A stretch of 64,000 nt of DNA, from the NCBI RefSeq assembly GCF_007570935.1, contig NZ_VLLR01000001.1, forward strand, positions 186,001-250,000, written 5' to 3'. Every line of letters begins with the position of its first letter. Position 1 is the stretch's first letter. Of this stretch, positions 1 through 64,000 are shown piece by piece. Source of the stretch: Lactobacillus sp. LL6 (lineage in GTDB: Bacteria; Bacillota; Bacilli; Lactobacillales; Lactobacillaceae). The notes under the pieces were generated by a model. It ran no database searches. It was not told where the DNA came from and worked only from the letters and a program-made list of their open reading frames with translations. Both the position numbers and the translations under genes were made by a program.

Positions 1-106
1 TTGAATCAGTTTTTAGATGATAAAATTTAGTAAATAATTGGAAGTCATAACTGTTAAAGGTTGATTAAGTACTTTTGTTTAGTAATCTAGCAGAAATGTT
101 TTCCAT
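1..106 (-). pseudogene. possible broken gene start at left edge
   Basis: On the minus strand a GGAGAG ribosome-binding site precedes an ATG (104-106) that opens a 13-codon frame beginning MENISARLL. A TAA stands at 65-67. The same frame then stays open to the window edge, as expected for a gene interrupted by one stop codon. The product is not recognised. It may also be a chance short frame; the left edge prevents a decision. Confidence 0.2.
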
Positions 107-311
107 AAATATAACTCTCCAAATATAATTTATTAAAATAAATTTGTATTAATTATATCAAAAAAGATAATCCTAAAATTTTAATATTTTCTTCTTACTC
201 TTACGATAACCCTTCTGCATATATAGTAGAAAAAGGTAAAACATAACACAAAAGCATATGTTTGTCACTTCATGTGCCTTGAAAAGGGTGGCATAATTAT
301 CCAAACCGATA

Positions 312-360
312 TATAATAGTAAAGATTCTGAAAAACTATTAAACTTTGAAACTAAGGGGA
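312..360 (+). promoter_or_regulatory. candidate promoter and RBS of the eps operon
   Basis: A perfect TATAAT lies at 312-317, without a good -35 box at the right distance. An AGGGGA ribosome-binding site at 355-360 sits 6 bases before the epsA ATG. The weak -35 could mean an activator is needed; this is inference. Confidence 0.4.
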
Positions 361-366
361 TAGAGC

Positions 367-1398
367 ATGGCAGAAGATAATAAACAAAAAAATGTCCAGC
401 ACCATCATCACCACCATAGGCATCACAGAAGACGTCGCAAGTTTTGGCGTATTTTCTGGATCGTGATTGGCGTTGTGGTAGTTGCTGGTATTTTTGTTGC
501 TGGGATGATGTACAAGAATCTTCGTGACACCACTAACAGCATGTATACTCCAGTTGCTAAGTCAACCACGAGTAATAAAGGACGAAATCTAGACGATTTA
601 TTAAAAGAAAAGAAACCTATTAACATTTTGCTTCTTGGAATTGATACCGGGGCTATGAACCGTCACTGGAAAGGGCGTACTGACACAATCATGATGATGT
701 CAATCAATCCAAAGAAAGGTACAACTGATATTGTATCTATTCCACGTGACTCAGCCGCAATTTTTCCAGATTTCAAGAGCTACGGTGTTACAAAAATTAA
801 CTCAGCATACACTCTAGGTGGTGTATCTGAAACTATTAAAACGCTTGATAAATACTACAGTGTACCAATTGATGGCTATATTTTGATTAATATGGGCGCA
901 CTTCCAAAGGCAATTGATCAAGTTGGTGGAATTGAAGTAACTTCACCATTGACCTTCGACAATATGGGATACCATTTTGAAAAAGGAAAGACTTACCATT
1001 TAAACGGTAAGAAAGCGTTGGCTTTTGCTCAACTTCGCCACGGTGATCCTCGTCAAGATTATGGTAGACAAGACCGTGATCGCCGTATTGTTATGGGACT
1101 TCTTAAGAAGTCAGTATCTCCAACTACTCTTCTTAATACTAAGTTTCTCAATTCAATTGCGGATGAAATGCAAACTGACCTTACTATGAACCAAATGTAC
1201 AAGATTGGTATGGATTACCGCAAAGCTACTGAAAACGTTACCCCAGACCACGCACAAGGCGTAAGTAAGGAAACCAATAACGTTAAGTTTGGCGTTATGG
1301 AAATTGAAGTCATCAGTCAAAAAGAACGTCAACGTGTATCTGACAAACTCAGAAAAGCACTTGATCTTTCAACAACTACTGTAACTAATAAGGAATAA
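367..1398 (+). CDS. epsA: LytR-CpsA-Psr (LCP) family protein, EpsA
   Basis: LCP enzymes attach polyprenyl-linked glycopolymers to peptidoglycan on the outer face of the membrane. The protein has a short cytoplasmic head, one membrane segment (about residues 29-48) and an extracellular LCP domain from about residue 83. Visible motifs are LLLGIDTG, GRTDTIM, SIPRD, KINSAYTLGG and the Arg/Asp-rich LRHGDPRQDYGRQDRDRR. Length (343 aa) is usual. It is the first gene of the eps operon, 4 bases before epsB, the standard Lactobacillus position. Oddity: residues 12-24 read HHHHHHRHHRRRR, a natural hexahistidine followed by an Arg cluster. Whether it anchors EPS or regulates the operon cannot be told from sequence. 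Confidence 0.93.
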   Translation: MAEDNKQKNVQHHHHHHRHHRRRRKFWRIFWIVIGVVVVAGIFVAGMMYKNLRDTTNSMYTPVAKSTTSNKGRNLDDLLKEKKPINILLLGIDTGAMNRHWKGRTDTIMMMSINPKKGTTDIVSIPRDSAAIFPDFKSYGVTKINSAYTLGGVSETIKTLDKYYSVPIDGYILINMGALPKAIDQVGGIEVTSPLTFDNMGYHFEKGKTYHLNGKKALAFAQLRHGDPRQDYGRQDRDRRIVMGLLKKSVSPTTLLNTKFLNSIADEMQTDLTMNQMYKIGMDYRKATENVTPDHAQGVSKETNNVKFGVMEIEVISQKERQRVSDKLRKALDLSTTTVTNKE

Positions 1399-1402
1399 GT
1401 GA

Positions 1403-2263
1403 ATGGAACAAAAACAAGATTCAACAAATACAATTGATTTAACCCAGTTAATTCGCATCTGTAGAAAGCATATCTGGGCACTCATTCTCTGGAGTGTCGG
1501 TCTTGCTCTTGTAGGTTGGGGAGTGGCAAGTTTTGCAATTACCCCTAAATACACTTCTAGTGCACAAATCTTAGTTAATCAAAAGGCTAACAAGAATGAC
1601 CCAAATGCAGCTTACAACACTCAACAAGCTAACATGCAACTTGTTACTACTTATAAAGATATTGTAACTAGTCACGTTATCTTAAGCGAAGCTTCTGATC
1701 GTTTAGAAAATCCAGTTAGAGTAATTAAAAAAGCTCAACCTGCTAAATATACTACTGATGAAAATGGTCAAAGAAGATTAGTTCGTAAAGCAAAACCTGC
1801 TGTAATTGATCGTTCAGGTAAAGCATATTCAGTAAGTGCTAACCAACTTCAAAAGGCTATTTCAGTTTCTACTCAACAACAATCTCAAGTCTTCTCAATC
1901 AGTGCTAAGTCAGATAATCCTGATAAGTCAATGGCAGAAGCAAATGCGGTGGCTGAAGTTTTCAAAGATCGTATTAAGTCAATTATGAACGTTAACAACG
2001 TTACTATCGTGGCTCCTGCAACTAAGGGAACTCAAACTTCACCTAATGTTAAACTCTTTACTTTAGCTGGATTTGTAGTTGGACTTATCCTTTCATTTGC
2101 AGTAGTAATGATTCGTGAAATGTCAGATACTGCTGTTCGTGATGATGACTACTTGACTAAGGATTTGGGCTTGACTAACTTAGGTCAAATTGCTCACTTC
2201 AATGTTTCATCATCATTTAAGTTGAATGACAATAAGACAACTAAGAAGAGACGCAGAGTATAG
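1403..2263 (+). CDS. epsB: EPS chain-length/kinase-adaptor protein EpsB (Wzz/CpsC-like)
   Basis: CpsC-type polysaccharide co-polymerase: a membrane protein that sets chain length and activates the partner tyrosine kinase EpsC. Two membrane segments (about residues 28-50 and 215-238) flank an extracellular Wzz domain, leaving a basic C-terminal tail. In Gram-positives the kinase is a separate protein that binds this tail, which fits epsC following 15 bases downstream behind an AGGAGG site. Start ATG is 4 bases after epsA. Length 286 aa is normal. Confidence 0.92.
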   Translation: MEQKQDSTNTIDLTQLIRICRKHIWALILWSVGLALVGWGVASFAITPKYTSSAQILVNQKANKNDPNAAYNTQQANMQLVTTYKDIVTSHVILSEASDRLENPVRVIKKAQPAKYTTDENGQRRLVRKAKPAVIDRSGKAYSVSANQLQKAISVSTQQQSQVFSISAKSDNPDKSMAEANAVAEVFKDRIKSIMNVNNVTIVAPATKGTQTSPNVKLFTLAGFVVGLILSFAVVMIREMSDTAVRDDDYLTKDLGLTNLGQIAHFNVSSSFKLNDNKTTKKRRRV

Positions 2264-2278
2264 GAGGGATTAGCAGAA

Positions 2279-3085
2279 ATGGCATTATTTAAGAAAAAAC
2301 GTGGTACTAACGAAACCATGAAAAAGGGTGCGAAGCTGATTACAGCAGCTAATCCGCAAAGCCCTGTTTCAGAACAATTCCGTACTGTTCGTACTAACAT
2401 CAACTTCATGAGTGTTGATAAGGAAATCAAGACTGTGGCTTTTACTTCAGCTAACATCAGTGAAGGTAAGTCAACTGTAACAGCTAATGTTGCAATTACC
2501 TATGCTCAAGCTGGTCGCAAGACTCTTTTAATTGATGGTGACCTTCGTCGTCCTACTCTTCACTCAACTTTCAATGTGAAAAATAATAAGGGTTTGACTA
2601 CTGTATTGACTTCTGATGCAGATGAAATTGATTTGGATGATGTAGTTAAGCCAAGTGGTGTGAACAACTTGTCAATTTTGACTTCTGGTCCAATTCCACC
2701 AAACCCTGCCGAACTTATTGGTTCACATCGTATGCAAACTTTCATTGACCTTGTTAAGGCACACTATGATTTGGTAATCATTGACTTGGCACCAGTATTG
2801 GAAGTTTCTGATACACAAGAATTGGCAAGTCATCTTGATGGTATAATTTTAGTAGTACGTCAAGGTAAAACTCAAAAAGTTGCTATTCGTCGTGCTGTTG
2901 AAATGCTTGAATTTGCTAAGGTTCGCATTTTGGGCTATGTAATGAACGATATTACTGCTGAAAATAGTGGCTACGGTTATGGATATGGCTACGGTTACGG
3001 CTATGGTTATGGATATGGTCAGCCTAAGAAGCGTAGTTTCTTTAGTCGGGCATCAACTGATAATTCTCAGGAAGAGGCTAAATAA
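2279..3085 (+). CDS. epsC: bacterial tyrosine kinase EpsC (CpsD-like)
   Basis: BY-kinase controlling EPS polymerisation with EpsB and the phosphatase EpsD. It has the Walker A region SEGKST (residues 61-66), Walker A' LLIDGDLRRP (about 83-92) and Walker B LVIIDLAP (about 164-171). The autophosphorylated Tyr cluster is extreme: eight Gly-Tyr dipeptides in tandem near the C terminus (DNA about 2971-3019), followed by a basic tail. Stop and epsD start overlap by one base (TAATG), suggesting translational coupling. The Gly-Tyr run is built from near-repeats of six bases and could change length by slippage. Confidence 0.93.
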   Translation: MALFKKKRGTNETMKKGAKLITAANPQSPVSEQFRTVRTNINFMSVDKEIKTVAFTSANISEGKSTVTANVAITYAQAGRKTLLIDGDLRRPTLHSTFNVKNNKGLTTVLTSDADEIDLDDVVKPSGVNNLSILTSGPIPPNPAELIGSHRMQTFIDLVKAHYDLVIIDLAPVLEVSDTQELASHLDGIILVVRQGKTQKVAIRRAVEMLEFAKVRILGYVMNDITAENSGYGYGYGYGYGYGYGYGQPKKRSFFSRASTDNSQEEAK

Positions 3086-3855
3086 TGACTTTAGTAGATA
3101 TTCACTGTCATATGTTGCCAGGGGTTGATGATGGTTCTAAAGATTGGTCAACTTCAATTAAGCTTGCTAAAGATGCTGTAGCCGATGGTGTAACCCATGC
3201 TGTAGTTACTCCGCATACATTAAATGGTAAATATCTCAATCACAAAAAGGATATCATTAACTTGACTAAGCAATATCAAGAGATGCTAGATGAGGCGAAT
3301 ATTCCCTTGACCGTTTTTGCGGGACAAGAAGTTCGCTTATCTGGTGACCTTATTGATGCAATAGAAAAAGATGATATTCTTTTTTGCGATGAAGAGGGTA
3401 CTTATATGCTCTTGGAGTTTCCGAGTGAAGATGTACCAACTTATGTTAAGGATACGATTTTTAGATTGCAAGGTTATGGAATTACACCTGTGATTGTGCA
3501 CCCCGAACGTAATAATCGTATTTTGAAAGAACCTGAAATGCTGCAGGACTTAATTGAACAAGGCTGTCTTGTACAGATCACTGCGAGTTCTTACACTGGC
3601 TTATTTGGGAGTAAGGTGGAGAACTTATCAAGGAAGTTAATTGAAGCTGGACAAGGTTGCACTTTTGCAAGTGATGCTCATGATCTTCCACGCCGTGAAT
3701 ATCAATTAAGTGAAGCTTATAAAAAAATGGCTAAAGAATTTAGTCCAGAATTAGCAGAATCATGGAAAGAAAATTCCCGTAAAATTATCAACGGTGAAAA
3801 TGTACAAATGGATTGGAGACCATTAAAGAAGAAAAAGAAGTTTTGGCTGTTTTAA
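3085..3855 (+). CDS. epsD: PHP-family tyrosine-protein phosphatase EpsD (CpsB/CapC-like)
   Basis: Metal-dependent phosphotyrosine phosphatase that dephosphorylates the EpsC Tyr cluster. Metal-binding motifs of the PHP fold are visible: DIHCHMLPGVDDG (residues 4-16), VVTPH (about 41-45), VHPERN and SDAHD. Length 256 aa matches CpsB/YwqE. It overlaps epsC by one base, and the EpsB-C-D trio is the standard regulatory module of Wzy-type EPS loci. The end is strongly basic (KKKKKFWLF), probably bringing it to the membrane. Confidence 0.93.
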   Translation: MTLVDIHCHMLPGVDDGSKDWSTSIKLAKDAVADGVTHAVVTPHTLNGKYLNHKKDIINLTKQYQEMLDEANIPLTVFAGQEVRLSGDLIDAIEKDDILFCDEEGTYMLLEFPSEDVPTYVKDTIFRLQGYGITPVIVHPERNNRILKEPEMLQDLIEQGCLVQITASSYTGLFGSKVENLSRKLIEAGQGCTFASDAHDLPRREYQLSEAYKKMAKEFSPELAESWKENSRKIINGENVQMDWRPLKKKKKFWLF

Positions 3856-3894
3856 CAGTAAGGAAACGAGTGAATAAAAAAGGAAATGTTGAGT

Positions 3895-4539
3895 ATGAAA
3901 CAAATTCAGCTAAATGAATCAAAGGTGCAAGGACGATACTTTTATCGCAGCGTTAAACGCCTTTTTGACATTGTAGCTAGTGCAATAGCTTTAATAATTC
4001 TATCGCCGTTATTCTTGTTCTTGGCAATTAAAATCAAGCATGAAGATCATGGTCCAGCTTTTTATTCACAAGAGCGAATTGGAAAAGATGGTAAGCCATT
4101 CAAAATGTATAAATTTCGTTCAATGATTGTTAATGCTGACCAACTTGTTGAACAGCTTGAAGAACAAAATGAAATTGATGGGGCAATGTTCAAGATTAAA
4201 GATGATCCAAGAATTACCAAAGTTGGTAAGTGGATTAGAAAATATAGTCTTGATGAATTGCCACAATTATGGAATGTCTTAATCGGTAATATGTCGCTTG
4301 TTGGTCCTCGTCCACCTCTTCCAATTGAAGTGGCAGAATATACAGACTATGACAAACAGCGCTTACTTGTAATACCAGGCTGTACAGGTCTTTGGCAAGT
4401 AACCAAGCGTAACGATGCCGATTTTGATGAGATGGTTTGGCTGGATATTATTTACATTAATAACTCTGGAATCTGGGAAGATTTTAAGATTCTTGTGAAG
4501 ACCATTGGGGTTGTTGTTAATCCGAATAGTGCATATTAG
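3895..4539 (+). CDS. epsE: undecaprenyl-phosphate sugar-phosphate transferase (priming enzyme) EpsE
   Basis: Starts the EPS repeat unit by moving a hexose-1-phosphate to undecaprenyl phosphate. One hydrophobic hairpin (LFDIVASAIALIILSPLFLF) precedes the cytosolic catalytic domain with KMYKFRSM, YSLDELPQLWNV and GNMSLVGPRPP, typical of the WbaP/CpsE C-terminal core. Another ATG exists at 3886, but AAGGA at 3880-3884 is spaced well for 3895, so that start is preferred (214 aa). It follows epsD in the usual order. The sugar (Gal or Glc) cannot be read from the sequence. Confidence 0.92.
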   Translation: MKQIQLNESKVQGRYFYRSVKRLFDIVASAIALIILSPLFLFLAIKIKHEDHGPAFYSQERIGKDGKPFKMYKFRSMIVNADQLVEQLEEQNEIDGAMFKIKDDPRITKVGKWIRKYSLDELPQLWNVLIGNMSLVGPRPPLPIEVAEYTDYDKQRLLVIPGCTGLWQVTKRNDADFDEMVWLDIIYINNSGIWEDFKILVKTIGVVVNPNSAY

Positions 4540-4557
4540 AATTGTTTAGGTGATTTT

Positions 4558-5682
4558 ATGAAAAAGTTACTGGTAGTTGCTCAATCGTTGGGCGGTGGTG
4601 GAACTGAAGTTGCTATGATTGAATTTTTAAATCATTTAAACAGTACTCATTATGATACGACACTATTATTAATCGATGATAATGAAGAGTATAAATATAG
4701 ATTAAAACAAAATATTAAAATAAAACATATTAAGTTTGATAGTACTTTTTATAAAAAATTGGCTTCAACAAATTTTGTAGAAGGTAAGGTTTTGAAAAAG
4801 CTAAAAATAAACAAATATGCTGATTTGTATAGAATGATTGCCAAACATGCATCAAAATTAGATGAATATTTTGATGTTGGAATTGATTTTTATGGATACG
4901 GTTCATTTACAACAGCATATTTAGCTTTAAATGTAGATGCTAAAAGAAAAGCTTTTTGGATACATGATCAGCATATGCCGTGGATTGTTAATGTAAGCAG
5001 ATATTTTAAATATTATGATACTATATTTGGTGTATCAAAAGCTATTATAAATTCATTTAATTCTCTTTATCCTGCAGAACAAATAAAAAGTAAAATTATA
5101 TATAATGTGATAGATACTAGGGAAATAATTAGAAAATCTAAAGAATTTTTACCTCAAGAATTTTCTAATGAAGTATTTAAAATTGTTACTGTAGGACGTT
5201 TAACAGAGCAAAAGGGATACGATATTGCTATTGACGCAGCAAATGAATTAAAGAAAAAGAAAATTCCCTTCATTTGGTATGTAATTGGTGATGGAAGGGA
5301 TAAAAATAAGTTACATCATTTAGTTGAAAATAAAAACCTCCATAGTAAATTTATTTTACTTGGTAGAAAGAATAATCCATATCCATATATTAAAAATTGT
5401 GATTTATATGTACAACCATCTCGGCATGAGGGGTACGGACTAGCAGTTTTAGAAGCTAGAACGTTAAAAAAGCCTATAATAGTATCTGATCTTCCTGCTT
5501 TTAGAGAACAGATAAAGGATAAAGAGAATGGAATTATTTCTAAATTAAGCCCTAGCGAGTTAGCTAAAAATATTGAAAAAATGTATTTCAATAAATCATT
5601 AAGATTTAGATGTGCGACTAGTTCAAGTAAAGTGAATTTTGATGATGAAATAAAAAAATTTGATCAATTTAGCAATTCATAA
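4558..5682 (+). CDS. GT4-family glycosyltransferase
   Basis: GT-B fold retaining transferase of the EPS assembly line. The N-terminal loop SLGGGGTEVAM resembles other GT4 acceptor-side domains. The donor domain shows VGRLTEQKGYDIAIDA and the EX7E-type PSRHEGYGLAVLEA with a downstream PIIVSDLPAFREQ. Length 374 aa is normal. From this gene on, base use becomes much more AT-rich than in epsA-E, marking the variable, serotype-specific part of the locus. Donor and acceptor sugars are unknown. Confidence 0.85.
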   Translation: MKKLLVVAQSLGGGGTEVAMIEFLNHLNSTHYDTTLLLIDDNEEYKYRLKQNIKIKHIKFDSTFYKKLASTNFVEGKVLKKLKINKYADLYRMIAKHASKLDEYFDVGIDFYGYGSFTTAYLALNVDAKRKAFWIHDQHMPWIVNVSRYFKYYDTIFGVSKAIINSFNSLYPAEQIKSKIIYNVIDTREIIRKSKEFLPQEFSNEVFKIVTVGRLTEQKGYDIAIDAANELKKKKIPFIWYVIGDGRDKNKLHHLVENKNLHSKFILLGRKNNPYPYIKNCDLYVQPSRHEGYGLAVLEARTLKKPIIVSDLPAFREQIKDKENGIISKLSPSELAKNIEKMYFNKSLRFRCATSSSKVNFDDEIKKFDQFSNS

Positions 5683-5703
5683 TGTAATAAGGATTCGATA
5701 AGT

Positions 5704-6789
5704 ATGAAAATATTGATGGTAAATACTATAAATTTAGAGAAGAATGGTATTACTTCTTTTATAGTTAATAGTAGTATAGTTCTTGCTAAATCAGGTATAG
5801 ATGTAACTATAGGGGCATCAAATGATATAACAAATGAATTAAGAGATACTCTTAAAGCAAATAATATTGATTATTTAAAGCTCCCTAATCGTAAACAATC
5901 TTTATTAACTTATTATAGTAGGTTAAAAAAATATCTTATTAATAATCATTTTGATTTAGTTCATATTCATGGTAATAGTACTACTATGGTTTTAGAGTTA
6001 TTAGCTGCAAAAAAAGCAGGAATAAAAGTTCGAATTGCACATAGTCATAATACTACTACAGAACATCCATACGTAAATAAATTGTTGAGATTAGCATTTA
6101 ATTCTTTAGTAACTGGGGAAATTGCTTGTAATAATGCTGCAGGGGAATGGTTATTTGATGATAATAAATTTATAGTTATTAAAAATGGTATATTTTTGAA
6201 TAATTATAATTATGACTCTAATATTAGAAAACAAATTCGAAATAAACTAAATATAAAATCTAATAATATTCTATTAGGGCATGTTGGCTTTTTTAATTAT
6301 CAAAAAAATCATGATTTCTTTTTAAAATTAATGCCATTATTAGATGAGAAATATAAATTAATATTAATAGGTGATGGTATTGAGTTTCAAGATTTTAACA
6401 AAAAAGTTAAAGCTGCACATTTAGAAAATAGAATTATATGTATTGGTTTAACAGATAAAGTAGCAAATTATTTATTTGCTATGGATATATTTGCGTTGCC
6501 ATCGAGATATGAGGGACAACCTTTTGTTATTATAGAAGCCATAGCTACAGGATTGAAGTGTATTATTTCTAATAATGTTTCTAAAGAGATTGATGTTACA
6601 AAAAATTCTTCATTTATAGAATTGGATGCTGAAAAATGGGCTAAAAGTATTAAGAATTATAAGGAAAATAATAGAATTGAACAATATAAAAATAATCAAG
6701 AAATTTTAGCTCAAGAAGGTTATGATATTGTGAAAAATACAAAATTATTGATCAATTATTATTTAGAATTAATGGAAAAAGAAAAGTGA
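5704..6789 (+). CDS. GT4-family glycosyltransferase
   Basis: Second GT-B retaining transferase in the EPS block. N-terminal part: TINLEKNGITSFIVN and VHIHGNSTTMVLEL. Donor part: GHVGFFNYQKNHDFFLKL, LIGDGIEF and the EX7E motif SRYEGQPFVIIEAIATG. These resemble EpsF/CapM-type enzymes that add hexoses or N-acetylhexosamines. It lies 21 bases after the previous gene, and its TGA overlaps the GTG start of the next gene by four bases. Confidence 0.85.
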   Translation: MKILMVNTINLEKNGITSFIVNSSIVLAKSGIDVTIGASNDITNELRDTLKANNIDYLKLPNRKQSLLTYYSRLKKYLINNHFDLVHIHGNSTTMVLELLAAKKAGIKVRIAHSHNTTTEHPYVNKLLRLAFNSLVTGEIACNNAAGEWLFDDNKFIVIKNGIFLNNYNYDSNIRKQIRNKLNIKSNNILLGHVGFFNYQKNHDFFLKLMPLLDEKYKLILIGDGIEFQDFNKKVKAAHLENRIICIGLTDKVANYLFAMDIFALPSRYEGQPFVIIEAIATGLKCIISNNVSKEIDVTKNSSFIELDAEKWAKSIKNYKENNRIEQYKNNQEILAQEGYDIVKNTKLLINYYLELMEKEK

Positions 6790-7238
6790 AAATTTTGTTT
6801 ACAAGTTCATCTGGTGGTCATCTTGAAGAACTACTACAATTAAATAGTATTATTATAGACAATGAATCTTACATTCTTACAGAAAAAAATAAAAAAAATC
6901 TAAGTAAATTTAAAAAAGTTTTTTTATTAAATCAAATTAACAGAAAAGAAAAAAGTTTTTTTATGCATTTCTTAAAGTTGTTTTTTATTTCTAGTAAGAT
7001 ATATAGAAGGATAAAACCAGATACAATAATCTCTACAGGTGCGTTAGTTACAGTACCTATTTGTATTATAGGGAAATTACATCATAAAAAAATTATTTAT
7101 ATTGAGTCATTTGCTCGTATAAATACTCCATCATTGACTGGTAAAATTATGTATAAATTTGCTGATGAATTTATCGTTCAATGGGAAGATATGCTAAAGT
7201 ATTTCCCTAAGGCACATTATTGGGGTGGTATTTTTTAA
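6786..7238 (+). CDS. Alg14-like subunit of a two-part glycosyltransferase (PssD/Cps14F type)
   Basis: Membrane-associated enhancer half of a split GT28-like transferase; it recruits the catalytic Alg13-like half encoded next. The N-terminal GGHLEELLQL is characteristic, as is a central hydrophobic stretch (TIISTGALVTVPICIIGKL). The GTG start overlaps the previous stop (GTGA). Length 150 aa is typical. In streptococcal and lactobacillus EPS loci this pair usually adds a beta-linked hexose to the lipid-linked primer sugar; that role is inferred from family and position. Confidence 0.87.
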   Translation: MKILFTSSSGGHLEELLQLNSIIIDNESYILTEKNKKNLSKFKKVFLLNQINRKEKSFFMHFLKLFFISSKIYRRIKPDTIISTGALVTVPICIIGKLHHKKIIYIESFARINTPSLTGKIMYKFADEFIVQWEDMLKYFPKAHYWGGIF

Positions 7239-7252
7239 TGAGGTAGCAATAT

Positions 7253-7723
7253 ATGATTTTTGTAACTGTTGGTACACAGAAATTTCAATTCAATAGATTG
7301 TTAAAAGAAATAGATATATTAATTGCTAACAATCAAATTATAGATAAAGTTATATGTCAGTCAGGATATTCTACATATATTCCTAAAAATTATTCTATTC
7401 AAAGATTTATGAATGGAAATGAATACGAAGAAAATATAAAGAAATGCAATTTATTAATAACTCATGCTGGCGTAGGAACTATATTGACTGGTAAAAAATA
7501 TAATAAACAAATTATTGTGGTTCCTAGACTTTCAAAATATAATGAGCATATTGATGATCATCAGTTACAGATTGCTGAAGGATTTGCGGATAAACAATTA
7601 GTGTTTGAATGTAAAGATATTAGCAAATTGAAAAATATAATTCAGGGTAGTCATAAAGAGTTAGTTCAATATGATTTTAATAATAGAAAATTTTTAAATG
7701 CTTTTAAGAAAATTTTATATTGA
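7253..7723 (+). CDS. Alg13-like catalytic subunit of the split glycosyltransferase (PssE/Cps14G type)
   Basis: Catalytic half of the two-subunit transferase. It carries the GT28 C-terminal signature: FVTVGTQKFQFNRLL at the start, LLITHAGVGTI in the donor-binding loop and VVPRLSKYNEHIDDHQLQIAE near the end. Length 156 aa is normal. It lies 14 bases after the Alg14-like gene behind a GAGG site, as expected for two proteins that work as one enzyme. Confidence 0.88.
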   Translation: MIFVTVGTQKFQFNRLLKEIDILIANNQIIDKVICQSGYSTYIPKNYSIQRFMNGNEYEENIKKCNLLITHAGVGTILTGKKYNKQIIVVPRLSKYNEHIDDHQLQIAEGFADKQLVFECKDISKLKNIIQGSHKELVQYDFNNRKFLNAFKKILY

Positions 7724-7738
7724 GGAGATTAAGTTCTA

Positions 7739-8791
7739 GTGAATGTAGATAATGCTAAAGTTTCAGTAATTGTTCCTGTTTATAATGTTGAAAGCTATTT
7801 AAAACAATGTATAGACTCATTAGAGAAGCAAACATATACTAATATTGAAGTGATTTTAGTAGATGACGGGTCAACTGATAAAAGTGGAGAAATATGTGAT
7901 AGATATTCAAAAAAATATTCAAATATAAAAGTTTATCATAAAAAAAATGGTGGACTAGTTTCTGCGTGGCAATATGGTTTAAACAAATCTATGGCAAATA
8001 ACATTTGTTTTGTAGATCCAGATGACTATGTAGAAAAAAACTATATTTTAAGTTTAAAGAATGCAATGGATAAATATAAAACTGATGTTGTATTTGCTCC
8101 AACTTATAATTATCATGCTGGTAAAATTACAGTGTTAGGCAGACTTAAATCAGGATTATATAAAGGTGAAAAATACAATAACTTAATACAATATAATTTA
8201 TTTAATGATGGTCACTTTCAAGATAGACTAATTACTCCTAATAGATGGGGAAAATTAATAAAAAAAAGTTTAATATTAGAGAATTTAAAGTATGTAGATT
8301 TGGGTATGACATACGGAGAAGATGTAAGTATAATAATTCCAATCGTATTATCTATTAAAGCCTTTTATGTATTACCTTATAAAGAAAACGGTTATATGTA
8401 TAGGATAAGGAATGGCTCAATGATACAAGCCTATGATAAAAATCGTTGGAATAGTGTGAAATTAGTATATAAGAATCTTTATAAAGCACTCAAAGATAAG
8501 CATGCAACAGATACCATGTATAAGCAGTTATATATTGATTATGCTATAGCTTTAATATTGAGTTATAAAAATTATATAAAATCTCCAACTGCTACAGTAA
8601 ATGGATCATATAATTTATTATTAGAAATGCAGAACACTTGTTTGTATAAAAATATAAAATCAGTAAAAAATATAAAAAATACAGGTTATATCAATAACTT
8701 AATTTTATTTAATTTAAAGCATAAAAATTATATAGTTAATAAAATACTTTTCGATTTTCTTAGATTAGGGTTTAAATTTAAGAGTAAATAG
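7739..8791 (+). CDS. GT2-family glycosyltransferase
   Basis: Inverting GT-A transferase. The first 110 residues hold the nucleotide-sugar domain: VSVIVPVYNVESYLKQCIDSL, VILVDDGSTDKSGEICD and the DxD-like FVDPDDYVE. The C-terminal half is less conserved, as usual in this family. The start is GTG at 7739, supported by GAGGAG at 7722-7727. Length 350 aa. Sugar specificity is unknown. Confidence 0.87.
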   Translation: MNVDNAKVSVIVPVYNVESYLKQCIDSLEKQTYTNIEVILVDDGSTDKSGEICDRYSKKYSNIKVYHKKNGGLVSAWQYGLNKSMANNICFVDPDDYVEKNYILSLKNAMDKYKTDVVFAPTYNYHAGKITVLGRLKSGLYKGEKYNNLIQYNLFNDGHFQDRLITPNRWGKLIKKSLILENLKYVDLGMTYGEDVSIIIPIVLSIKAFYVLPYKENGYMYRIRNGSMIQAYDKNRWNSVKLVYKNLYKALKDKHATDTMYKQLYIDYAIALILSYKNYIKSPTATVNGSYNLLLEMQNTCLYKNIKSVKNIKNTGYINNLILFNLKHKNYIVNKILFDFLRLGFKFKSK

Positions 8792-8811
8792 ATAATATAA
8801 AGGTGAAACTA

Positions 8812-9804
8812 ATGAAATCTTCAATTGATTTTGTGTTTACATGGGTAAATGGAAATGATAAAAAGTGGATAGAAAAGAAAAAATTGTATTTAGAGGGTAC
8901 TAAGTCAAAGTTTGATAAAAATGATGATGTACGTTTTAGAGATTATGATACTTTAAGGTATGCTTTGCGGAGTGTTGAAAAATATGCTCCATGGGTTAGA
9001 AAAATATTTTTGATTACAGATGAGCAAAAGCCCAAGTGGTTGAATAACGAGAATGAAAAGTTAATAGTTATTGATCATTCACAAATTATTGATAAAAAAT
9101 ATCTCCCTTTGTTTAATTCTAATGCTATTGAATTAAACATGGATAAAATACCTGGATTATCAGAAAACTTTGTGTATTTTAATGATGATATGTTATTAAC
9201 GCAACCTACTAACTCAAAAGATTTTTTTTATGATAATCTTCCATGCGATTTTAGAATATATTCCGATATTATCCCTATTGAAGATTTTAATCATATTCCG
9301 ATTAATAATGAAATATTGTTAAATAAATATATAAATAATAATTGGCCATTATCAAGAAATGGATTAGTTAATAAAGTTTATGGAAAACATCAATTAAAAG
9401 AGTTACCTTTTTTAATTCAAGCTAAAAAGCGTGGAATTCCAGGATACATTGAGCCACATGGACCGCTTAGTTTTAAAAAAGAAACTTTTCAAAAAGGAAG
9501 AAAAATCTGGAAAAAAGAATTTGAGTCTATGAATACTCATAGATTTAGAAGTAAAGATGACATTTCAATTTGGTTATTAAGACATCTTCAGTTGGAATTT
9601 GGGCAATTTAATCCAATTAATCCCGATAGAAATAGAACGTATCCTATAGATAATCTACATTCCTTAAAATTAGAGTTAGAAAAAGGAAATGCACTAAGTA
9701 TCTGTATAAATGATAATGAAGTAAGCGATTATAATAAAAAGATTGAAGAAATAAAAGAGTTGTTACAACAAAAATATCCAAAAAAATCACAATTTGAAAA
9801 GTAA
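8812..9804 (+). CDS. Stealth-family hexose-1-phosphoryltransferase
   Basis: Stealth proteins move a sugar-1-phosphate onto an acceptor sugar, making phosphodiester-linked polymers. All conserved regions can be followed: CR1 IDFVFTWVNGNDKKW, CR2 RFRDYDTLRYALRSVEKYAPWVRKIF with TDEQKPKWL, CR3 around YFNDDMLL, and a C-terminal CR4-like part with SIWLLRHLQLEFG. The in-frame GTG at 8803 lies next to AAAGGTGA, which better serves the ATG at 8812; that start is used (330 aa). Its presence suggests phosphate in this EPS; this is inference. Confidence 0.85.
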   Translation: MKSSIDFVFTWVNGNDKKWIEKKKLYLEGTKSKFDKNDDVRFRDYDTLRYALRSVEKYAPWVRKIFLITDEQKPKWLNNENEKLIVIDHSQIIDKKYLPLFNSNAIELNMDKIPGLSENFVYFNDDMLLTQPTNSKDFFYDNLPCDFRIYSDIIPIEDFNHIPINNEILLNKYINNNWPLSRNGLVNKVYGKHQLKELPFLIQAKKRGIPGYIEPHGPLSFKKETFQKGRKIWKKEFESMNTHRFRSKDDISIWLLRHLQLEFGQFNPINPDRNRTYPIDNLHSLKLELEKGNALSICINDNEVSDYNKKIEEIKELLQQKYPKKSQFEK

Positions 9805-9822
9805 TAGTAGGAAGTATTATTA

Positions 9823-10824
9823 ATGATTAATCTAGATTTATCTATAATTATTCCTATGTATAATTCAGATAGTTATTTGCAAAAAACGTTAACTAATATA
9901 GTTAAGAAAGTTTCAATAATAAATAGTAAAATTGAAATTTTATTAATTGATGATGGATCAACAGATAGTACGGTTGATATTGCAAATGCGTTTGTAGAAA
10001 AATATGAATTTGTAAAGCTTCATATTTTGAATCATCATGGGGTAAGTAATGCACGAAATTATGGTATTAAGAAAGCAAGAGGAAAATATCTAATTTTTAT
10101 AGATAGTGATGATACTATAAATGGTAATATCTCAAATTTATTAACTGATATTCTTAATAATAATTATGATATTTTAATTACAAATATTTCTAAAAATATT
10201 TATTATTCTGAACTTAAAAATGAGAAAAGAGAAGAAATATTAACATATATTAATCAAAGAATTGGTAGTGAATCTCCGTGGGGAAAATTTTATAGTAGAA
10301 GTTTTCTAATTAGTAATAAAATATATTTTGATACTAACCTCATAATAGGAGAAGATGCTTTATTTTTGTATACTGCACTTAGCTATGCTAAGAAAGTTAA
10401 ATTAATAAATCAAGTTTATTATATACAAGGACCTCCACATACTATTGGGAAATTTAATCCTAAAATGTTAAAAAGTGAAAATAGATTTATTTTTGCGTTA
10501 AATAATTTATTTATTAATAACTATTCTAAATCAGATATAGTAAATAATGTAATGAATAGATATAAATGTAAAGAATTTTTTAGATTATTATCAGATTACT
10601 ATTATCCTTTATATAAAAAAAATAAAATAAGTTTAAAACATGCAAGTAATGAATTATCTAAAGTAGCTAAAGATTGGAATTTACACTCTGCCATAATTAA
10701 TAATTCATATAGTAGAACACAGTGGGATAAGCGACATCATATATATAAATGGTTAATTTTAAGCAATAACTATAGATTATTATTATTAATTGAAAGTTTT
10801 CGAAGAAAAATGAAAGGGTATTGA
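9823..10824 (+). CDS. GT2-family glycosyltransferase
   Basis: Second inverting GT-A enzyme of the cluster. LSIIIPMYNSDSYLQKTL, ILLIDDGSTDSTVDIA, SNARNYGIKKARGKYLIFIDSDD cover the donor-binding core and DxD motif. A later WGKFYSR...IGEDALFLY segment is usual in EPS GT2 proteins. Length 333 aa. The sequence is extremely A/T-rich with long Asn/Lys/Ile runs, like its neighbours. Confidence 0.87.
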   Translation: MINLDLSIIIPMYNSDSYLQKTLTNIVKKVSIINSKIEILLIDDGSTDSTVDIANAFVEKYEFVKLHILNHHGVSNARNYGIKKARGKYLIFIDSDDTINGNISNLLTDILNNNYDILITNISKNIYYSELKNEKREEILTYINQRIGSESPWGKFYSRSFLISNKIYFDTNLIIGEDALFLYTALSYAKKVKLINQVYYIQGPPHTIGKFNPKMLKSENRFIFALNNLFINNYSKSDIVNNVMNRYKCKEFFRLLSDYYYPLYKKNKISLKHASNELSKVAKDWNLHSAIINNSYSRTQWDKRHHIYKWLILSNNYRLLLLIESFRRKMKGY

Positions 10825-10833
10825 TTAATCTAT

Positions 10834-11883
10834 ATGAAAAAATATCAAATTTTTGAAGTATCTAGAGATATAAAGAAACATGCAGTAAGTAAAGCTCCAG
10901 ATGATGTTGGGAAAATTGGAGAAAAATTAGGTTTTGAAAAAGTTCTGATTACTAAGAATAATGAATCTTATGATTTTAAGTCAAAGGTTAATAGACAAGT
11001 GAAATTCTTTCAAGATTGGAAAAATGCATATAACTTAATTGAAAAGGACTCTATCATCCTTTTACAACATCCTTATAGAACGCATCAATTAGGTAGAGAG
11101 CATTATTTATTAAAGTTAAAAAAACAAAAGCATGTAAAATTTATATGCCTTATTCATGACGTAGAGGAAATTAGAAATACAATTTATAACGAATACTATA
11201 AAGATGAATTTCAGTTTATGCTAAAAATTTTTGATGTATTAATAGTTCATAATAATTCTATGAAGAATTATTTCTTAAATAAGGGTATAGATAGTTCAAA
11301 AATAATAGTTCTTAATATATTCGATTATTTAATACCAAATTATAAATCAAAAAATGCAAATTTTGATAAATCTATAATTATTGCTGGTAATTTAGATGTT
11401 AAAAAATCTAGTTATATCGGTAAATTAAATCAAGTACATAATAATTTTAAATTGTATGGACCTAATTACTCATTACATGAGTATAAAAATTGTGAATATA
11501 AAGGAAGCTTACCTAGTGATGAAATCCCTAGTGTATTAGCAGAAGGATTTGGATTAATTTGGGACGGGAATAGTATTGAGAATTGTACTGGCCCAACAGG
11601 AAGTTATTTAAAGTATAATAATCCACATAAACTATCATTATATTTAGCTTCAGAGTTACCAGTTATAATATGGAAAGAAGCAGCAGAGGCAAAGTTTGTT
11701 GAAGAGAATAATGTTGGTTTAACAGTTAACAATCTATTAGAGATTTCACCATTATTAGATAAATTAACTAAAGAACAGTATGACATGTTAGCTCAAAACG
11801 CGAAAGTTACAGGACAAAAATTAAGAAAGGGATATTATACGTCTTCTGCAATAAATGCAGCTATTAAAGTTTTAAAAAAATAG
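10834..11883 (+). CDS. probable galactofuranosyltransferase (GT-B type)
   Basis: Resembles the family annotated as beta-1,6-galactofuranosyltransferases in streptococcal and lactobacillus capsule loci: start YQIFEVSRDIKKHAVSKAPDDVG, central FICLIHDVEEIRN, then GSLPSDEIPSVLAEGFGLIWDG and YLKYNNPHKLSLYLASELPVI. Length 349 aa fits. The glf gene in the same locus supplies UDP-galactofuranose, which supports the call. The linkage is not determined by sequence. Confidence 0.72.
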   Translation: MKKYQIFEVSRDIKKHAVSKAPDDVGKIGEKLGFEKVLITKNNESYDFKSKVNRQVKFFQDWKNAYNLIEKDSIILLQHPYRTHQLGREHYLLKLKKQKHVKFICLIHDVEEIRNTIYNEYYKDEFQFMLKIFDVLIVHNNSMKNYFLNKGIDSSKIIVLNIFDYLIPNYKSKNANFDKSIIIAGNLDVKKSSYIGKLNQVHNNFKLYGPNYSLHEYKNCEYKGSLPSDEIPSVLAEGFGLIWDGNSIENCTGPTGSYLKYNNPHKLSLYLASELPVIIWKEAAEAKFVEENNVGLTVNNLLEISPLLDKLTKEQYDMLAQNAKVTGQKLRKGYYTSSAINAAIKVLKK

Positions 11884-11904
11884 ATGTATATATAGGAAAT
11901 TTAT

Positions 11905-12723
11905 ATGAATAATTATACTTATTTAACACTTTTAGGTTCTGATAATTATTTACGCGGAGTTTTAGGATTATGGAAATCATTAATAAATCAAAATTCTAAA
12001 TATCCATTAACTGTAATGGTAACCAATCAAGTAAGTGAAAACAGTATTATGGAATTAGAAAAAAGAGATATTTCATATCTAAAGGCAGATAAAGTTGAAG
12101 TTTCTGAAGATATTTTAACAATAAATGCTCAAAAGGGTTTTTCTAATTGGACTAATACTTTTAGTAAATTGTTAATATTTGGGTTAACTCAGTTTGATAA
12201 AATAGTGTTTTTAGATGCTGATATGTTAGTTCTAGAAAATATTGATGAATTATTTGGAAAAGATAATTTATCTGCTACTGTAGCTGGAAAATCAGTCCCT
12301 GGAAATGAAAATTGGGTTGATTTAAATTCTGGTATGATGGTAATAGTTCCTAAGCTTAATGAAGATAAGCGATTAATAAGTCTTATTTCTAAATTTGATG
12401 CTAAAAGTGCATTTGGAGATCAAGATATAATATCTGAGGGATACCCACATTGGAAGAAACATACTAATTTAGTATTAGGTGAAGAGTATAATATTCTAGC
12501 TAAATACGAGCCATATTATGTAAGCTCTAATGTATTGGATTCTCCAATAAAAGTCTTACATTTTATTGGAAAAGTTAAACCTTGGAATATGTCTAAATAT
12601 GAACAATTAAAGTACTGTGCAAGAATTTGTAAGATTCAAATTAACAAAACAAGAACTTTAAGAGGAGTATTTACTTCTATGAAAGACTTTAATAAGTACA
12701 TAAAAATATGTAAAAATGCCTAA
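11905..12723 (+). CDS. GT8-family (glycogenin-like) glycosyltransferase
   Basis: Retaining GT-A transferase. It has the GT8 start TYLTLLGSDNYLRGVLGLWKSL, the metal-binding FLDADMLVLENIDELF, DLNSGMMVI and a late VLHFIGKVKPWN with the conserved His. Length 272 aa. It is the last gene of the transferase block, followed at once by a strong terminator, so this first EPS transcript probably ends here. Confidence 0.86.
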   Translation: MNNYTYLTLLGSDNYLRGVLGLWKSLINQNSKYPLTVMVTNQVSENSIMELEKRDISYLKADKVEVSEDILTINAQKGFSNWTNTFSKLLIFGLTQFDKIVFLDADMLVLENIDELFGKDNLSATVAGKSVPGNENWVDLNSGMMVIVPKLNEDKRLISLISKFDAKSAFGDQDIISEGYPHWKKHTNLVLGEEYNILAKYEPYYVSSNVLDSPIKVLHFIGKVKPWNMSKYEQLKYCARICKIQINKTRTLRGVFTSMKDFNKYIKICKNA

Positions 12724-12726
12724 GTT

Positions 12727-12774
12727 AAAAATATACAATTTTGCTGAGTCACTACACAAAATTGTATATTTTTT
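12727..12774 (+). terminator. rho-independent terminator after the GT block
   Basis: Arms 12727-12743 and 12757-12774 (AAAATATACAATTTTG / CAAAATTGTATATTTT) pair almost perfectly around a 13-base loop and run into T-rich DNA. Confidence 0.85.
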
Positions 12775-13010
12775 ATTAATTTTAATAATATTTTAGAAAT
12801 GTATAGATATAATTTTTCCTTATAGTCAATTCTGACTATTTAAGGACAATAAAATTGTAAGTAAGGTAAAATAATATTAAATGTGTATGTTAATTAAGAA
12901 AATTTTTATTATTTAACTGGCATTACTTGTAATATTTGTATGTTAATATTCATGATTACGTTGTAAAATATACATTGTCAGTGTAGACGTTTTTGAGAGG
13001 AGATTGAATC

Positions 13011-16000
13011 TTGACTGATATCAGAAAAACTAGAAAATTCAAAAATAGAAAAAAGTGGGTAGCAGCTGGAGCAGCAGTTGTTGCTTTAGGAATTGGAACA
13101 ACTACAGTAACATCTAAAACAGCATTAGCTGCAACGGATGAATCTGAAACTGCTAATAAGTCATCATTAAATGAAAATAATCAAAAAGTTGAATCTAAAC
13201 AACAAGCTAGCCTCGATGTAACAAATACAGATTCTGAACAAGGTAAATTATTAAATAAACAATCAGAATCTAAATCACAAACTACATTGAATGTAGACAA
13301 AACTAAACTAGACCCTAAGACTACATTATCAAATGTTACTGACTCTAAAGTTTCTACAACTACACAAAGTAACGGCTTATTTAGTCAAAATCAAAAATAT
13401 AATGATTGGACTATTAGTAACGATGCCGCTACATATACTGCAGGTATTGGTATTTACATTGAACCAGAACAAAAAAATGCGAGTGATGCTATATATAAAG
13501 ACGTATCTATAACTAAGGGTACTCAAGTAGATCAGCAAATTGCAGATAAAGTTAATCAGGATACAAAACAAAATTTAGCTGAAGCAGGATTGGAGCCAGT
13601 TAAAGATGATAAAGGTAATATTAAGCCTTATACATATAAATTTAACAATATGACACAAGCTTCAATTGTTAATGTACGTTATTATGATAAAAATAATTCG
13701 GCAACTAATGATAAGTCACTGGATTATAATACTCCAGTGGTACAAGCTAATACCTATAATCCAGATAGTAAAAATTGGGAAACTATTACTGATAAGGAAA
13801 CTGGTAAATCAACATTAGGTTTAAAAGATGCCCAAATTACAGATGTAATTAAGGATTCTACTAAATTTACTTTTAGTTTAAAAGATATTAATATTGATAA
13901 CAAATATAAAACTGGAAATTATGTTTTTGATCTTGATGGTTTTACAAAAGAATTTGATGCAGCCCATGCTTCGGTTCTTAATGTAAGTGATGATGGTCAG
14001 AGCTTAACAGTTGACTTTAATAAAGTAAAAGATAGTACGTTGTTATCTAATAAAAAGACTAGTTATGAAGTATTTATTAAGCCTAAGGATCAACGTAGTG
14101 TAAGTTTAAAGAATATTAACAATCATTCACGGGATTCTATAATTAACTGGTTTAATGCTAGTGCAGGTCCAGGTAATGGGCAATACGTTGGTACTACTGT
14201 ATTACCTGATTACAGTATGGGACTAGGTAAGAGAGTAGAAGCTTATAAGAATAATCCTAATTATTCAGCAGAACCTATCCAAGTTAAAGATACTAATTAT
14301 AAATTGAATATTTCTGATTCAAGTTGGAAATATGAAAATAATAATTCTATGGACTTTTTGACATCTCTTGATAATAACACTGCAACTTATGAAGTAGGTC
14401 AGGGTAATTTAGGAGATCCAATTTCACTTCATAGAGGATGGTTAAACGTTGATGATAATAATGGGATGAATCATGAAGCTACTATTAAAGATCTTCCTAC
14501 TGTTGAAGAATCTAATGGGTATACTAGTTTAGATAATATTCCATACTTTGTTCAATATCTTTCTTCTAATGGAAACTATATTTATTCATTTGAAGGAACT
14601 TTAGGCAAAGCTTATAACTTAATAACTTCTTATCCGAGCTTTAATAAAGTGCAGGAACAATATAGAGTGGATAAGAATTATACCCCTGTTAATATTCAAG
14701 GTAATTTGTTACCTATTCCAGCTCAAAAAGCAGATAATCTTTCTAATATTCCATCTAATGAAGGATATGTAATTAATACTGAACAAAGTACTTTGCCACA
14801 AACCTATAAATTTGATTTAGATAATACATCATATAGGAATATGTCTACCTACCAAAATGGTACATATAAGTCAAATCTTCCGCAAATTAGTCTTCGTAAT
14901 AGTAATATTCGTGAAGTAACAGTTGACAAGAAAACTGTTTCTGAAATTATAACAATAAATGGGCAACGTCAACGTGATACACCTACAATTACTTTTGAAC
15001 GATTGAAATCATTAGATAATACAGGTAAGTATTCTAAGAATCCAAATTATTGGGATCCTAATAATTTAGGAGATATTGAAAGAAATGTATATAGTGGTTG
15101 GAAGAAGAGTTTAGATAATAATGATGCTCCAATCAGTCAATATACTGGATATCCTGAATATGAAAGCTATAAAGTTTCATTACCTGATAATTATAAGAAT
15201 CTCATTGTTAAGATTGATGGAAAAGAAATCAGAAACCCCAAAATAAATAAAGGACAATTAGTGTTAGATGGTATTTCAGCATTTAGCAATGAAAATGGTC
15301 AGCCAGTAGATAGAAAAATTGAAATTTCATATGATATTGATACTACTGAACTTGATAATGCAAAGAAGGCTTACCAAACAGCAAAGGATGTAGCTAATTC
15401 AGTTTTATCTAGTGCGGAATACGAGCAATATGAAAAAGATCCAGATGTAGCTGCATCCAGAACTAAGATGAATGGTGCATTTTACGATGGTGATAATGCA
15501 GAAAAGAATAATGATGTAACAGGTTTAACAAGTGCCACCAAATCATTAAAAGACGCAACTGAAGAACTTCAAAAAGCACTTAATGATGCAAAAGCAGCCA
15601 GTGCATTAGACAAGGCAAAGAAGGCATATGAAGGTGCAAAGAACAATGCTCAAACAGTATTGAACAATGCTAAACCATATGCAGATGACAAGGATGTCAA
15701 GACTGCAACAGATGCTCTTCAAAAGTTGGTAGATGATGAGGAACCAGCAGATCAAGCAGGTTATGAAAAAGCAACTGAAGCATTTACCCCAGCAATTAAC
15801 AAGGTAAATGGTGCAGTAAATGCAGCTAAAGATAAAGCCAGCGCATTAGAAAAAGCCAAGACGGCATATGAAGATGCAAAAGATAATGCCAGAACAGCAT
15901 TAACCAACGCTGAGCCATATGCAGAAAAGAATGAGGACGTCAAGACTGCAAGAAAAGCTCTTCAAAAGTTGGTAGATGATGAGGAACCAGCAGATCAAGC

Positions 16001-17726
16001 AGGCTATGAAAAAGCAACTGAAGCATTTACCCCAGCAATTAACAAGGTAAATGGTGCAGTAAATGCAGCTAAAGATAAAGCCAGTGCATTAGACAAGGCA
16101 AAGACAGCATATGAAGATGCAAAGAACAATGCTCAAACAGTATTGAACGATGCTAAACCATATGCAGAAAAGAATGAGGACGTCAAGACTGCAACAGATG
16201 CTCTTCAAAAGTTGGTAGATGATGAGGCACCAGCAGATCAAGCAGGTTATGAAGCAGCTACTAAAGCATTTACCCCAGCAATTAACCAGGTAAATGATGC
16301 AGTTAAGGCAGCTAAAGAAAAAGCCAGTGCATTAGAAAAAGCCAAGACGGCATATGAAGATGCAAAAGATAATGCCAGAACAGCATTAACCAACGCTGAG
16401 CCATATGCAGAAAAGAATGAGGACGTCAAGACTGCAAGAAAAGCTCTTCAAAAGTTGGTAGATGATGAGGAACCAGCAGATCAAGCAGGCTATGAAAAAG
16501 CAACTGAAGCATTTACCCCAGCAATTAACAAGGTAAATGGTGCAGTAAATGCAGCTAAAGATAAAGCCAGTGCATTAGACAAGGCAAAGACAGCATATGA
16601 AGATGCAAAGAACAATGCTCAAACAGTATTGAACGATGCTAAACCATATGCAGAAAAGAATGAGGACGTCAAGACTGCAACAGATGCTCTTCAAAAGTTG
16701 GTAGATGATGAGGCACCAGCAGATCAAGCAGGTTATGAAGCAGCTACTAAAGCATTTACCCCAGCAATTAACCAGGTAAATGATGCAGTTAAGGCAGCTA
16801 AAGAAAAAGCCAGTGCATTAGAAAAAGCCAAGAAGGCGTATGAAGGTGCAAAGAACAATGCTCAAACAGTATTGAACGATGCTAAACCATATTCAGATGA
16901 CAAGGATGTCAAGACTGCAACAGATGCTCTTCAAAAGTTGGTAGATGCAAAGGCACCAGTAGATCAAGCAGGATATGAATCAGCTACTGAGGCAATTGTA
17001 ACTGCAACTGATACTCTTAATAAGTTACTTAATAACTATGCAATTCCAACGCCGGTACCAACACCTGATGATCAACTAGATACATCAGTAGAACCTGATC
17101 AACCAACAAAACCAGCAGATCAAGATAATAATTCTAAACCAGTTGTTTCATTTGAAAATACTGGTATTCAAAGAATGATTACTCACAATGCTTATGTTTA
17201 CAATAAAAATGGTGAAAGAGTTGGAGTAGTTAAGCATCTTGTAGGCACTAAGCTTTGGACTTCAAAAGATATAACTATTTTTAATCAAGACGGACAAGAT
17301 AAAGAATTCTATCAAATTGGTGATAATCAATACGTAAAAGTTGCTAACTTTATAGCTGCTCGTAAGACTTTAACTCGTAATTCATATGTTTATGAAATTG
17401 ATGGACTTACCCGTGCTAATAAGGAGACCTTGAAGAGCGGTAAGACTATTTATGTTTACGAGATTAAGACTATTAATGGTGTTAAGTACTATCGTGTATG
17501 GGATGGTTACATTAAAGCACATAACTTTGAAGTCGTTAAAGTAACTAAGCATACTTTGAAGCATAACTCATTTGTTTACAATTCAAAAGGTAAGCGTATA
17601 AGTCTTAAGCTTTTGAAAAAGAATCATGTGCTTAAGGTTTATGGAACTAAGACTATTAAAGGTAAAAAGTACTTCAAGATTGGTAAGAACCAATATGTGA
17701 AGGTTGCTAACTTTAAGAAGTTATAG
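13011..17726 (+). CDS. large secreted surface protein with helical repeats and three SLAP domains
   Basis: Exported wall protein of 1571 aa with no assigned function. It starts at TTG behind GAGAGGAG (12995-13002) and has a long basic KFKNRKKW signal peptide ending near ALAA. After a Ser/Gln-rich linker comes an unknown domain (about residues 120-760), shared with the next gene. Then follow one diverged and six regular 81-residue helical repeats (about 780-1340; 'ALxKAKxAYExAKxNA...DVKTA..ALQKLVD'). A Pro-rich linker and three SLAP repeats (about 1382-1571) suggest non-covalent attachment to the wall. It sits inside the EPS locus with its own start region and terminator. It could be an adhesin or a polymer-binding protein. 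Confidence 0.88.
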   Translation: MTDIRKTRKFKNRKKWVAAGAAVVALGIGTTTVTSKTALAATDESETANKSSLNENNQKVESKQQASLDVTNTDSEQGKLLNKQSESKSQTTLNVDKTKLDPKTTLSNVTDSKVSTTTQSNGLFSQNQKYNDWTISNDAATYTAGIGIYIEPEQKNASDAIYKDVSITKGTQVDQQIADKVNQDTKQNLAEAGLEPVKDDKGNIKPYTYKFNNMTQASIVNVRYYDKNNSATNDKSLDYNTPVVQANTYNPDSKNWETITDKETGKSTLGLKDAQITDVIKDSTKFTFSLKDINIDNKYKTGNYVFDLDGFTKEFDAAHASVLNVSDDGQSLTVDFNKVKDSTLLSNKKTSYEVFIKPKDQRSVSLKNINNHSRDSIINWFNASAGPGNGQYVGTTVLPDYSMGLGKRVEAYKNNPNYSAEPIQVKDTNYKLNISDSSWKYENNNSMDFLTSLDNNTATYEVGQGNLGDPISLHRGWLNVDDNNGMNHEATIKDLPTVEESNGYTSLDNIPYFVQYLSSNGNYIYSFEGTLGKAYNLITSYPSFNKVQEQYRVDKNYTPVNIQGNLLPIPAQKADNLSNIPSNEGYVINTEQSTLPQTYKFDLDNTSYRNMSTYQNGTYKSNLPQISLRNSNIREVTVDKKTVSEIITINGQRQRDTPTITFERLKSLDNTGKYSKNPNYWDPNNLGDIERNVYSGWKKSLDNNDAPISQYTGYPEYESYKVSLPDNYKNLIVKIDGKEIRNPKINKGQLVLDGISAFSNENGQPVDRKIEISYDIDTTELDNAKKAYQTAKDVANSVLSSAEYEQYEKDPDVAASRTKMNGAFYDGDNAEKNNDVTGLTSATKSLKDATEELQKALNDAKAASALDKAKKAYEGAKNNAQTVLNNAKPYADDKDVKTATDALQKLVDDEEPADQAGYEKATEAFTPAINKVNGAVNAAKDKASALEKAKTAYEDAKDNARTALTNAEPYAEKNEDVKTARKALQKLVDDEEPADQAGYEKATEAFTPAINKVNGAVNAAKDKASALDKAKTAYEDAKNNAQTVLNDAKPYAEKNEDVKTATDALQKLVDDEAPADQAGYEAATKAFTPAINQVNDAVKAAKEKASALEKAKTAYEDAKDNARTALTNAEPYAEKNEDVKTARKALQKLVDDEEPADQAGYEKATEAFTPAINKVNGAVNAAKDKASALDKAKTAYEDAKNNAQTVLNDAKPYAEKNEDVKTATDALQKLVDDEAPADQAGYEAATKAFTPAINQVNDAVKAAKEKASALEKAKKAYEGAKNNAQTVLNDAKPYSDDKDVKTATDALQKLVDAKAPVDQAGYESATEAIVTATDTLNKLLNNYAIPTPVPTPDDQLDTSVEPDQPTKPADQDNNSKPVVSFENTGIQRMITHNAYVYNKNGERVGVVKHLVGTKLWTSKDITIFNQDGQDKEFYQIGDNQYVKVANFIAARKTLTRNSYVYEIDGLTRANKETLKSGKTIYVYEIKTINGVKYYRVWDGYIKAHNFEVVKVTKHTLKHNSFVYNSKGKRISLKLLKKNHVLKVYGTKTIKGKKYFKIGKNQYVKVANFKKL
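15843..16814 (+). repeat. two tandem 486-bp direct repeats (each two 81-aa units)
   Basis: Copy 1 is 15843-16328 and copy 2 is 16329-16814. By reading they are identical; the first difference seen is just upstream (agCgcatt versus agTgcatt). Each copy encodes two different 81-residue helical units, so the array grew by duplicating a dimer. Neighbouring units at 15600 and 16815 are related but clearly diverged. Confidence 0.85.
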
Positions 17727-17779
17727 TTTAATGAGACCTAATATTTTAAATAGTTTAACATTTACTTAAAGCATACATT

Positions 17780-17816
17780 AAAAAGGAGCTAAATATTATT
17801 TTTAGTTCCTTTTTAG
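17780..17816 (+). terminator. rho-independent terminator
   Basis: AAAAAGGAGCTAAA (17780-17793) pairs with TTTAGTTCCTTTTT (17801-17814) across a short AT loop, just after the large surface-protein gene. Confidence 0.85.
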
Positions 17817-17924
17817 TTTGCTAAATAAATTATAGTTATACTTTTTAGTGATTGTTATGGTAATAGCGTTAGCTTAGTAATAAAATATTAACTGTAAGTT
17901 ATTTAAAAGGAGAAAGAAAAAACG

Positions 17925-19409
17925 ATGTTTTATAGAAAGAAAAAGTGGGCTTTAATTGGAATAGCTGCATTGACATTAGGGATAGGAACAATTTCTATTT
18001 CTGAGAAAAGACTAACAAAAGTTAGTGCTGATACAGCTAAATTTACATTAGATCAAAAGTATAATAATTGGTCTTTAACTGATAATCAAGCTACTTACAC
18101 AGCCGGGATTAGTATTTATGTTGAACCTAAGAGAAATAGTGCTAATAGCTCAGTTTATAAAAAAGTTTCTATAACTAAAGGAACCAAAGTAAGTTCTAAA
18201 ATTGCTAAAAGAGTTAATAACGATGTACGTAAAAATTTGGCTAGTTCAGGGTTAGAACCTATATCTAACAGTCCATATACGTATAAATTTAATAATATGA
18301 ATCAAATATCAATTATTAATGTACGTTATTATGATAAAGATAATTCAGCAACTAGAGATAAGTCTTTGAATTATAATACTCCAGTTATACAAGCCAATAA
18401 TTATGATCCAGATGCTAAAAATTGGGAAGTAGATAGTCATGATGAAAGTGGATTTAAGATAAATGGAGCTAAACTTACTAATGTAGAAAAAAATCAAAAT
18501 GGTAAATTTACAGTAAATTTAAGAGATTTAAATATTGCTAATAAATATAAAACAGGAAATTATGTGTTTGATATTAAAGGATTGACTAAGAGTATTGATC
18601 CAGCACATGCTAATGTATTATCTGTAAATAGTGACGGACAAAGCTTAACAATCGACTTTAATAAGGTTAAAAATAGTTCACAATTAACTAATAAGAAAAC
18701 TAGTTATGAAGTATTTATTAAGCCTAAGCATCAAGCTAGTGTAACATTAAAAAATATTAATAGTCATTCACGTGACTCGATTATTAATTGGTTTAATGCA
18801 AGCAAGGGTCCAGGCAATGGTCAATATATTGGTACTACAGTATTACCAAATTATAGTATGGGATTAGGTCAACGAATTTTAGCGTATAAAAATAATTCTA
18901 ATTATAAAACAATTCAAGTAAAATCAACGGGTTATAAATTAGCGCTTCAAAATCCTAATTGGAAATTTGAAAATAATGCATCAATGAATTTTTTGAGTAT
19001 TAATGGCTTAAATGCTAGCTATAATTCAGATTCAGTAAATTTGTCTAAAAATTATTCAATTTATAGAGGTTGGTTAAAGACTGATAGTATGGAACATAAT
19101 GCTAATAGTAGTATAATTCCAAGTGTTACTAGAACAACAGGTTATACTGCTTTAAATAAAATTCCATATTTTGCACAATACTTTGGTTTAAATCATAAGT
19201 ATTACATTTATTCATTTGAAGGAACTTTAGGAAAAAGTTATAATTTACGAAATAATAAGTATTTGCCTATAAAGAAATATAAGATTTATAGAAGTACTTT
19301 ACCAAAGAGTTATAGATTTGACTTTAATAACAAAAAATATAAATTATGGTCAACATATTTAGGTCATGAGAAGTACAAGAGAACTCTTCCGCAAATTTAT
19401 TTTAAATAG
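17925..19409 (+). CDS. secreted paralogue of the large surface protein, unknown domain only
   Basis: A 494-aa exported protein homologous to the unknown N-terminal domain of the preceding gene. Shared blocks include QKYNxW, the stretch beginning NVRYYDK, and the nearly invariant HSRDSIINWFNAS.GPGNGQY.GTTVLP.YSMGLG. It has a signal peptide (KKKWALIGIAALTLGIG...VSADT) but lacks the helical repeats and SLAP domains, stopping soon after LPQIYFK, a block also present in the larger protein. It may be released, or rely on another partner for attachment. AAAAGGAGA precedes the ATG. Function unknown. Confidence 0.85.
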   Translation: MFYRKKKWALIGIAALTLGIGTISISEKRLTKVSADTAKFTLDQKYNNWSLTDNQATYTAGISIYVEPKRNSANSSVYKKVSITKGTKVSSKIAKRVNNDVRKNLASSGLEPISNSPYTYKFNNMNQISIINVRYYDKDNSATRDKSLNYNTPVIQANNYDPDAKNWEVDSHDESGFKINGAKLTNVEKNQNGKFTVNLRDLNIANKYKTGNYVFDIKGLTKSIDPAHANVLSVNSDGQSLTIDFNKVKNSSQLTNKKTSYEVFIKPKHQASVTLKNINSHSRDSIINWFNASKGPGNGQYIGTTVLPNYSMGLGQRILAYKNNSNYKTIQVKSTGYKLALQNPNWKFENNASMNFLSINGLNASYNSDSVNLSKNYSIYRGWLKTDSMEHNANSSIIPSVTRTTGYTALNKIPYFAQYFGLNHKYYIYSFEGTLGKSYNLRNNKYLPIKKYKIYRSTLPKSYRFDFNNKKYKLWSTYLGHEKYKRTLPQIYFK

Positions 19410-19440
19410 ATAGTAATTTTTTATAAAGTGTATGAGAAAT

Positions 19441-19488
19441 AATAAAGAAACCATTAAAATCATTGATTGATTTAATGGTTTCTTTATT
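19441..19488 (+). terminator. rho-independent terminator
   Basis: AATAAAGAAACCATTAAA and TTTAATGGTTTCTTTATT form a very long stem, with T-rich sequence on both sides. Confidence 0.85.
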
Positions 19489-19787
19489 TAGGAAATTGTT
19501 AATCAAATTCTGAAGAGTTGATTATATTTAATAATTAAAAGTATCTTATTCTAAAGCAAAATAATCTGACGAGCTTTATAAGTTAAAAGGGTAGTTATAA
19601 CTATTCAAGGGTAATAAAAATAAATAGTATTTGTTTTTGTAAGAAGTAGTAATGATTGAATAATTTTTGATTAAAAGAAATTATATATAAGTTTAGAATA
19701 TTTTTATAATACATATAGGACACAATTATAGTCAATGTGTTATCATAAAGATTAGTTCAATTTAATGTAAAGGGATACGTATTAAAA
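19489..19787. other. AT-rich gap before the polymerase gene
   Basis: No open frame or strong hairpin was found. A TATAAT at 19705-19710 could be a -10 box for the polymerase-glf-flippase group, but no good -35 was seen. The second EPS transcript probably starts somewhere here. Confidence 0.3.
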
Positions 19788-21023
19788 ATGCAGATAAGTA
19801 AACAAAATTTGATTAACACTTTAGCTTATATAATTGCTGCAATATTTATATTTAATTGTAGATCTATTTTAGGAGATGCTTTTTCAGTAGGAAATATTCC
19901 TAATTTTGTTTTATGGGTAGCTACATTATTATGGGTATTAATTATCTATAGTTCATTGTCTAAGAAACAATTTACTAAATTGTGGTACTGTAGTGTGATA
20001 TGGATAGTATATATAGGGCTATTTTTGATATTTACGTCTAAAAAAATGAATACTATTAGTTTAGGGATATCTATTTTTTTGTTTATTTGGCTTGTAGGAA
20101 CAGATTACAAGAATGATAATATTCCCGTTATTTTGGATAAGTACGCAAAACTGATGTATATAATTGCAGGAATATCTCTTATATTTTGGATATTAGGATC
20201 AATTTTACATATAATTCATCCTACAGGAATAGTATTTACAGGATGGACTGGGAATAATAGAATAGTAGCAGTTCCAAGTTATTATAATTTATATTTTGAA
20301 ACACAGACTAATGCTATTACTATGTTTAATGGGATATCTAGAAATAGTGCAATATTTTTGGAAGCTCCGATGGCTGCGTTGAATTTCAGTATTGCTTTAT
20401 TAATTAATATTTATGAATCAAGATATAAGAATAATAAATTTTCACGGGTTGTGCTTATTATAGCTATACTAAGTACATTATCTATGACTGCATATATTTT
20501 TTTACTAATACTATTTGGAATAAAAACTTTTTATAGTAAAAATAACTTTTTAGGAAAATATAGGGTATTCATATTACCAGTTATAATTATTATTATTGGA
20601 ATTTTAGGATACATTATGCTAAGAGAAAAGTTTACTAATAACATTGCCTCAGCAGGTGTGAGAGCTAATGATTATACAGTTGGTTTTCGTGCTTGGATGA
20701 GTCATCCAATAATAGGAATAGGTATTTCGAATTATGATGATTTAAAAAATTATATGGATTTGTGGAGAGCAAATAATACAGGATTTAGTAATTCTATTAT
20801 GGATGTTTTAAGTGGTGGAGGACTATATTTAACTGTGATGTATTTATTTGCGTATATTCGTGGATTTATAGTAAGTAAAAAAGCACATAATACATATAGA
20901 ATTGTATTTGTAGTAATGATGTTTTATTTATTTATAACTACATTCTTCACATATACTTATATTCTATTATTTATCCTATGTTGGTTTGCTTTAGAATCAT
21001 TACCCAAAAGTATAGGAGAGTAA
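19788..21023 (+). CDS. wzy: EPS repeat-unit polymerase (Wzy-like)
   Basis: Integral membrane protein of 411 aa with roughly ten to twelve hydrophobic segments. A large extracellular loop lies between residues 145 and 195, followed by NGISRNSAIFLEAPMAALNFSIALL, the kind of sequence seen in O-antigen/EPS polymerases and ligases, and a second loop AGVRANDYTVGFRAWMSHPIIGIG. Position between the transferases and glf/flippase is where Wzy normally lies. Wzy proteins share little sequence, so the call rests on topology and context. Confidence 0.8.
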   Translation: MQISKQNLINTLAYIIAAIFIFNCRSILGDAFSVGNIPNFVLWVATLLWVLIIYSSLSKKQFTKLWYCSVIWIVYIGLFLIFTSKKMNTISLGISIFLFIWLVGTDYKNDNIPVILDKYAKLMYIIAGISLIFWILGSILHIIHPTGIVFTGWTGNNRIVAVPSYYNLYFETQTNAITMFNGISRNSAIFLEAPMAALNFSIALLINIYESRYKNNKFSRVVLIIAILSTLSMTAYIFLLILFGIKTFYSKNNFLGKYRVFILPVIIIIIGILGYIMLREKFTNNIASAGVRANDYTVGFRAWMSHPIIGIGISNYDDLKNYMDLWRANNTGFSNSIMDVLSGGGLYLTVMYLFAYIRGFIVSKKAHNTYRIVFVVMMFYLFITTFFTYTYILLFILCWFALESLPKSIGE

Positions 21024-21028
21024 AATAG

Positions 21029-22141
21029 ATGAATTACTTAATAATAGGTTCAGGTCTCTTCGGTGCAGTGTTTGCACACGAAGCAGCAAAACGTGGAAAT
21101 AAAGTTAAGATTATTGAAAAACGTGATCATATTGCAGGTAATATCTATACTAAAGAAGTAGATGGTATTCAAGTTCATCAATATGGTGCGCATATTTTTC
21201 ATACTTCTAACAAAGAAGTTTGGGATTATGTTCATCAGTTTGCTGATTTTAACCGTTACACCAATAGCCCTGTAGCAAATTATAAGGGCAAAATGTACAA
21301 CTTGCCATTCAACATGAACACTTTTAGTGAAATGTGGGGAGTTAAGACTCCACAAGAAGCTATGGCTAAGATTAATGAACAACGTCAAGAAATGGCAGGT
21401 AAAGAACCACAAAACTTGGAAGAACAAGCTATTTCGTTAATTGGTCGCGATATTTATGAAAAGTTAATCAAAGGTTATACTGAAAAGCAATGGGGAAGAA
21501 AAGCTACTGAACTTCCTGCTTTTATTATTAAGCGTTTGCCAGTTCGTCTTGTTTATGACAACAACTATTTTAATGATGATTATCAAGGTATTCCAATTGG
21601 CGGTTATACTAAGATGGTTGAAAATATGCTTAATCATCCAAATATTAGTATAGAACTTAATACTGATTTCTTTGATAAAAAAGATGAATATCTTAAGAAC
21701 TATGACAAAGTTGTCTATACTGGAATGATTGATAAGTTCTTTGATTACAAATTGGGTGAACTTGAATATCGTTCTCTTAAATTTGAAACTGAAGAAAAAA
21801 ATGTTGGTAATTACCAAGGAAATGCCGTTATCAATTACACTGATGCTGAAACGCCATATACTCGTGTAATTGAGCATAAGCATTTTGAATTTGGTAAGGG
21901 GGCTAAGGATAAGACAATTATCACTCGTGAATATCCCGCTGATTGGAAGCGCGGAGATGAGCCTTATTACCCGGTGAATAATGACCGCAATAATGAAATG
22001 TATCAAAAGTATGCAGAACTTGCTAAAAAAGAAGATAGTAAGGTTATTTTTGGTGGTCGCTTGGGTCAATATAAGTATTACAATATGGATCAAGTTATTG
22101 CTGCAGCATTAGAGGCTGTGAATGATGAATTTGGTGATTAG
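21029..22141 (+). CDS. glf: UDP-galactopyranose mutase
   Basis: Flavoenzyme converting UDP-galactopyranose to UDP-galactofuranose. The FAD-binding start YLIIGSGLFGAVFAHEAAKRG, the flavin-site QYGAHIFHTSNKEVW, the central YTEKQWGRK and VYTGMIDKFFDY, and the C-terminal VIFGGRLGQYKYYNMDQVI are all present. Length 370 aa is full. Base composition is richer in G+C than the neighbouring transferases. It provides the donor for the predicted galactofuranosyltransferase at 10834. Confidence 0.97.
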   Translation: MNYLIIGSGLFGAVFAHEAAKRGNKVKIIEKRDHIAGNIYTKEVDGIQVHQYGAHIFHTSNKEVWDYVHQFADFNRYTNSPVANYKGKMYNLPFNMNTFSEMWGVKTPQEAMAKINEQRQEMAGKEPQNLEEQAISLIGRDIYEKLIKGYTEKQWGRKATELPAFIIKRLPVRLVYDNNYFNDDYQGIPIGGYTKMVENMLNHPNISIELNTDFFDKKDEYLKNYDKVVYTGMIDKFFDYKLGELEYRSLKFETEEKNVGNYQGNAVINYTDAETPYTRVIEHKHFEFGKGAKDKTIITREYPADWKRGDEPYYPVNNDRNNEMYQKYAELAKKEDSKVIFGGRLGQYKYYNMDQVIAAALEAVNDEFGD

Positions 22142-22148
22142 TTAGTTT

Positions 22149-23573
22149 ATGAAGGTCATAAGAAATTACCTCTACAATGTAGGATATCAAGTACTTGCAA
22201 TTATCGTACCTCTTATTACTTCTGCTTATGTCAGTCGTGTATTGCGTCCAGAAGGTGTTGGTGCTAATGCATTTACTAATTCAATAATTAATTATTTTAT
22301 ATTAGTTGCAAGTATGGGAATTGGATATTATGGTAACCGTCAAATTGCATATGTACGTGAGAATCGCAAGAAGATGGCACAAACCTTTTGGGAAATTCAA
22401 ATAGTTAAGACAATTATGACACTTCTTGCAATTATTGCTTTCGAAGTGTTTATGATTTTTTATACTCGTCAACCAGAATATATGTGGGCCCAGTCAATTA
22501 ACTTGGTTGCGGTTACTTTTGATATATCTTGGTTTTATGAAGGAATTGAAGATTTTAAGGTTACGGTTCTTAAAAATTCTGTAGTTAAAATTATTTCGAT
22601 GATTGCTATTTTTCTATTTATTAAGGGACCATATGATGTAACTTTATATATTGTGGTTTTAGCCCTTTCTACATTTTTAGGTAATTTAACTTTATGGCCT
22701 AATATCAAGCGAGATCTTCCTAAAGTAAGTATAAATATACTTAACCCTTGGAAGCATTTTTTACCAATGTTTGAATTGTTTGTCCCACAGATTGCCACCC
22801 AAATTTATGTTCAGCTTAATAAAACAATGCTTGGTGGAATGGTTAATGAAACAGCATCAGGATACTATCAATATTCAGATAACTTGGTAAAGCTGATTTT
22901 GGCATTAGTAACTGCAACAGGAACCGTTATGCTTCCCCACGTAGCTAATGCAGTTGTCAAAGGCAATATGAAGCAAGTAAATAATATGCTTTATAAGTCC
23001 TTTGATTTTGTATCTGCTGTTTCATATCCGATGATGTTTGGACTAGCTGCAATCTCTTTAACTTTAGCTCCTAAATATTACGGTTCGGGGTATGGTCCAG
23101 TTGGTCCTGCAATGATGATTGAATCAATTGTTATTCTTATGATTGCGTGGAGCAATGTATTAGGAGTTCAGTATTTACTTCCTTTAAAGAAGAATCATCA
23201 ATTTACTGCATCAGTTACTTGTGGTGCTATAGTAAACATTATTTTAAATATTCCTTTAATTCATAATTGGGGATTATATGGGGCAATGTGGTCAACAGTA
23301 ATTTCTGAGATTGCAGTCACCTTGTATCAGTTGATGGTTGTACGTAAGTTGCTCAGTTGGAAACAATTATTTGCAGATTCATGGAAATATTTTATTTCCG
23401 GGGGAATAATGTTCTTTGTTGTCTTTTGGATGAACCGGCACTTAAAAGATAGCTGGCCAATGATGGGATTAGAAGTGCTTGTTGGTGTTGTAGTTTATGT
23501 TACTATGGTTATTTTGCTCCGGGCTAAGATTGTTGGACAAGCTAAAGAATTGATTGAAAATAAATTACATTAG
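22149..23573 (+). CDS. wzx: EPS repeat-unit flippase (Wzx, PST family)
   Basis: MOP-superfamily exporter that moves lipid-linked repeat units across the membrane. About twelve to fourteen hydrophobic segments; N terminus VIRNYLYNVGYQVLAIIVPLITSAYVSR and LRPEGVGANAFTNS are typical of Wzx/RfbX. It lies 7 bases after glf. Length 474 aa is normal. The gene ends in a hairpin shared with the convergent acyltransferase. Confidence 0.92.
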   Translation: MKVIRNYLYNVGYQVLAIIVPLITSAYVSRVLRPEGVGANAFTNSIINYFILVASMGIGYYGNRQIAYVRENRKKMAQTFWEIQIVKTIMTLLAIIAFEVFMIFYTRQPEYMWAQSINLVAVTFDISWFYEGIEDFKVTVLKNSVVKIISMIAIFLFIKGPYDVTLYIVVLALSTFLGNLTLWPNIKRDLPKVSINILNPWKHFLPMFELFVPQIATQIYVQLNKTMLGGMVNETASGYYQYSDNLVKLILALVTATGTVMLPHVANAVVKGNMKQVNNMLYKSFDFVSAVSYPMMFGLAAISLTLAPKYYGSGYGPVGPAMMIESIVILMIAWSNVLGVQYLLPLKKNHQFTASVTCGAIVNIILNIPLIHNWGLYGAMWSTVISEIAVTLYQLMVVRKLLSWKQLFADSWKYFISGGIMFFVVFWMNRHLKDSWPMMGLEVLVGVVVYVTMVILLRAKIVGQAKELIENKLH

Positions 23574-23617
23574 TAAAAAAGTATATTGAATAATAATTTT
23601 CAATATACTTTTTTACT
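23572..23617. terminator. bidirectional terminator
   Basis: AGTAAAAAAGTATATTGAA and TTCAATATACTTTTTTACT are perfect complements with T-runs on both strands, between convergent genes. Confidence 0.88.
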
Positions 23618-24629
23618 ATAATTTAAATAATTTATTTATATAAGGTATACGTAATGCTAATTCTACTATAATCAGACATATAATGAATATTACAATAATC
23701 ATCGTAGAAGGATAATTTGCGAAAATTTTAAAATGTAGAAGTTTCCCAATGAAAAATGGATGGAGCATATAAATACCCATGGTAGCTGGAATAATAAATT
23801 CAATTATTTCTGTCACTTTAGGGATAGAAATGGTGAATAAACAAAAAGTAAGTGCAGAAGTAAGAATAGTTAGTAAATTTCCGTAGTTGGCTTCTGCGTA
23901 TATCCAATTAATAATATTTCTATTCCAAAGGGAATATCCGATTAATAAGAAATATAGAAAAATATCTAAGAGAGAAAAAATAAAAAAGTGTTTAGAAATA
24001 AATTCGAGTACTTTACTAAAGTGAAGATTTCCTATGTATCCACCTATCAAGTAATATTCTATGTATAAATATAATCGTAAAACTTGAGGAGTATTTTGTA
24101 CTGTTTTACTAAATCCAAAATGAAGTGAGAGGTCTATCATTACACAAATTAGCGTCATAGATATTAAGAGTAGTAGATAGCCGTTAAAGCTTTTTTGAAG
24201 TAACCACCATAATAGTGGAGCTAAAAGGATCATAATTATTAAAGCCCAAAAGAACCAAAAATGATAAAAATGTTGTTGTGGCACTCCTACAATCATAGAT
24301 CCTTTTAATTGTTGTAAAAAATCAAAATTATGTTTAAATAAATATCTTATAATTGAAAATAATAAAATCCAACTAATTACGATAAAAAGAATATTTTTTG
24401 TTCTTTTAAAGGAATATACGTAAGAAATACTTCTTTTATTAAGAACAAAAAATCCACTAGCCATAAAGAAAATTGGAATAGCTAGAGTTCCGGCATAATA
24501 CAAACTAGAATTAAAAATATTATTTTTTACTACAGGTGTAGATGGTGATAAACAATGTAAAGTAATAACTAAGATACAAGCTAATATTTTTACTAAGTCA
24601 ATACCATAATTTCTATGTTTTTTTGGCAT
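23616..24629 (-). CDS. membrane acyltransferase (acyltransferase_3/OafA-like)
   Basis: Predicted O-acyltransferase that could decorate EPS or another wall polymer with acetyl or succinyl groups. The start NYGIDLVKILACILVITLHC contains the family's intramembrane His, followed by about nine further membrane spans and late ATMGIYMLHPF. A longer frame to 24698 exists, but GAAGGAAAA lies 8 bases before the ATG at 24629 and the family begins there, giving 337 aa. It faces the EPS operon and closes the locus. Confidence 0.88.
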   Translation of the reverse strand: MPKKHRNYGIDLVKILACILVITLHCLSPSTPVVKNNIFNSSLYYAGTLAIPIFFMASGFFVLNKRSISYVYSFKRTKNILFIVISWILLFSIIRYLFKHNFDFLQQLKGSMIVGVPQQHFYHFWFFWALIIMILLAPLLWWLLQKSFNGYLLLLISMTLICVMIDLSLHFGFSKTVQNTPQVLRLYLYIEYYLIGGYIGNLHFSKVLEFISKHFFIFSLLDIFLYFLLIGYSLWNRNIINWIYAEANYGNLLTILTSALTFCLFTISIPKVTEIIEFIIPATMGIYMLHPFFIGKLLHFKIFANYPSTMIIVIFIICLIIVELALRIPYINKLFKL

Positions 24630-24923
24630 AAATTTATTTTCCTTCAATAAACTAATAATATTTATTTTACTATTACATCTCTGAAATTGATATAGCACGT
24701 TAAAAAATTTTAAAGTTATACCTTTTTTGAATTATTAGATTATGGAATAATAATATTGTATTATTTATAGACATGCATTAACCTAACTCAGTATTAACAT
24801 TCTACCCTTTGGTTATTGTGTGTCTTTTTTTGTTATAATTGCTTATTAGTATCAAATGAAATAGTGTCTTAACGAAACTATCAAATCTTTTGTATAAATA
24901 AAATTTCTCTTGTTGATTAATTT

Positions 24924-25620
24924 TTAATCAAAGTATGATTCTAAAGTGTCTTCAATTTGCTTGAACCCTTTGTGTGTTCTGTTACAAAAATGGGTATTTA
25001 TTCAGTTGCTTGAATTCCAATAAAAGTATCTAGTGATTCTTCTATTTGAAAATTCTGCTTTTAATTTTACTTTACGTTTTAGCACATTGTTAAATGATTC
25101 AATCATATTATTTGAATGAAGTGATTCTCTAATCTGCTTAGGATAGTTAAAAAATTTTAGAAGATCATCTTCAATTTTTTAATATTTCTAACCATGCTCC
25201 TATAGACTTTTTTCCAAGCTTGATAGAAGTCATGAAGTACTTTAAAGTCGATGCTTATTAGCTTGTTGGTGCAATTGCTTGAATTCATTTGTAACCCTGG
25301 ACGATTGTTTGCACTCACCTAGCACACATATTACGGATTACATGAACTAAGAGCACTGAAAGTAAGCCTTAGGATATGTTTTACTTAAAGCATCTTTCAT
25401 TCCAACAAATAAGAAAAACGCCATTTGTTCTAATCTACGTTTTTAAACACATTAAGTATTTCAGTTTGATTTTTTACATTTTCTGTTTACTCAATTTTAA
25501 AATCAATATAATCATTTGATTGAATATTAATAATTGAATAATATGTATATCTTTTAAATTAAATATATATAAGGAGCAATCATTTAGCTTATGCTGATGA
25601 TAAGCTTAGATTTTTGAAAT
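24924..25620 (-). pseudogene. decayed IS256/mutator-family transposase
   Basis: No intact frame, but the minus strand translated in pieces shows clear family blocks: PLKR-like YIYLKR, FLFVGMKDALSKTYPKAYFQ, then (after stops and frame changes) VYRSMVRNIKKL, LKFFNYPKQIRESLHSNNMIESFNN, KRKVKLKAEF and RTHKGFKQIEDTLESYFD followed by the stop at 24924-24926. This is the usual C-terminal half of an IS1201-like transposase. Numerous stops and shifts show long decay; the element's ends were not found. Confidence 0.75.
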
Positions 25621-26017
25621 ATTTTGAAATAGTAATGATAGTATAGTAATCTTCATATATTCTTTTAATCAAATTATCTATTTTTAGTAGTAATAACTTT
25701 AGAATATAGCTAAATAACAATGGGCTCTTGTACATTCATTGTGTTACTTAAATGGTGGGGACAACGGGACAATATAATTTGGAGAAAGCTATTGTTCTGG
25801 CTTTTGGTACTTTACCTTAAATTCCTTCAAATTGAGTATTTATAAACACTATTTCTAGAACTACCGCTGTTTCATCCATTATGGTCATAAGGATTATAGT
25901 CTAAAAATATAGTTAATGTACTAAGCCGCAAAAAATAATCTAGGCTACTAAGGTTTGAGTTCGATATTATGATACCGCCTTAGTCAAGTGGATAAAATAA
26001 ATATATAAAATTATTTT
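25621..26017. other. non-coding remainder of the IS region
   Basis: No recognisable gene on either strand and no convincing RNA. It probably contains further debris of the decayed element or another lost gene. Confidence 0.3.
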
Positions 26018-26047
26018 GAAACAACTCATTAGTTTGAGTTGTTTTTC
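26018..26047 (+). terminator. orphan terminator
   Basis: AAACAACTCA (26019-26028) pairs with TGAGTTGTTT (26035-26044) and is followed by TTTTC. No intact gene precedes it; it is probably left from a lost gene. Confidence 0.6.
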
Positions 26048-26052
26048 TACGT

Positions 26053-26105
26053 AAAGTCAAGTATATCAAGGTGTTTAATTATCTTATTTTGATATATTTG
26101 ACTTT
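26053..26105. repeat. 17-bp inverted repeat
   Basis: AAAGTCAAGTATATCAA (26053-26069) and TTGATATATTTGACTTT (26089-26105) pair with one G-T. It lies between the orphan terminator and the IS110 transposase. Confidence 0.7.
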
Positions 26106-26149
26106 CTTTGTTTTAATGGTGCGAATTATTTCAATTATGAAAGTACTGC

Positions 26150-26180
26150 AAAAGACTTCAAAGAAATTACCTCTTTGAAG
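26150..26180 (-). terminator. terminator downstream of the IS110 transposase
   Basis: Read on the minus strand, CTTCAAAGA and TCTTTGAAG form a perfect 9-bp stem followed by TCTTTT, 33 bases after the transposase stop. Confidence 0.6.
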
Positions 26181-26213
26181 CTAAGTTAGAGTATAATGAA
26201 TCTGATCAGTTAA

Positions 26214-27431
26214 TTACGATTTACGTCTTTGATTTTGTTTGGCGACTTCGTAACTATACAACTGATCATTTTTGATTAGTGCATAAATAGTACGGATTAG
26301 CTTATGCATTGAAGCTATTGCAATCTTCTTGAAGCCTTTGCTTTGAGAAGATTTTTTATTTTCATAGTAATCCGCAATATGGCAAGGATTGGTCTTTGAA
26401 GCATTGTCTATTTGACCAACTGCCCGATAAAGAATCTTACGTGCAATAGCGTTACCATGTTTAGTGATACCAAGGCGGGAATCCATTTGGCCTGACTGGT
26501 ATCTGCCCGGATCAATTCCAATAAAAGCATCAATCTTGTTAGGGTTGTCGAATCTCCTGATATCTCCGAGCTCTGCCAAAACACGTACTGCAGTAGTCTG
26601 GGCGAAGCCAGGGATACTTGTGAGGATTTCTAGATCACGATTAGGCAGCTTTTTAGATATATCAACCATTTGCTTAAGCCGCTCATCTCTGTCCTGATCA
26701 AGCTGGATGAGACGTTGGGCATAGTAAATTACATCGCTGGTTTCAGGACTATCAAGCTCTGCTACGGGATATGCTTTATTGGCAAGTTCTTTTAATCTTT
26801 GAGCAATTTTTTGAGCACGTTTGATGCCATAGCCTTTAAAATCTTTGATTTTATTGATAATATCTTCTGCTTCAATCTCTCTGACCCTTTGGCAATGCGG
26901 AAATAGTTTAACCAATTCCCAATAATTGCGGTTCTTGGGTGTAGAAACGACTGTTTCAATTTCAGGGAAAGTCAATTGCAAGATACGGTGAAGACGATTC
27001 TTGGCACTGATAATGTCGGAAGTCAGTTCTTCATAAGAGCGGCTTAAGGCACGCAATCTGTGATAATCTTCGGCTTCTTGTTTATTTGCCTTGTGTCTGT
27101 TTTGAAGCTGAATTCTGGCTAAATTATAGGCATCTGTTTTGTCGGTTTTATTATGACGAAGTCCCTGATCCATTTCTTTCTTAGCTTTTAAAGGATTAAG
27201 GATCACGTAATCATAGCCATAGTCTTCTAGAAACTTCTGCAGTCTTCTTGAATAGACCCCGGTAGCTTCAAAAATGATCTGAGGATGCTTTGAGAATACT
27301 GCAAGATTCTTGAGCAGCTCTTTAAATCCAAATGAATCGTTAGAGATCTTAAACTCTTTCCTGGTATCATCCATTAACATACAAACACTGGATTCACGGC
27401 TGCTTACATCAATTCCAAAAACAATATCCAT
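26214..27431 (-). CDS. IS110-family transposase (DEDD)
   Basis: RNA-guided recombinase of an IS110-type insertion sequence. The RuvC-like N terminus has GIDVSS (D8), IIFEATG (E55) and NKTDKTDAYNLA (D97, D100), the DEDD set. The C-terminal Transposase_20 domain has LTSIPGFAQTTA, RFDNPNKIDAFIGIDPG, QSGQ and ITKHGNAIARKILY; the Ser of the SG pair is the likely nucleophile. A TTG at 27437 lies in frame, but GCGAGG is well spaced for the ATG at 27431 (405 aa). The gene looks intact, so the element may still move. Confidence 0.93.
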   Translation of the reverse strand: MDIVFGIDVSSRESSVCMLMDDTRKEFKISNDSFGFKELLKNLAVFSKHPQIIFEATGVYSRRLQKFLEDYGYDYVILNPLKAKKEMDQGLRHNKTDKTDAYNLARIQLQNRHKANKQEAEDYHRLRALSRSYEELTSDIISAKNRLHRILQLTFPEIETVVSTPKNRNYWELVKLFPHCQRVREIEAEDIINKIKDFKGYGIKRAQKIAQRLKELANKAYPVAELDSPETSDVIYYAQRLIQLDQDRDERLKQMVDISKKLPNRDLEILTSIPGFAQTTAVRVLAELGDIRRFDNPNKIDAFIGIDPGRYQSGQMDSRLGITKHGNAIARKILYRAVGQIDNASKTNPCHIADYYENKKSSQSKGFKKIAIASMHKLIRTIYALIKNDQLYSYEVAKQNQRRKS

Positions 27432-27437
27432 CTTCAA

Positions 27438-27620
27438 TACCTCGCTGTTTCTAAGTAATAAAACTGATTTATCCAGGCAGTCAGACTTAATTTTCTAAAC
27501 TCGGCATCAGGTGCCCACATTCTTCGAGGAAGCTGCTAACTGCAAGATAAAACTGCCAGTTTTTTATTCGGCGTCATGCGCCTAAACACCTCTCGGCATA
27601 TTGTTTTATCACTATTTAAA
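27438..27620 (-). ncRNA. candidate IS110 bridge RNA region
   Basis: IS110-group elements encode a bridge RNA in the non-coding end upstream of the transposase. This stretch, read on the minus strand, contains two similar hairpins, GGCGCATGACGCC (27570-27582) and GGCACCTGATGCC (27503-27515), each followed by GA, and a pairing-rich CTGGCAGTTTT segment between them. Position, size and structure fit; exact ends and the target/donor loops cannot be assigned by eye. Confidence 0.4.
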
Positions 27621-27638
27621 GTTTATGGCTAAACGAAA

Positions 27639-27680
27639 AATAGTGAATCAATTATCCCGTCGGATAATCAATTCACTATT
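27639..27680. repeat. long imperfect palindrome near the IS110 end
   Basis: Arms 27639-27657 and 27662-27680 pair except for a central CA/CA mismatch, around a CGTC loop. It may mark the element end, its target site or a transcription stop. Confidence 0.7.
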
Positions 27681-27731
27681 AAGCTTAGAATGTTTTTTAT
27701 ATTTCTTTTAAGTATAACTATACTAAAAATA

Positions 27732-27773
27732 TAATTATACTTATATTTATATATATAAATATAAGTATAATTA
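27732..27773. repeat. perfect 42-bp AT palindrome
   Basis: TAATTATACTTATATTTATA (27732-27751) is exactly complementary to 27754-27773 with a 2-base centre. It lies 155 bases before the methylase-like gene; it may be an operator or a cruciform site. Confidence 0.75.
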
Positions 27774-27844
27774 GACTTTGTTGGATAAATACCTATATAG
27801 AAAGAATAGAAAGATGAAAAGCCATGCAATTAAGTAAAGTACAT

Positions 27845-27874
27845 TTTACAAAGTATAATAATACTATTTACAAA
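27845..27874 (+). promoter_or_regulatory. TTTACAAA direct repeats around a TATAAT
   Basis: TTTACAAA at 27845-27852 and again at 27867-27874, exactly 22 bases apart, with TATAAT at 27854-27859 between. Direct repeats two helical turns apart are typical of LytTR-type regulators; the assignment is tentative. Confidence 0.35.
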
Positions 27875-27927
27875 AGGCGGTGAAAGATATATCATTAAAT
27901 TGTAGAACTTATTAAAAAGGAGTTATT

Positions 27928-29724
27928 ATGAACGAAATAGAAGATTTATTAAGTGAAATTCGCGAGAATGACAAGAATTTGGTATGGTTAATTATTGCTC
28001 AATTAATGATAAGTTTACAAACTTTAAATAAATCGATTGAAAATAAAGAACAATTTATTAATGCTATAGATAGTTTTGTAGACTATCAAAATTATGATTT
28101 GATTTCACAAATAAAAAATCAAATTTATAAGAAAATAGCGATTTTAGATAAAACTAAATTTTCTGAAATTATAAATTTGCTATGTTGTCAGTCTAATGCA
28201 GAATTGATAAATCTACTGAAAGAAGTAGAAGATTTAATTTATCCAAGAACTGTTCATATAAAGACGTTACCAGATAATTTTTTGAAGTTATTGGTTAAAT
28301 TAGCTGATATAAAAACTAAAGATAAAATTCTTGATCCATCTGGAAATACAAGCAATATTTGGAAAGCAATTCTAAGAAATAATCATAATCAAGAATTAAC
28401 TTTAGAAGGGCCGAATTTATTTATAAATGCTAGTATTTATATAATAGGAAAATATCTAAAAGCTAATAATTTAATAATTTATCAAGGCAATTCACTTGAA
28501 AATCCTAAATATGTTAGTGATGGTAAGTTGCAATTATTTAATAAAATTCTTTCTTTACCTCCATTGAGGGAACGAATAAATATAGATTATGCTAAAGATA
28601 AGTATAATAGATTTAGATATGGTAAATTATTAAAAACTAGGATAGATATGGCCTACCTTAGTAATATAGTGTCATCACTAAATGAAAAAGGAAAAGCTAT
28701 AGTTGTAGTGCCAGATGGGATATTATTTAGAGAATCAAATGACAAAATAATTAGACGAAACTTGGTAAAGCAAGATTGGGTTGAATCCGTGATTAGTTTT
28801 ACAGGTAACATTTTAACAAATGCATCAATTCCAATTAATATTTTAATTATCAATAAAAATAAAACTAAGTTAAAGGGTAAAATTTTATTTATTGATGCAA
28901 AACAAAAAGGTTGGACTGAAAAAAATAGATTTATAACAAGTATTTCTGAAGTAGGAAAGAAAAAAATTATTCAATTATATGAAAATCCAAAAAATGAAGC
29001 AGGAATTAGTCAAATTATTTGTAATTCCGAATTTAATGGAAGTTTGATTGTTAAGGATTATGTTTTACCTGTTGAGACTAAAATTAATGGTGTAACATAC
29101 AAAATTGATTATAACAATTTAGAAAAAATTGAAACTAATTCATTAAAAAATATGGTTAGTTTGCTCCCCGGATATAACGTTTTAAAAGGGGATGATTCAG
29201 ATAAAGGAAATGTTTTGGTAATTAAAGGTACTGATTTGAGTGGTGGAAAGATAAAATACAATAAAAATTTAAATAAAATTAGTATAAAGAAAACAGCTAA
29301 TAAATATTTGCTTCAACCTAATGATATATTACTCACTATAAAAGGGGACGTAGGAAAAGTGGGTATAGTTTCTAAAGATGCCCCTTTTCCTATGATAGCT
29401 ACTGCAAATTTATTGATTTTACGTCCAAATGGAAAAGTTGATCCATATTGGTTAAAACTTTACTTGGAAAGCCCATTAGGTCAGTTTTATATTAAAAGAA
29501 AGATAAATTCTAGTATTTCGGTAGTTTCAATATCATTAAGAGATATAAAAAATCTTCCGATACCGGTGGTGGATATAGAAAAGCAACGTCGAATATCTAT
29601 AAATTACAAAAAGAAGAAGAATATGTTGGATAAAAAATTGGAGGAAATTGATAAGCAATATAAACAATTGAAAAGTAATTTAAATCAACAATTAGATATT
29701 AATAGTATTTTAGAACGAAAATAG
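27928..29724 (+). CDS. catalytically degenerate N6-methylase-like protein fused to a type I specificity-like domain
   Basis: Residues about 1-100 are helical, 100-350 match the HsdM N6-adenine methylase fold, and about 390-598 form one HsdS-like target-recognition domain with a C-terminal coiled coil. The S-adenosylmethionine motif reads DPSGNTSN (136-143) instead of DPACGTGG, and the catalytic NPPF/Y is LPPL (210-213) in the context FNKILSLPPLRER. Later HsdM blocks (VVVPDGILFRES, RRNLVKQDWVESVI) are kept. No nuclease domain or hsdR is nearby. It should bind DNA but not methylate it; this is inference. AAAAGGAG precedes the ATG, and a small peptide gene follows 18 bases later. Confidence 0.85.
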   Translation: MNEIEDLLSEIRENDKNLVWLIIAQLMISLQTLNKSIENKEQFINAIDSFVDYQNYDLISQIKNQIYKKIAILDKTKFSEIINLLCCQSNAELINLLKEVEDLIYPRTVHIKTLPDNFLKLLVKLADIKTKDKILDPSGNTSNIWKAILRNNHNQELTLEGPNLFINASIYIIGKYLKANNLIIYQGNSLENPKYVSDGKLQLFNKILSLPPLRERINIDYAKDKYNRFRYGKLLKTRIDMAYLSNIVSSLNEKGKAIVVVPDGILFRESNDKIIRRNLVKQDWVESVISFTGNILTNASIPINILIINKNKTKLKGKILFIDAKQKGWTEKNRFITSISEVGKKKIIQLYENPKNEAGISQIICNSEFNGSLIVKDYVLPVETKINGVTYKIDYNNLEKIETNSLKNMVSLLPGYNVLKGDDSDKGNVLVIKGTDLSGGKIKYNKNLNKISIKKTANKYLLQPNDILLTIKGDVGKVGIVSKDAPFPMIATANLLILRPNGKVDPYWLKLYLESPLGQFYIKRKINSSISVVSISLRDIKNLPIPVVDIEKQRRISINYKKKKNMLDKKLEEIDKQYKQLKSNLNQQLDINSILERK

Positions 29725-29742
29725 TTATTCAGAGGAAAAACT

Positions 29743-29934
29743 ATGAGAAAAAGTCAAAAATTCATTATTAAATATATTGTAATTGCTATAATTGCAATAG
29801 TAGCAATTACAATAGGCTATCATTGTATTGTCTGTGTAATGGGATTAAACATGCATGAGACAGTCGATTGTCGTATTAAGGTTAGTTATCATAATCATAA
29901 GCCACAGATTTCTGAGTATTGTTCCGTAAATTAG
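29743..29934 (+). CDS. small membrane peptide with four cysteines
   Basis: A 63-aa product: basic head (MRKSQKF), one long hydrophobic span (about residues 8-35) and a short polar tail with Cys43 and Cys60; two more Cys (28, 31) lie at the membrane border. A good GAGGAAAA site precedes the ATG, and it follows the methylase-like gene by 18 bases, so the two are probably co-transcribed and end at the terminator at 29949. No family is recognised. It could be a secreted or membrane-active peptide, or a small membrane partner. Confidence 0.7.
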   Translation: MRKSQKFIIKYIVIAIIAIVAITIGYHCIVCVMGLNMHETVDCRIKVSYHNHKPQISEYCSVN

Positions 29935-29948
29935 CGTCAGCTTCAAAG

Positions 29949-29987
29949 CCCCTCAAGTTCAAACGAACTTGAGGACTTTTTTATTTT
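29949..29987 (+). terminator. strong rho-independent terminator
   Basis: CCTCAAGTTC (29951-29960) and GAACTTGAGG (29965-29974) form a 10-bp stem with an AAAC loop, followed by ACTTTTTTATTTT. Confidence 0.92.
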
Positions 29988-30081
29988 GTCCACTGCAAAG
30001 GACATATATTGGGGTTCACAAGTGCAAAAATTCACTAGAATAATAATTGAAGACAAGAAAAAGAAATGGAAAGTGGTGAAC

Positions 30082-30339
30082 ATGAAAGATTCAAAACGAA
30101 TTAATGAGTTGATTTTTTATTTAACTAATAATAATGAATTCATTCAAGCTGAAGAAATCGCGAGTTTTTTGCATGTTTCCAAGAAAACTGTCTATCGTCT
30201 AGTGAAAAAGATTAATGATGAAAATTCTGCCCCGTTAATAATTTCACAAAGAGGTGCAGGTTATAAACTGAATTACCAGTATTATATGCAAAATAAGGAA
30301 AATTTGGAGTTAATGAATTCATCTTTGACTAATGTATAA
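30082..30339 (+). pseudogene. PRD-type regulator, N-terminal HTH fragment
   Basis: An 85-aa fragment with the BglG/ManR-type N-terminal HTH (INELIFYLTNNNEFIQAEEIASFLHVSKKTVYRLVKKI). GGAAAG lies 8 bases before the ATG. The frame stops at TAA 30337-30339, but the very next codons of the same frame (PVERRNRI) continue directly into the rest of the regulator, so this is one gene cut by a nonsense codon, not a frameshift. Together the two parts would give about 490 residues. The fragment alone could still bind DNA. Confidence 0.75.
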
Positions 30340-30363
30340 CCAGTTGAAAGAAGAAATCGTATT

Positions 30364-31554
30364 ATGAAGCAACTTTTGTTGATTTCTCCACAAAGCATGA
30401 AGGAGAGTGAGGCTTTTGGTAAATATTATGTGAGTAACAATGTTAGGTCTAATGATGAACAAGTAATGAAGTCAATCTTAGAGAAATATCAGTTAAAGCT
30501 TGAGATTAAGAATGGCTACATTAAGATAAAAGGTTCTGAAATCAACATTCGTAATGCGATTAAAGAGTTAATTGATGACCGTGAAATTGTGGATTTACGG
30601 CAATTTGTAGGTAATAAAGATTTTGATTCTAAATATGACGTTCAGTTTGTACTCAAAGAAATCGAAAAAATAGAAGATGAATTGCAGACTACGTTGCCTT
30701 ATCCATATAATGTAAATTTATTTTCACATATTTACATTTTAATTAGTCGCTTGCGAAAGGCCGGGAGTAAGACTAATTTAGCAGATAATGATTTGAATAA
30801 AGAGATTAAGCACAACCTATCTTTTTATCAAATAAGTAAGGACATAGTAGAAGATATTAGTAACTATTTGGACTTAAAACTTCCAGAAACTGAAGCTAAT
30901 TCAATTTTTGAGTATTTAATTTCATCTAGATTTGATAATGATATTTTACAGACTAACATGTCGACCGAAGTTCAACAAATTACTGCAGAACTGATAGATA
31001 GTGTTTCTGAGAAGACAGGATGCGGTTTTATGAGTATTAATAATGAACTTGAAAAACATATTGAACCGCTGATTAAACGCTTAAGGAATAATATTCATGT
31101 CAATAATAACTTGTTAGAACAAATTAAAATGGAATATCAAGATATTTTTGAAGCCATTAAGTCTGCAGGAAGTGAGGTATTTCCTAAAAATGGTTTAGAA
31201 ATTCCAGAAGATAATGAAATTGGTTATATAACTCTTTATTTTGCACAAGCAATTGAAATCCATCCTCGTAGAATTCGTGTGATTGTAATGTGTTCAACTG
31301 GAATTGGTACTTCAGAATTATTAAGGCTTAAAGTTAAGAATACTTTTTCAAATTTTGATATTGTAGCTGTTACTTCTAGCAATGATTTGAGTTATAGCAA
31401 GAAAGATGCTGATTTAATTATTTCAACGGTAAGAGTTTCAGAGAAAATAGATATTCCATCAATAGTTGTTAGTGCTCTTTTTACTAAGCAAGACATTGAA
31501 ATGGTACAGCAAAAGGTTAATCAATTGCGAGGTGAGACAGATGAAGAAAGTTAA
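30364..31554 (+). pseudogene. PRD-type PTS regulator, C-terminal part after in-frame stop
   Basis: Same frame as the HTH fragment. It holds a second HTH-like segment, PRD-type helical domains (about residues 75-290) and a Gat-type EIIB-like domain with RVIVMCSTGIGTS, a phosphorylatable Cys. No EIIA domain is attached. The ATG at 30364 has only a weak site (GAAAGAAG), so translation may restart after the stop, giving a 396-aa protein without the first HTH. Such regulators read PTS phosphorylation and control the adjacent operon. It overlaps the next gene by 14 bases. Confidence 0.75.
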
Positions 31555-31912
31555 TGAGATTGAAAGTTGTCTAACTTATACTAATTTACATGACTTAAAA
31601 GAAACCGTCATTAATTTAATTCAATCTGTTGCACCTGATGTACCAGAGGAAGATATTCAAATTGAAATTGATAATCGAAATAAGCAAGGCGAAGGTTTAA
31701 TGTCGCAGGATTCACTATCACTTCATATTCAAGATAGACGAATTAATCATGATACAGTAATTTATTTAAAAGTCAGTCCTAGCTTTGATTATTATTCTAG
31801 ATTTTTTAAGCAGAAATTTGAAATATCTAAGCTAGTTTTGATTATTGTGAATCCTAATCATCAATTAGATCGATTAACTAAATTGACAAGTTTTATTACA
31901 GAGGAGGGTTGA
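31541..31912 (+). CDS. uncharacterised small protein in the PTS operon
   Basis: A 123-aa product that I do not recognise. A longer frame reaches back to 31466, but GAGGTGAGA (31529-31537) just before the ATG at 31541 supports this start, which overlaps the regulator by 14 bases. No membrane segment or signal peptide; middle part IEIDNRNKQGEGLMSQDSLSLH and end FYSR-like SFDYYSRFFKQKFEISKLVLIIV. Its place between regulator and EIIA suggests an accessory or phosphorylation-related role, by context only. Confidence 0.65.
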   Translation: MKKVNEIESCLTYTNLHDLKETVINLIQSVAPDVPEEDIQIEIDNRNKQGEGLMSQDSLSLHIQDRRINHDTVIYLKVSPSFDYYSRFFKQKFEISKLVLIIVNPNHQLDRLTKLTSFITEEG

Positions 31913-31916
31913 GAAA

Positions 31917-32375
31917 GTGAAAATCAATAAAGAGTTATTTTCAGAAGATGTTCTATTGTTTCATCAAGATGTGAGAAATAAAGATGAACTATTTGCTACT
32001 TTAAATGGACACCTTCAAAAAAATAATGTAGTAAATGATGGCTTTTTGAAGGCAATTAAGAAACGCGAAGAAAATTTTCCAACAGGATTAAATCTTGAAT
32101 CAGGAGTTGGAGTAGCGATCCCACATACTGATCCTGAATATGTTAATAAAGATCAGATTGGTTTTATTTCATTGAATAAACCGATTGAGTTTAAACAAAT
32201 GGGAAGTGATACTGAAAAAGTTCAAGTAAAGATGGTTTTTATTCTTTGTTTAAAGGAAGCACATAAGCAGTTGGATATGTTGCAAAATTTAATGACTATA
32301 TTTGGGAATTCACAAATGGTAAAGAATCTATATGAATGCAAGTCCAAAGATAAATTTTTAAACTTAATTAGTTAG
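31917..32375 (+). CDS. PTS EIIA component (fructose/mannitol/galactitol class)
   Basis: Cytosolic phosphocarrier of a sugar phosphotransferase system. The EIIA_2 fold is recognised by REENFPTGL, GVGVAIPHTD with the phosphorylated His70, and the later HKQLDMLQNLMTIF. GTG start at 31917, behind GAGGAGGG (31901-31908), 4 bases after the preceding stop. Length 152 aa. It should receive phosphate from HPr and pass it to the EIIB encoded at 33757. Confidence 0.9.
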   Translation: MKINKELFSEDVLLFHQDVRNKDELFATLNGHLQKNNVVNDGFLKAIKKREENFPTGLNLESGVGVAIPHTDPEYVNKDQIGFISLNKPIEFKQMGSDTEKVQVKMVFILCLKEAHKQLDMLQNLMTIFGNSQMVKNLYECKSKDKFLNLIS

Positions 32376-32389
32376 GAAGTGAAATAAAA

Positions 32390-33733
32390 ATGGGAGTAGT
32401 TCAATGGATTATTAATTTGGGTGCAAGTGTATTTCTACCTATTTTACTTTTTGTTTTTGGTTTATGCTTAAAGATTAAACCAGGCAAAGCTTTTAAAGCC
32501 GGGTTAACTGTTGGTGTTGGTTTTGTAGGATTGAATTTAGTTATTGGATTACTTGGTGACCAATTAGGGCCGGCTACTAAGATGATGATTGCAAATTATC
32601 ATTTACATTTGCGAACAATTGATATTGGTTGGCCAGCTGCTTCAGCTATTGCTTATGGAACTGCATTAGGTGTGATGGCAATTCCAATTGGAATTGTAAC
32701 CAACTTGATTTTATTGGCTTTAGGGTTAACTAGAACTGTTGATGTTGACCTTTGGAATTATTGGCACGTAGCATTTGCTGGTTCAATTATTTATCTTTTA
32801 ACCAATGATATGTGGCTTGGAATTTTTTCGATGGTTGTAGTAACGATGTTCATTTATTTCTTTGCAGATTTAAGTGCACCGAAAGTTCAAGAATACTATG
32901 GTCTTGATGGCATTTCATTCCCACATGGGTTATCAGCTCCAGGTTATGTATTTGCGTTGCCATTTAAATGGGTTTTTGATAGAATTCCTGGTTTTAATAA
33001 AGTTCATGTTAATGCAGAAACAGTTCAAAATAAATTAGGGGTCTTTGGTGATATTACTGTTATGGGTGCAATTATTGGATTTGTAATTGGACTTCTTGCT
33101 CATATGGAACTAGGAAAGATTTTACAATTATCGGTAAATATGGCCGCAGTAATGATGCTTATGCCTAGAATGGTATCACTTTTAATGGAAGGTTTGACTC
33201 CAATCTCTGATGCTGCAAACAGTATGGTTCAAAAGCACTTTCCAGGTAAGAAGTTATACATTGGTATGGATTCAGCCTTAGCTATCGGACAAGAAAGTGT
33301 TCTTTCTGCCTCACTTATCTTAGTTCCAATAACTCTGTTTTTAGCAGTTATTTTGCCTGGTAACCAAGTATTACCATTTATGGACTTAGCAACTTTACCA
33401 TATTTCTTCGCATTGTTTGCCGCAGTATTTGATGGTGATATCTTGAAGACGATTATTGCTGGTGCAGTTGATATTGTGGTTAGTTTGTATGTTGCCACTT
33501 GGGCTGCTCCAGTTATTACCAAATTAGCTAAGCTTGCACACTTCAACATGCAAGGTTATAGTTCAATCTCTGTTCTTAGTGATGGTGGTTTATGGACTAA
33601 CTTTATTTACTTAATGACTGGTGAAAAGTTCCATTGGATCGGTATGTTTGTATTATTTGTGATTGCTCTTGGTTGTCTTATTTGGCTTAAGAATCGTGAT
33701 TCTAAGCAAACTCCAGAAAAATCAGAAGCATAA
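32390..33733 (+). CDS. PTS EIIC permease, galactitol (Gat) family
   Basis: Membrane channel component of 447 aa with about ten to twelve hydrophobic segments. The start INLGASVFLPILLFVFGLCLKIKPGKAF and the block LTPISDAANSMVQKHFPGKKLYIGMDSALAIG are typical of GatC/SgcC. The real substrate is not set by the sequence; members handle galactitol, sorbitol-like polyols and several ketoses or pentoses. It lies between EIIA and EIIB in one operon. Confidence 0.92.
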   Translation: MGVVQWIINLGASVFLPILLFVFGLCLKIKPGKAFKAGLTVGVGFVGLNLVIGLLGDQLGPATKMMIANYHLHLRTIDIGWPAASAIAYGTALGVMAIPIGIVTNLILLALGLTRTVDVDLWNYWHVAFAGSIIYLLTNDMWLGIFSMVVVTMFIYFFADLSAPKVQEYYGLDGISFPHGLSAPGYVFALPFKWVFDRIPGFNKVHVNAETVQNKLGVFGDITVMGAIIGFVIGLLAHMELGKILQLSVNMAAVMMLMPRMVSLLMEGLTPISDAANSMVQKHFPGKKLYIGMDSALAIGQESVLSASLILVPITLFLAVILPGNQVLPFMDLATLPYFFALFAAVFDGDILKTIIAGAVDIVVSLYVATWAAPVITKLAKLAHFNMQGYSSISVLSDGGLWTNFIYLMTGEKFHWIGMFVLFVIALGCLIWLKNRDSKQTPEKSEA

Positions 33734-33756
33734 GTTTATAGAAAGAAGAATTTATT

Positions 33757-34041
33757 ATGAAAAAGTTAATGGTTATGTGTGGTAGTGGTGTTGCTACATC
33801 AACAGTTGTAATGGGAAAATTAAAAGCATGGTTATCAGATCAAGGTTTAGATAAAAAAGTTACTTTATACCAAAGTAAGGTTGCTGAAGAAGTAAATCAC
33901 TTAGATGATTATGATGTAATTGTTTCCACAACTCTTGTCCCAGACAATGTTAAGGATAAGGTTATCAATGGGGTTCCACTTTTAACTGGTGTTGGTGCAA
34001 GCAACGTTTATGATAAGATCAAGGAAGAAATTGAGGCATAA
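33757..34041 (+). CDS. PTS EIIB component, Gat family
   Basis: A 94-aa phosphocarrier with the Cys loop LMVMCGSGVATST (Cys8 is the phosphorylation site). It transfers phosphate from EIIA to the incoming sugar at EIIC. Good GAAAGAAG site before the ATG. Small size is normal for this family, where EIIA, EIIB and EIIC are separate proteins. Confidence 0.92.
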   Translation: MKKLMVMCGSGVATSTVVMGKLKAWLSDQGLDKKVTLYQSKVAEEVNHLDDYDVIVSTTLVPDNVKDKVINGVPLLTGVGASNVYDKIKEEIEA

Positions 34042-34043
34042 AA

Positions 34044-34877
34044 ATGTTAGTTTCATCTAAAGATTATTTAGAAGATGCTAGAAAAAATCATTATGCATTC
34101 CCACATTTTAATTATTGGGATAGTAATTCAATCAGAGCTGAAATTAAGGCTGCAGAAGAGCTAAAATTACCGGTAATTTTGGCTTGGGCTGAAAAGCATT
34201 CTCCAGAGATTGGTATGGAAGATGCGTTAGTACTTGGAAAATACTTTGGCTCAAAAGCAAAAGTACCTGTGATTTTACACCTTGATCATGGTGTAACTCC
34301 TGAATTAGTTAAAAAAGGAGTTGATGAAGGATTTACTTCTGTAATGATTGATGCTTCTGATAAAGATTTTGATACTAATGTAGCTATTACCCAAGAAATA
34401 GTTGAATATGCACATGCACGTGGAGTGGTAGTTGAAGCAGAGATTGGACATGTTGGAACTAATTCAACTGAAGATGACAGTAAATATACTGAAGTTGATG
34501 CTGCTAAAGAATTTGCTCAAAGAACCCAAGTTGATTCTCTTGCCATATCAATTGGTACTTCTCATGGTGTTTATAAAACTGGAACTCCTAAGTTAAACTT
34601 TGATAGATTAGCTGAACTGAGAAATGCATTAAGTATTCCTTTAGTATTACACGGAGGTTCATCTTCAGGGAATGAAAACTTACGAAAAGCTGCAGAATTA
34701 GGAATAACTAAGGTCAATATTTATACAGATTTAGCTATGGCCTCACTTCATGCAACTCAAAAGAAGACTTTTACAACTGAGCCAGAGATGGCTGCTGCTC
34801 AAAGAAAAGCTATCGAAGATTTAAGTAAACATTATTATGATGTGTTTGAAACTAATAAGTATGTTTACCAAGTTTAG
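34044..34877 (+). CDS. class II ketose-bisphosphate aldolase (Fba/GatY family)
   Basis: Zinc aldolase cleaving a ketose phosphate or bisphosphate to dihydroxyacetone phosphate and an aldehyde. Zinc ligands and active-site blocks: VILHLDHGVTPE, EAEIGHVGT, IGTSHGVYK and LVLHGGSSSG, plus KVNIYTDL. Length 277 aa. It starts 2 bases after the EIIB stop. Its specificity (fructose-, tagatose- or another phosphate) is open. Confidence 0.9.
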   Translation: MLVSSKDYLEDARKNHYAFPHFNYWDSNSIRAEIKAAEELKLPVILAWAEKHSPEIGMEDALVLGKYFGSKAKVPVILHLDHGVTPELVKKGVDEGFTSVMIDASDKDFDTNVAITQEIVEYAHARGVVVEAEIGHVGTNSTEDDSKYTEVDAAKEFAQRTQVDSLAISIGTSHGVYKTGTPKLNFDRLAELRNALSIPLVLHGGSSSGNENLRKAAELGITKVNIYTDLAMASLHATQKKTFTTEPEMAAAQRKAIEDLSKHYYDVFETNKYVYQV

Positions 34878-34891
34878 TTAGGAGAAATAAT

Positions 34892-35566
34892 ATGAAGATT
34901 AGAAAACCGTTTTTCATTGTTAATCCTAAATCATATTTATATGGCGATAAAGCTATAAAATTAGCTAAAATTTCTGATAAATTAGCTAAAAAGTACGATA
35001 TTGATTGCATTTTTACCGGTCAATTAGTAGATTTACCTGAAATTGCAAAAGAAACTAAAAATTTAATTATTACTGCTCAACATATGGATTTTTTAACGCC
35101 GGGTAGAGGCATGGGACATGTTCTTCCTGAAGCATTAGTTAATCAGGGAATCCAAGCGGTTGTATTAAATCATGCCGAAAAGCCTTTGACCATAGCTGAA
35201 CTTGATATGACAATTAAAAGGGCTAAAGAAGTTGGATTACTTACTATTACTTGTTCAGATACAGTAGAACAATGTCGTGCAATTGCTGAGCTTAATCCTG
35301 ATGTAATGATTTGTGAACCAGATAGTTTAATTGGGACAGGTAATAGTAGTAATGAAGATTATATTCGTACTACAACTGAAGCTGTAAGAGAAGTAAATCC
35401 TAATATTTTAATTATGCAAGCCGCAGGTGTAAGTACCGGTGACGATGTTGAAAAAATTATGAAGCTTGGAGCTGATGGTACTGGTGGTACCAGTGGAATT
35501 ATTAAAGCACCAAGTTGGAAAGATAAAATTTCAGAAATGATGTCAGCTTTAGTTAAATTTAAATAA
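34892..35566 (+). CDS. triosephosphate-isomerase-like protein
   Basis: TIM-barrel isomerase of 224 aa, shorter than housekeeping TpiA (about 250). Catalytic residues line up: Lys in VNPKSY, His in VLNHAEKP (TpiA has GHSERR) and Glu in MICEPDSLIGTG (TpiA has YEPVWAIGTG), with the phosphate-binding GGTSGI near the end. The divergent His loop suggests it acts on something other than normal triose phosphates, as in the EryH/LerI-type erythrulose-phosphate isomerases. Its link with the aldolase supports a role on the cleavage product; this is inference. Confidence 0.82.
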   Translation: MKIRKPFFIVNPKSYLYGDKAIKLAKISDKLAKKYDIDCIFTGQLVDLPEIAKETKNLIITAQHMDFLTPGRGMGHVLPEALVNQGIQAVVLNHAEKPLTIAELDMTIKRAKEVGLLTITCSDTVEQCRAIAELNPDVMICEPDSLIGTGNSSNEDYIRTTTEAVREVNPNILIMQAAGVSTGDDVEKIMKLGADGTGGTSGIIKAPSWKDKISEMMSALVKFK

Positions 35567-35577
35567 GAAGGCAAACT

Positions 35578-36042
35578 ATGAAAATTTATCAAGAAGATAT
35601 TAAAGTAAAAACAACTTCACGAATAACTTATGACAATATTACTGATAAAGTTAAGGAAATTGTTAAAAAATCTGAAGTTAAAAATGGTTTGGTTTTAGTA
35701 CAAACTTCACATACTACATGTTCGGTGTTGTTTGAAGAATTTGTTCATGATAAAGATTTTAATGGGGATGAATTTTTACAAGTTGATTTGAATAATATTT
35801 TAGATAATTTGGTCCCTCGTGAATTATCTGAAAATACAAATTATCGTTACCCAGGTCCTAAGCACATAGAGTTTTTGCAAAAACTTGCTAAAGAAAATCC
35901 AGATTATCCAGCAGATCCGGGGACTATCTTGAATGGGGATGCACATATTAGAGGTTCTCTGTTTGGAGGTAATCAAACTTTTGCTATTAAAGATGGTGAG
36001 ATGTTGACTGGTTCAGTTGGTTATATTTATTTTGTGGATTAG
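35578..36042 (+). CDS. yjbQ: YjbQ-family protein (UPF0047)
   Basis: A small 154-aa trimer-forming family with SHTTCSVLFEE and LNGDAHIRGSLFG, the metal/phosphate-site His residues. Some members have weak thiamine-phosphate synthase activity; the true role is unsettled. It is the last gene of the operon, 11 bases after the TIM-like gene, behind AGAAGG. Its inclusion in a sugar operon is unusual and suggests a phosphorylated-sugar substrate, which is inference. Confidence 0.85.
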   Translation: MKIYQEDIKVKTTSRITYDNITDKVKEIVKKSEVKNGLVLVQTSHTTCSVLFEEFVHDKDFNGDEFLQVDLNNILDNLVPRELSENTNYRYPGPKHIEFLQKLAKENPDYPADPGTILNGDAHIRGSLFGGNQTFAIKDGEMLTGSVGYIYFVD

Positions 36043-36126
36043 GACCAGAATCGTGACCGTAATCGTACATGTCATGTATTGGTTATGGGAGAATAAAAGT
36101 TAAAAAGCAAATATCCATTCATTAGG

Positions 36127-36161
36127 AAAGTCTTGAGCTGTGATGGCTTAAGGCTTTTTTG
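36127..36161 (+). terminator. terminator of the PTS operon
   Basis: AAGTCTTGAGC (36128-36138) pairs with GCTTAAGGCTT (36145-36155) with G-T pairs, followed by a T-run. Confidence 0.8.
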
Positions 36162-36417
36162 TTTTATATAATTTATAGTCTTCCTTGTAACGTTTATAGC
36201 ATAATGATTAGTAGGTAAAATATTAATAAAAAGGCTAAAATATAGGTTTTTAAACATATAAAAATTACGTAAAAAGGGGAAAAACGGTAAAAAAGATATT
36301 GATTTTAGATTGTTTTTAAATTTTATCTTAATAGAAATGTATCGACTTTAGTATAAATTGAGTATTTATTTTAAGTAATTATCTTTTTAAAATATTGTTA
36401 TAAGGAGTGAGGTTATT
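36162..36417. other. AT-rich spacer before the XRE regulator
   Basis: Nothing recognisable apart from AAGGAGTGAGG (about 36402-36412), the ribosome-binding site of the next gene. Confidence 0.4.
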
Positions 36418-37062
36418 ATGACTGATTTAAATAATGAGATTGGTAAAAGAATTGCAATGATTAGAAAAGTAAAGCATCTAACTCAAGCTAAATTAGGCGA
36501 TAAAATAGGTGTATCGTATCAAATAATTGGTAAATGTGAACGGGGAGAACGTGAATTAACGGCAATTGAACTTAGTGATATTGCTAATGTTTTAAATGTT
36601 CCTCAAGAATTTATTACAAATGGTATTCCCGAATCAATAGAGAAAAAAGATTTTATTTTACTCGATAAAGAGAGTCTTTATGAAAAGGGATACCAAAATA
36701 GAGCGAGAGAACAAGCAATTGCTTATCATGCTGAATTAATTTTAAATCTATGGGATATTTTTCAATATTATATTCCGGAATACTTATATTCTAATGGGCG
36801 TGAGAAAGAAAATTATCGAAGATTAAAAGGTAGTCTAAGAAATGTAGCAAATAAAATTCGTAGAAATAAATATGTAACAAGTGATAATGTGGATCTGGTT
36901 CAAAAGTTAGTACAACAACTTGCTGAAACTTTTTTATTTTTGATAATTGATTATGAAAAATTAGATATAAAGAATCATCTTAAACCTGTTCATTTTAGTG
37001 AAAAGTTGCATTCTGATATAACTAGTAATGGTTATTATTTAGGAATGATTTTTGGATTTTAA
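36418..37062 (+). CDS. XRE-family transcriptional regulator
   Basis: A 214-aa DNA-binding protein. The N-terminal Cro/CI helix-turn-helix occupies about residues 8-65 (IGKRIAMIRKVKHLTQAKLGDKIGVS, GKCERGERELTAIELSDIANVL). The remaining 140 residues are mostly helical and not recognised. It is followed, 141 bases later, by an Abi_2 gene; it may regulate that gene or be part of a former prophage or defence island. Confidence 0.85.
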   Translation: MTDLNNEIGKRIAMIRKVKHLTQAKLGDKIGVSYQIIGKCERGERELTAIELSDIANVLNVPQEFITNGIPESIEKKDFILLDKESLYEKGYQNRAREQAIAYHAELILNLWDIFQYYIPEYLYSNGREKENYRRLKGSLRNVANKIRRNKYVTSDNVDLVQKLVQQLAETFLFLIIDYEKLDIKNHLKPVHFSEKLHSDITSNGYYLGMIFGF

Positions 37063-37203
37063 AAATAGTATGATATAAATAGTTTTAAAAGAGCATAAGT
37101 TTTAAATTTAAATAATACTAATTTGGGTAAAAAATTATAAATTAAGTTATGTAACTTAGTAAACAAGATGATTAGTATGCTTTAATAAGTTTTTGGTGAC
37201 AAT

Positions 37204-38112
37204 ATGAATGATAAAAAATTATCCTTTGATGAACAAATTGAATGGCTAAAGAATCATAATGTTAAGATTCAAAATGAAAGTGAATGTGGAGAATATTTAA
37301 AATATAAGACTTATTTTTATAAGATTATAGGTTTTATTAAGTCGTTTAATTGTGATGAAAATATTGAGATAACTACTTTTGAGCAATTAGTTGATATTGC
37401 TAGCATAGATATGGAATTGAGATATTTCTTATTGAGAGTTTGCTTGGATGTTGAACATTGGATAAGAGCATATATACTTAGAATTATTACCAATAATCCA
37501 GAAGAAGATGGATATCACATTGTTCAGAAAGTTTTATCAAGAGACGAGAATCCAGTTGAATTTAAGCAAAAATTATTTTCAAGTGTTAGTTATATTGATG
37601 AAAATGGTGAGTTTCAAGTTCAACCAGAATATAAAGAAGTATTTGATAATCCACCGATTTGGACTGTAATGGAAGTATGTAGTTTTGGAAAATTAAGATC
37701 TTTTGTTGAATATTTAAGTGAAGAGCGTCCTAATAATCATGATTTAGCTCAGATAAAGTATTGCTTTAAATATATAAATAAACTTCGAAATTATTGTGCT
37801 CATAATCGAAAAATTATAACTGGTAGAATTTACTATACTCATAACTTACGTGTACCTCATGTGTTATTTAGTACTCTTAGAAGTGATAGGTTCGATAAGG
37901 AAGATATAAAAACAGAAGCATTATTACAAATAATGTTAGTAATACGAATGCATAAAAAATTATGCAGTTCTATTTCTAATTCTTATCGTAAAGATGAATT
38001 TGAAAATTTGTTAAAAAGGATAGATAGAGAAAAAGAATGGTATGACGATACAGTATTTGAAGGTTTTTTCACGGGATTAAAGAAAATCTATATGATTTAT
38101 TGGAATCGATAA
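37204..38112 (+). CDS. Abi_2-family protein (AbiD/AbiF-like, HEPN)
   Basis: Family linked to abortive phage infection. The start LSFDEQIEWLKNHNVKIQNESECGEYLKYKTYFYKIIGF and TTFEQLVDIASIDMELRYFLL...VEHWIRAYIL are the usual first half; PPIWTVMEVCSFGKL and LRNYCAHNRKI give the HEPN ribonuclease motif R195-x4-H200. Length 302 aa is normal. A GGTGA site precedes the ATG. Unlike the paralogue at 43102, no attenuator-like RNA is seen directly upstream, but a structured RNA candidate follows it. Confidence 0.87.
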   Translation: MNDKKLSFDEQIEWLKNHNVKIQNESECGEYLKYKTYFYKIIGFIKSFNCDENIEITTFEQLVDIASIDMELRYFLLRVCLDVEHWIRAYILRIITNNPEEDGYHIVQKVLSRDENPVEFKQKLFSSVSYIDENGEFQVQPEYKEVFDNPPIWTVMEVCSFGKLRSFVEYLSEERPNNHDLAQIKYCFKYINKLRNYCAHNRKIITGRIYYTHNLRVPHVLFSTLRSDRFDKEDIKTEALLQIMLVIRMHKKLCSSISNSYRKDEFENLLKRIDREKEWYDDTVFEGFFTGLKKIYMIYWNR

Positions 38113-38159
38113 TGAAAAACATTGCTTTTTTCCAATTTGCTTGTTAAACTAATTATAGA

Positions 38160-38245
38160 AAATATGGCAACAGCCGCTTCTATTCTTTATTAAGAGTAGT
38201 TGCAATGGTAAGGAGCTACGCTAAGGTGTAGCTCCTTATTTTTAT
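38160..38245 (+). ncRNA. candidate small structured RNA
   Basis: Nested pairing: GCAA with TTGC enclosing CTATTCTT/AAGAGTAG with a TATT loop, then a strong terminator AAGGAGCTAC/GTAGCTCCTT (38210-38238) with T-rich tail. There is no open frame, and it stands alone between the Abi_2 gene and LytTR genes. A weak promoter may lie at 38137-38163. This could be an RNA partner of the Abi_2 protein. Confidence 0.45.
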
Positions 38246-38404
38246 ACTAAAGGAACAATTATATTATGCCAACAAAATACTACACAAGTGGCGACATATA
38301 GAGTAAACTTTTGTGAAATTATAAGAGGCACTTCTGTATAAAGTATCTTAGCAATGAATAATACAAGATTGAAATAATAAATAAAAGAATTAAAAAAATA
38401 TACC

Positions 38405-38443
38405 AGCGCTAAAGCTTTTAGATAAGTTTTAGCGCTATTTTTT
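38405..38443 (+). terminator. orphan rho-independent terminator
   Basis: AGCGCTAAA (38405-38413) and TTTAGCGCT (38428-38436), then ATTTTTTAA. There is no coding sequence between it and the preceding terminator; a second small transcript (about 38260-38440) is possible. Confidence 0.7.
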
Positions 38444-38532
38444 AACCGATTATTGCTTAAAATATACCGTTAACTAGATAAATTATTATTTCTTTTATAA
38501 ATTTAATATACTTAATTACGAAAGGAGAAAAA

Positions 38533-38976
38533 ATGAAGTTTAAACTATCAATTAATTCTGATAAAGAAGAATTTGTACATGCACAATTACATCATGAAAG
38601 CTTATTTAGTGATCAGCTAAAAAGATTTGTTCAAAATAGTGATAATATCCAATCAATTATCGCTTTTGATAAAGAGGGTAATTTGATTAATCTATATTTT
38701 AACGAAATTGCATTAGTTACTATTATTGAAAATAGAATTTATGCTTTGACTGTTAATCAAGAAAAATTACTTTTAAAAGAACGTCTTTATCAAGTGGCAG
38801 AAAAATTACCAAATTTCTTTTGGAAAATTAATAAATCAAGTATTATTAATCGCTTTGAAATCAAAAAGTTTACTGTAAATCATGGAGCTGGAATCAATGT
38901 GGTTTTAAAAAATGGAGTTAGTGATTATGTTTCTCGGCGGTGTTTTAGAAAAATTAGAAAGGAGCTTCAAAAATGA
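38533..38976 (+). CDS. LytTR-domain DNA-binding protein
   Basis: A 147-aa stand-alone regulator with a LytTR domain over roughly residues 45-145 (IYALTVNQEKLLLKERLYQVAEKLP, FWKINKSSIINRFEIK, SRRCFRKIRKEL). There is no receiver domain. AAAGGAG precedes the ATG. It overlaps the DUF3021 gene by four bases (ATGA), a pairing common in Firmicutes in which the membrane protein restrains the regulator. Confidence 0.88.
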   Translation: MKFKLSINSDKEEFVHAQLHHESLFSDQLKRFVQNSDNIQSIIAFDKEGNLINLYFNEIALVTIIENRIYALTVNQEKLLLKERLYQVAEKLPNFFWKINKSSIINRFEIKKFTVNHGAGINVVLKNGVSDYVSRRCFRKIRKELQK

Positions 38977-39386
38977 AAAACTTTTGGAAACACTTTTTTA
39001 TAAATGGTCTGATGGGGATGGGCTTTGGTCCAATTATTTTAACTACAGTGTATTTTTTTCTAAAAATAAATCATGTAATTAGTGTTTTAACGGTTGATGA
39101 AGTAAATCTAGCGATTATTTCTGCTTTAATTATTACTTTTGTTCAAGGAAGTAGCATGACAATATTTCGAATAGAAAAATTATCTCTAGGTAAAGCTACT
39201 TTAATTCAATCTCTACTAATTTATTTCACTTTGATTTTTGTCTATCTTATTAATAAGTGGATTAAATTTACTTTTGTTGAAGTTTTAATTTTTACTATTA
39301 TATATTGGGTTAGTTATCTAATTATTTGGTTAAGTATTTACTTAAATATTCGTAGACAAATAAAAAATGCTAATTTAAAGTTATAA
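38973..39386 (+). CDS. DUF3021 membrane protein
   Basis: A 137-aa protein with four hydrophobic spans (about 12-30, 45-65, 75-95, 100-122) and a basic C-terminal tail, typical of DUF3021. Its ATGA overlap with the LytTR gene indicates coupled translation. Members act as membrane partners of LytTR regulators in LytTR regulatory systems. Confidence 0.85.
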   Translation: MKNFWKHFFINGLMGMGFGPIILTTVYFFLKINHVISVLTVDEVNLAIISALIITFVQGSSMTIFRIEKLSLGKATLIQSLLIYFTLIFVYLINKWIKFTFVEVLIFTIIYWVSYLIIWLSIYLNIRRQIKNANLKL

Positions 39387-39520
39387 AATTAAACTATTTT
39401 AGGATTGTATTATTGAAAATCTTATTTAGCTTTTAATTTTCTAATAAAAGATACCGTATTCAATCTTTATTTTCTATATATCCATGTTATAATACAAAGT
39501 ATTGTCATTAGGAGGAAAAT

Positions 39521-41698
39521 ATGATTATTAATAAGAAGTCATCACTGTTAACATTCATCTCAACAGCTGCGTTATTAGCGTTGTTCAATAATAGCACTAG
39601 CCAAACAGTTCATGCTGATACTGTTAAGGGTGCAGATGTTGTTCAAACTAATAATCAAAATAATAAAGAAACTCAAAAAACTGTTGCTGATTCTAAGACC
39701 ACCACTAATAATGTAGCTACTCAAAAGCAAAATGAGGGAGTAAGAACACCCACTCAAACCACTACAAATAAGGAATCTAAGACTGAAACTAATAAAACTA
39801 CTACAGTAAATCCTAAAGCTACAGTGAATACTGATAAAGCTGCAACTAATACTACTGCAACTGAAGCTACTAAAACTACTAAAACTACTAAAGAAATCAC
39901 ACCAACTAAGGAAGATTCAAAGACTGATACCACCACTCAAGATTTGAATAATAATACAGCTCAAACTGACAAGAATGATGTAGAAGTTGATATTGATGTT
40001 CAACCAGCTAATGAACCTACTGTAGGTAATGTGGTTTTACCAGATACTGTGCATAGTAATGGTGACAAGGTTAACTTAGTACCATCAACTTCAACTAGTT
40101 CTGATACTCAAACAGATAAAAAAGAAGAGCCTAAAATCAAGTTAAGTAGTTCAGCTTTAGAAGTATTAGCTGATGCTGAAATTAGTCTTAGTTCTTTAAC
40201 TAAGGATCAAATTGAACAAATTAATAAGATTGATTTCAAAGGAAGCAATCCAGACAATAGCACTAAGTGGACTTATGCACAATACGCTGGTGTTGCTAAT
40301 AAGATGCTTAAGCAAAACAAGAAGTACCGTGTTCCTTACTTCAATGCGAAGCTTATGAAGAATATGCCAGCTCTTAGAACTCGTGATGCTCAAACTGGAA
40401 AAGTTGAAACACTTGAAATTTGGGATGCTTGGCCAGTTCAAGACGCTAAGACTATGAGGGTAGCTAATTATAAGGGTTACCAATTAATGATTGCCATGAT
40501 GGGTATTCCAAAGCAAAACGATGCTCACATTTATTTGTTATACAATAAGTACAATGATAACAACTTCAGTCACTGGAAGACAGCTGGAGCAATTTTTGGC
40601 TACAAAGCTACTCCAAAGCATCAAGAGTGGTCAGGTTCAGCTACTGTTAATAAAAATGGTACAATTCAATTATTTTACACAGATGTAGACACTACTGAAA
40701 ATACTAACCATCAAAAGATTTCAACTGTTAATTTGAAGTTGAATGTAAATAAGAAGAAAAACAAGATTACAATTGCTAAGAGAAGCAATCGTCATGTGAT
40801 TTTTGAAGGTGATGGTGCATATTACCAAACTTATGATCAATGGAAGTCAACTAATAAAGGTGCCGATAACATTGCAATGCGTGATGCACACGTTATTGAA
40901 GTTAAAGGACGCCGCTATTTAGTATTTGAAGCTTCAACTGGTGATCATAACTATCAAGGTGCTGATCAAATTTATAACTGGCAAAATTACGGCGGAACTA
41001 GTAAAGAAGCAATTAATAACTTCTTAAAGATTACTTCTAATGCTGATATGACAAGTCGTGGAACTTGGGCTAATGCAGCTATTGGTATTATTGAATTAAC
41101 TAAGAATGAAAATAATCCTAAAGTTGCTAAAGTAATGGCACCACTTGTTACTAGTTTAATGGTTTCTGACGAAATTGAACGTGCCAATGTAGTTCCGTTA
41201 AATGGAAAATACTACTTGTTTGCTACTACTCGTCTTAACCGTGGTACTGGTGATGATTTATGGCAAGAAGCAGATAAGCAAATCGGTGACAACGTTGCTA
41301 TGCTTGGTTGGGTGTCAGATCATCTTGATTATGGTTACAAACCACTTAATGGAGATGGTACTGTATTAGTTGCAAGTGTGCCATTTAACTGGAGAACTTC
41401 AACTTATTCTTACTATGCTGTTCCAGTAAAAGGTAGCAAAAACGAATTACTTGTTAATGCTTATATGACTAACCGTGGTATGGCTGCTGGAGAAGGTAAG
41501 ATTTCAACTTTATCTCCTTCATTCATTATTAAAGTTAACGGTGATAAGACTTCAGTAGTTCAAAAAGCCACCAACCAAGGTGATTGGGTATACGATAAGA
41601 AGAGCGTTAACAAGAAGATGCTTGTTAAAACCATTAAGGGTGCACATCTTAAAGGTGAACCAACTGATCGCAGTATGTTAAAAACTCAAAAAGCTTAA
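39521..41698 (+). CDS. fructansucrase (GH68; levansucrase/inulosucrase)
   Basis: Secreted enzyme making fructan from sucrose. A signal peptide (to about residue 37, VHADT) and a long Thr/Asn/Lys-rich linker (about 38-230) precede the five-blade catalytic domain. The triad is visible: WDAWP (nucleophile D302), RDAH (D455, stabiliser) and DEIER (acid/base E553); EWSGSA (369-374) is also kept. Length 725 aa. The C terminus ends after about 30 basic residues without an LPxTG motif or SLAP repeats, so it is probably released or held by charge. Levan or inulin product cannot be told. Confidence 0.93.
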   Translation: MIINKKSSLLTFISTAALLALFNNSTSQTVHADTVKGADVVQTNNQNNKETQKTVADSKTTTNNVATQKQNEGVRTPTQTTTNKESKTETNKTTTVNPKATVNTDKAATNTTATEATKTTKTTKEITPTKEDSKTDTTTQDLNNNTAQTDKNDVEVDIDVQPANEPTVGNVVLPDTVHSNGDKVNLVPSTSTSSDTQTDKKEEPKIKLSSSALEVLADAEISLSSLTKDQIEQINKIDFKGSNPDNSTKWTYAQYAGVANKMLKQNKKYRVPYFNAKLMKNMPALRTRDAQTGKVETLEIWDAWPVQDAKTMRVANYKGYQLMIAMMGIPKQNDAHIYLLYNKYNDNNFSHWKTAGAIFGYKATPKHQEWSGSATVNKNGTIQLFYTDVDTTENTNHQKISTVNLKLNVNKKKNKITIAKRSNRHVIFEGDGAYYQTYDQWKSTNKGADNIAMRDAHVIEVKGRRYLVFEASTGDHNYQGADQIYNWQNYGGTSKEAINNFLKITSNADMTSRGTWANAAIGIIELTKNENNPKVAKVMAPLVTSLMVSDEIERANVVPLNGKYYLFATTRLNRGTGDDLWQEADKQIGDNVAMLGWVSDHLDYGYKPLNGDGTVLVASVPFNWRTSTYSYYAVPVKGSKNELLVNAYMTNRGMAAGEGKISTLSPSFIIKVNGDKTSVVQKATNQGDWVYDKKSVNKKMLVKTIKGAHLKGEPTDRSMLKTQKA

Positions 41699-41702
41699 TT
41701 AA

Positions 41703-41741
41703 TAAGGTCATGTTTTCAATATGAAAACGTGCCTTTTTTAT
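41703..41741 (+). terminator. rho-independent terminator
   Basis: AAGGTCATGTTTTC and GAAAACGTGCCTT form a stem followed by TTTTTATTT, just after the fructansucrase. Confidence 0.8.
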
Positions 41742-41773
41742 TTCCTAGGAAATAATAGATTTTTTGGTAAAAT
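41740..41773 (+). promoter_or_regulatory. ATTTCCTAGGAAAT operator-like palindrome with -10 box
   Basis: Perfect 14-bp palindrome at 41740-41753, then TAAAAT at 41768-41773. The same palindrome precedes the gene at 46369. Confidence 0.5.
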
Positions 41774-41800
41774 AAAGATAAAAAATATTAGGAGAATAAT

Positions 41801-42880
41801 ATGAAAAAGAAAAGCATTATTACATTTATAGCGACTAGCTTAGTTGTGTTAGGATTAGCTAGTCAAAATGCATCTGCAGCAACTACATCGCAATTGCCAA
41901 TGGATACCGCTGTAACAGTCCAAAAAGATAAAACTTATAAACTTTACTTTAAGCAAGCTGGACGTTTGCGAGTAAAGAATGGTACTCAAGTTTCTTTGAA
42001 AAATAATAAAACTTGGAATTGGACACTAGAACCTTATAGCGCTGGCAAAAACTATACTGAATATTATCTTCGTAAAGGAACTTATTATTTAACTGCTGAT
42101 AGTTCTGCTAAGATTTCTATGAATTTTGTTGCTCTAACTAAGATTAGAAAAAACTTGGAAACTTTTGGTGAAACAAGAAAACACAATAATAATGCACCAT
42201 CAACAGCTAATAAGATTCAATTAGGACAAGCTATTAAAGGCTTCACCTTAATGTACAATTATGATAATCCAGATTATTATACTTTTACTTTAACTAAACC
42301 TCAAAAAGTAACGATGGATATTAGTAATTCACCTATTTATCAAAAGAGCAAGCATAATATCACTACCAAAATGCGTGTTTCAATTTCAACTGGTCTTTCA
42401 AGTATTGGTACGACTTTAACTCCAAGTTATGTTGATATCAATGGTCGAACTAATAAGAAAATTACTTGGTATCTTGCAAAAGGTACTTATACTATAGATT
42501 TAGCTAATTTATATGGACGCTATAATTTCCAGTTAACTGGGTCAGAAGATACCGACAATAATATCCCTGCCGAAACTGAAATCAAGTCTATTAAGAAAAC
42601 TAGTGCAGGACTAGAAGTTTCACTAAAAGAAGCTGCAAACGCTGACTATTATCGTGTTGTTTGGCGACAAAAAGGAACTAAATCTGCAGTAAGTGAACAA
42701 GCAAGTTCAACTCTTACTGTGACCATTCCATTTAGTAAATTAAAAAATGATACTACTTATGAATTTGCTGCTCAAGGAATCCATGGCGAAAACTATGTGA
42801 ACTATGGTAGTACTATGAATCATGATTACTATTATGGTCCAATGACTGATTGGAGTTATTATTCTTATAAAGAAGATTAA
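41801..42880 (+). CDS. secreted protein of unknown function with Fn3-like end
   Basis: A 359-aa exported protein: signal peptide ending ASAAT (about residue 28), then two beta-rich segments. The second (about 130-245, NYDNPDYYTFTLTKPQKVTMDIS...YLAKGTYTIDL) resembles pre-peptidase or carbohydrate-binding beta-sandwich domains; the last 100 residues (EIKSIKKTSAGLEVSLKEAANADYYRVVWR) look like a fibronectin type III repeat. No wall anchor is seen. AGGAGAA precedes the ATG. It has its own promoter and terminator. Confidence 0.78.
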   Translation: MKKKSIITFIATSLVVLGLASQNASAATTSQLPMDTAVTVQKDKTYKLYFKQAGRLRVKNGTQVSLKNNKTWNWTLEPYSAGKNYTEYYLRKGTYYLTADSSAKISMNFVALTKIRKNLETFGETRKHNNNAPSTANKIQLGQAIKGFTLMYNYDNPDYYTFTLTKPQKVTMDISNSPIYQKSKHNITTKMRVSISTGLSSIGTTLTPSYVDINGRTNKKITWYLAKGTYTIDLANLYGRYNFQLTGSEDTDNNIPAETEIKSIKKTSAGLEVSLKEAANADYYRVVWRQKGTKSAVSEQASSTLTVTIPFSKLKNDTTYEFAAQGIHGENYVNYGSTMNHDYYYGPMTDWSYYSYKED

Positions 42881-42890
42881 TAATCAATAA

Positions 42891-42923
42891 GACCACATTT
42901 TCTAATAGAAGATGTGGTTTTTA
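42891..42923 (+). terminator. rho-independent terminator
   Basis: ACCACATTTTC (42892-42902) pairs with GAAGATGTGGT (42908-42918), followed by T5. Confidence 0.82.
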
Positions 42924-42991
42924 TGTAAAAATAGTAAATGTGTATGGTTTAAATAATTTGGTTCTGATAAACTATAATTAACTGTTGTCAG

Positions 42992-43019
42992 TTGACTATA
43001 ATTTGATTTGTAGTAGAAT
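42992..43019 (+). promoter_or_regulatory. candidate promoters for the Abi leader RNA
   Basis: TATAAT at 42997-43002 would start RNA near 43009, keeping the whole leader structure. TTGACT (42992-42997) with TAGAAT (43014-43019), 16 bases apart, is an alternative that would remove the first pairing segment. Confidence 0.4.
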
Positions 43020-43101
43020 GAGGGTAAAGGAAGAGCGGCAGATACTCTACGGAGCCTGTTGCGGAAATACCCTCGTTTCTACTAGAAATGAGGGTGTTTT
43101 T
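43010..43101 (+). ncRNA. structured leader RNA of the second Abi_2 gene (attenuator-like)
   Basis: GAGGGTA (43020-43026) can pair with TACCCTC (43068-43074), enclosing GCGGCAG/CTGTTGC (43035-43041/43056-43062) and a CTC-TACG-GAG tetraloop hairpin. The TACCCTC segment can instead pair with AGAAATGAGGGT (43084-43095), giving a 12-bp terminator with T5. The two pairings exclude each other. The 3' arm contains GAGGGTG, the only Shine-Dalgarno for the GTG at 43102. This resembles the AbiF-associated RNAs described upstream of such genes. Confidence 0.7.
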
Positions 43102-44076
43102 GTGCAAAAAGAATTCAAAACGATTGAAGAACAGATTCAAATATTAAAAAGTCGTGGTCTTTTAATTCCTAACCTTGATAAAGCAAAAAAATATTTACTT
43201 TCTAATAATTACTATAATATTATTAATGGGTATAGCAAACCGTTTCTCGAACGTCATAATGTATACTTAGAAAATGCCACATTTGATGAAGTCAGTCATC
43301 TTTATTTTTTTGATAAAGAATGTAAACAAACTTTATTTCAGGCAATTTTAGATGCTGAACATCATTTGAAATCTAGTTTTGCATACCATTTTGCTGAAAT
43401 GCATCAAAACAATACAGAAGCGTATCTTGATGTAAATTCTTATAATCATGAATATAGCTTAGATATTGCTTATATTATTACCAAATTAAAAAAAGTTATT
43501 GATAAAAATAAACGATTTAATAATAACTCTATTTATCACTATTATCATAATTATGGTGAAATTCCTATTTGGGTGTTAATTGATTTTTTAGATTTTGGAA
43601 CTTTATTTAATTTAATAAAAATTAGTCCTATCCAACTTCAAAATAAAATTGCGCGTGATATGACTGAATTTATTCAAAAAAATAATCCGAATTTTTCTGA
43701 ACATTTTCCACCAGCTGTTATGGTTTCTTTTATTAAAAATATTCATGAATTGAGAAATATTTGTGCGCATAATAAGCGATTGATTTATTTTAAATGTAGA
43801 TCTGCCGAAAAGTATTTTGCTCCTATTCATGATAAATATGGCATTTCGAGAACTGATCAAAGAGAATTAAAAAGTGTTTATACTACTTTTGTTAGTTTAC
43901 AATGCTTTATTAGTGATACTGAGTTTTCAAAGTTAAATAATACCTTGCGTCAACGAATGAGAAAAATACTAAAAAATCATATTACTTCAATTAATATTAA
44001 TAATATTGTTGAATTGTTAGGTTTTCCAAACAATTGGTATGAATTATCATCATTACCTCAACATGCTATAGATTAG
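43102..44076 (+). CDS. Abi_2-family protein (AbiF-like, HEPN) with RNA leader
   Basis: FKTIEEQIQILKSRGLLIPNLDKAKKYLLSNNYYNIINGY is the classic start, followed by DEVSHLYFFDKECKQTLFQAILDAEHHLKSSFAYHFAE and IPIWVLIDFLDFGTL. LRNICAHNKRL gives the HEPN motif R218-x4-H223, so it is a likely ribonuclease. A frame opens at 42985, but that part is the structured RNA; the GTG at 43102, behind GAGGGTG, is the true start (324 aa). Expected role: abortive phage defence or toxin, controlled by its leader. It is only distantly similar to the one at 37204. Confidence 0.88.
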   Translation: MQKEFKTIEEQIQILKSRGLLIPNLDKAKKYLLSNNYYNIINGYSKPFLERHNVYLENATFDEVSHLYFFDKECKQTLFQAILDAEHHLKSSFAYHFAEMHQNNTEAYLDVNSYNHEYSLDIAYIITKLKKVIDKNKRFNNNSIYHYYHNYGEIPIWVLIDFLDFGTLFNLIKISPIQLQNKIARDMTEFIQKNNPNFSEHFPPAVMVSFIKNIHELRNICAHNKRLIYFKCRSAEKYFAPIHDKYGISRTDQRELKSVYTTFVSLQCFISDTEFSKLNNTLRQRMRKILKNHITSININNIVELLGFPNNWYELSSLPQHAID

Positions 44077-44093
44077 ATTATTATAAACAACTG

Positions 44094-44129
44094 TAAGACA
44101 TAATCATATCAAGTATGTCTTATTTTTTT
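44094..44129 (+). terminator. rho-independent terminator
   Basis: TAAGACATA (44094-44102) with TATGTCTTA (44114-44122), followed by T7. Confidence 0.85.
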
Positions 44130-44238
44130 GTCTCAAAAATTCAACAAAAAAGTCTTTTTAATGAAAAATCACTTCATAAAATCAAGAAAAAGTGTAAAAT
44201 TTTAAAATGTAATATTGATTTTTTGGGAGGAAAAGAAA

Positions 44239-44583
44239 ATGAAAATAAAAAGATTATTGGTAGCATTGATGGTGAGCTTATCAATGACAGTGGGAGTAAT
44301 TGGTATTGAGCAAACTATTAATCATAATGATGCACAAGTCGTAAATGCAGCTAAAAGAAGACATAGAAGACGTACACGTAAAACTCACAAGAAACGCACT
44401 CATCATTATGTTGATCGCACCAAGATTTATACTTCAATTCGTCCAGTAATTATTGGCAATAGAAAATCACATATCTATCATGTTTATCGCCAACATAGTT
44501 ATCGCATGAATCGCGGAAATGCAGTTTATTTCAAGTCTGAAGCTGCAGCACGTGCCGCTGGTTACCGTAAGTCATTGAGATAG
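44239..44583 (+). CDS. small secreted basic protein with HIYH...GYR motif
   Basis: A 114-aa exported protein. The start ATG at 44239 is supported by GGGAGGAAA; the longer frame from 44215 lacks this. After the signal peptide (to about VNAA) comes a very basic stretch (KRRHRRRTRKTHKKRTHH) likely to bind nucleic acid or the wall, then IIGNRKSHIYHVYRQHSYRMNRGNAVYFKSEAAARAAGYRKSLR-type module, resembling the Ada-like/nuclease-linked metal-binding module. It is first in a three-gene operon ending with a nuclease. Confidence 0.8.
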   Translation: MKIKRLLVALMVSLSMTVGVIGIEQTINHNDAQVVNAAKRRHRRRTRKTHKKRTHHYVDRTKIYTSIRPVIIGNRKSHIYHVYRQHSYRMNRGNAVYFKSEAAARAAGYRKSLR

Positions 44584-44592
44584 GTGGCGAGT

Positions 44593-45297
44593 ATGCAAAA
44601 ATTTTGGAATATTATTCGCTGGATTCTTTTTTGGTATTATTTGATTCCATATTATCTGCTTAAGAAGTACGTTTTTCGTGGAAAACATCAAATTGCTTGG
44701 TCAAGTATTGGATCATTAGTAGTTGTTTTTGCATTATTTGTGACATGGATGAACAGTATTTCAGATGATAGTGAAAGTGCTGAAAGTGCATCAAGACCGC
44801 GGGTTCATTATGTTGTAAAAAAGGTAGGAAAAGCTGAACTTGCTAGTGCTAAAGCTAAAAATAAACTCTTAGCAAAAGAAGAAGCTAAAAAAGAAGCTGA
44901 ATATGAAAAGCTCAAAGATGAATTAGATTCACAAAAAGAAAAAGAGCAAGAGCAAAAAGAAAAAAAACAAGCGGAAAAAGAAAAAGCTGAGGAAGCAGCA
45001 AAAAAGCAAAAATCAGAAGAACAAAGAGCTGCAAGAAGAGCTGCAAAACAAAAGCGCGAAGCCGAAGATACTCAAAAGTTAGATGATGATTCTGATAATG
45101 ATTCTGATTCTGGTACTGGAGCTGGTCGCGGAGGCGATATGAATACTGCCGAAACCGGTAAAATTGTTGGAAATGTCAATTCCCACATTTATCACACTCC
45201 AGATCAAGCTGGCTACAGAATGAATTCTGCAAATGCGGTTTACTTTGATTCAGAACAAGATGCAATTAATGCAGGTTATCGAAAGGCTAAGAGATAA
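44593..45297 (+). CDS. membrane protein with coiled coil and HIYH...GYR module
   Basis: A 234-aa protein. One or two N-terminal hydrophobic segments (WIIRWILFWYYLIPYYLL-like and SSIGSLVVVFALFVTWM) precede a Lys/Glu/Ala coiled coil (about residues 65-165), an Asp/Ser/Gly linker and a C-terminal NVNSHIYHTPDQAGYRMN...AINAGYRKAKR module matching the previous gene. The GTG at 44584 is in frame, but AGGTGG fits the ATG at 44593 better. Its stop overlaps the nuclease start (TAATG). Confidence 0.8.
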   Translation: MQKFWNIIRWILFWYYLIPYYLLKKYVFRGKHQIAWSSIGSLVVVFALFVTWMNSISDDSESAESASRPRVHYVVKKVGKAELASAKAKNKLLAKEEAKKEAEYEKLKDELDSQKEKEQEQKEKKQAEKEKAEEAAKKQKSEEQRAARRAAKQKREAEDTQKLDDDSDNDSDSGTGAGRGGDMNTAETGKIVGNVNSHIYHTPDQAGYRMNSANAVYFDSEQDAINAGYRKAKR

Positions 45298-46148
45298 TGA
45301 AGAAAAAGTTTTTAGTAATTGCTTCAAGTTGTCTGGTCCTTTTTGGTTTAGTTGGATATAATAAGCAGCTTGTTGAAGGACCAGTTTTTGCAAAAGATAA
45401 AATCATCACCAAGTATAAGTATGATAGAAGTGATGAAAAAAAGGCAGCAAAAATTGAAGCTGATAATAGTAAAAAAGAAAAACATATTCAATCTTTAGAT
45501 AAGAAGATTGCAAGCTTAAGAAAGCAACTTAAAAAATATTCTGGTGCTCATGCTGTTGAGTCAGTTAGTCAGGCAAAACTTGCAAATTTAACTTACTCTG
45601 GTCAAAATGTAATTACTGTTAACAACAATGATCCCGAATTTTCGAAGAGTGACTTAAGTACAAGCCAAGGTGCTTGGCAGCGTTATGGCAATCTTGATAA
45701 TCAAAATAGAGTTACTGCAGCCAATGCGCTCCTTAATCAATCGTTAATGCCAACTTCTAAGCGTGAACCTTTGCATGTTAATCCCACGGGGTGGCATAAT
45801 AAGCGGATTGCTAGTGGCTGGATTTACAATCGCTGCCACTTGATTGGTTATCAGTTAACTGGTCAGAATAACAATTTAAAAAATTTGATGACAGGAACTC
45901 GTCAATTGAATGATCCTGATATGCTTCGCTATGAAAATGAAGTAGCTGATTATATTAAAGAAAGCTCAAAGAACTATGTTCGCTATCGTGTAACGCCTAT
46001 TTTTAGAGGAAGTGAACTTTTAGCGCGCGGTATTGAGATGGAAGGACAATCTATTTCTTCAAATAGAGTTCACTTTAATGTGTATATTTTTAATGTTCAA
46101 GATGGTATTAAGTTGAATTACACAGATGGAACAAGTCGAATAGGATAA
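45297..46148 (+). CDS. secreted DNA/RNA non-specific endonuclease (DNA-entry nuclease type)
   Basis: EndA-like nuclease of 283 aa. A hydrophobic N-terminal signal or anchor and a short coiled coil (residues about 50-85) precede the nuclease domain. The active-site segment reads NRCHLIGYQLTGQNNNLKNLMTGTRQLN, the usual variant of DRGH with a later Asn. It overlaps the previous gene by one base, so the two HIYH-module proteins are probably co-expressed with it. Roles in DNA uptake, nutrient scavenging or defence are possible. Confidence 0.9.
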   Translation: MKKKFLVIASSCLVLFGLVGYNKQLVEGPVFAKDKIITKYKYDRSDEKKAAKIEADNSKKEKHIQSLDKKIASLRKQLKKYSGAHAVESVSQAKLANLTYSGQNVITVNNNDPEFSKSDLSTSQGAWQRYGNLDNQNRVTAANALLNQSLMPTSKREPLHVNPTGWHNKRIASGWIYNRCHLIGYQLTGQNNNLKNLMTGTRQLNDPDMLRYENEVADYIKESSKNYVRYRVTPIFRGSELLARGIEMEGQSISSNRVHFNVYIFNVQDGIKLNYTDGTSRIG

Positions 46149-46151
46149 TGA

Positions 46152-46182
46152 AAAAGCTCAAGTTAAACTTGGGCTTTTTTGT
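46152..46182 (+). terminator. rho-independent terminator
   Basis: AAAGCTCAAGTT pairs with AACTTGGGCTTT, followed by T-rich DNA. Confidence 0.85.
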
Positions 46183-46304
46183 TTTTCTTTCTAAATGTGC
46201 GATTTTTGCAATAATTATAACATGAATTGACGACTATTATTACCAAAATGGCGATTTGGTAATAATTAGGCGCATGGTTACCGTTCTTTCTAACCAAAAT
46301 TACA

Positions 46305-46334
46305 TTTCCTAGGAAATAAATTCGGGTGTAAAAT
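46305..46334 (+). promoter_or_regulatory. second ATTTCCTAGGAAAT palindrome with -10 box
   Basis: Palindrome 46305-46318, TAAAAT at 46329-46334, start codon 34 bases later. Identical to the one before 41801. Confidence 0.5.
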
Positions 46335-46368
46335 AGTTCTATGAATTATTAAACCAAGGACTTATATA

Positions 46369-47391
46369 ATGAAGAAAAAATTTCTAATCTTAATAGGATT
46401 ATTGCTAGTAGCATATATAGTAGGATTCATTGCGTTTAGACCGCAGACTAATCCAAACGCTACAGCTCCAATTCTTACACAAGAACAAATTAATCAAATT
46501 CAAAAAACAGTTAAAGAATCGAACTTTAAAGGAAATATTACCGTTTATAAAGATCGTAAAAAAGCATGGCAACTAACAACAGCAAATAATCCTAATTCTG
46601 CCTATTTGATAAATTCTACGCAAAAAATTTTTACTGCAGGTCTTGTGATGCAGCAGGTTGATGCTCATAAGTTGGATTTGAATGCTAAATTGAATCAATT
46701 TTATCCAAATATCCCCGGTGGAGATAAGATAAGTGTGATGAATTTGCTGGAAATGACTAGCGGTCTGACAGCATCTGCACTAGGAAATTCTCCTTATCAA
46801 AATGATGATGATAATGTTAATAAATTGATTTCAAGTTTAAATTTTGATCAAAATAAACTAGGACAATGGGATTATCAAGATGTTAATTATGCATTGCTCA
46901 GTCATATTTTAGAAAAAGCAACAGGTCAAAGTTATGAGCAGCTTTTTAATAATATGTATACTAATCCTTTGAAGCTAAATTATACTGGTTTTATGTGGAA
47001 TGATAATGCAACTAGAACTAGAATTCAGCTTGCTCCAGCCACTAAGCCTGTTGATATGGATGCAATTCATGGTTTGCTTGGTGCAGGAAGTGTAGCAATG
47101 TCAAACGATAATTTATATACTGCCACTGAAGGACTTCTTGATGAAAAACTCCTCTCAGATAATAGTCGGGTTGTGATTTATGGTACGGGAAATAATTCAC
47201 CGCACTATCGGGGAGGTTTTTATGATAATGGATCTTACTTTAGTGCTAATGGCGCAGGTTATAATTATTTTACATTTTTACGAATTTCTAAAGATGGGAA
47301 AGATGCTGTGATTTTTCAAACTAATACTGGTGGTAATTTTAATGATTTGTCTAATAGAATTACTCAAATTTATAAAAATATTGCGCAATAG
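46369..47391 (+). CDS. serine beta-lactamase-like / DD-peptidase family protein
   Basis: Membrane-anchored serine hydrolase of 340 aa (class C beta-lactamase/PBP4* family). After an N-terminal hydrophobic anchor, STQK (catalytic Ser-x-x-Lys) follows AYLIN; YQDVNYALL is the YxN region with Asp in place of Asn; HGLLGAGSVAMS and HYRGGFYDNG complete the site. Such proteins in lactobacilli are usually esterases or peptidases acting on the wall, not resistance enzymes. The shared palindrome suggests common control with the gene at 41801. Confidence 0.85.
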   Translation: MKKKFLILIGLLLVAYIVGFIAFRPQTNPNATAPILTQEQINQIQKTVKESNFKGNITVYKDRKKAWQLTTANNPNSAYLINSTQKIFTAGLVMQQVDAHKLDLNAKLNQFYPNIPGGDKISVMNLLEMTSGLTASALGNSPYQNDDDNVNKLISSLNFDQNKLGQWDYQDVNYALLSHILEKATGQSYEQLFNNMYTNPLKLNYTGFMWNDNATRTRIQLAPATKPVDMDAIHGLLGAGSVAMSNDNLYTATEGLLDEKLLSDNSRVVIYGTGNNSPHYRGGFYDNGSYFSANGAGYNYFTFLRISKDGKDAVIFQTNTGGNFNDLSNRITQIYKNIAQ

Positions 47392-47432
47392 AAAAAGACC
47401 TAAGCCTGCCGATGCAGAATTAGGTCTTTTTA
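47392..47432. terminator. bidirectional terminator
   Basis: AAAAAGACCTAA and TTAGGTCTTTTT pair around a GC-rich loop between convergent genes. Confidence 0.87.
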
Positions 47433-47446
47433 AAAATTAGTTTTTA

Positions 47447-49192
47447 TTAATAAAAGTTGACGGTCTTAATGTATCTCTTGTTATTGTCGCGGCAACCTTC
47501 AATACGGTAGTATCTCTTACCATTCTTGAACTTGTATGAAGCACCATAAGTTGTAATGGTTTGACCCTTGTAGTACTTAGTAGTGCCAGGTGTGCGACGG
47601 TATGAAGACCAGTAAATGTAAGCGTTGTGCTTTAAAGTACGCTTAGTACCAGTGATGTTAGTTACACGAACATAAGTGTCTTTGCCATCAACCTTGTACT
47701 TATCACCAACTTTGTAATAAGTCTTACCCTTGATAGTAACAACAGTTGGAACGATGTCAATGTCTGAGTAAGTTTCAAAGTTGTGGTTTAAGTAATTACC
47801 ATCTTTATCGTAAGCACGAGATTCGACCATAACAGTCTTAGTTTCTGTCTTTTCAGTAACTTGTGGCTTTACAAGAGTTGAAGTCTTGATCCAAGTGTTA
47901 CCGTTATTTGCATCAGTCTTAGATTGAGTTGAAATCTTTGAGTAAGATACATTGTTAATAGTTCTAGTATCATCACTTACGTAAACCTTTGTACCAGCAT
48001 TAATTGTGCTACCAGTAGCTACAGGGTTGTTACCATACATGTTGTAAGTTTCAGCATTAGTATAAACTTCTTGTTGACCATTTGAAACAACTAAAATAGT
48101 GTAAGTAAGCTTAGAAGTTTTATTGTTACTATTAGTTGCAGTTAAAGTTACGTTATAGAAACGGCCTTCTTCTGAAGTGTTAACTGGGTTTGAAGTAGCA
48201 GCTAAACTAGCAGCTTGAGTATTAGTGTTGCTTTGTTGAGCTGAGAACTTAACTGAATCACCGTTGCTTGTAGTAAAGTCAAGTGGATTAAAGTTGCTAC
48301 CAGCTGCTACTTGGAAGATGGTCTTAGTAGTTGCGGCACCATTTTCAGTAATATTAATTTTTGGTTCACCACTAGTTACTGTTGTAGAACCAGCAAATGG
48401 AACAGTTACTTGAACAGTATTACCATTGATTGAACTAGTACCAGTTAAAGTAATATTTAAGAAACTGCTTGGGATGTTTTCAACTTTACCATCTTTAAAA
48501 GTTACACCTTGCTTAGTAAGTTGATCTTGAACTTGTGAAGCAGTGGTTGAAATATCACCAGTTGAGGATTGACCTTCTTGATTGTAAACAGTTAAACCTG
48601 ATTTAGCTGTATTTAAAATATCTGCAGGAGTTTCACCCTTCTTAATTTGAACTGGGTTGGTAATTGGAACAACTCCGCCAGTTACTTTTTGTCCATTATA
48701 TGAAAAGAATGGAACACTAGTATTACTTGAATCATAAACATGGATGGTAAAAGTAATAGGAACACTAGTAATGATATTGTTGCTTACTGAAAGTGTCTTT
48801 CCAGAAGCATCTTGATAAGTATTCTTTGAACTATCTAAACCACCAATGGCAACATTTGCGGTATACTTGTAATTTTTTCCACCTTCAAATGAATTACCAA
48901 TAGTTTCGTCAGCCTTAACATCATTTACAGAAATGATATTACCAGTTGAGGAAGAGATATTCTTTTGTACCCAATCTTTGTTAATTTCTGAAGGTTTTAC
49001 TGAACTCTTGATATTAACAGTTTGAGTACCAGCAGTAATAGTTACATTTGCCTTAGGTGTAACTTTAGTGGCTTTTTTACTTGAAGCAGCATTGACAATA
49101 TTACTATTGGTTGCAATAGTATTTGTTGCTACAGGAGCAACTGCTAATAATGCAGCGGCAGCTGCACTAATCATACGTACATTTTTCTTCAT
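47447..49192 (-). CDS. S-layer-like surface protein with SLAP repeats (SlpX-type)
   Basis: A 581-aa secreted protein. The signal peptide KKNVRMISAAAAALLAVAPVA is of the S-layer precursor type. The body is Thr/Ser/Asn-rich and beta-predicted, with a middle SH3-like part (about 370-435) and two C-terminal SLAP repeats (about 445-581, ending TVNFY). Codon choice is that of a highly expressed gene. Promoter TTGCTT/TAAAAT with exact 17-bp spacing and an AAGGAG site support strong expression. It is too small and divergent to call the main SlpA; an accessory S-layer component is more likely. Confidence 0.88.
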   Translation of the reverse strand: MKKNVRMISAAAAALLAVAPVATNTIATNSNIVNAASSKKATKVTPKANVTITAGTQTVNIKSSVKPSEINKDWVQKNISSSTGNIISVNDVKADETIGNSFEGGKNYKYTANVAIGGLDSSKNTYQDASGKTLSVSNNIITSVPITFTIHVYDSSNTSVPFFSYNGQKVTGGVVPITNPVQIKKGETPADILNTAKSGLTVYNQEGQSSTGDISTTASQVQDQLTKQGVTFKDGKVENIPSSFLNITLTGTSSINGNTVQVTVPFAGSTTVTSGEPKINITENGAATTKTIFQVAAGSNFNPLDFTTSNGDSVKFSAQQSNTNTQAASLAATSNPVNTSEEGRFYNVTLTATNSNNKTSKLTYTILVVSNGQQEVYTNAETYNMYGNNPVATGSTINAGTKVYVSDDTRTINNVSYSKISTQSKTDANNGNTWIKTSTLVKPQVTEKTETKTVMVESRAYDKDGNYLNHNFETYSDIDIVPTVVTIKGKTYYKVGDKYKVDGKDTYVRVTNITGTKRTLKHNAYIYWSSYRRTPGTTKYYKGQTITTYGASYKFKNGKRYYRIEGCRDNNKRYIKTVNFY

Positions 49193-49252
49193 TATACAAA
49201 TTTCTCCTTAAAATACAAACGAATAAGTAGACATTTTACTCACTCTATCTGT

Positions 49253-49281
49253 ATTTTATTGAACTTCTTTATAAAAAGCAA
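49253..49281 (-). promoter_or_regulatory. sigma-A-type promoter of the S-layer-like gene
   Basis: On the minus strand, TTGCTT (49276-49281) and TAAAAT (49253-49258) are separated by 17 bases; the AAGGAG site is at 49204-49209. Confidence 0.65.
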
Positions 49282-49362
49282 GCAGGATGAAACAATGTAC
49301 ACGAAAAGTAAGAAAAATGTAAGGATTGAAATTATTTTATTATTTTTTGTTTTTCTTTGACA

Positions 49363-49438
49363 TTTTCTTCGTCATTTATGTTTTTCTTCGTCAAATAGTA
49401 TAAAATGACTAAGAAAGAAAAAGTGGTGACGAAGAAAA
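49363..49438 (+). promoter_or_regulatory. three copies of TTTTCTTCGTCA at the Fic promoter
   Basis: Direct copies at 49363-49374 and 49382-49393 (19 bases apart) and an inverted copy, TGACGAAGAAAA, at 49427-49438, with TATAAAAT (49399-49406) between. The inverted copy ends 9 bases before the Fic ATG, near GAGG. This is an operator-like layout. Confidence 0.6.
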
Positions 49439-49447
49439 GAGGATAGA

Positions 49448-50509
49448 ATGAAAAAGTTTAATTATCGAACGTTAAATAATTTGAAGTTAAATAATGACAT
49501 TGTTAATAAGTTAACTACAATTTATCAACTTCGTGGGGAAACTAGTAGCTATGCAATTGACTATAGAGAAGAATTAAAAAAGCTAGTTGAAGTTGCTAAA
49601 GTTCAAAGTACAGATTCTTCCAATAGGATTGAAGGAATTTGGACTACAGATGAGCGATTAGAAAAAATTATGTCAGATAAAGTAGAACCACATAATCGAA
49701 ATGAACAAGAAATTGCGGGATATAGGGATGTATTGGGTCTTATTCATGAAAATTATCGTTATATGCCGATTTCCAAAAATACAATACTTTCTATGCATAA
49801 TCAGCTTTTTAAGTATTCTGGTGATAGTTGGGGTGGACAATTTAAAGACATTAATAATAAGATTATAGCTAAATATGCTGATGGACATGAAGAAATTAGA
49901 TTTAATCCACCGGAAGCCTTTTTAGTCCCTGAATTAATCGAACAACTAAGCATGGCTTATAATGATGCAGTAGAAAAAGACTTAATGTCTCCATTATTGT
50001 TATCAGCAGCATTAGTATTTGATTTTGTATCAATTCACCCATTTCGTGATGGAAATGGAAGAATGTCAAGATTATTAATGTTGCTTACAATGTATCAATT
50101 GGGGTTTGAAGTAGGAAAATACATTAGTCTTGAAAAAATTATTGAAAATAGTAAAGAAACTTATTATGAAGTTTTAGCAGAAAGTTCACAGGGCTGGATG
50201 GAAAATAAAAATAATTATGCACCATTTATTAGTTATTATCTTGGTATTATTGTAAAAGCTTATCGAGAATTAATTGATCGAATGGGTGTAGTCCACAGAA
50301 ATAAAAACAAGGAACTTGCTGCTGATAAAATGATTATGAAAACTTTATCACAAGCTTTAAAACCTTTATCACGAGCAGAGTTAGTTGAAAAAATTCCACG
50401 CTATAGTCAAACTACAATTCAGCGAAACTTAAAGAAACTAAAAGATACCGGCCAGATTGTTACAGTTGGAAATGGTAGAAGTACAAAATATGTAATAAAA
50501 TACAATTAA
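49448..50509 (+). CDS. Fic-domain protein with C-terminal winged HTH
   Basis: Probable AMP-transferase. Catalytic motif HPFRDGNGRMSR (H197-) is intact, as is the inhibitory (S/T)xxxE(G/N) helix, S58-NRI-E62G63, placed N-terminally as in class II Fic proteins. The Fic_N region is complete, and residues about 290-353 form a winged helix (LSRAELVEKIPRYSQTTIQRNLKKL). Length 353 aa is normal. The HTH and the repeated promoter motif suggest self-regulation. Target is unknown. Confidence 0.9.
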   Translation: MKKFNYRTLNNLKLNNDIVNKLTTIYQLRGETSSYAIDYREELKKLVEVAKVQSTDSSNRIEGIWTTDERLEKIMSDKVEPHNRNEQEIAGYRDVLGLIHENYRYMPISKNTILSMHNQLFKYSGDSWGGQFKDINNKIIAKYADGHEEIRFNPPEAFLVPELIEQLSMAYNDAVEKDLMSPLLLSAALVFDFVSIHPFRDGNGRMSRLLMLLTMYQLGFEVGKYISLEKIIENSKETYYEVLAESSQGWMENKNNYAPFISYYLGIIVKAYRELIDRMGVVHRNKNKELAADKMIMKTLSQALKPLSRAELVEKIPRYSQTTIQRNLKKLKDTGQIVTVGNGRSTKYVIKYN

Positions 50510-50537
50510 AAAGACCAAGTCTTCACTTGATCTTAAC
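50510..50537. terminator. bidirectional terminator
   Basis: AAGACCAAGT and ACTTGATCTT with a CTTC loop, between convergent genes. Confidence 0.7.
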
Positions 50538-51255
50538 TTATATATAAAGCTTGTTTTCCTTGTTGATTATAACTTTTTTCAATATTGGTCCAACTTACAG
50601 CTTTATTCTTAGTTCCATATGGATCATTAACATAAACTGTTTTAGTCTTTTTATTATATCCAGTAATCACGCAAGCATGGCTTGAAGGAGTAACTTTAAC
50701 TTTTCCTTGAGGAGTATTCCAAGTTTGCATATCATCAACTTGGTTAAAATTTAATGTCGTAATAATTAGTACAGGGTGATTATCAGAAACTAGCTTTAAA
50801 ACATCTATAAAATTATGTCCGGTATAGTTTATAATCCGATTAGTGTATTTATGAGCTAAATTGTATAAAGGTTCATTGTATACACACCAACCAGCATTCT
50901 GTACACTCATCGCTCCAACAAATCCTACGTGCGGATTGCCACGCATTTTTCCGTCTTGTGTGTAAGAGTCTACATGCTTAATTTGACTGGCTAGAGTATC
51001 TTTTGAAACATTAATTTTGTAGTAATTAAGCAGCATTGCAAGTGAAGTAACTTCGCAGCCATTAGGTAAATCAGGTAATTGCTTTATTTCAGGTACATCT
51101 AATTTTTGTTCTTGCTTCATTGTTAGCCAATTCCATTGACTTTGAATTTTTGAAAAATTTAATCCAATTAAAGTAAGCAGGATGATTAAAGGGATGCCTA
51201 AAATTACTAGTCGATTTGTTTGCTTATTTTTGTGTAAATCTCTTCGTGTTTCCAT
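50533..51255 (-). CDS. membrane-anchored C39-like cysteine peptidase (YvpB-type)
   Basis: A 240-aa protein with one N-terminal membrane segment (about residues 14-32) and an extracellular Peptidase_C39_2 domain. Catalytic parts: NGCEVTSLAMLL (Cys), SSHACVITGYN (His) and VYVNDPYG (Asn/Asp). It has no ABC-transporter domains, so it is not a bacteriocin exporter. Role is probably processing of surface proteins or peptides. Confidence 0.87.
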   Translation of the reverse strand: METRRDLHKNKQTNRLVILGIPLIILLTLIGLNFSKIQSQWNWLTMKQEQKLDVPEIKQLPDLPNGCEVTSLAMLLNYYKINVSKDTLASQIKHVDSYTQDGKMRGNPHVGFVGAMSVQNAGWCVYNEPLYNLAHKYTNRIINYTGHNFIDVLKLVSDNHPVLIITTLNFNQVDDMQTWNTPQGKVKVTPSSHACVITGYNKKTKTVYVNDPYGTKNKAVSWTNIEKSYNQQGKQALYIS

Positions 51256-51374
51256 AGCAAGTATTTAACCATGATTTTTATAATTTGTCGAAAATAATTT
51301 CTTTTTACTTTTCAACTTATAATGCTAATATTTAATTGAAAGAAAAAATATAAATTGAAAAAGGAAAATTTGTT

Positions 51375-51887
51375 TTGAAAATTAACTTAAAAGACTTAAC
51401 CGAAAAAATTGAAAATGAAGACTATTTACAGGATTTGGAAACTGTAAAATATGGCGATATTAGTAAATCAAAGAAGAAGTTACATGAATACGCAGATAAG
51501 ATGATTAAGGAAACAGTAGCTGCATTAAAACACAATTCCTTGATTCAGACTCAACTTGCAGTAACGGGGCAACGTCCAGCAACTTTTGCCTTAGAAATCA
51601 ATATTATTAATTTACCATATAGTAATTATAAGAAGATTTCTAATTTCTTTGAAGATGGAATTGATTATGATGTAAATGTTTATTTCGAAACGCGTTCGGA
51701 TTATGTAAATGTTTCAAAATTTAGAATTGATCAATTAGCAACAGAAAAAGAATTGCTAGCAGATCCAGATGCTATGGCTGATATTTTAACTGATTCAATC
51801 ATTGAAAAGCTTAAAGTTATTCGTGAATACCAAAAACCTGAAAAGAAAGAAACAGCTAAAAAGTCAGAAAAAACTGAAAAGAAATAA
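51375..51887 (+). CDS. uncharacterised cytosolic protein
   Basis: A 170-aa charged product I do not recognise. It starts at TTG with AAAAAGGAAAA 7 bases before; no signal peptide or membrane segment. The middle (LAVTGQRPATFALEINIIN, DYDVNVYFETRSDYVN) looks beta-rich and the end is a Lys/Glu-rich tail (KPEKKETAKKSEKTEKK). It stands alone with its own terminator. Confidence 0.65.
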   Translation: MKINLKDLTEKIENEDYLQDLETVKYGDISKSKKKLHEYADKMIKETVAALKHNSLIQTQLAVTGQRPATFALEINIINLPYSNYKKISNFFEDGIDYDVNVYFETRSDYVNVSKFRIDQLATEKELLADPDAMADILTDSIIEKLKVIREYQKPEKKETAKKSEKTEKK

Positions 51888-51888
51888 A

Positions 51889-51925
51889 AAATAATCACTG
51901 CTTAAAATCAAGCAGTGATTATTTT
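51889..51925. terminator. bidirectional terminator
   Basis: AATAATCACTGCTT pairs perfectly with AAGCAGTGATTATT around AAAATC, between convergent genes. Confidence 0.88.
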
Positions 51926-52856
51926 AGTTTTCTTCTTTGAAGTGAATTAGTGTATTGTCATTTTGATAGAAGAAGAAATCCTCAAATACGGCATTTTTAA
52001 TAATTCCTCGCTGAATTGTTTGATTAATTGATTCAGCACTATCTGGATATGGAGTTGGAAAACCAAGATTCATATAGTTTTTATTGATGGTGTAACGGAA
52101 ATAGTGCTTGGCACCATCACCGAAATTAGTATTAGAATACAATTCGTTTATATGTTTTTCTACTAATTCATCTAAATCAGCTACAAAAGTATCAATCCAA
52201 ACTTTAACATCTTCTTGTTCTTCTTTAGATAGCTTATCCCATTCTGCCCGGAATTTGACTCCTGGATACATGGCATTAAAGGATGTAGTGCGAATTGCAA
52301 GCTTAGCTATTTCTGCTGTGCGAGTTAGTTTACCATCACCAAAAATAAACAAAGGTGCATAATAATCTGCATGATAAACTGACATTTCTACAAATGAAAG
52401 AACGATTTTCTTTTGTAAAATGCTGCCCTTTAAATAGACATCTCCAATTAAAGTTGCAATATCTTGCAAAATATCAGAATTTTCAGCCCATTCCATATAG
52501 TTATTGATTTTTAGAGGATCTGCTAAATTCTGAACTACATTACTGTAGCCTTTGTTAGCAATTGATTCAAGATAACTCAATGCATTGAAGACTGAATATT
52601 CAATTTGGGTTGATGAATCCTTCTTAACGATATCATTTCCAAGTTTAACTTGCATACTTGAAATAAAAGCTAAAGCAGAAAATGATTTTAAGAAAATATC
52701 TTGAACTTTAGGGTCCAGCTGTAAAAATTCTTTTTTATCTTTTATAACTGGAATTCGTTCAGGTTCCCAAATAAAATCATTTAATCTGGACCAAGCTGAA
52801 TAATCGACTCGGTTTTCTATTTTATTCCAATTAATTGTTGTATATTTTTTACTCAT
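51924..52856 (-). CDS. ribonucleotide reductase R2-like protein (NrdF homologue) lacking most metal ligands
   Basis: Homologue of class Ib radical subunit NrdF (INWNKIENRVDYSAWSRL, ERIPV, GKLTRTAEIAKLAIR, NKNYMNLGF align well). Against E. coli NrdF the six metal ligands become S66 (D67), E97 (E98), A100 (H101), E157 (E158), T191 (E192) and N194 (H195): four are lost. The radical Tyr is kept (Y104). The set differs from the VPK/QSK pattern of metal-free class Ie. Start ATG 52856 follows the nrdI stop closely; a GTG at 52871 is an alternative. NrdE and NrdH are absent here. Function as a reductase subunit is doubtful. Confidence 0.85.
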   Translation of the reverse strand: MSKKYTTINWNKIENRVDYSAWSRLNDFIWEPERIPVIKDKKEFLQLDPKVQDIFLKSFSALAFISSMQVKLGNDIVKKDSSTQIEYSVFNALSYLESIANKGYSNVVQNLADPLKINNYMEWAENSDILQDIATLIGDVYLKGSILQKKIVLSFVEMSVYHADYYAPLFIFGDGKLTRTAEIAKLAIRTTSFNAMYPGVKFRAEWDKLSKEEQEDVKVWIDTFVADLDELVEKHINELYSNTNFGDGAKHYFRYTINKNYMNLGFPTPYPDSAESINQTIQRGIIKNAVFEDFFFYQNDNTLIHFKEEN

Positions 52857-52857
52857 A

Positions 52858-53301
52858 TTACCTATAGTCACTTAAAAAGCTAATATTTCCACGTAATTCT
52901 TTAGGTTTTTGTACCTCTTTCGTACTTTGACCCTTAGAAAGATCCTTAATGATCCGTTTTACGCTTTTAACATCTTTGTCAGTACCACTAAATTCCAATA
53001 AATAAAGTATTGGAACTTTTAGTGTAACGGATAACTTCTTTGCTGTTTGAGCAAAAAGGTCATTGAAGTTACGGTTACCGCAACCAATAATACCAACTAA
53101 ATTTTTCTTATTGTCTTTATAATTTAAAAAATCAACCAGCGAGTCCATCATAAAATCTTGATAAGATGGAGTTATTAAAACATACTTTTCTCCCATCTCA
53201 TATTGTGGCCACGCATCGTCAATTTCATGGGCTTCAAGACCAGTTTTTACTACGAACTTTTTGGTCTGCCCAGTTATTGAATAAAATGCTACTGCTACCA
53301 T
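52858..53301 (-). CDS. nrdI: NrdI-like flavodoxin
   Basis: Flavodoxin-like protein that supplies oxidant to activate class Ib/Ie R2 proteins. FMN-phosphate loop YSITGQTKKFV (residues 7-17), YVLITPSYQDF and GIIGCGNRNFNDLF are present. Length 147 aa is normal. It is directly upstream of the R2-like gene, whose ATG lies one base after this stop, so both are co-transcribed. That NrdI persists next to an R2 lacking metal sites is notable. Confidence 0.88.
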   Translation of the reverse strand: MVAVAFYSITGQTKKFVVKTGLEAHEIDDAWPQYEMGEKYVLITPSYQDFMMDSLVDFLNYKDNKKNLVGIIGCGNRNFNDLFAQTAKKLSVTLKVPILYLLEFSGTDKDVKSVKRIIKDLSKGQSTKEVQKPKELRGNISFLSDYR

Positions 53302-53419
53302 AAAAAACTTTCCTATAACTAAACTATTACAAGTTTATTTTCCCACTTAATAGGTAAGGTTTCAATTGTTAAGTGAAGTAAAAAACAATATAATATAAAA
53401 TATCTAGGAGGGCTATTTT

Positions 53420-54046
53420 ATGATTAGCTGGAACTTACTCGGAATCCTTTTATGGGTTATTATATTACTTTATTTAGTTTTTGTTGTACAAAATATTCGC
53501 AAACGTCGAATTAAGATGATTATAAAGCAGCATAAGCGTTTTAGCTGGCCGAATTTTACGATTGATATTATAGAAGTAATAATTTTAATTATTGCAACTG
53601 GATGGATGTTTAATCAATCTGCAATGGATAATCCTAACTTAGATGATGCAAGTCGTATTACTTCAAGTGTTAAATATGAACCACTTGTGATGAATACAGG
53701 AGTAGGAAACTCTAGCTATGTAACGATTAATTCTGCTAAGAAAAAGTTTGGTTCGCAAACATATACTTACTATCGTGCAGGAACTAAGGTAACTGTAGGC
53801 AGTGATTATGCTTCAGTTGCTTATGGAAATAGTCCTTTAAATGTAAGCGCAGAAAAGATTCCGTATGAATTAAAAGAACTTAAAGAAATGGATAAAAAAT
53901 ATCAAAGAGCCTATGTAGCTGTTTATACGGCAAGATATAAGCAAACTTGGCAAAATGGAATTGGACTTCATGCTGGTAGAATTGCAACAAGATATTATTT
54001 AATTAGAATTCCAGATCAGAGCTTTATTAAGCAAGCTGAAAAATAA
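53420..54046 (+). CDS. membrane protein, resembles LVIS_2131 family
   Basis: A 208-aa lactobacillus-type protein: two N-terminal hydrophobic segments (about residues 3-23 and 47-66) separated by a basic loop, followed by an exposed domain (about 80-205) with NTGVGNSSYVTINSAKKKFGSQTYTYYRAGTKVTVGSDYASVAYG. No enzyme motif is seen. AGGAGGG precedes the ATG. Function unknown. Confidence 0.7.
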   Translation: MISWNLLGILLWVIILLYLVFVVQNIRKRRIKMIIKQHKRFSWPNFTIDIIEVIILIIATGWMFNQSAMDNPNLDDASRITSSVKYEPLVMNTGVGNSSYVTINSAKKKFGSQTYTYYRAGTKVTVGSDYASVAYGNSPLNVSAEKIPYELKELKEMDKKYQRAYVAVYTARYKQTWQNGIGLHAGRIATRYYLIRIPDQSFIKQAEK

Positions 54047-54056
54047 GATAAAATCG

Positions 54057-54088
54057 AAAAAGAACAAGGCCTAGACCTTGTTCTTTTT
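54057..54088. terminator. bidirectional terminator
   Basis: AAAAAGAACAAGG with CCTTGTTCTTTTT, overlapping the end of the convergent gene. Confidence 0.87.
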
Positions 54089-55582
54089 ATTGTTGACTTG
54101 CGTTAATAAGCTTCCTTCAACAAATGCTAAAATAAAACTTGCAGTTAAAAAGTCCATTACATTTCCGGAATAATATGCTGCAAAAAGCATAAAAATAATT
54201 GATGAAAGCATAGAACTGACCAAATAGGTTCTTGCTTTTTTGTTTTTAATCCATTTATAAATTCCATATAGTAGAATTGCTACATATGGGCCGATAAACA
54301 AGAGCATACCAACCCAGCCAAGGGAATAGACCTGCGAAGTAAAATCGCGCTCTAAATTGAAAATATTCGTTTCCCGAGTGTATGAAATTCCTAAAAATTT
54401 ATCTAGTTTGTTATTATTGTAATTTTTAACTTGATCTAGCATTGCTCGTTCAACATAGCGATTTTGCATTCGAGTTTCACCAGGTTTTTTCATGATTTTT
54501 AACCAAAATTCTGGATTGTATTGATAAGGATAGCTCTTAAATACGAATTTTTTATTCAATGCATATTCTTGGTAGTTATCTTTGATAAATTCACGTAAAA
54601 ATTGTTCACGTTTTTTGCCTTTATATTTCTTGAGACCGTTATTTAATTTTTGATTAGTAGCAGTTAAATTATGGTCAGATTGATGAGCTAAATAAATTTC
54701 ATAATTGTAACGTTGAATTGCAGGTCCAAATGGTAGAATTGCTAAACTACCGATTTCAATTATAATTGTGGCAATTATTGCTTTAGTATTTTTAGAAGTA
54801 TTTTTAAATAAGAAAAGATGAATAAAATAAACTAAAATACTGATAATAATTCCACCAACAAGTCCAATTGCTGCTACTTTAGTTCCAAGTTCAATCATAG
54901 CTAGAGCTTGAATAATATTTAAAGTTACGATTTTCCAATTAAAGCTCGTAAACATAAAATAAAACATAAGTGGAACAAGCATAAATAAGACAGCGCTGAC
55001 CATGTTAGCAAAGTTAAAGAAGCCTTTTGAAGCCATATGTGAATAACCAATATTAGGATTAAAGAACCACATAAAGATATTAGAGTTAATAAATCCGGTC
55101 TCATAAGATTTAAGCGAAATAATAAAAAGATTGGAAATTACAATGGTAGATGAAAAAAGACCCGAAATTCCAGCAATCACTTTGCGAAAATCATTTCTAG
55201 TAAAATTTAGTTCAGATGTAAAAAATATTACTAGTAAAGGCAACAACATTCTAATCAAATAAAAAACTTCACTGATTGTAGAATAATTATAGTCAGAGGG
55301 GTTAATACTGTGAAAGTTTTTTACATGAAGTAGATGAAGAGCCGAATAAATAATTAATAAAGCAAAATATGCTAGTTGCCACTTGTCATGTCCGAGTTTT
55401 TGCCAATTTTGTTTTTGACTAAAAAACATGCAAAATATTACAAATACGGCTAAAATACGGATAATTGTGGGTAAAGTGAAAGGCAATATTTCGGCAAGTT
55501 TTCCATTATAGAACCAATAAAGATCAAGAAATGGCTGAATGAGAATAAACCAAAATAGAACTTTTTTTGTTTTTTCTTTCAT
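54071..55582 (-). CDS. O-antigen ligase/polymerase-like membrane protein
   Basis: A 503-aa protein with about eleven hydrophobic spans and one large extracellular loop (about residues 290-400, rich in Lys/Asn). Its span pattern and PFLDLYWFYN, FFNPNIGYSHMASKGFFNFAN fit the O-antigen ligase-like (RfaL/Wzy_C) superfamily. It lies 30 kb from the EPS locus and has no transferase neighbours, so it may join or polymerise another wall glycan. No strong assignment is possible. Confidence 0.75.
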   Translation of the reverse strand: MKEKTKKVLFWFILIQPFLDLYWFYNGKLAEILPFTLPTIIRILAVFVIFCMFFSQKQNWQKLGHDKWQLAYFALLIIYSALHLLHVKNFHSINPSDYNYSTISEVFYLIRMLLPLLVIFFTSELNFTRNDFRKVIAGISGLFSSTIVISNLFIISLKSYETGFINSNIFMWFFNPNIGYSHMASKGFFNFANMVSAVLFMLVPLMFYFMFTSFNWKIVTLNIIQALAMIELGTKVAAIGLVGGIIISILVYFIHLFLFKNTSKNTKAIIATIIIEIGSLAILPFGPAIQRYNYEIYLAHQSDHNLTATNQKLNNGLKKYKGKKREQFLREFIKDNYQEYALNKKFVFKSYPYQYNPEFWLKIMKKPGETRMQNRYVERAMLDQVKNYNNNKLDKFLGISYTRETNIFNLERDFTSQVYSLGWVGMLLFIGPYVAILLYGIYKWIKNKKARTYLVSSMLSSIIFMLFAAYYSGNVMDFLTASFILAFVEGSLLTQVNNKKNKV

Positions 55583-55630
55583 ATTTTTCTCCTTGTAGTT
55601 TGCTCATTTCATTTTAGGAAAAAATAAGAC

Positions 55631-55664
55631 AGAAAAAAAGAGCAGAGAAAGATTTTCTCTGCTC
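55631..55664 (-). terminator. terminator of the small KOW-like gene
   Basis: GAGCAGAGAAA (55640-55650) and TTTCTCTGCTC (55654-55664); the minus-strand T-run is the complement of 55632-55639. Confidence 0.82.
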
Positions 55665-55676
55665 CAGAAAAGAAAA

Positions 55677-55973
55677 TTATTCATTATCTTCTTTTTTGGC
55701 AACGGGTTTCTTGATTTTTTCAACTTTAACTTCATTAGCTTTAGCAGTTTTAGAGTTTTTAAGACTGCGTGCACTTTTAAGGTTCTTAAAGTTTACTACA
55801 ATCTTATTATTTAAATCACTAATAGCAGTTTCATCAACTGGATCATAGGAAGTGATTGCAAGAAGTGCTGAATTTTCATAGATTTTTTCAACTTTACCAA
55901 TAAAAGGCTTTTTAAGTTCTTCTTCTGATTTCGCTCCCACAAGTGCTCCAACTTTTACATCTGATTTTTTCAT
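55677..55973 (-). CDS. small DUF2187/KOW-like protein
   Basis: A 98-aa cytosolic protein. Residues 5-70 (VKVGALVGA, GKVEKIYENSALLAI, KIVVNFKNLK) match the DUF2187 style, a KOW-like barrel; the tail is Lys/Ala-rich. The AAGGAG-like site precedes the ATG. It is divergent from the guanylate-kinase-like gene. Possible RNA or ribosome contact, by fold only. Confidence 0.75.
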   Translation of the reverse strand: MKKSDVKVGALVGAKSEEELKKPFIGKVEKIYENSALLAITSYDPVDETAISDLNNKIVVNFKNLKSARSLKNSKTAKANEVKVEKIKKPVAKKEDNE

Positions 55974-56063
55974 AAGGAATTTTGCTCCTTTCCACCTTTT
56001 CGATTACAATAGTAAAATATTATTACGGAAATGAAAAGTTTGCAAGGAAAGTGGCACTGTTTG

Positions 56064-56612
56064 ATGAAGAAAATTATTTTGATTGCTGGACCAAGTGGGG
56101 CTGGTAAGACGACAATTTCAGAATATTTAACTAGAAAGTATGGCATTCCACGTGTGATTACCCATACAACTCGACCTATGAGAGAAGGAGAAGTAGCAGA
56201 TAAAAGCTACTATTTTGAAACTGACGAAAGCTTTAATAAATTGCATTTTTTTGAACATGTAAAGTATGGCAAATTTAAATATGGGTCTAGTAAAGAAGCT
56301 TTAGAAAATGCATGGAAAGACCATGATATTGTTTCTTTAATTGTAGATATTCAGGGAATTAAATCATATTTAACACAATTAAAAGGACAAGCATATTTTT
56401 TATATGTTACAGCTTCAAACATTGATGAACTAAAAGAACGATTAATTAGACGTGGGGATACTGTGGAAATGGTTAGGGAGCGCTTAAGCGGAAGCGAATT
56501 AAATCCATTACCCAATTCTTTAAAACAGGATGCGCATATTCTTTACAATGATGTTTGGAATGATACGGAAGAAAAGTTAGATTTGATAATTTCTAAAATT
56601 GAAAGCGCATAA
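56064..56612 (+). CDS. guanylate-kinase-like P-loop protein
   Basis: A 182-aa NMP-kinase-like protein: P-loop GPSGAGKTT (residues about 8-16), GMP-site RVITHTTRPMREGEVADKSYYF and VDIQGIKSYL, lid RRGDTVEMVRERL. It resembles short guanylate kinases found in lactobacilli besides the main Gmk. The frame opens at 56031, but the P-loop normally begins within ten residues of the N terminus, so ATG 56064 is chosen (AAGGAAAG upstream). The true nucleotide substrate is not certain. Confidence 0.85.
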   Translation: MKKIILIAGPSGAGKTTISEYLTRKYGIPRVITHTTRPMREGEVADKSYYFETDESFNKLHFFEHVKYGKFKYGSSKEALENAWKDHDIVSLIVDIQGIKSYLTQLKGQAYFLYVTASNIDELKERLIRRGDTVEMVRERLSGSELNPLPNSLKQDAHILYNDVWNDTEEKLDLIISKIESA

Positions 56613-56674
56613 ATTATCTTTTTTACAGATTTAATTGCTGAATTTTTGTTTTCTTAACGGTATGGTAGTTTTTT

Positions 56675-56707
56675 TGACACAATTATGTAACATTTGAAAG
56701 GTATCAT
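56675..56707 (+). promoter_or_regulatory. WalR-like box and -10
   Basis: TGACAC-AATTA-TGTAAC (56675-56691), a half-degenerate match to the WalR/YycF consensus TGTWAH-N5-TGTWAH, then TATCAT (56702-56707) 10 bases later. Confidence 0.5.
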
Positions 56708-56805
56708 ATTAATCGTTGAATGATTTAAGAAATGAATAAGATTTCATTCAAATTTTTTAAATAGCAAATAAAAAATATTACATAATTTTAGGGAGAGAAT
56801 TAATT

Positions 56806-57348
56806 TTGAAGTTTAAGTCTAGTTTAGTTAAGTTTACAGCAGTTTTATCAGTGTTCTTTACTGGTATTTCAGTAATCAATGTTCCGGTTAGCGCTGATAC
56901 TACTGATGCAAGTGCAAATACTGCCGCTAGTGTTTCTAATACTGCTGCAGCAGTTCAAACACCAAAAAAGAAAACTTCAGCAAAGACTAAAAAGTTAAAC
57001 GCAGTTGTTAAGCTTGCTAAAAAGCAAGTTGGTAAGAGCTATGTATACGGTGCTACTGGACCATACGCATTTGACTGTTCAGGTTTAGTACAATACGTAT
57101 ACAAGCAAGCCGGTAAGAAAGTTCTTCCACGTACTACTTACGCACAAGTTAATGTTGGTAAGCGTGTTTCATTAAGCCACTTAAAGAAGGGTGACCTTTT
57201 GTTCTGGGGTTCTGCAAGTGCTCCATACCACGTTGGTATTTATGTAGGCAATGGCCAATATGTTCACGCTGCAACTCCTTCACAAGGTGTTCGTAAGCAA
57301 GCATTGTCTGGCTACTTCTACCCATCAGCAGCTAAGCGAGTTTTATAA
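56806..57348 (+). CDS. secreted NlpC/P60 peptidoglycan endopeptidase
   Basis: A 180-aa wall hydrolase. Signal peptide (to about VSADT), short Ala/Thr linker, then NlpC/P60 domain from about residue 65 with Cys91 (FDCSGLVQYVY), His142 (YHVGIYVGN) and His154 (VHAAT). It cuts stem peptides (gamma-D-Glu to diamino acid type). TTG start behind GGGAGAG. It has no SLAP or SH3 part, unlike the two following paralogues. Confidence 0.93.
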   Translation: MKFKSSLVKFTAVLSVFFTGISVINVPVSADTTDASANTAASVSNTAAAVQTPKKKTSAKTKKLNAVVKLAKKQVGKSYVYGATGPYAFDCSGLVQYVYKQAGKKVLPRTTYAQVNVGKRVSLSHLKKGDLLFWGSASAPYHVGIYVGNGQYVHAATPSQGVRKQALSGYFYPSAAKRVL

Positions 57349-57385
57349 TTAAAACAAATTAATTCTCGTTCTAAATAACGAAATA

Positions 57386-57418
57386 AGCGTCTAAAGTAAT
57401 AGCTTTAGACGTTTTTTA
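57386..57418 (+). terminator. rho-independent terminator
   Basis: GCGTCTAAAG (57387-57396) with CTTTAGACGT (57403-57412), then T6. Confidence 0.87.
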
Positions 57419-57434
57419 TTTTGTGTATTATTTT

Positions 57435-57467
57435 TGTAACAATTATGTAACATTACAAGGGTACTAT
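57435..57467 (+). promoter_or_regulatory. WalR-like box and -10
   Basis: TGTAAC-AATTA-TGTAAC (57435-57451) is a perfect match to TGTWAH-N5-TGTWAH; TACTAT (57462-57467) follows 10 bases later. Confidence 0.7.
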
Positions 57468-57553
57468 AGACATTGTGAATAATTAAGAAAGTATAAAGAT
57501 ACCTGTAGTTTAGATGTATTTTTGCCAATACAGGAATTAAGGAGATTTGAATT

Positions 57554-58348
57554 TTGAAATTTAATAATAAGTTTGTAAAGGCTGCAGCTGCAGCTACTTT
57601 AGCTGTGACTGGTGTTACAGCAGTTCATGAAGTTAGTGCGCAATCTGGTCATGTTCAGGCTGCTACAATGTCTGTTAAGATTAATTACGTACCTGGCTAT
57701 GGAATTAATATTTGGGATAACTTTAACCATGGTCATTTTACCGGAGTACGTGCTGCTCATGGTACTACTTACCAAGTTTTAGATACACAAATTGATAAAA
57801 AGGGTCGTACTTGGTACTCTATTGGCGAAAATCAATGGATTTTAGCTAAGTATACTGTAAATGTTAATTCCGTTGCTGCTAAAAATATTAAAGCAAAGAA
57901 AGTAAAGAAAGCAAAGAAGGTAACTCCCGCAGTTAGTCAAGCACCAACTGCCACCGATAAGCAAGAAACTGCGACTCAATCTACTGGAGATGCATCAGCC
58001 GTTGTTTCTTTAGCAAATGAGCAAGTCGGTAAAAGTTACGTATGGGGAGGAACTACACCAAAAGGTTTTGACTGTTCAGGACTTGCTCAATACGTATATA
58101 AAAAGGCTACCGGTGTTGATATCAGCCGTACAACTTATTCTCAAGTAAATCAAGGTAAGAGCGTTTCGTTAAGAAACTTAAAACCAGGCGATCTTTTATT
58201 CTGGGGTTCAACTAATTCTCCATATCATGTGGGCATTTATGTTGGCAATAATCAATATATCCACGCTGCAACTCCTTCACAAGGTGTGATTAAACAAACC
58301 TTGAGTTCATATTTCTATCCATCAGCTGCACGTCGTGTGCTTAATTAA
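57554..58348 (+). CDS. secreted NlpC/P60 endopeptidase with N-terminal SLAP/SH3-like domain
   Basis: A 264-aa wall hydrolase. After the signal peptide (to about VQAAT) comes a 65-residue binding domain (VKINYVPGYGINIWDNFNHG...WYSIGENQWILAKY), a Lys/Ala linker, and the NlpC/P60 domain with Cys174, His225 and His237. TTG start with GGAGAT upstream. Tandem paralogue of the preceding gene (same catalytic domain). Likely roles: cell separation and growth. Confidence 0.93.
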   Translation: MKFNNKFVKAAAAATLAVTGVTAVHEVSAQSGHVQAATMSVKINYVPGYGINIWDNFNHGHFTGVRAAHGTTYQVLDTQIDKKGRTWYSIGENQWILAKYTVNVNSVAAKNIKAKKVKKAKKVTPAVSQAPTATDKQETATQSTGDASAVVSLANEQVGKSYVWGGTTPKGFDCSGLAQYVYKKATGVDISRTTYSQVNQGKSVSLRNLKPGDLLFWGSTNSPYHVGIYVGNNQYIHAATPSQGVIKQTLSSYFYPSAARRVLN

Positions 58349-58371
58349 TGAATAATAAATTTATAAAAATT

Positions 58372-58415
58372 AAGTGGTATTTTTGAAGAAAAACTTTAAA
58401 AATATCACTTTTTTG
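58372..58415 (+). terminator. rho-independent terminator
   Basis: AAGTGGTATTTTT (58372-58384) pairs with AAAAATATCACTT (58398-58410), then T-run. Confidence 0.8.
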
Positions 58416-58493
58416 TTGCACGATTTTTAGGTTTAAGTGTTATCTACAAAATAACTAAATATAAAGCTAAAAATAATTTAAGTTATTAGGCTT

Positions 58494-58527
58494 TGTAACA
58501 CAATTGTAACAATTCACCCGTTACAAT
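58494..58527 (+). promoter_or_regulatory. WalR-like box and -10
   Basis: TGTAAC-ACAAT-TGTAAC (58494-58510) is a perfect consensus match; TACAAT (58522-58527) follows 11 bases later. Confidence 0.7.
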
Positions 58528-58594
58528 AGATATGTATAGTCAGAAATAATTAGCGTAATTTGCTTAACTTTTCGCTACCAAAGGGGATTGAAGA

Positions 58595-59539
58595 ATGACA
58601 CAACACAAATTATTTAAAATAGGAGCTGCCGCTGCTTTAACTTTGACCGGTATTAGTACGGTAAGCTCATTTAAGACTGTTTCAGCTTCGAGCTTTGTGG
58701 CATTAAAGCGTGTGAAAATCCATTATCTACCTGGCAAGGGTGTGAGGATTTGGACTAGCTATAATAATGGTCAATTTATGGGTTTTCGTGCAAAAGATGG
58801 AACGGTATGGAATGTGGCTAAGACTGCATTAGATAAACAAGGAAACTTATGGTATAAAGTCGGAACTCGTGAATGGATTCCAGCAAGATATACAATAGAT
58901 GTTGAAAATGATGTGGCTAAACACCCAAAAAAGAAAACAGCGGTAAAAACAGAAGTTAAAAAAGTAAATGCTCAAAAAACACCGCAAATTTTTTCTAAAA
59001 ATGAAAAAAATACTGTAACTATTAAAAAAGCAGATTCAGCAAAAAATACTAATTCTGTAATAAAGAAAACAATTGATAAAGTTAAAAAGGTAAATGTTGC
59101 TAAAAAAATAGTGAAGGCTGCTGTTAAAAATACAGCACAGTCAAAGCCAGCAACACAAGCTCCAGTAGCAAATACTACTAACCGTGCAGATGCTATAGTT
59201 TCTTTAGCTAAAAAAGAAGTTGGTAAACCTTATGTATGGTCAGGAGCTAGTGAAGATGGCTTTGATTGTTCAGGGCTTGTCCAATATGTTTATTCGCATG
59301 CTGCAGGAGTTAATATGCCAAGAACAACTTGGGATCAAGTGAAAGTTGGTACAACTGTATCAATGGACCAACTTCAAGCAGGTGATTTAATTTATTGGGG
59401 CGATGTAAATAATCCATATCATGTTGCAATTTATATTGGCAATAATCAATACGTGAATGCTGCAACTCCAGAACAAGGGGTAATTTTGCAAACATTAACA
59501 TCATATTATTACCCAACTGTAGCAAAGCGCGTACTTTAA
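58595..59539 (+). CDS. secreted NlpC/P60 endopeptidase, third paralogue
   Basis: A 314-aa hydrolase with the same layout as the previous one: signal peptide (to about VSASS), binding domain (VKIHYLPGKGVRIWTSYNNG...WYKVGTREWIPARY), a long Lys-rich linker (about 110-195) and the NlpC/P60 domain. Cys225 and His276 are kept, but the third catalytic position is Asn288 (YVNAATPEQG) where the two paralogues have His. Asn is tolerated in the family. ATG start behind AAGGGGAT. Confidence 0.92.
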   Translation: MTQHKLFKIGAAAALTLTGISTVSSFKTVSASSFVALKRVKIHYLPGKGVRIWTSYNNGQFMGFRAKDGTVWNVAKTALDKQGNLWYKVGTREWIPARYTIDVENDVAKHPKKKTAVKTEVKKVNAQKTPQIFSKNEKNTVTIKKADSAKNTNSVIKKTIDKVKKVNVAKKIVKAAVKNTAQSKPATQAPVANTTNRADAIVSLAKKEVGKPYVWSGASEDGFDCSGLVQYVYSHAAGVNMPRTTWDQVKVGTTVSMDQLQAGDLIYWGDVNNPYHVAIYIGNNQYVNAATPEQGVILQTLTSYYYPTVAKRVL

Positions 59540-59542
59540 TAG

Positions 59543-59570
59543 TAAGAGCAACTCCAGGTTGCTCTTATTT
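59543..59570 (+). terminator. rho-independent terminator
   Basis: TAAGAGCAAC (59543-59552) with GTTGCTCTTA (59558-59567), loop TCCAG. Confidence 0.82.
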
Positions 59571-59685
59571 AGTTTGATAAAAAGCAAGGATTGTTATATT
59601 TCTGTTTCAAATTAATTAATATCGTTGTCACAATGGGCTGAACCTTATAAAATAAGTAATATCATAAGGAGGATTTTTACTATTC

Positions 59686-60909
59686 ATGAAGACCAAATTT
59701 ATCGCAGGAGTAGCTACTGCTACTCTTTTAACCGCAGCTATGCCTGCTATTAATAATTTACCATTTGTAAAAAATGCCAACACTCAAAAAGCAGAAGCTG
59801 CAACCGATGTTGAAGAAGCATTTTTAAATAAGGCTGCTAAACAAGCTCAAAAAGCAGCCAAGACTTATGGTGTATATCCATCAGTGATGATTGCACAAGC
59901 GATTGTTGAATCAGGCTGGGGTCAATCAAAACTAGCAACTGAAGCAAATAATTTATTCGGAATGAAAGCAAATGATGGTTGGGATGGTGCCACTTATATT
60001 GCTAATACTCGCGAAGAAAATTCTAGTGGCAAGAGCTATTATATTAATGCTGCTTTTAGAAAATATACCTCATATGAAGGTTCTTTTGATGATAATGGTA
60101 AGAAGTTACGTCTAGGTGTGACTTGGCAACCAGATCGCTACAAAGGTGCTTGGCTTGAAAACGCATCAACATATGCTGCCGCAACTAAAGCACTTACTGG
60201 AACTTATGCTACTGATCATCGCTACAATATTTCATTAAATAATCATATTACAACATACGATTTAACCAAATATGATCCACAAATTTCTACTCAAGCTAAG
60301 TCATATACTGTTGCAAAGTCAGGTGCGACATATGCTTGGCCAACTGACCATGCCATTTCTGCTAAGTCAGGTTCTGTATCAAAAGGTCAAACCGTAACAG
60401 TAGATAAAACCATTACTTATTACAACGGTTCAAAGCGGATGCATATTGCAGGAAAAGGTTGGGTAAACAGTACTTTATTCGAAAATAATAGTGAACAACC
60501 AGCAATAGCTGTTTCTCAAGCACCAAAAAGTGCAAGTGTTAAAGTAAGTAAGAACTTAATGCACAACGCTTATGTTTATGATTCAAAGGGCCAAAGAATC
60601 CGTAATATTAAAATGCTTAAGGCAGATAACGTTATCCCAACTTATGGTCAAGAAACTATTAAAGGTAAGAAATATTACCGTGTTGGTGAAAATCAATATA
60701 TCGCAGCTGGCAATATTGACGGAACGTCCCGCATTTTGAAGCATAATTCATATGTTTATAATGAATATGGCAATCGCGATAATAATCTTAAGTACAAAAA
60801 GAATCAATCTGTTGCAACTTACGGTAGTGCAGTAACTATTAATGGTCAAAAGTATTACAAAGTAGGTATTCGTGAATACATCAAGCATGCCAACTTTGCC
60901 AAAAATTAA
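59686..60909 (+). CDS. SLAP-anchored N-acetylglucosaminidase (GH73)
   Basis: A 407-aa autolysin. Signal peptide (to about AEAAT), GH73 domain (about residues 43-200) with the acid AIVESGWGQSKLA (E75), NNLFGMKAN, YTSYEGSF and YATDHRY, an SH3-like stretch (about 210-270), and two SLAP repeats (about 290-407). It cleaves glycan strands at N-acetylglucosamine and probably sits at the S-layer/wall interface. AAGGAGG precedes the ATG. It is followed 29 bases later by an amidase gene, so the two may be co-expressed. Confidence 0.94.
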   Translation: MKTKFIAGVATATLLTAAMPAINNLPFVKNANTQKAEAATDVEEAFLNKAAKQAQKAAKTYGVYPSVMIAQAIVESGWGQSKLATEANNLFGMKANDGWDGATYIANTREENSSGKSYYINAAFRKYTSYEGSFDDNGKKLRLGVTWQPDRYKGAWLENASTYAAATKALTGTYATDHRYNISLNNHITTYDLTKYDPQISTQAKSYTVAKSGATYAWPTDHAISAKSGSVSKGQTVTVDKTITYYNGSKRMHIAGKGWVNSTLFENNSEQPAIAVSQAPKSASVKVSKNLMHNAYVYDSKGQRIRNIKMLKADNVIPTYGQETIKGKKYYRVGENQYIAAGNIDGTSRILKHNSYVYNEYGNRDNNLKYKKNQSVATYGSAVTINGQKYYKVGIREYIKHANFAKN

Positions 60910-60938
60910 TTTTTTCAATTGGGAATGGAGAAAATTAA

Positions 60939-62045
60939 ATGAGACTAAAAAAATGGGCGATTACAGCGTTAGGCTTAGCTGTGGCTGCAGGAAGTCTCTC
61001 AGTCAGTGCTAAGTCTCAAGCTGCAGATCTTAACTCTACTGCTAAAGAGTTTAGTTATGGAGGAACGACTTACCTCTATAAGATGCTTAAAACAGAGAAT
61101 ATTAAGTACAATAAGTTTTATGAAAAAAATCCAATTAAATATAAAAATAATGGTAAGCCAGATGGTGTAGTGATTCATGAAACTGCCACTCCTGGTGCCA
61201 CTGCTCATGATGAAGCTATCTATTTTAACCGTGAATGGATGAATATGTATGCTTATGTTCATGCTTTTGTGGATAAAGATGGTACCATTCAAATGATGAC
61301 ACCTGATTATGGTGCATGGGGAGCAGGTCCGATGGCGAATAATCGCTTTGTTCAAATTGAACTTTGTGAAGAAACAGATCGTAATGACTTTGCTAAAAGT
61401 ATCAATAATGATGCTATTTATGCAGCTAAAATCTTGCACCGTTATGATTTAACTCCAACTAATGCAACTCATGATGGCAATGGAACAGTTTGGTCACACT
61501 TAGCTGTATCAAAATTTTTAGGAGGAACAGACCATGGAGATCCAGATGGATATTTTGCTACATGGGGTTATTCTATGGATCAATTTTTTGATTTGATTAA
61601 GTATTATTATGACTTACAAGCAAGCAATTCAACTGCTCAAAAAACCGCAGCTCCAACTACTTCTAAAACTCCAGTTGCTCAAGCGCCATCTACTGAAACT
61701 AAGACTTTAATGCATGATTCTTATGTTTATAATGAAAAAGGCAAACGTAGTAAGGGCTTAAAAAAAGCTGGAGTCGCTGTCAATGTAACTGGTGAAAAAG
61801 AAATTAAAGGTAAAAAGTATCTTCAGATTGGTAAAGATTCTTATGTTAATAGTTCTAATGTTGAGGGTGTCGACCGTGAATTAAAAAAGAATGCTTATGT
61901 TTATGATACAGTCGGGGTAAGAGTTGGCAGCGCTAAGTTGCTAAAAAGCAATTCTGTCAAAACTTATGGTTCTAAAGTAACTATTCAAGGAATCAAGTAT
62001 TATGCAATCAGTGCAACACAATTTGTAAAAGCTGGTAACTTCTAA
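60939..62045 (+). CDS. SLAP-anchored N-acetylmuramoyl-L-alanine amidase (Amidase_2)
   Basis: A 368-aa secreted amidase. Signal peptide (to about KSQAAD), Amidase_2 domain (about 60-225) with zinc-site VVIHETATPG, YVHAFVDKDGTIQMM, QIELCE, WSHLAVSKFLGG and TDHGDPDGYFATWGYS, then two SLAP repeats (about 250-368). The last zinc ligand position reads HGDPD, as in many phage-type amidases. AATGGAG precedes the ATG. It shares the SLAP anchor with the GH73 gene. Confidence 0.92.
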   Translation: MRLKKWAITALGLAVAAGSLSVSAKSQAADLNSTAKEFSYGGTTYLYKMLKTENIKYNKFYEKNPIKYKNNGKPDGVVIHETATPGATAHDEAIYFNREWMNMYAYVHAFVDKDGTIQMMTPDYGAWGAGPMANNRFVQIELCEETDRNDFAKSINNDAIYAAKILHRYDLTPTNATHDGNGTVWSHLAVSKFLGGTDHGDPDGYFATWGYSMDQFFDLIKYYYDLQASNSTAQKTAAPTTSKTPVAQAPSTETKTLMHDSYVYNEKGKRSKGLKKAGVAVNVTGEKEIKGKKYLQIGKDSYVNSSNVEGVDRELKKNAYVYDTVGVRVGSAKLLKSNSVKTYGSKVTIQGIKYYAISATQFVKAGNF

Positions 62046-62051
62046 ATTAAG

Positions 62052-62091
62052 AAAATACGCTTTTTCTCTTTAGGAATAAGCGTATTTTTTG
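62052..62091 (+). terminator. rho-independent terminator
   Basis: AAATACGCTTTTTC pairs with GGAATAAGCGTATTT (G-T pairs), followed by T-run; marks the end of the GH73-amidase unit. Confidence 0.85.
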
Positions 62092-62125
62092 TACAATAAT
62101 TAGAACAAAAAGGGGGTTTGTAAAT

Positions 62126-63961
62126 TTGGAACAATTATCATTATTCATAGTCGTATTATTAGCCTTAGTGATTCCAATTTTTATGGCACGATTTAAAGTT
62201 AACAATGTGCCGACAGCAGTTGCTGAAATTATTGTTGGAATTATTATGGGATCAAGTGGTTTTAATTTGATTTCTACAACTCATGATTTAACTTTTTTAT
62301 CGAATCTTGGAGTAATCCTTTTGATGTTTTTATCAGGGATGGAAATTGATTTTGAATTGTTAAGTAGAAAAAATAATCCTAAAGGAAAGTCTCATGCTGG
62401 TAAAATGGTAGATCCATTAAAAACCGCAGCGATTGCATTTTTTGGTGTAGCACTAAGTGCAATAGTTTTAGCTTTTATTTTGAAGTTGATTGGTCTATTT
62501 AGTGAAGTAATGCTGGCAAGTATTATCTTTATGACTGTAGCTTTAGGAGTAGTAATTGCTACTTTAAAGGAAAAGGAGATTTTGGGTCGTCCAATTGGAC
62601 AGACAATTCTTTTGACTGCAGTTATGGGAGAAGTTATTCCGCTTTTATTATTGACCATTTATGCTTCAGTGCATGGGGGAAATGCAGGGCAATTGTGGCT
62701 GATTATCTTACTTTTTGTAGCAGCTATCTTCTTGTTGCGTCGTTTTAAACAGCCTTATCTGTGGTTTGTAAAAGTAACTAAGTCAACAACTCAATTAGAT
62801 ATTCGATTAGCCTTTTTCTTGATTTTTGCATTAGTTACAGTTGCAGAACGTGTAGGAGCTGAAAACATTCTGGGTGCGTTTTTGGCCGGGATGGTAATGA
62901 AACTTTTAGAGCCTAGTGAGTCAACTAAGGATAAACTGACTTCGATTGGATATGGTTTCTTTATTCCGATTTTTTTCATTATGACTGGAGTAAGGTTAAA
63001 TCTTAAATCGCTTTTCACTAATCCTAATGCTTTGATGCTATTACCAATTTTGATTTTATTCTTATTTATTGCTAAAGCTCCAGTTGTAGCAGTATTTATG
63101 AGGAAATTTGACAAGCGTAATGCTTTTGCTGGTGGTTTTTTGACAGCTACAACAATTACGATTGTTCTTCCAACTTTGCAAGTTGCACAAAAACTTCATG
63201 CAATAACTTCTACTCAATCAGATGCTTTTATTTTAGCTGCGGTTGTGGTTTGCATTGTTAGTCCAATTGTATTTAATTCATTGTTTAAGCTTTCACCAGA
63301 AGATAGAATTAAGCAGCGTGTAGTAATTATGGGGGCAAATACTTTAACCGTACCGGTAGCTCATGACTTACACGATAATTGGTATTCAGTAACTATGTTT
63401 ACAGATGATCAAGAAAAGTATAATACTTATAAGAGTCGGGCTGAAAATCTAACTTTAATTAAAGATTTAAGCCAAAAAACTCTCGAAGATGTTGGTGCGT
63501 TTGATGGAGATATATTTGTTGCTGCAAATCATAGTGATGAGGTTAATTTAAAATTAGCTAAATTAGCTAAAGCTAGCCAAATTCCTAAGCGAATTATTGT
63601 TCGTTTAAGACAACCGGATGCAGAAACGGTGGAAGAATTAGTTAAAGATAATATTGAAATCTTTAACTTCATCAATATTAGATCTGCTCTAATGAGAGCA
63701 CTTATTGAATCACCTGGTGTTTACCAAATTATTACTGATACTAAGAACATTTTGTATTCAGCAACTGTCAAAAATCCACGTTATATTGGAAAAGAGTTAA
63801 AAGATTTAGATTTCATTGATTCGATTACTGTTAGTCGAATTAGACGCAATGGTCAGTGGTTATCGCCACATGGTTCAACAGTGATTGAAAAAGATGATGA
63901 AATTATTTACTCAGGACAATTTAATAGTGTTGACCGAGTAAGAAGGTTATTAACTAGATAA
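62126..63961 (+). CDS. CPA2-type cation/proton antiporter with RCK (TrkA) domain
   Basis: A 611-aa monovalent cation exchanger. About twelve to thirteen membrane spans (residues 1-390), including VPTAVAEIIVGIIMGSSGF, NLGVILLMFLSGMEIDF and ERVGAENILGAFLAGMVM, match KefB/GerN-type proteins. Residues about 397-515 form an RCK_N domain (VVIMGANTLTVPVAHDL) and about 520-611 an RCK_C domain. TTG start behind AGGGGG (62111-62116). Probable K+/Na+ and pH homeostasis, gated by nucleotide or a small ligand at the RCK part. Confidence 0.92.
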   Translation: MEQLSLFIVVLLALVIPIFMARFKVNNVPTAVAEIIVGIIMGSSGFNLISTTHDLTFLSNLGVILLMFLSGMEIDFELLSRKNNPKGKSHAGKMVDPLKTAAIAFFGVALSAIVLAFILKLIGLFSEVMLASIIFMTVALGVVIATLKEKEILGRPIGQTILLTAVMGEVIPLLLLTIYASVHGGNAGQLWLIILLFVAAIFLLRRFKQPYLWFVKVTKSTTQLDIRLAFFLIFALVTVAERVGAENILGAFLAGMVMKLLEPSESTKDKLTSIGYGFFIPIFFIMTGVRLNLKSLFTNPNALMLLPILILFLFIAKAPVVAVFMRKFDKRNAFAGGFLTATTITIVLPTLQVAQKLHAITSTQSDAFILAAVVVCIVSPIVFNSLFKLSPEDRIKQRVVIMGANTLTVPVAHDLHDNWYSVTMFTDDQEKYNTYKSRAENLTLIKDLSQKTLEDVGAFDGDIFVAANHSDEVNLKLAKLAKASQIPKRIIVRLRQPDAETVEELVKDNIEIFNFINIRSALMRALIESPGVYQIITDTKNILYSATVKNPRYIGKELKDLDFIDSITVSRIRRNGQWLSPHGSTVIEKDDEIIYSGQFNSVDRVRRLLTR

Positions 63962-63962
63962 T

Positions 63963-63999
63963 AAAAAATCTCGCTACTTTATAATAGCGAGATTTTTTG
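63963..63999 (+). terminator. rho-independent terminator
   Basis: AAAAAATCTCGCTA and TAGCGAGATTTTTT are perfect complements. Confidence 0.88.
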
Positions 64000-64000
64000 T

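Follow-up and report, generated by a model that had tools for sequence, protein, structure and literature searches.

Introduction

In class Ib ribonucleotide reductases (RNRs), the small (R2) subunit NrdF works with the large (R1) subunit NrdE and with the flavoprotein NrdI, and we know of no role described for NrdI other than that of an activase of RNR small subunits. Class Ie R2 proteins, which are of the VPK and QSK types, are metal free and carry a DOPA radical. The R2 fold also occurs outside RNRs, without an R1, in the R2-like ligand-binding oxidases (R2lox), which contain a metal centre and lack NrdI as a partner. In Escherichia coli R2, the F208Y mutant reportedly hydroxylates its own Tyr208 to DOPA, using its diiron site. 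Judged by titles and abstract openings, our searches of the open-licence literature found no description of an nrdI-nrdF pair that stands without nrdE.

Here, we describe such a pair from Lactobacillus sp. LL6 and its relatives within the genus. The NrdF-like protein, referred to here as R2L, resembles class Ib NrdF in its ancestry, locus, Pfam R2 family, adjoining NrdI, radical tyrosine, and most channel residues, but the pair lacks four to five metal ligands, D191, the R1-binding tail, nrdE, nrdH (at the locus), and an NrdR box, and the substitutions F162Y, Y163H, and A102N are fixed in R2L. A substituted metal site, NrdI, and the radical tyrosine are shared with class Ie; however, class Ie proteins keep D67, H101, and H195 and have K192, whereas R2L has lost those three residues, keeps E98, and is found without an R1. 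With R2lox, R2L has in common an R2 fold without an R1, but R2L is accompanied by NrdI and R2lox retains its metal centre. The tyrosine of the E. coli F208Y mutant stands at what we take to be the position of Y166 in R2L, which is tyrosine in all 29 R2L proteins, although the mutant is said to rely on a diiron site.

Results

Organization of the locus

The window, meaning the whole 64,000-nt stretch that was analysed, covers positions 186,001-250,000 of contig NZ_VLLR01000001.1 from the 2.07-Mb, 99.9% complete genome of Lactobacillus sp. LL6. On its minus strand, nrdI comes first (52858-53301), encoding a 147-aa NrdI-type flavoprotein (Pfam Flavodoxin_NdrI, 7.2e-33), and the gene for R2L comes next (51924-52871), encoding 315 aa when read from a GTG (Pfam Ribonuc_red_sm, 6.5e-36). 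Because most relatives begin at the ATG at 52856 (residue 6; 310 aa), this is likely the start, in preference to the GTG at 52871. Upstream of nrdI lie a 118-bp divergent intergenic stretch (53302-53419) and, on the plus strand and divergent from nrdI, a gene for an LVIS_2131-family membrane protein (53420-54046), which serves as the marker of the locus. The other edge is formed by a plus-strand gene convergent with R2L (51375-51887), whose 170-aa product, sec170, gave no match in Pfam or NCBIfam. The LVIS_2131 gene adjoins the nrdI-R2L pair in 29/29 loci, and sec170 is present at 28/29, with gene centres 0.7-3.2 kb apart.

Several other features of the region were observed. All 60 good Lactobacillus genomes gave a match to the LVIS_2131-family protein, as did the neighbourhood of the RNR operon in the 7/7 outgroup loci inspected. 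A Fic-domain protein is encoded near the locus (window positions 49448-50509; E 3.5e-18). Between LVIS_2131 and nrdI, loci of the G059, G067, and G043 groups share a AAGTATACGGTA-type element, and none is visible by eye in the window's own stretch upstream of nrdI. In one genome, G071 (L064 7546-8943), nrdI and R2L form a single 474-aa open frame, with an A7 run one base shorter than in its near-twin G069, where the run sits at the nrdI-R2L overlap and frameshifting is worth considering. As an indel or sequencing error is equally likely, this fusion was left out of the evidence.

R2L has a remodelled metal site

R2L exceeds the Pfam cut-off for the R2 family and falls below every NCBIfam cut-off (204 bits for TIGR04171, cut-off 355; 260 bits for NF007183, cut-off 320). 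Among solved structures, its best relative is 4n83 (E 1.5e-54), which is the small subunit of an RNR, presumably NrdF of Streptococcus sanguinis, and no R2lox model was among the 9 families that match R2L at E≤0.01. The first-pass annotation of this DNA had reported that four of the six metal ligands of NrdF, namely D67, H101, E192, and H195, are replaced by S, A, T, and N, and that E98, E158, and the radical tyrosine stay, and alignment with NrdF confirmed both statements for the window protein, in which the replaced residues are S71, A105, T196, and N199 and those kept are E102, E162, and Y109 (Y105 in NrdF). Further changes are D191 to T195 in the radical-transfer path, F162 to Y166, Y163 to H167, and A102 to N106, and the NrdE-binding C-terminal tail is gone, with a DFFFY-type end in its place. 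Q74 and Y146 correspond to Q70 and Y142 of NrdF, and K264 and N268 were likewise aligned.

Sites were compared between 29 R2L proteins, here termed orphans, and 14 canonical NrdF proteins in which the ligands were read. Six sites are invariant in the orphans (29/29 each): E102 and Y109, which are also E and Y in 14/14 canonical proteins, and S71, N106, Y166, and H167, where the canonical residues are D, A, F, and Y, respectively (14/14 each). The remaining ligand sites vary, with A in 15 and N in 14 orphans at site 105 (canonical H), E in 15, S in 12, and N in 2 at site 162 (canonical E), T in 28 and S in 1 at site 196 (canonical E), and N in 19, S in 9, and G in 1 at site 199 (canonical H), the canonical residue being present in 14/14 in every case. 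The string S/E/A/E/T/N, offered earlier as the signature by which homologues might be collected, therefore holds exactly in 7/29, all of the window's subclade, but does not describe the family, across which sites 105, 162, and 199 vary, as does 196 in G037, the eighth member of that subclade, with S for T. The canonical residue is retained in 44/174 cells at the six metal ligands and in 2682/6119 cells at all canonical-invariant columns. In addition, 22 columns fixed in 14/14 canonical NrdFs are fixed differently in all or all but one of the orphans, including D71S, A106N, F166Y, Y167H, and E196T.

The earlier statement that the ligand pattern is unlike that of class Ie (VPK/QSK) also stands, as the orphans have E/E/T, E/S/T, E/N/T, or E/E/S together with S71, A or N at 105, and N, S, or G at 199. 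Membership of R2L in class Ie was considered and rejected, as the ligand set misfits and the true class Ie proteins of two carrier genomes (see below) fit. According to PMC11846895, class Ie R2 proteins were selected there from GTDB via the QSK and VPK patterns, and on that description R2L would not be counted as class Ie.

The oxidant channel is largely retained

Roles of channel and neighbouring residues, as given in PMC9462851 and PMC7615503, were transferred to R2L by numbering, which places four of these residues at Q74, Y146, Y166, and Y170 of the window protein. In the B. cereus channel as described in PMC9462851, Ser162, Tyr166, Lys263, and Asn267 contribute their side chains to the lining, and Glu195 and Ser196 their main chain; by numbering, these six residues correspond to positions 163, 167, 264, 268, 196, and 197 of the window protein. 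Among the orphans, Q74 and Y146 are kept in 29/29, K264 in 28/29, N268 in 27/29, and S197 in 19/29, with T or A at 197 in the other 10/29; site 163 varies (canonical T in 18/29), and the channel-lining tyrosine at 167 is replaced by histidine in every R2L. The canonical residue thus occupies 132/145 cells at sites 74, 146, 197, 264, and 268, and 150/203 cells when the changed sites 163 and 167 are included. Read from the alignment, most of the oxidant conduit appears to be retained, with one lining residue changed to histidine throughout. The published residue roles, mapped in the same way, predict that the new tyrosine, Y166, stands beside the radical tyrosine, Y109, and that H167 is close to both.

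The new invariant H167 and the kept E102 might also serve as ligands, in which case R2L would still bind a single metal, or some other cofactor, at a rebuilt site formed, for instance, by E102, H167, and E162. Few candidate ligands are left for such a site, however, with S or N in place of E162 in 14/29 orphans, and position 167 matches a channel-lining residue of B. cereus R2b; we regard this explanation as quite improbable.

Carriers of R2L lack a recognisable R1 for it

R2L is the sole PF00268 (R2) protein in the window's genome, so that the search for a normal nrdF elsewhere, called for by the first-pass annotation, returned R2L only, and pairing of nrdI with a different, complete nrdF is not the case in this genome. 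The nrdE gene, noted earlier as absent from the operon, is missing from the entire genome, in which neither the PF02867 (nrdE) model nor the RTPR (class II) model found a match, and NrdD (class III) is present. The absence of nrdH was also borne out at the R2L locus, where a motif scan did not find it. In a search of the genus, nrdE was missing from 27/29 R2L carriers. PF02867 matches at E<1e-150 are found in the genus in G027 and G029 only, with weaker PF02867 matches in RTPR-bearing genomes. Both G027 (C57, L069) and G029 (C26, L067) encode nrdI, nrdE, and a VPK nrdF together, with R2L elsewhere in the genome; their nrdF has V/P/K at E98/E158/E192 and keeps D67, H101, and H195, and is thus class Ie VPK. 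Two further carriers, G039 and G043 (99% complete), contain the NrdI-R2L pair, and none of the nrdE, RTPR, and NrdD models found a match in them.

These results bear on the first of the two readings offered earlier, that of a new metal-free radical subunit. Taken as a statement about RNRs, it would make R2L a third kind of radical subunit alongside the known metal-free ones of class I, acting with an unrecognised R1, NrdD, or RTPR, as the retention of the radical tyrosine and NrdI might suggest. NrdD is also present in 25/29 carriers versus 15/46 non-carriers (Fisher 5e-6); however, a tree-aware view of this link comprises 4 independent pairs with NrdD differing in about one, too few to separate the association from ancestry, which may account for it alone, and R2L as a radical donor to NrdD was rejected as a candidate. 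The lack of nrdE in most carriers, the state of G039 and G043, and the presence in G027 and G029 of a class Ie nrdF of their own argue against this reading, as do the loss of the R1-binding tail, of D191 (missing from 29/29 orphans), and of the NrdR box (see below), and the mixed occupancy of the W31 site (W in 16, Y in 13). R2L is extremely unlikely to be such an RNR subunit, and the claim is not supported.

As a separate observation on the genus, nrdE, RTPR, and NrdD were all unmatched in 13/60 good Lactobacillus genomes, which would imply dependence on imported deoxynucleosides.

The pair derives from a class Ib locus and has lost the NrdR box

In 7/7 outgroup loci from other genera, nrdI, nrdE, and nrdF are consecutive, with LVIS_2131 directly divergent in 5 and 3-3.6 kb off in 2. 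In the one outgroup locus read gene by gene, nrdI is preceded by a 76-aa CMQC protein, which we take to be NrdH, and in four further outgroup loci, as read by eye, the sequence just ahead of nrdI closes with a similar frame. The orphan NrdI is closer to the short NrdI type of the outgroups (mean 50%) than to the single long-type row compared (33%). Given the shared LVIS_2131 locus and this likeness to the short-type NrdI, R2L is the ortholog of class Ib NrdF following nrdE loss.

With the NrdR box consensus, a site with ≤3 mismatches was found in the 700 bases upstream of nrdI in 7/7 canonical loci (1.7% in shuffles) and upstream of the orphan nrdI in 0/29 (2.9% in shuffles), including the 118-bp stretch of the window. 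Upstream of nrdD, such a site was found in 4/12 carriers, and the other 8 have sites at 4 mismatches, a weak level that is common (18%) in shuffled orphan stretches, the shuffles having been made for nrdI stretches only. As far as the NrdR scan can tell, the nrdI-R2L pair stands outside the RNR regulon.

Distribution and selection

R2L is present in 29/75 Lactobacillus genomes (27/60 good ones), and nrdI lies beside it in all 29, as the first-pass annotation had noted for the window, although it is broken in 3 (G010, G023, and G034). R2L itself has a lesion in G072, and the NrdI tail is altered in G027. The 46 other genomes gave no R2L match and a true NrdI match in G005 only, where it belongs to a remnant with pieces of both genes. 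Of the R2L-less loci, 39/46 were examined; LVIS_2131 and sec170 lie 18-570 bases apart in 36/39, with no trace of the pair at E≤1e-4, and the others are the G005 remnant and 2 with other spacing. Presence changes 5 times on a tree built from the two flanking proteins of 67 genomes, which served as a species-tree proxy.

The R2L proteins form one group apart from canonical NrdFs with 100/100 support (midpoint root). When a profile of 20 orphans was run against a family sample of 397 genomes that included 16/29 carriers, R2L scored at least 452 bits and other genera at most 327 bits among the matches listed, which were ranked, and order (395 genomes, 80 genera) and phylum (398 genomes, 267 genera) samples, which overlap, contained no match outside Lactobacillus at E≤1e-100. 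A strongly divergent R2L of another genus could be masked by ordinary NrdF scores. A mobile-element origin was considered and rejected, as the 20 plasmid and phage matches listed (of 427 and 595 records) are at 31-34% and, if annotated, are RNR small subunits. Viral contigs gave no match to R2L and none to the VPK NrdF.

The patchy distribution raises the question of whether the pair is a relic that has been drifting towards extinction since nrdE was lost. Its absence from 46/75 genomes, the 36/39 clean sites with one remnant, and the lesions in one gene of 4/29 pairs are consistent with this, although such lesions imply either that NrdI-R2L function is dispensable or assembly errors, some of the genomes being drafts. 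Rates of substitution point the other way. By the Nei-Gojobori method, applied to 28 R2L genes with G072 excluded, dN/dS is 0-0.16 in 40/45 lowest-dS pairs, of which a single subclade supplies many; the remaining 5/45 give 0.25-0.41 at dS 1.25-1.53, near saturation, four being between subclades and one (G004-G037) within. For comparison, three pairs of canonical NrdF give 0.010-0.039, and NrdI gives 0.03-0.13 in 11/12 chosen pairs, the twelfth being saturated. R2L is under weaker constraint than NrdF but clearly under selection. Together with the 22 doubly fixed columns and a long shared history over several Lactobacillus clades, these data make a relic very improbable; simple decay does not account for R2L, and the random decay of homologues that the first-pass annotation had named as the outcome that would refute its proposal was looked for and not seen.

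NrdI is the better conserved partner

The window NrdI lies above the TIGR00333 cut-off (85.8 versus 74.65 bits). The loop of NrdI proteins has the motif GN.N[FW], and it is kept as GNRNF in 26/26 aligned orphan rows, including that of the window. The orphan NrdI also has a C-terminal extension, ending GNISFLSDYR in the window, that is much alike across the orphans and missing from 14 aligned canonical NrdIs. In the 26 genomes with a whole NrdI, NrdI identity exceeds R2L identity in 321/325 orphan pairs (74.0% versus 53.0%), whereas NrdI is more alike than NrdF in 0/21 canonical pairs of the same NrdI type (67.2% versus 85.1%) and in 0/91 overall. NrdI is therefore the better conserved partner in the orphans, the opposite of class Ib.

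A second PF07972 match in the window's genome (G000 C2 495133-495420) is weak (24 bits) and below the cut-off; a similar weak second match occurs in most of the genus, and it is probably another flavodoxin.

The conservation of NrdI gives rise to the main rival reading, in which R2L serves as a scaffold, a structural pseudo-subunit that stabilises or sequesters NrdI or steers oxidant outward, and NrdI alone is active, for example, as a flavodoxin or an O2-consuming flavoprotein. NrdI conservation is class-Ib-like while R2L identity has dropped from 85% to 53%, and NrdI clears its family cut-off while R2L clears no NCBIfam cut-off and has lost its ligands, as would be expected of such a role. 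A scaffold, however, would have no need for Y109, E102, Q74, and Y146 in 29/29 orphans, nor for the newly fixed Y166, H167, and N106. Fixed columns also make up 9/18 functional sites versus 60/315 columns overall (p 0.002), a modest test because the sites were picked after the alignment had been viewed. On balance, we consider a scaffold role unlikely.

Discussion

Our results indicate that nrdI-R2L is probably an exapted, R1-less, metal-free, NrdI-coupled pair kept for use outside ribonucleotide reduction. This agrees with the second reading of the first-pass annotation, in which an R2 was recruited to some other flavin-linked function, and which the pairing with NrdI, the selection on both proteins, the largely kept channel, and the loss of the NrdR box support as an inference. 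In the ancestry of Lactobacillus, a class Ib operon, nrdH-nrdI-nrdE-nrdF, lost nrdE, along with nrdH at the locus, and the remaining nrdI and R2L were then probably remodelled jointly and retained for a non-RNR use. Since nrdI and R2L both remain under selection, the data suggest that the pair has put its use of reactive oxygen to a new purpose.

By extension from class Ib and class Ie, reduced NrdI would dock on R2L, and its FMN would convert O2 to superoxide or peroxide. The oxidant would presumably enter R2L through the retained channel residues Q74, Y146, K264, and N268 and meet the invariant cluster of E102, Y109, Y166, H167, N106, and S71, where two Mn ions used to be. As a first guess, the most likely outcome would be that Y109, Y166, or both are oxidised to a radical or to a cofactor of the DOPA/DOPA-quinone type, and the resulting metal-free, flavin-driven redox protein would hand no radical to any R1. 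Oxidation of tyrosine as such, at Y109 and/or Y166, is a tentative proposal made by analogy, with the chances leaning somewhat against it. The fuller version, in which NrdI-derived superoxide or peroxide builds a Y109-Y166 cofactor, possibly with H167, so that a flavoprotein-fed, metal-free R2 fold without R1 performs its own chemistry, is possible but doubtful. No substrate or third gene for the NrdI-R2L pair was found in this analysis. A DFT study of class Ie names Asp88 and Lys213 as key residues (PMC8902622), and their counterparts in R2L are S71 and T196. As both residues are replaced, the class Ie mechanism cannot apply unchanged and other proton donors would be required, for which E102 and H167 are candidates.

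The pair has implications beyond this locus. Having outlived its R1 and lacking a metal site, with most of the channel under selection, it constitutes a natural experiment on the NrdI-R2 channel alone, and it also bears on the ways in which metal-free chemistry of the class Ie kind can originate. For genome annotation, the label 'class Ib RNR beta subunit' would wrongly assign to these lactobacilli an aerobic class I RNR, which is missing in 27/29 carriers.
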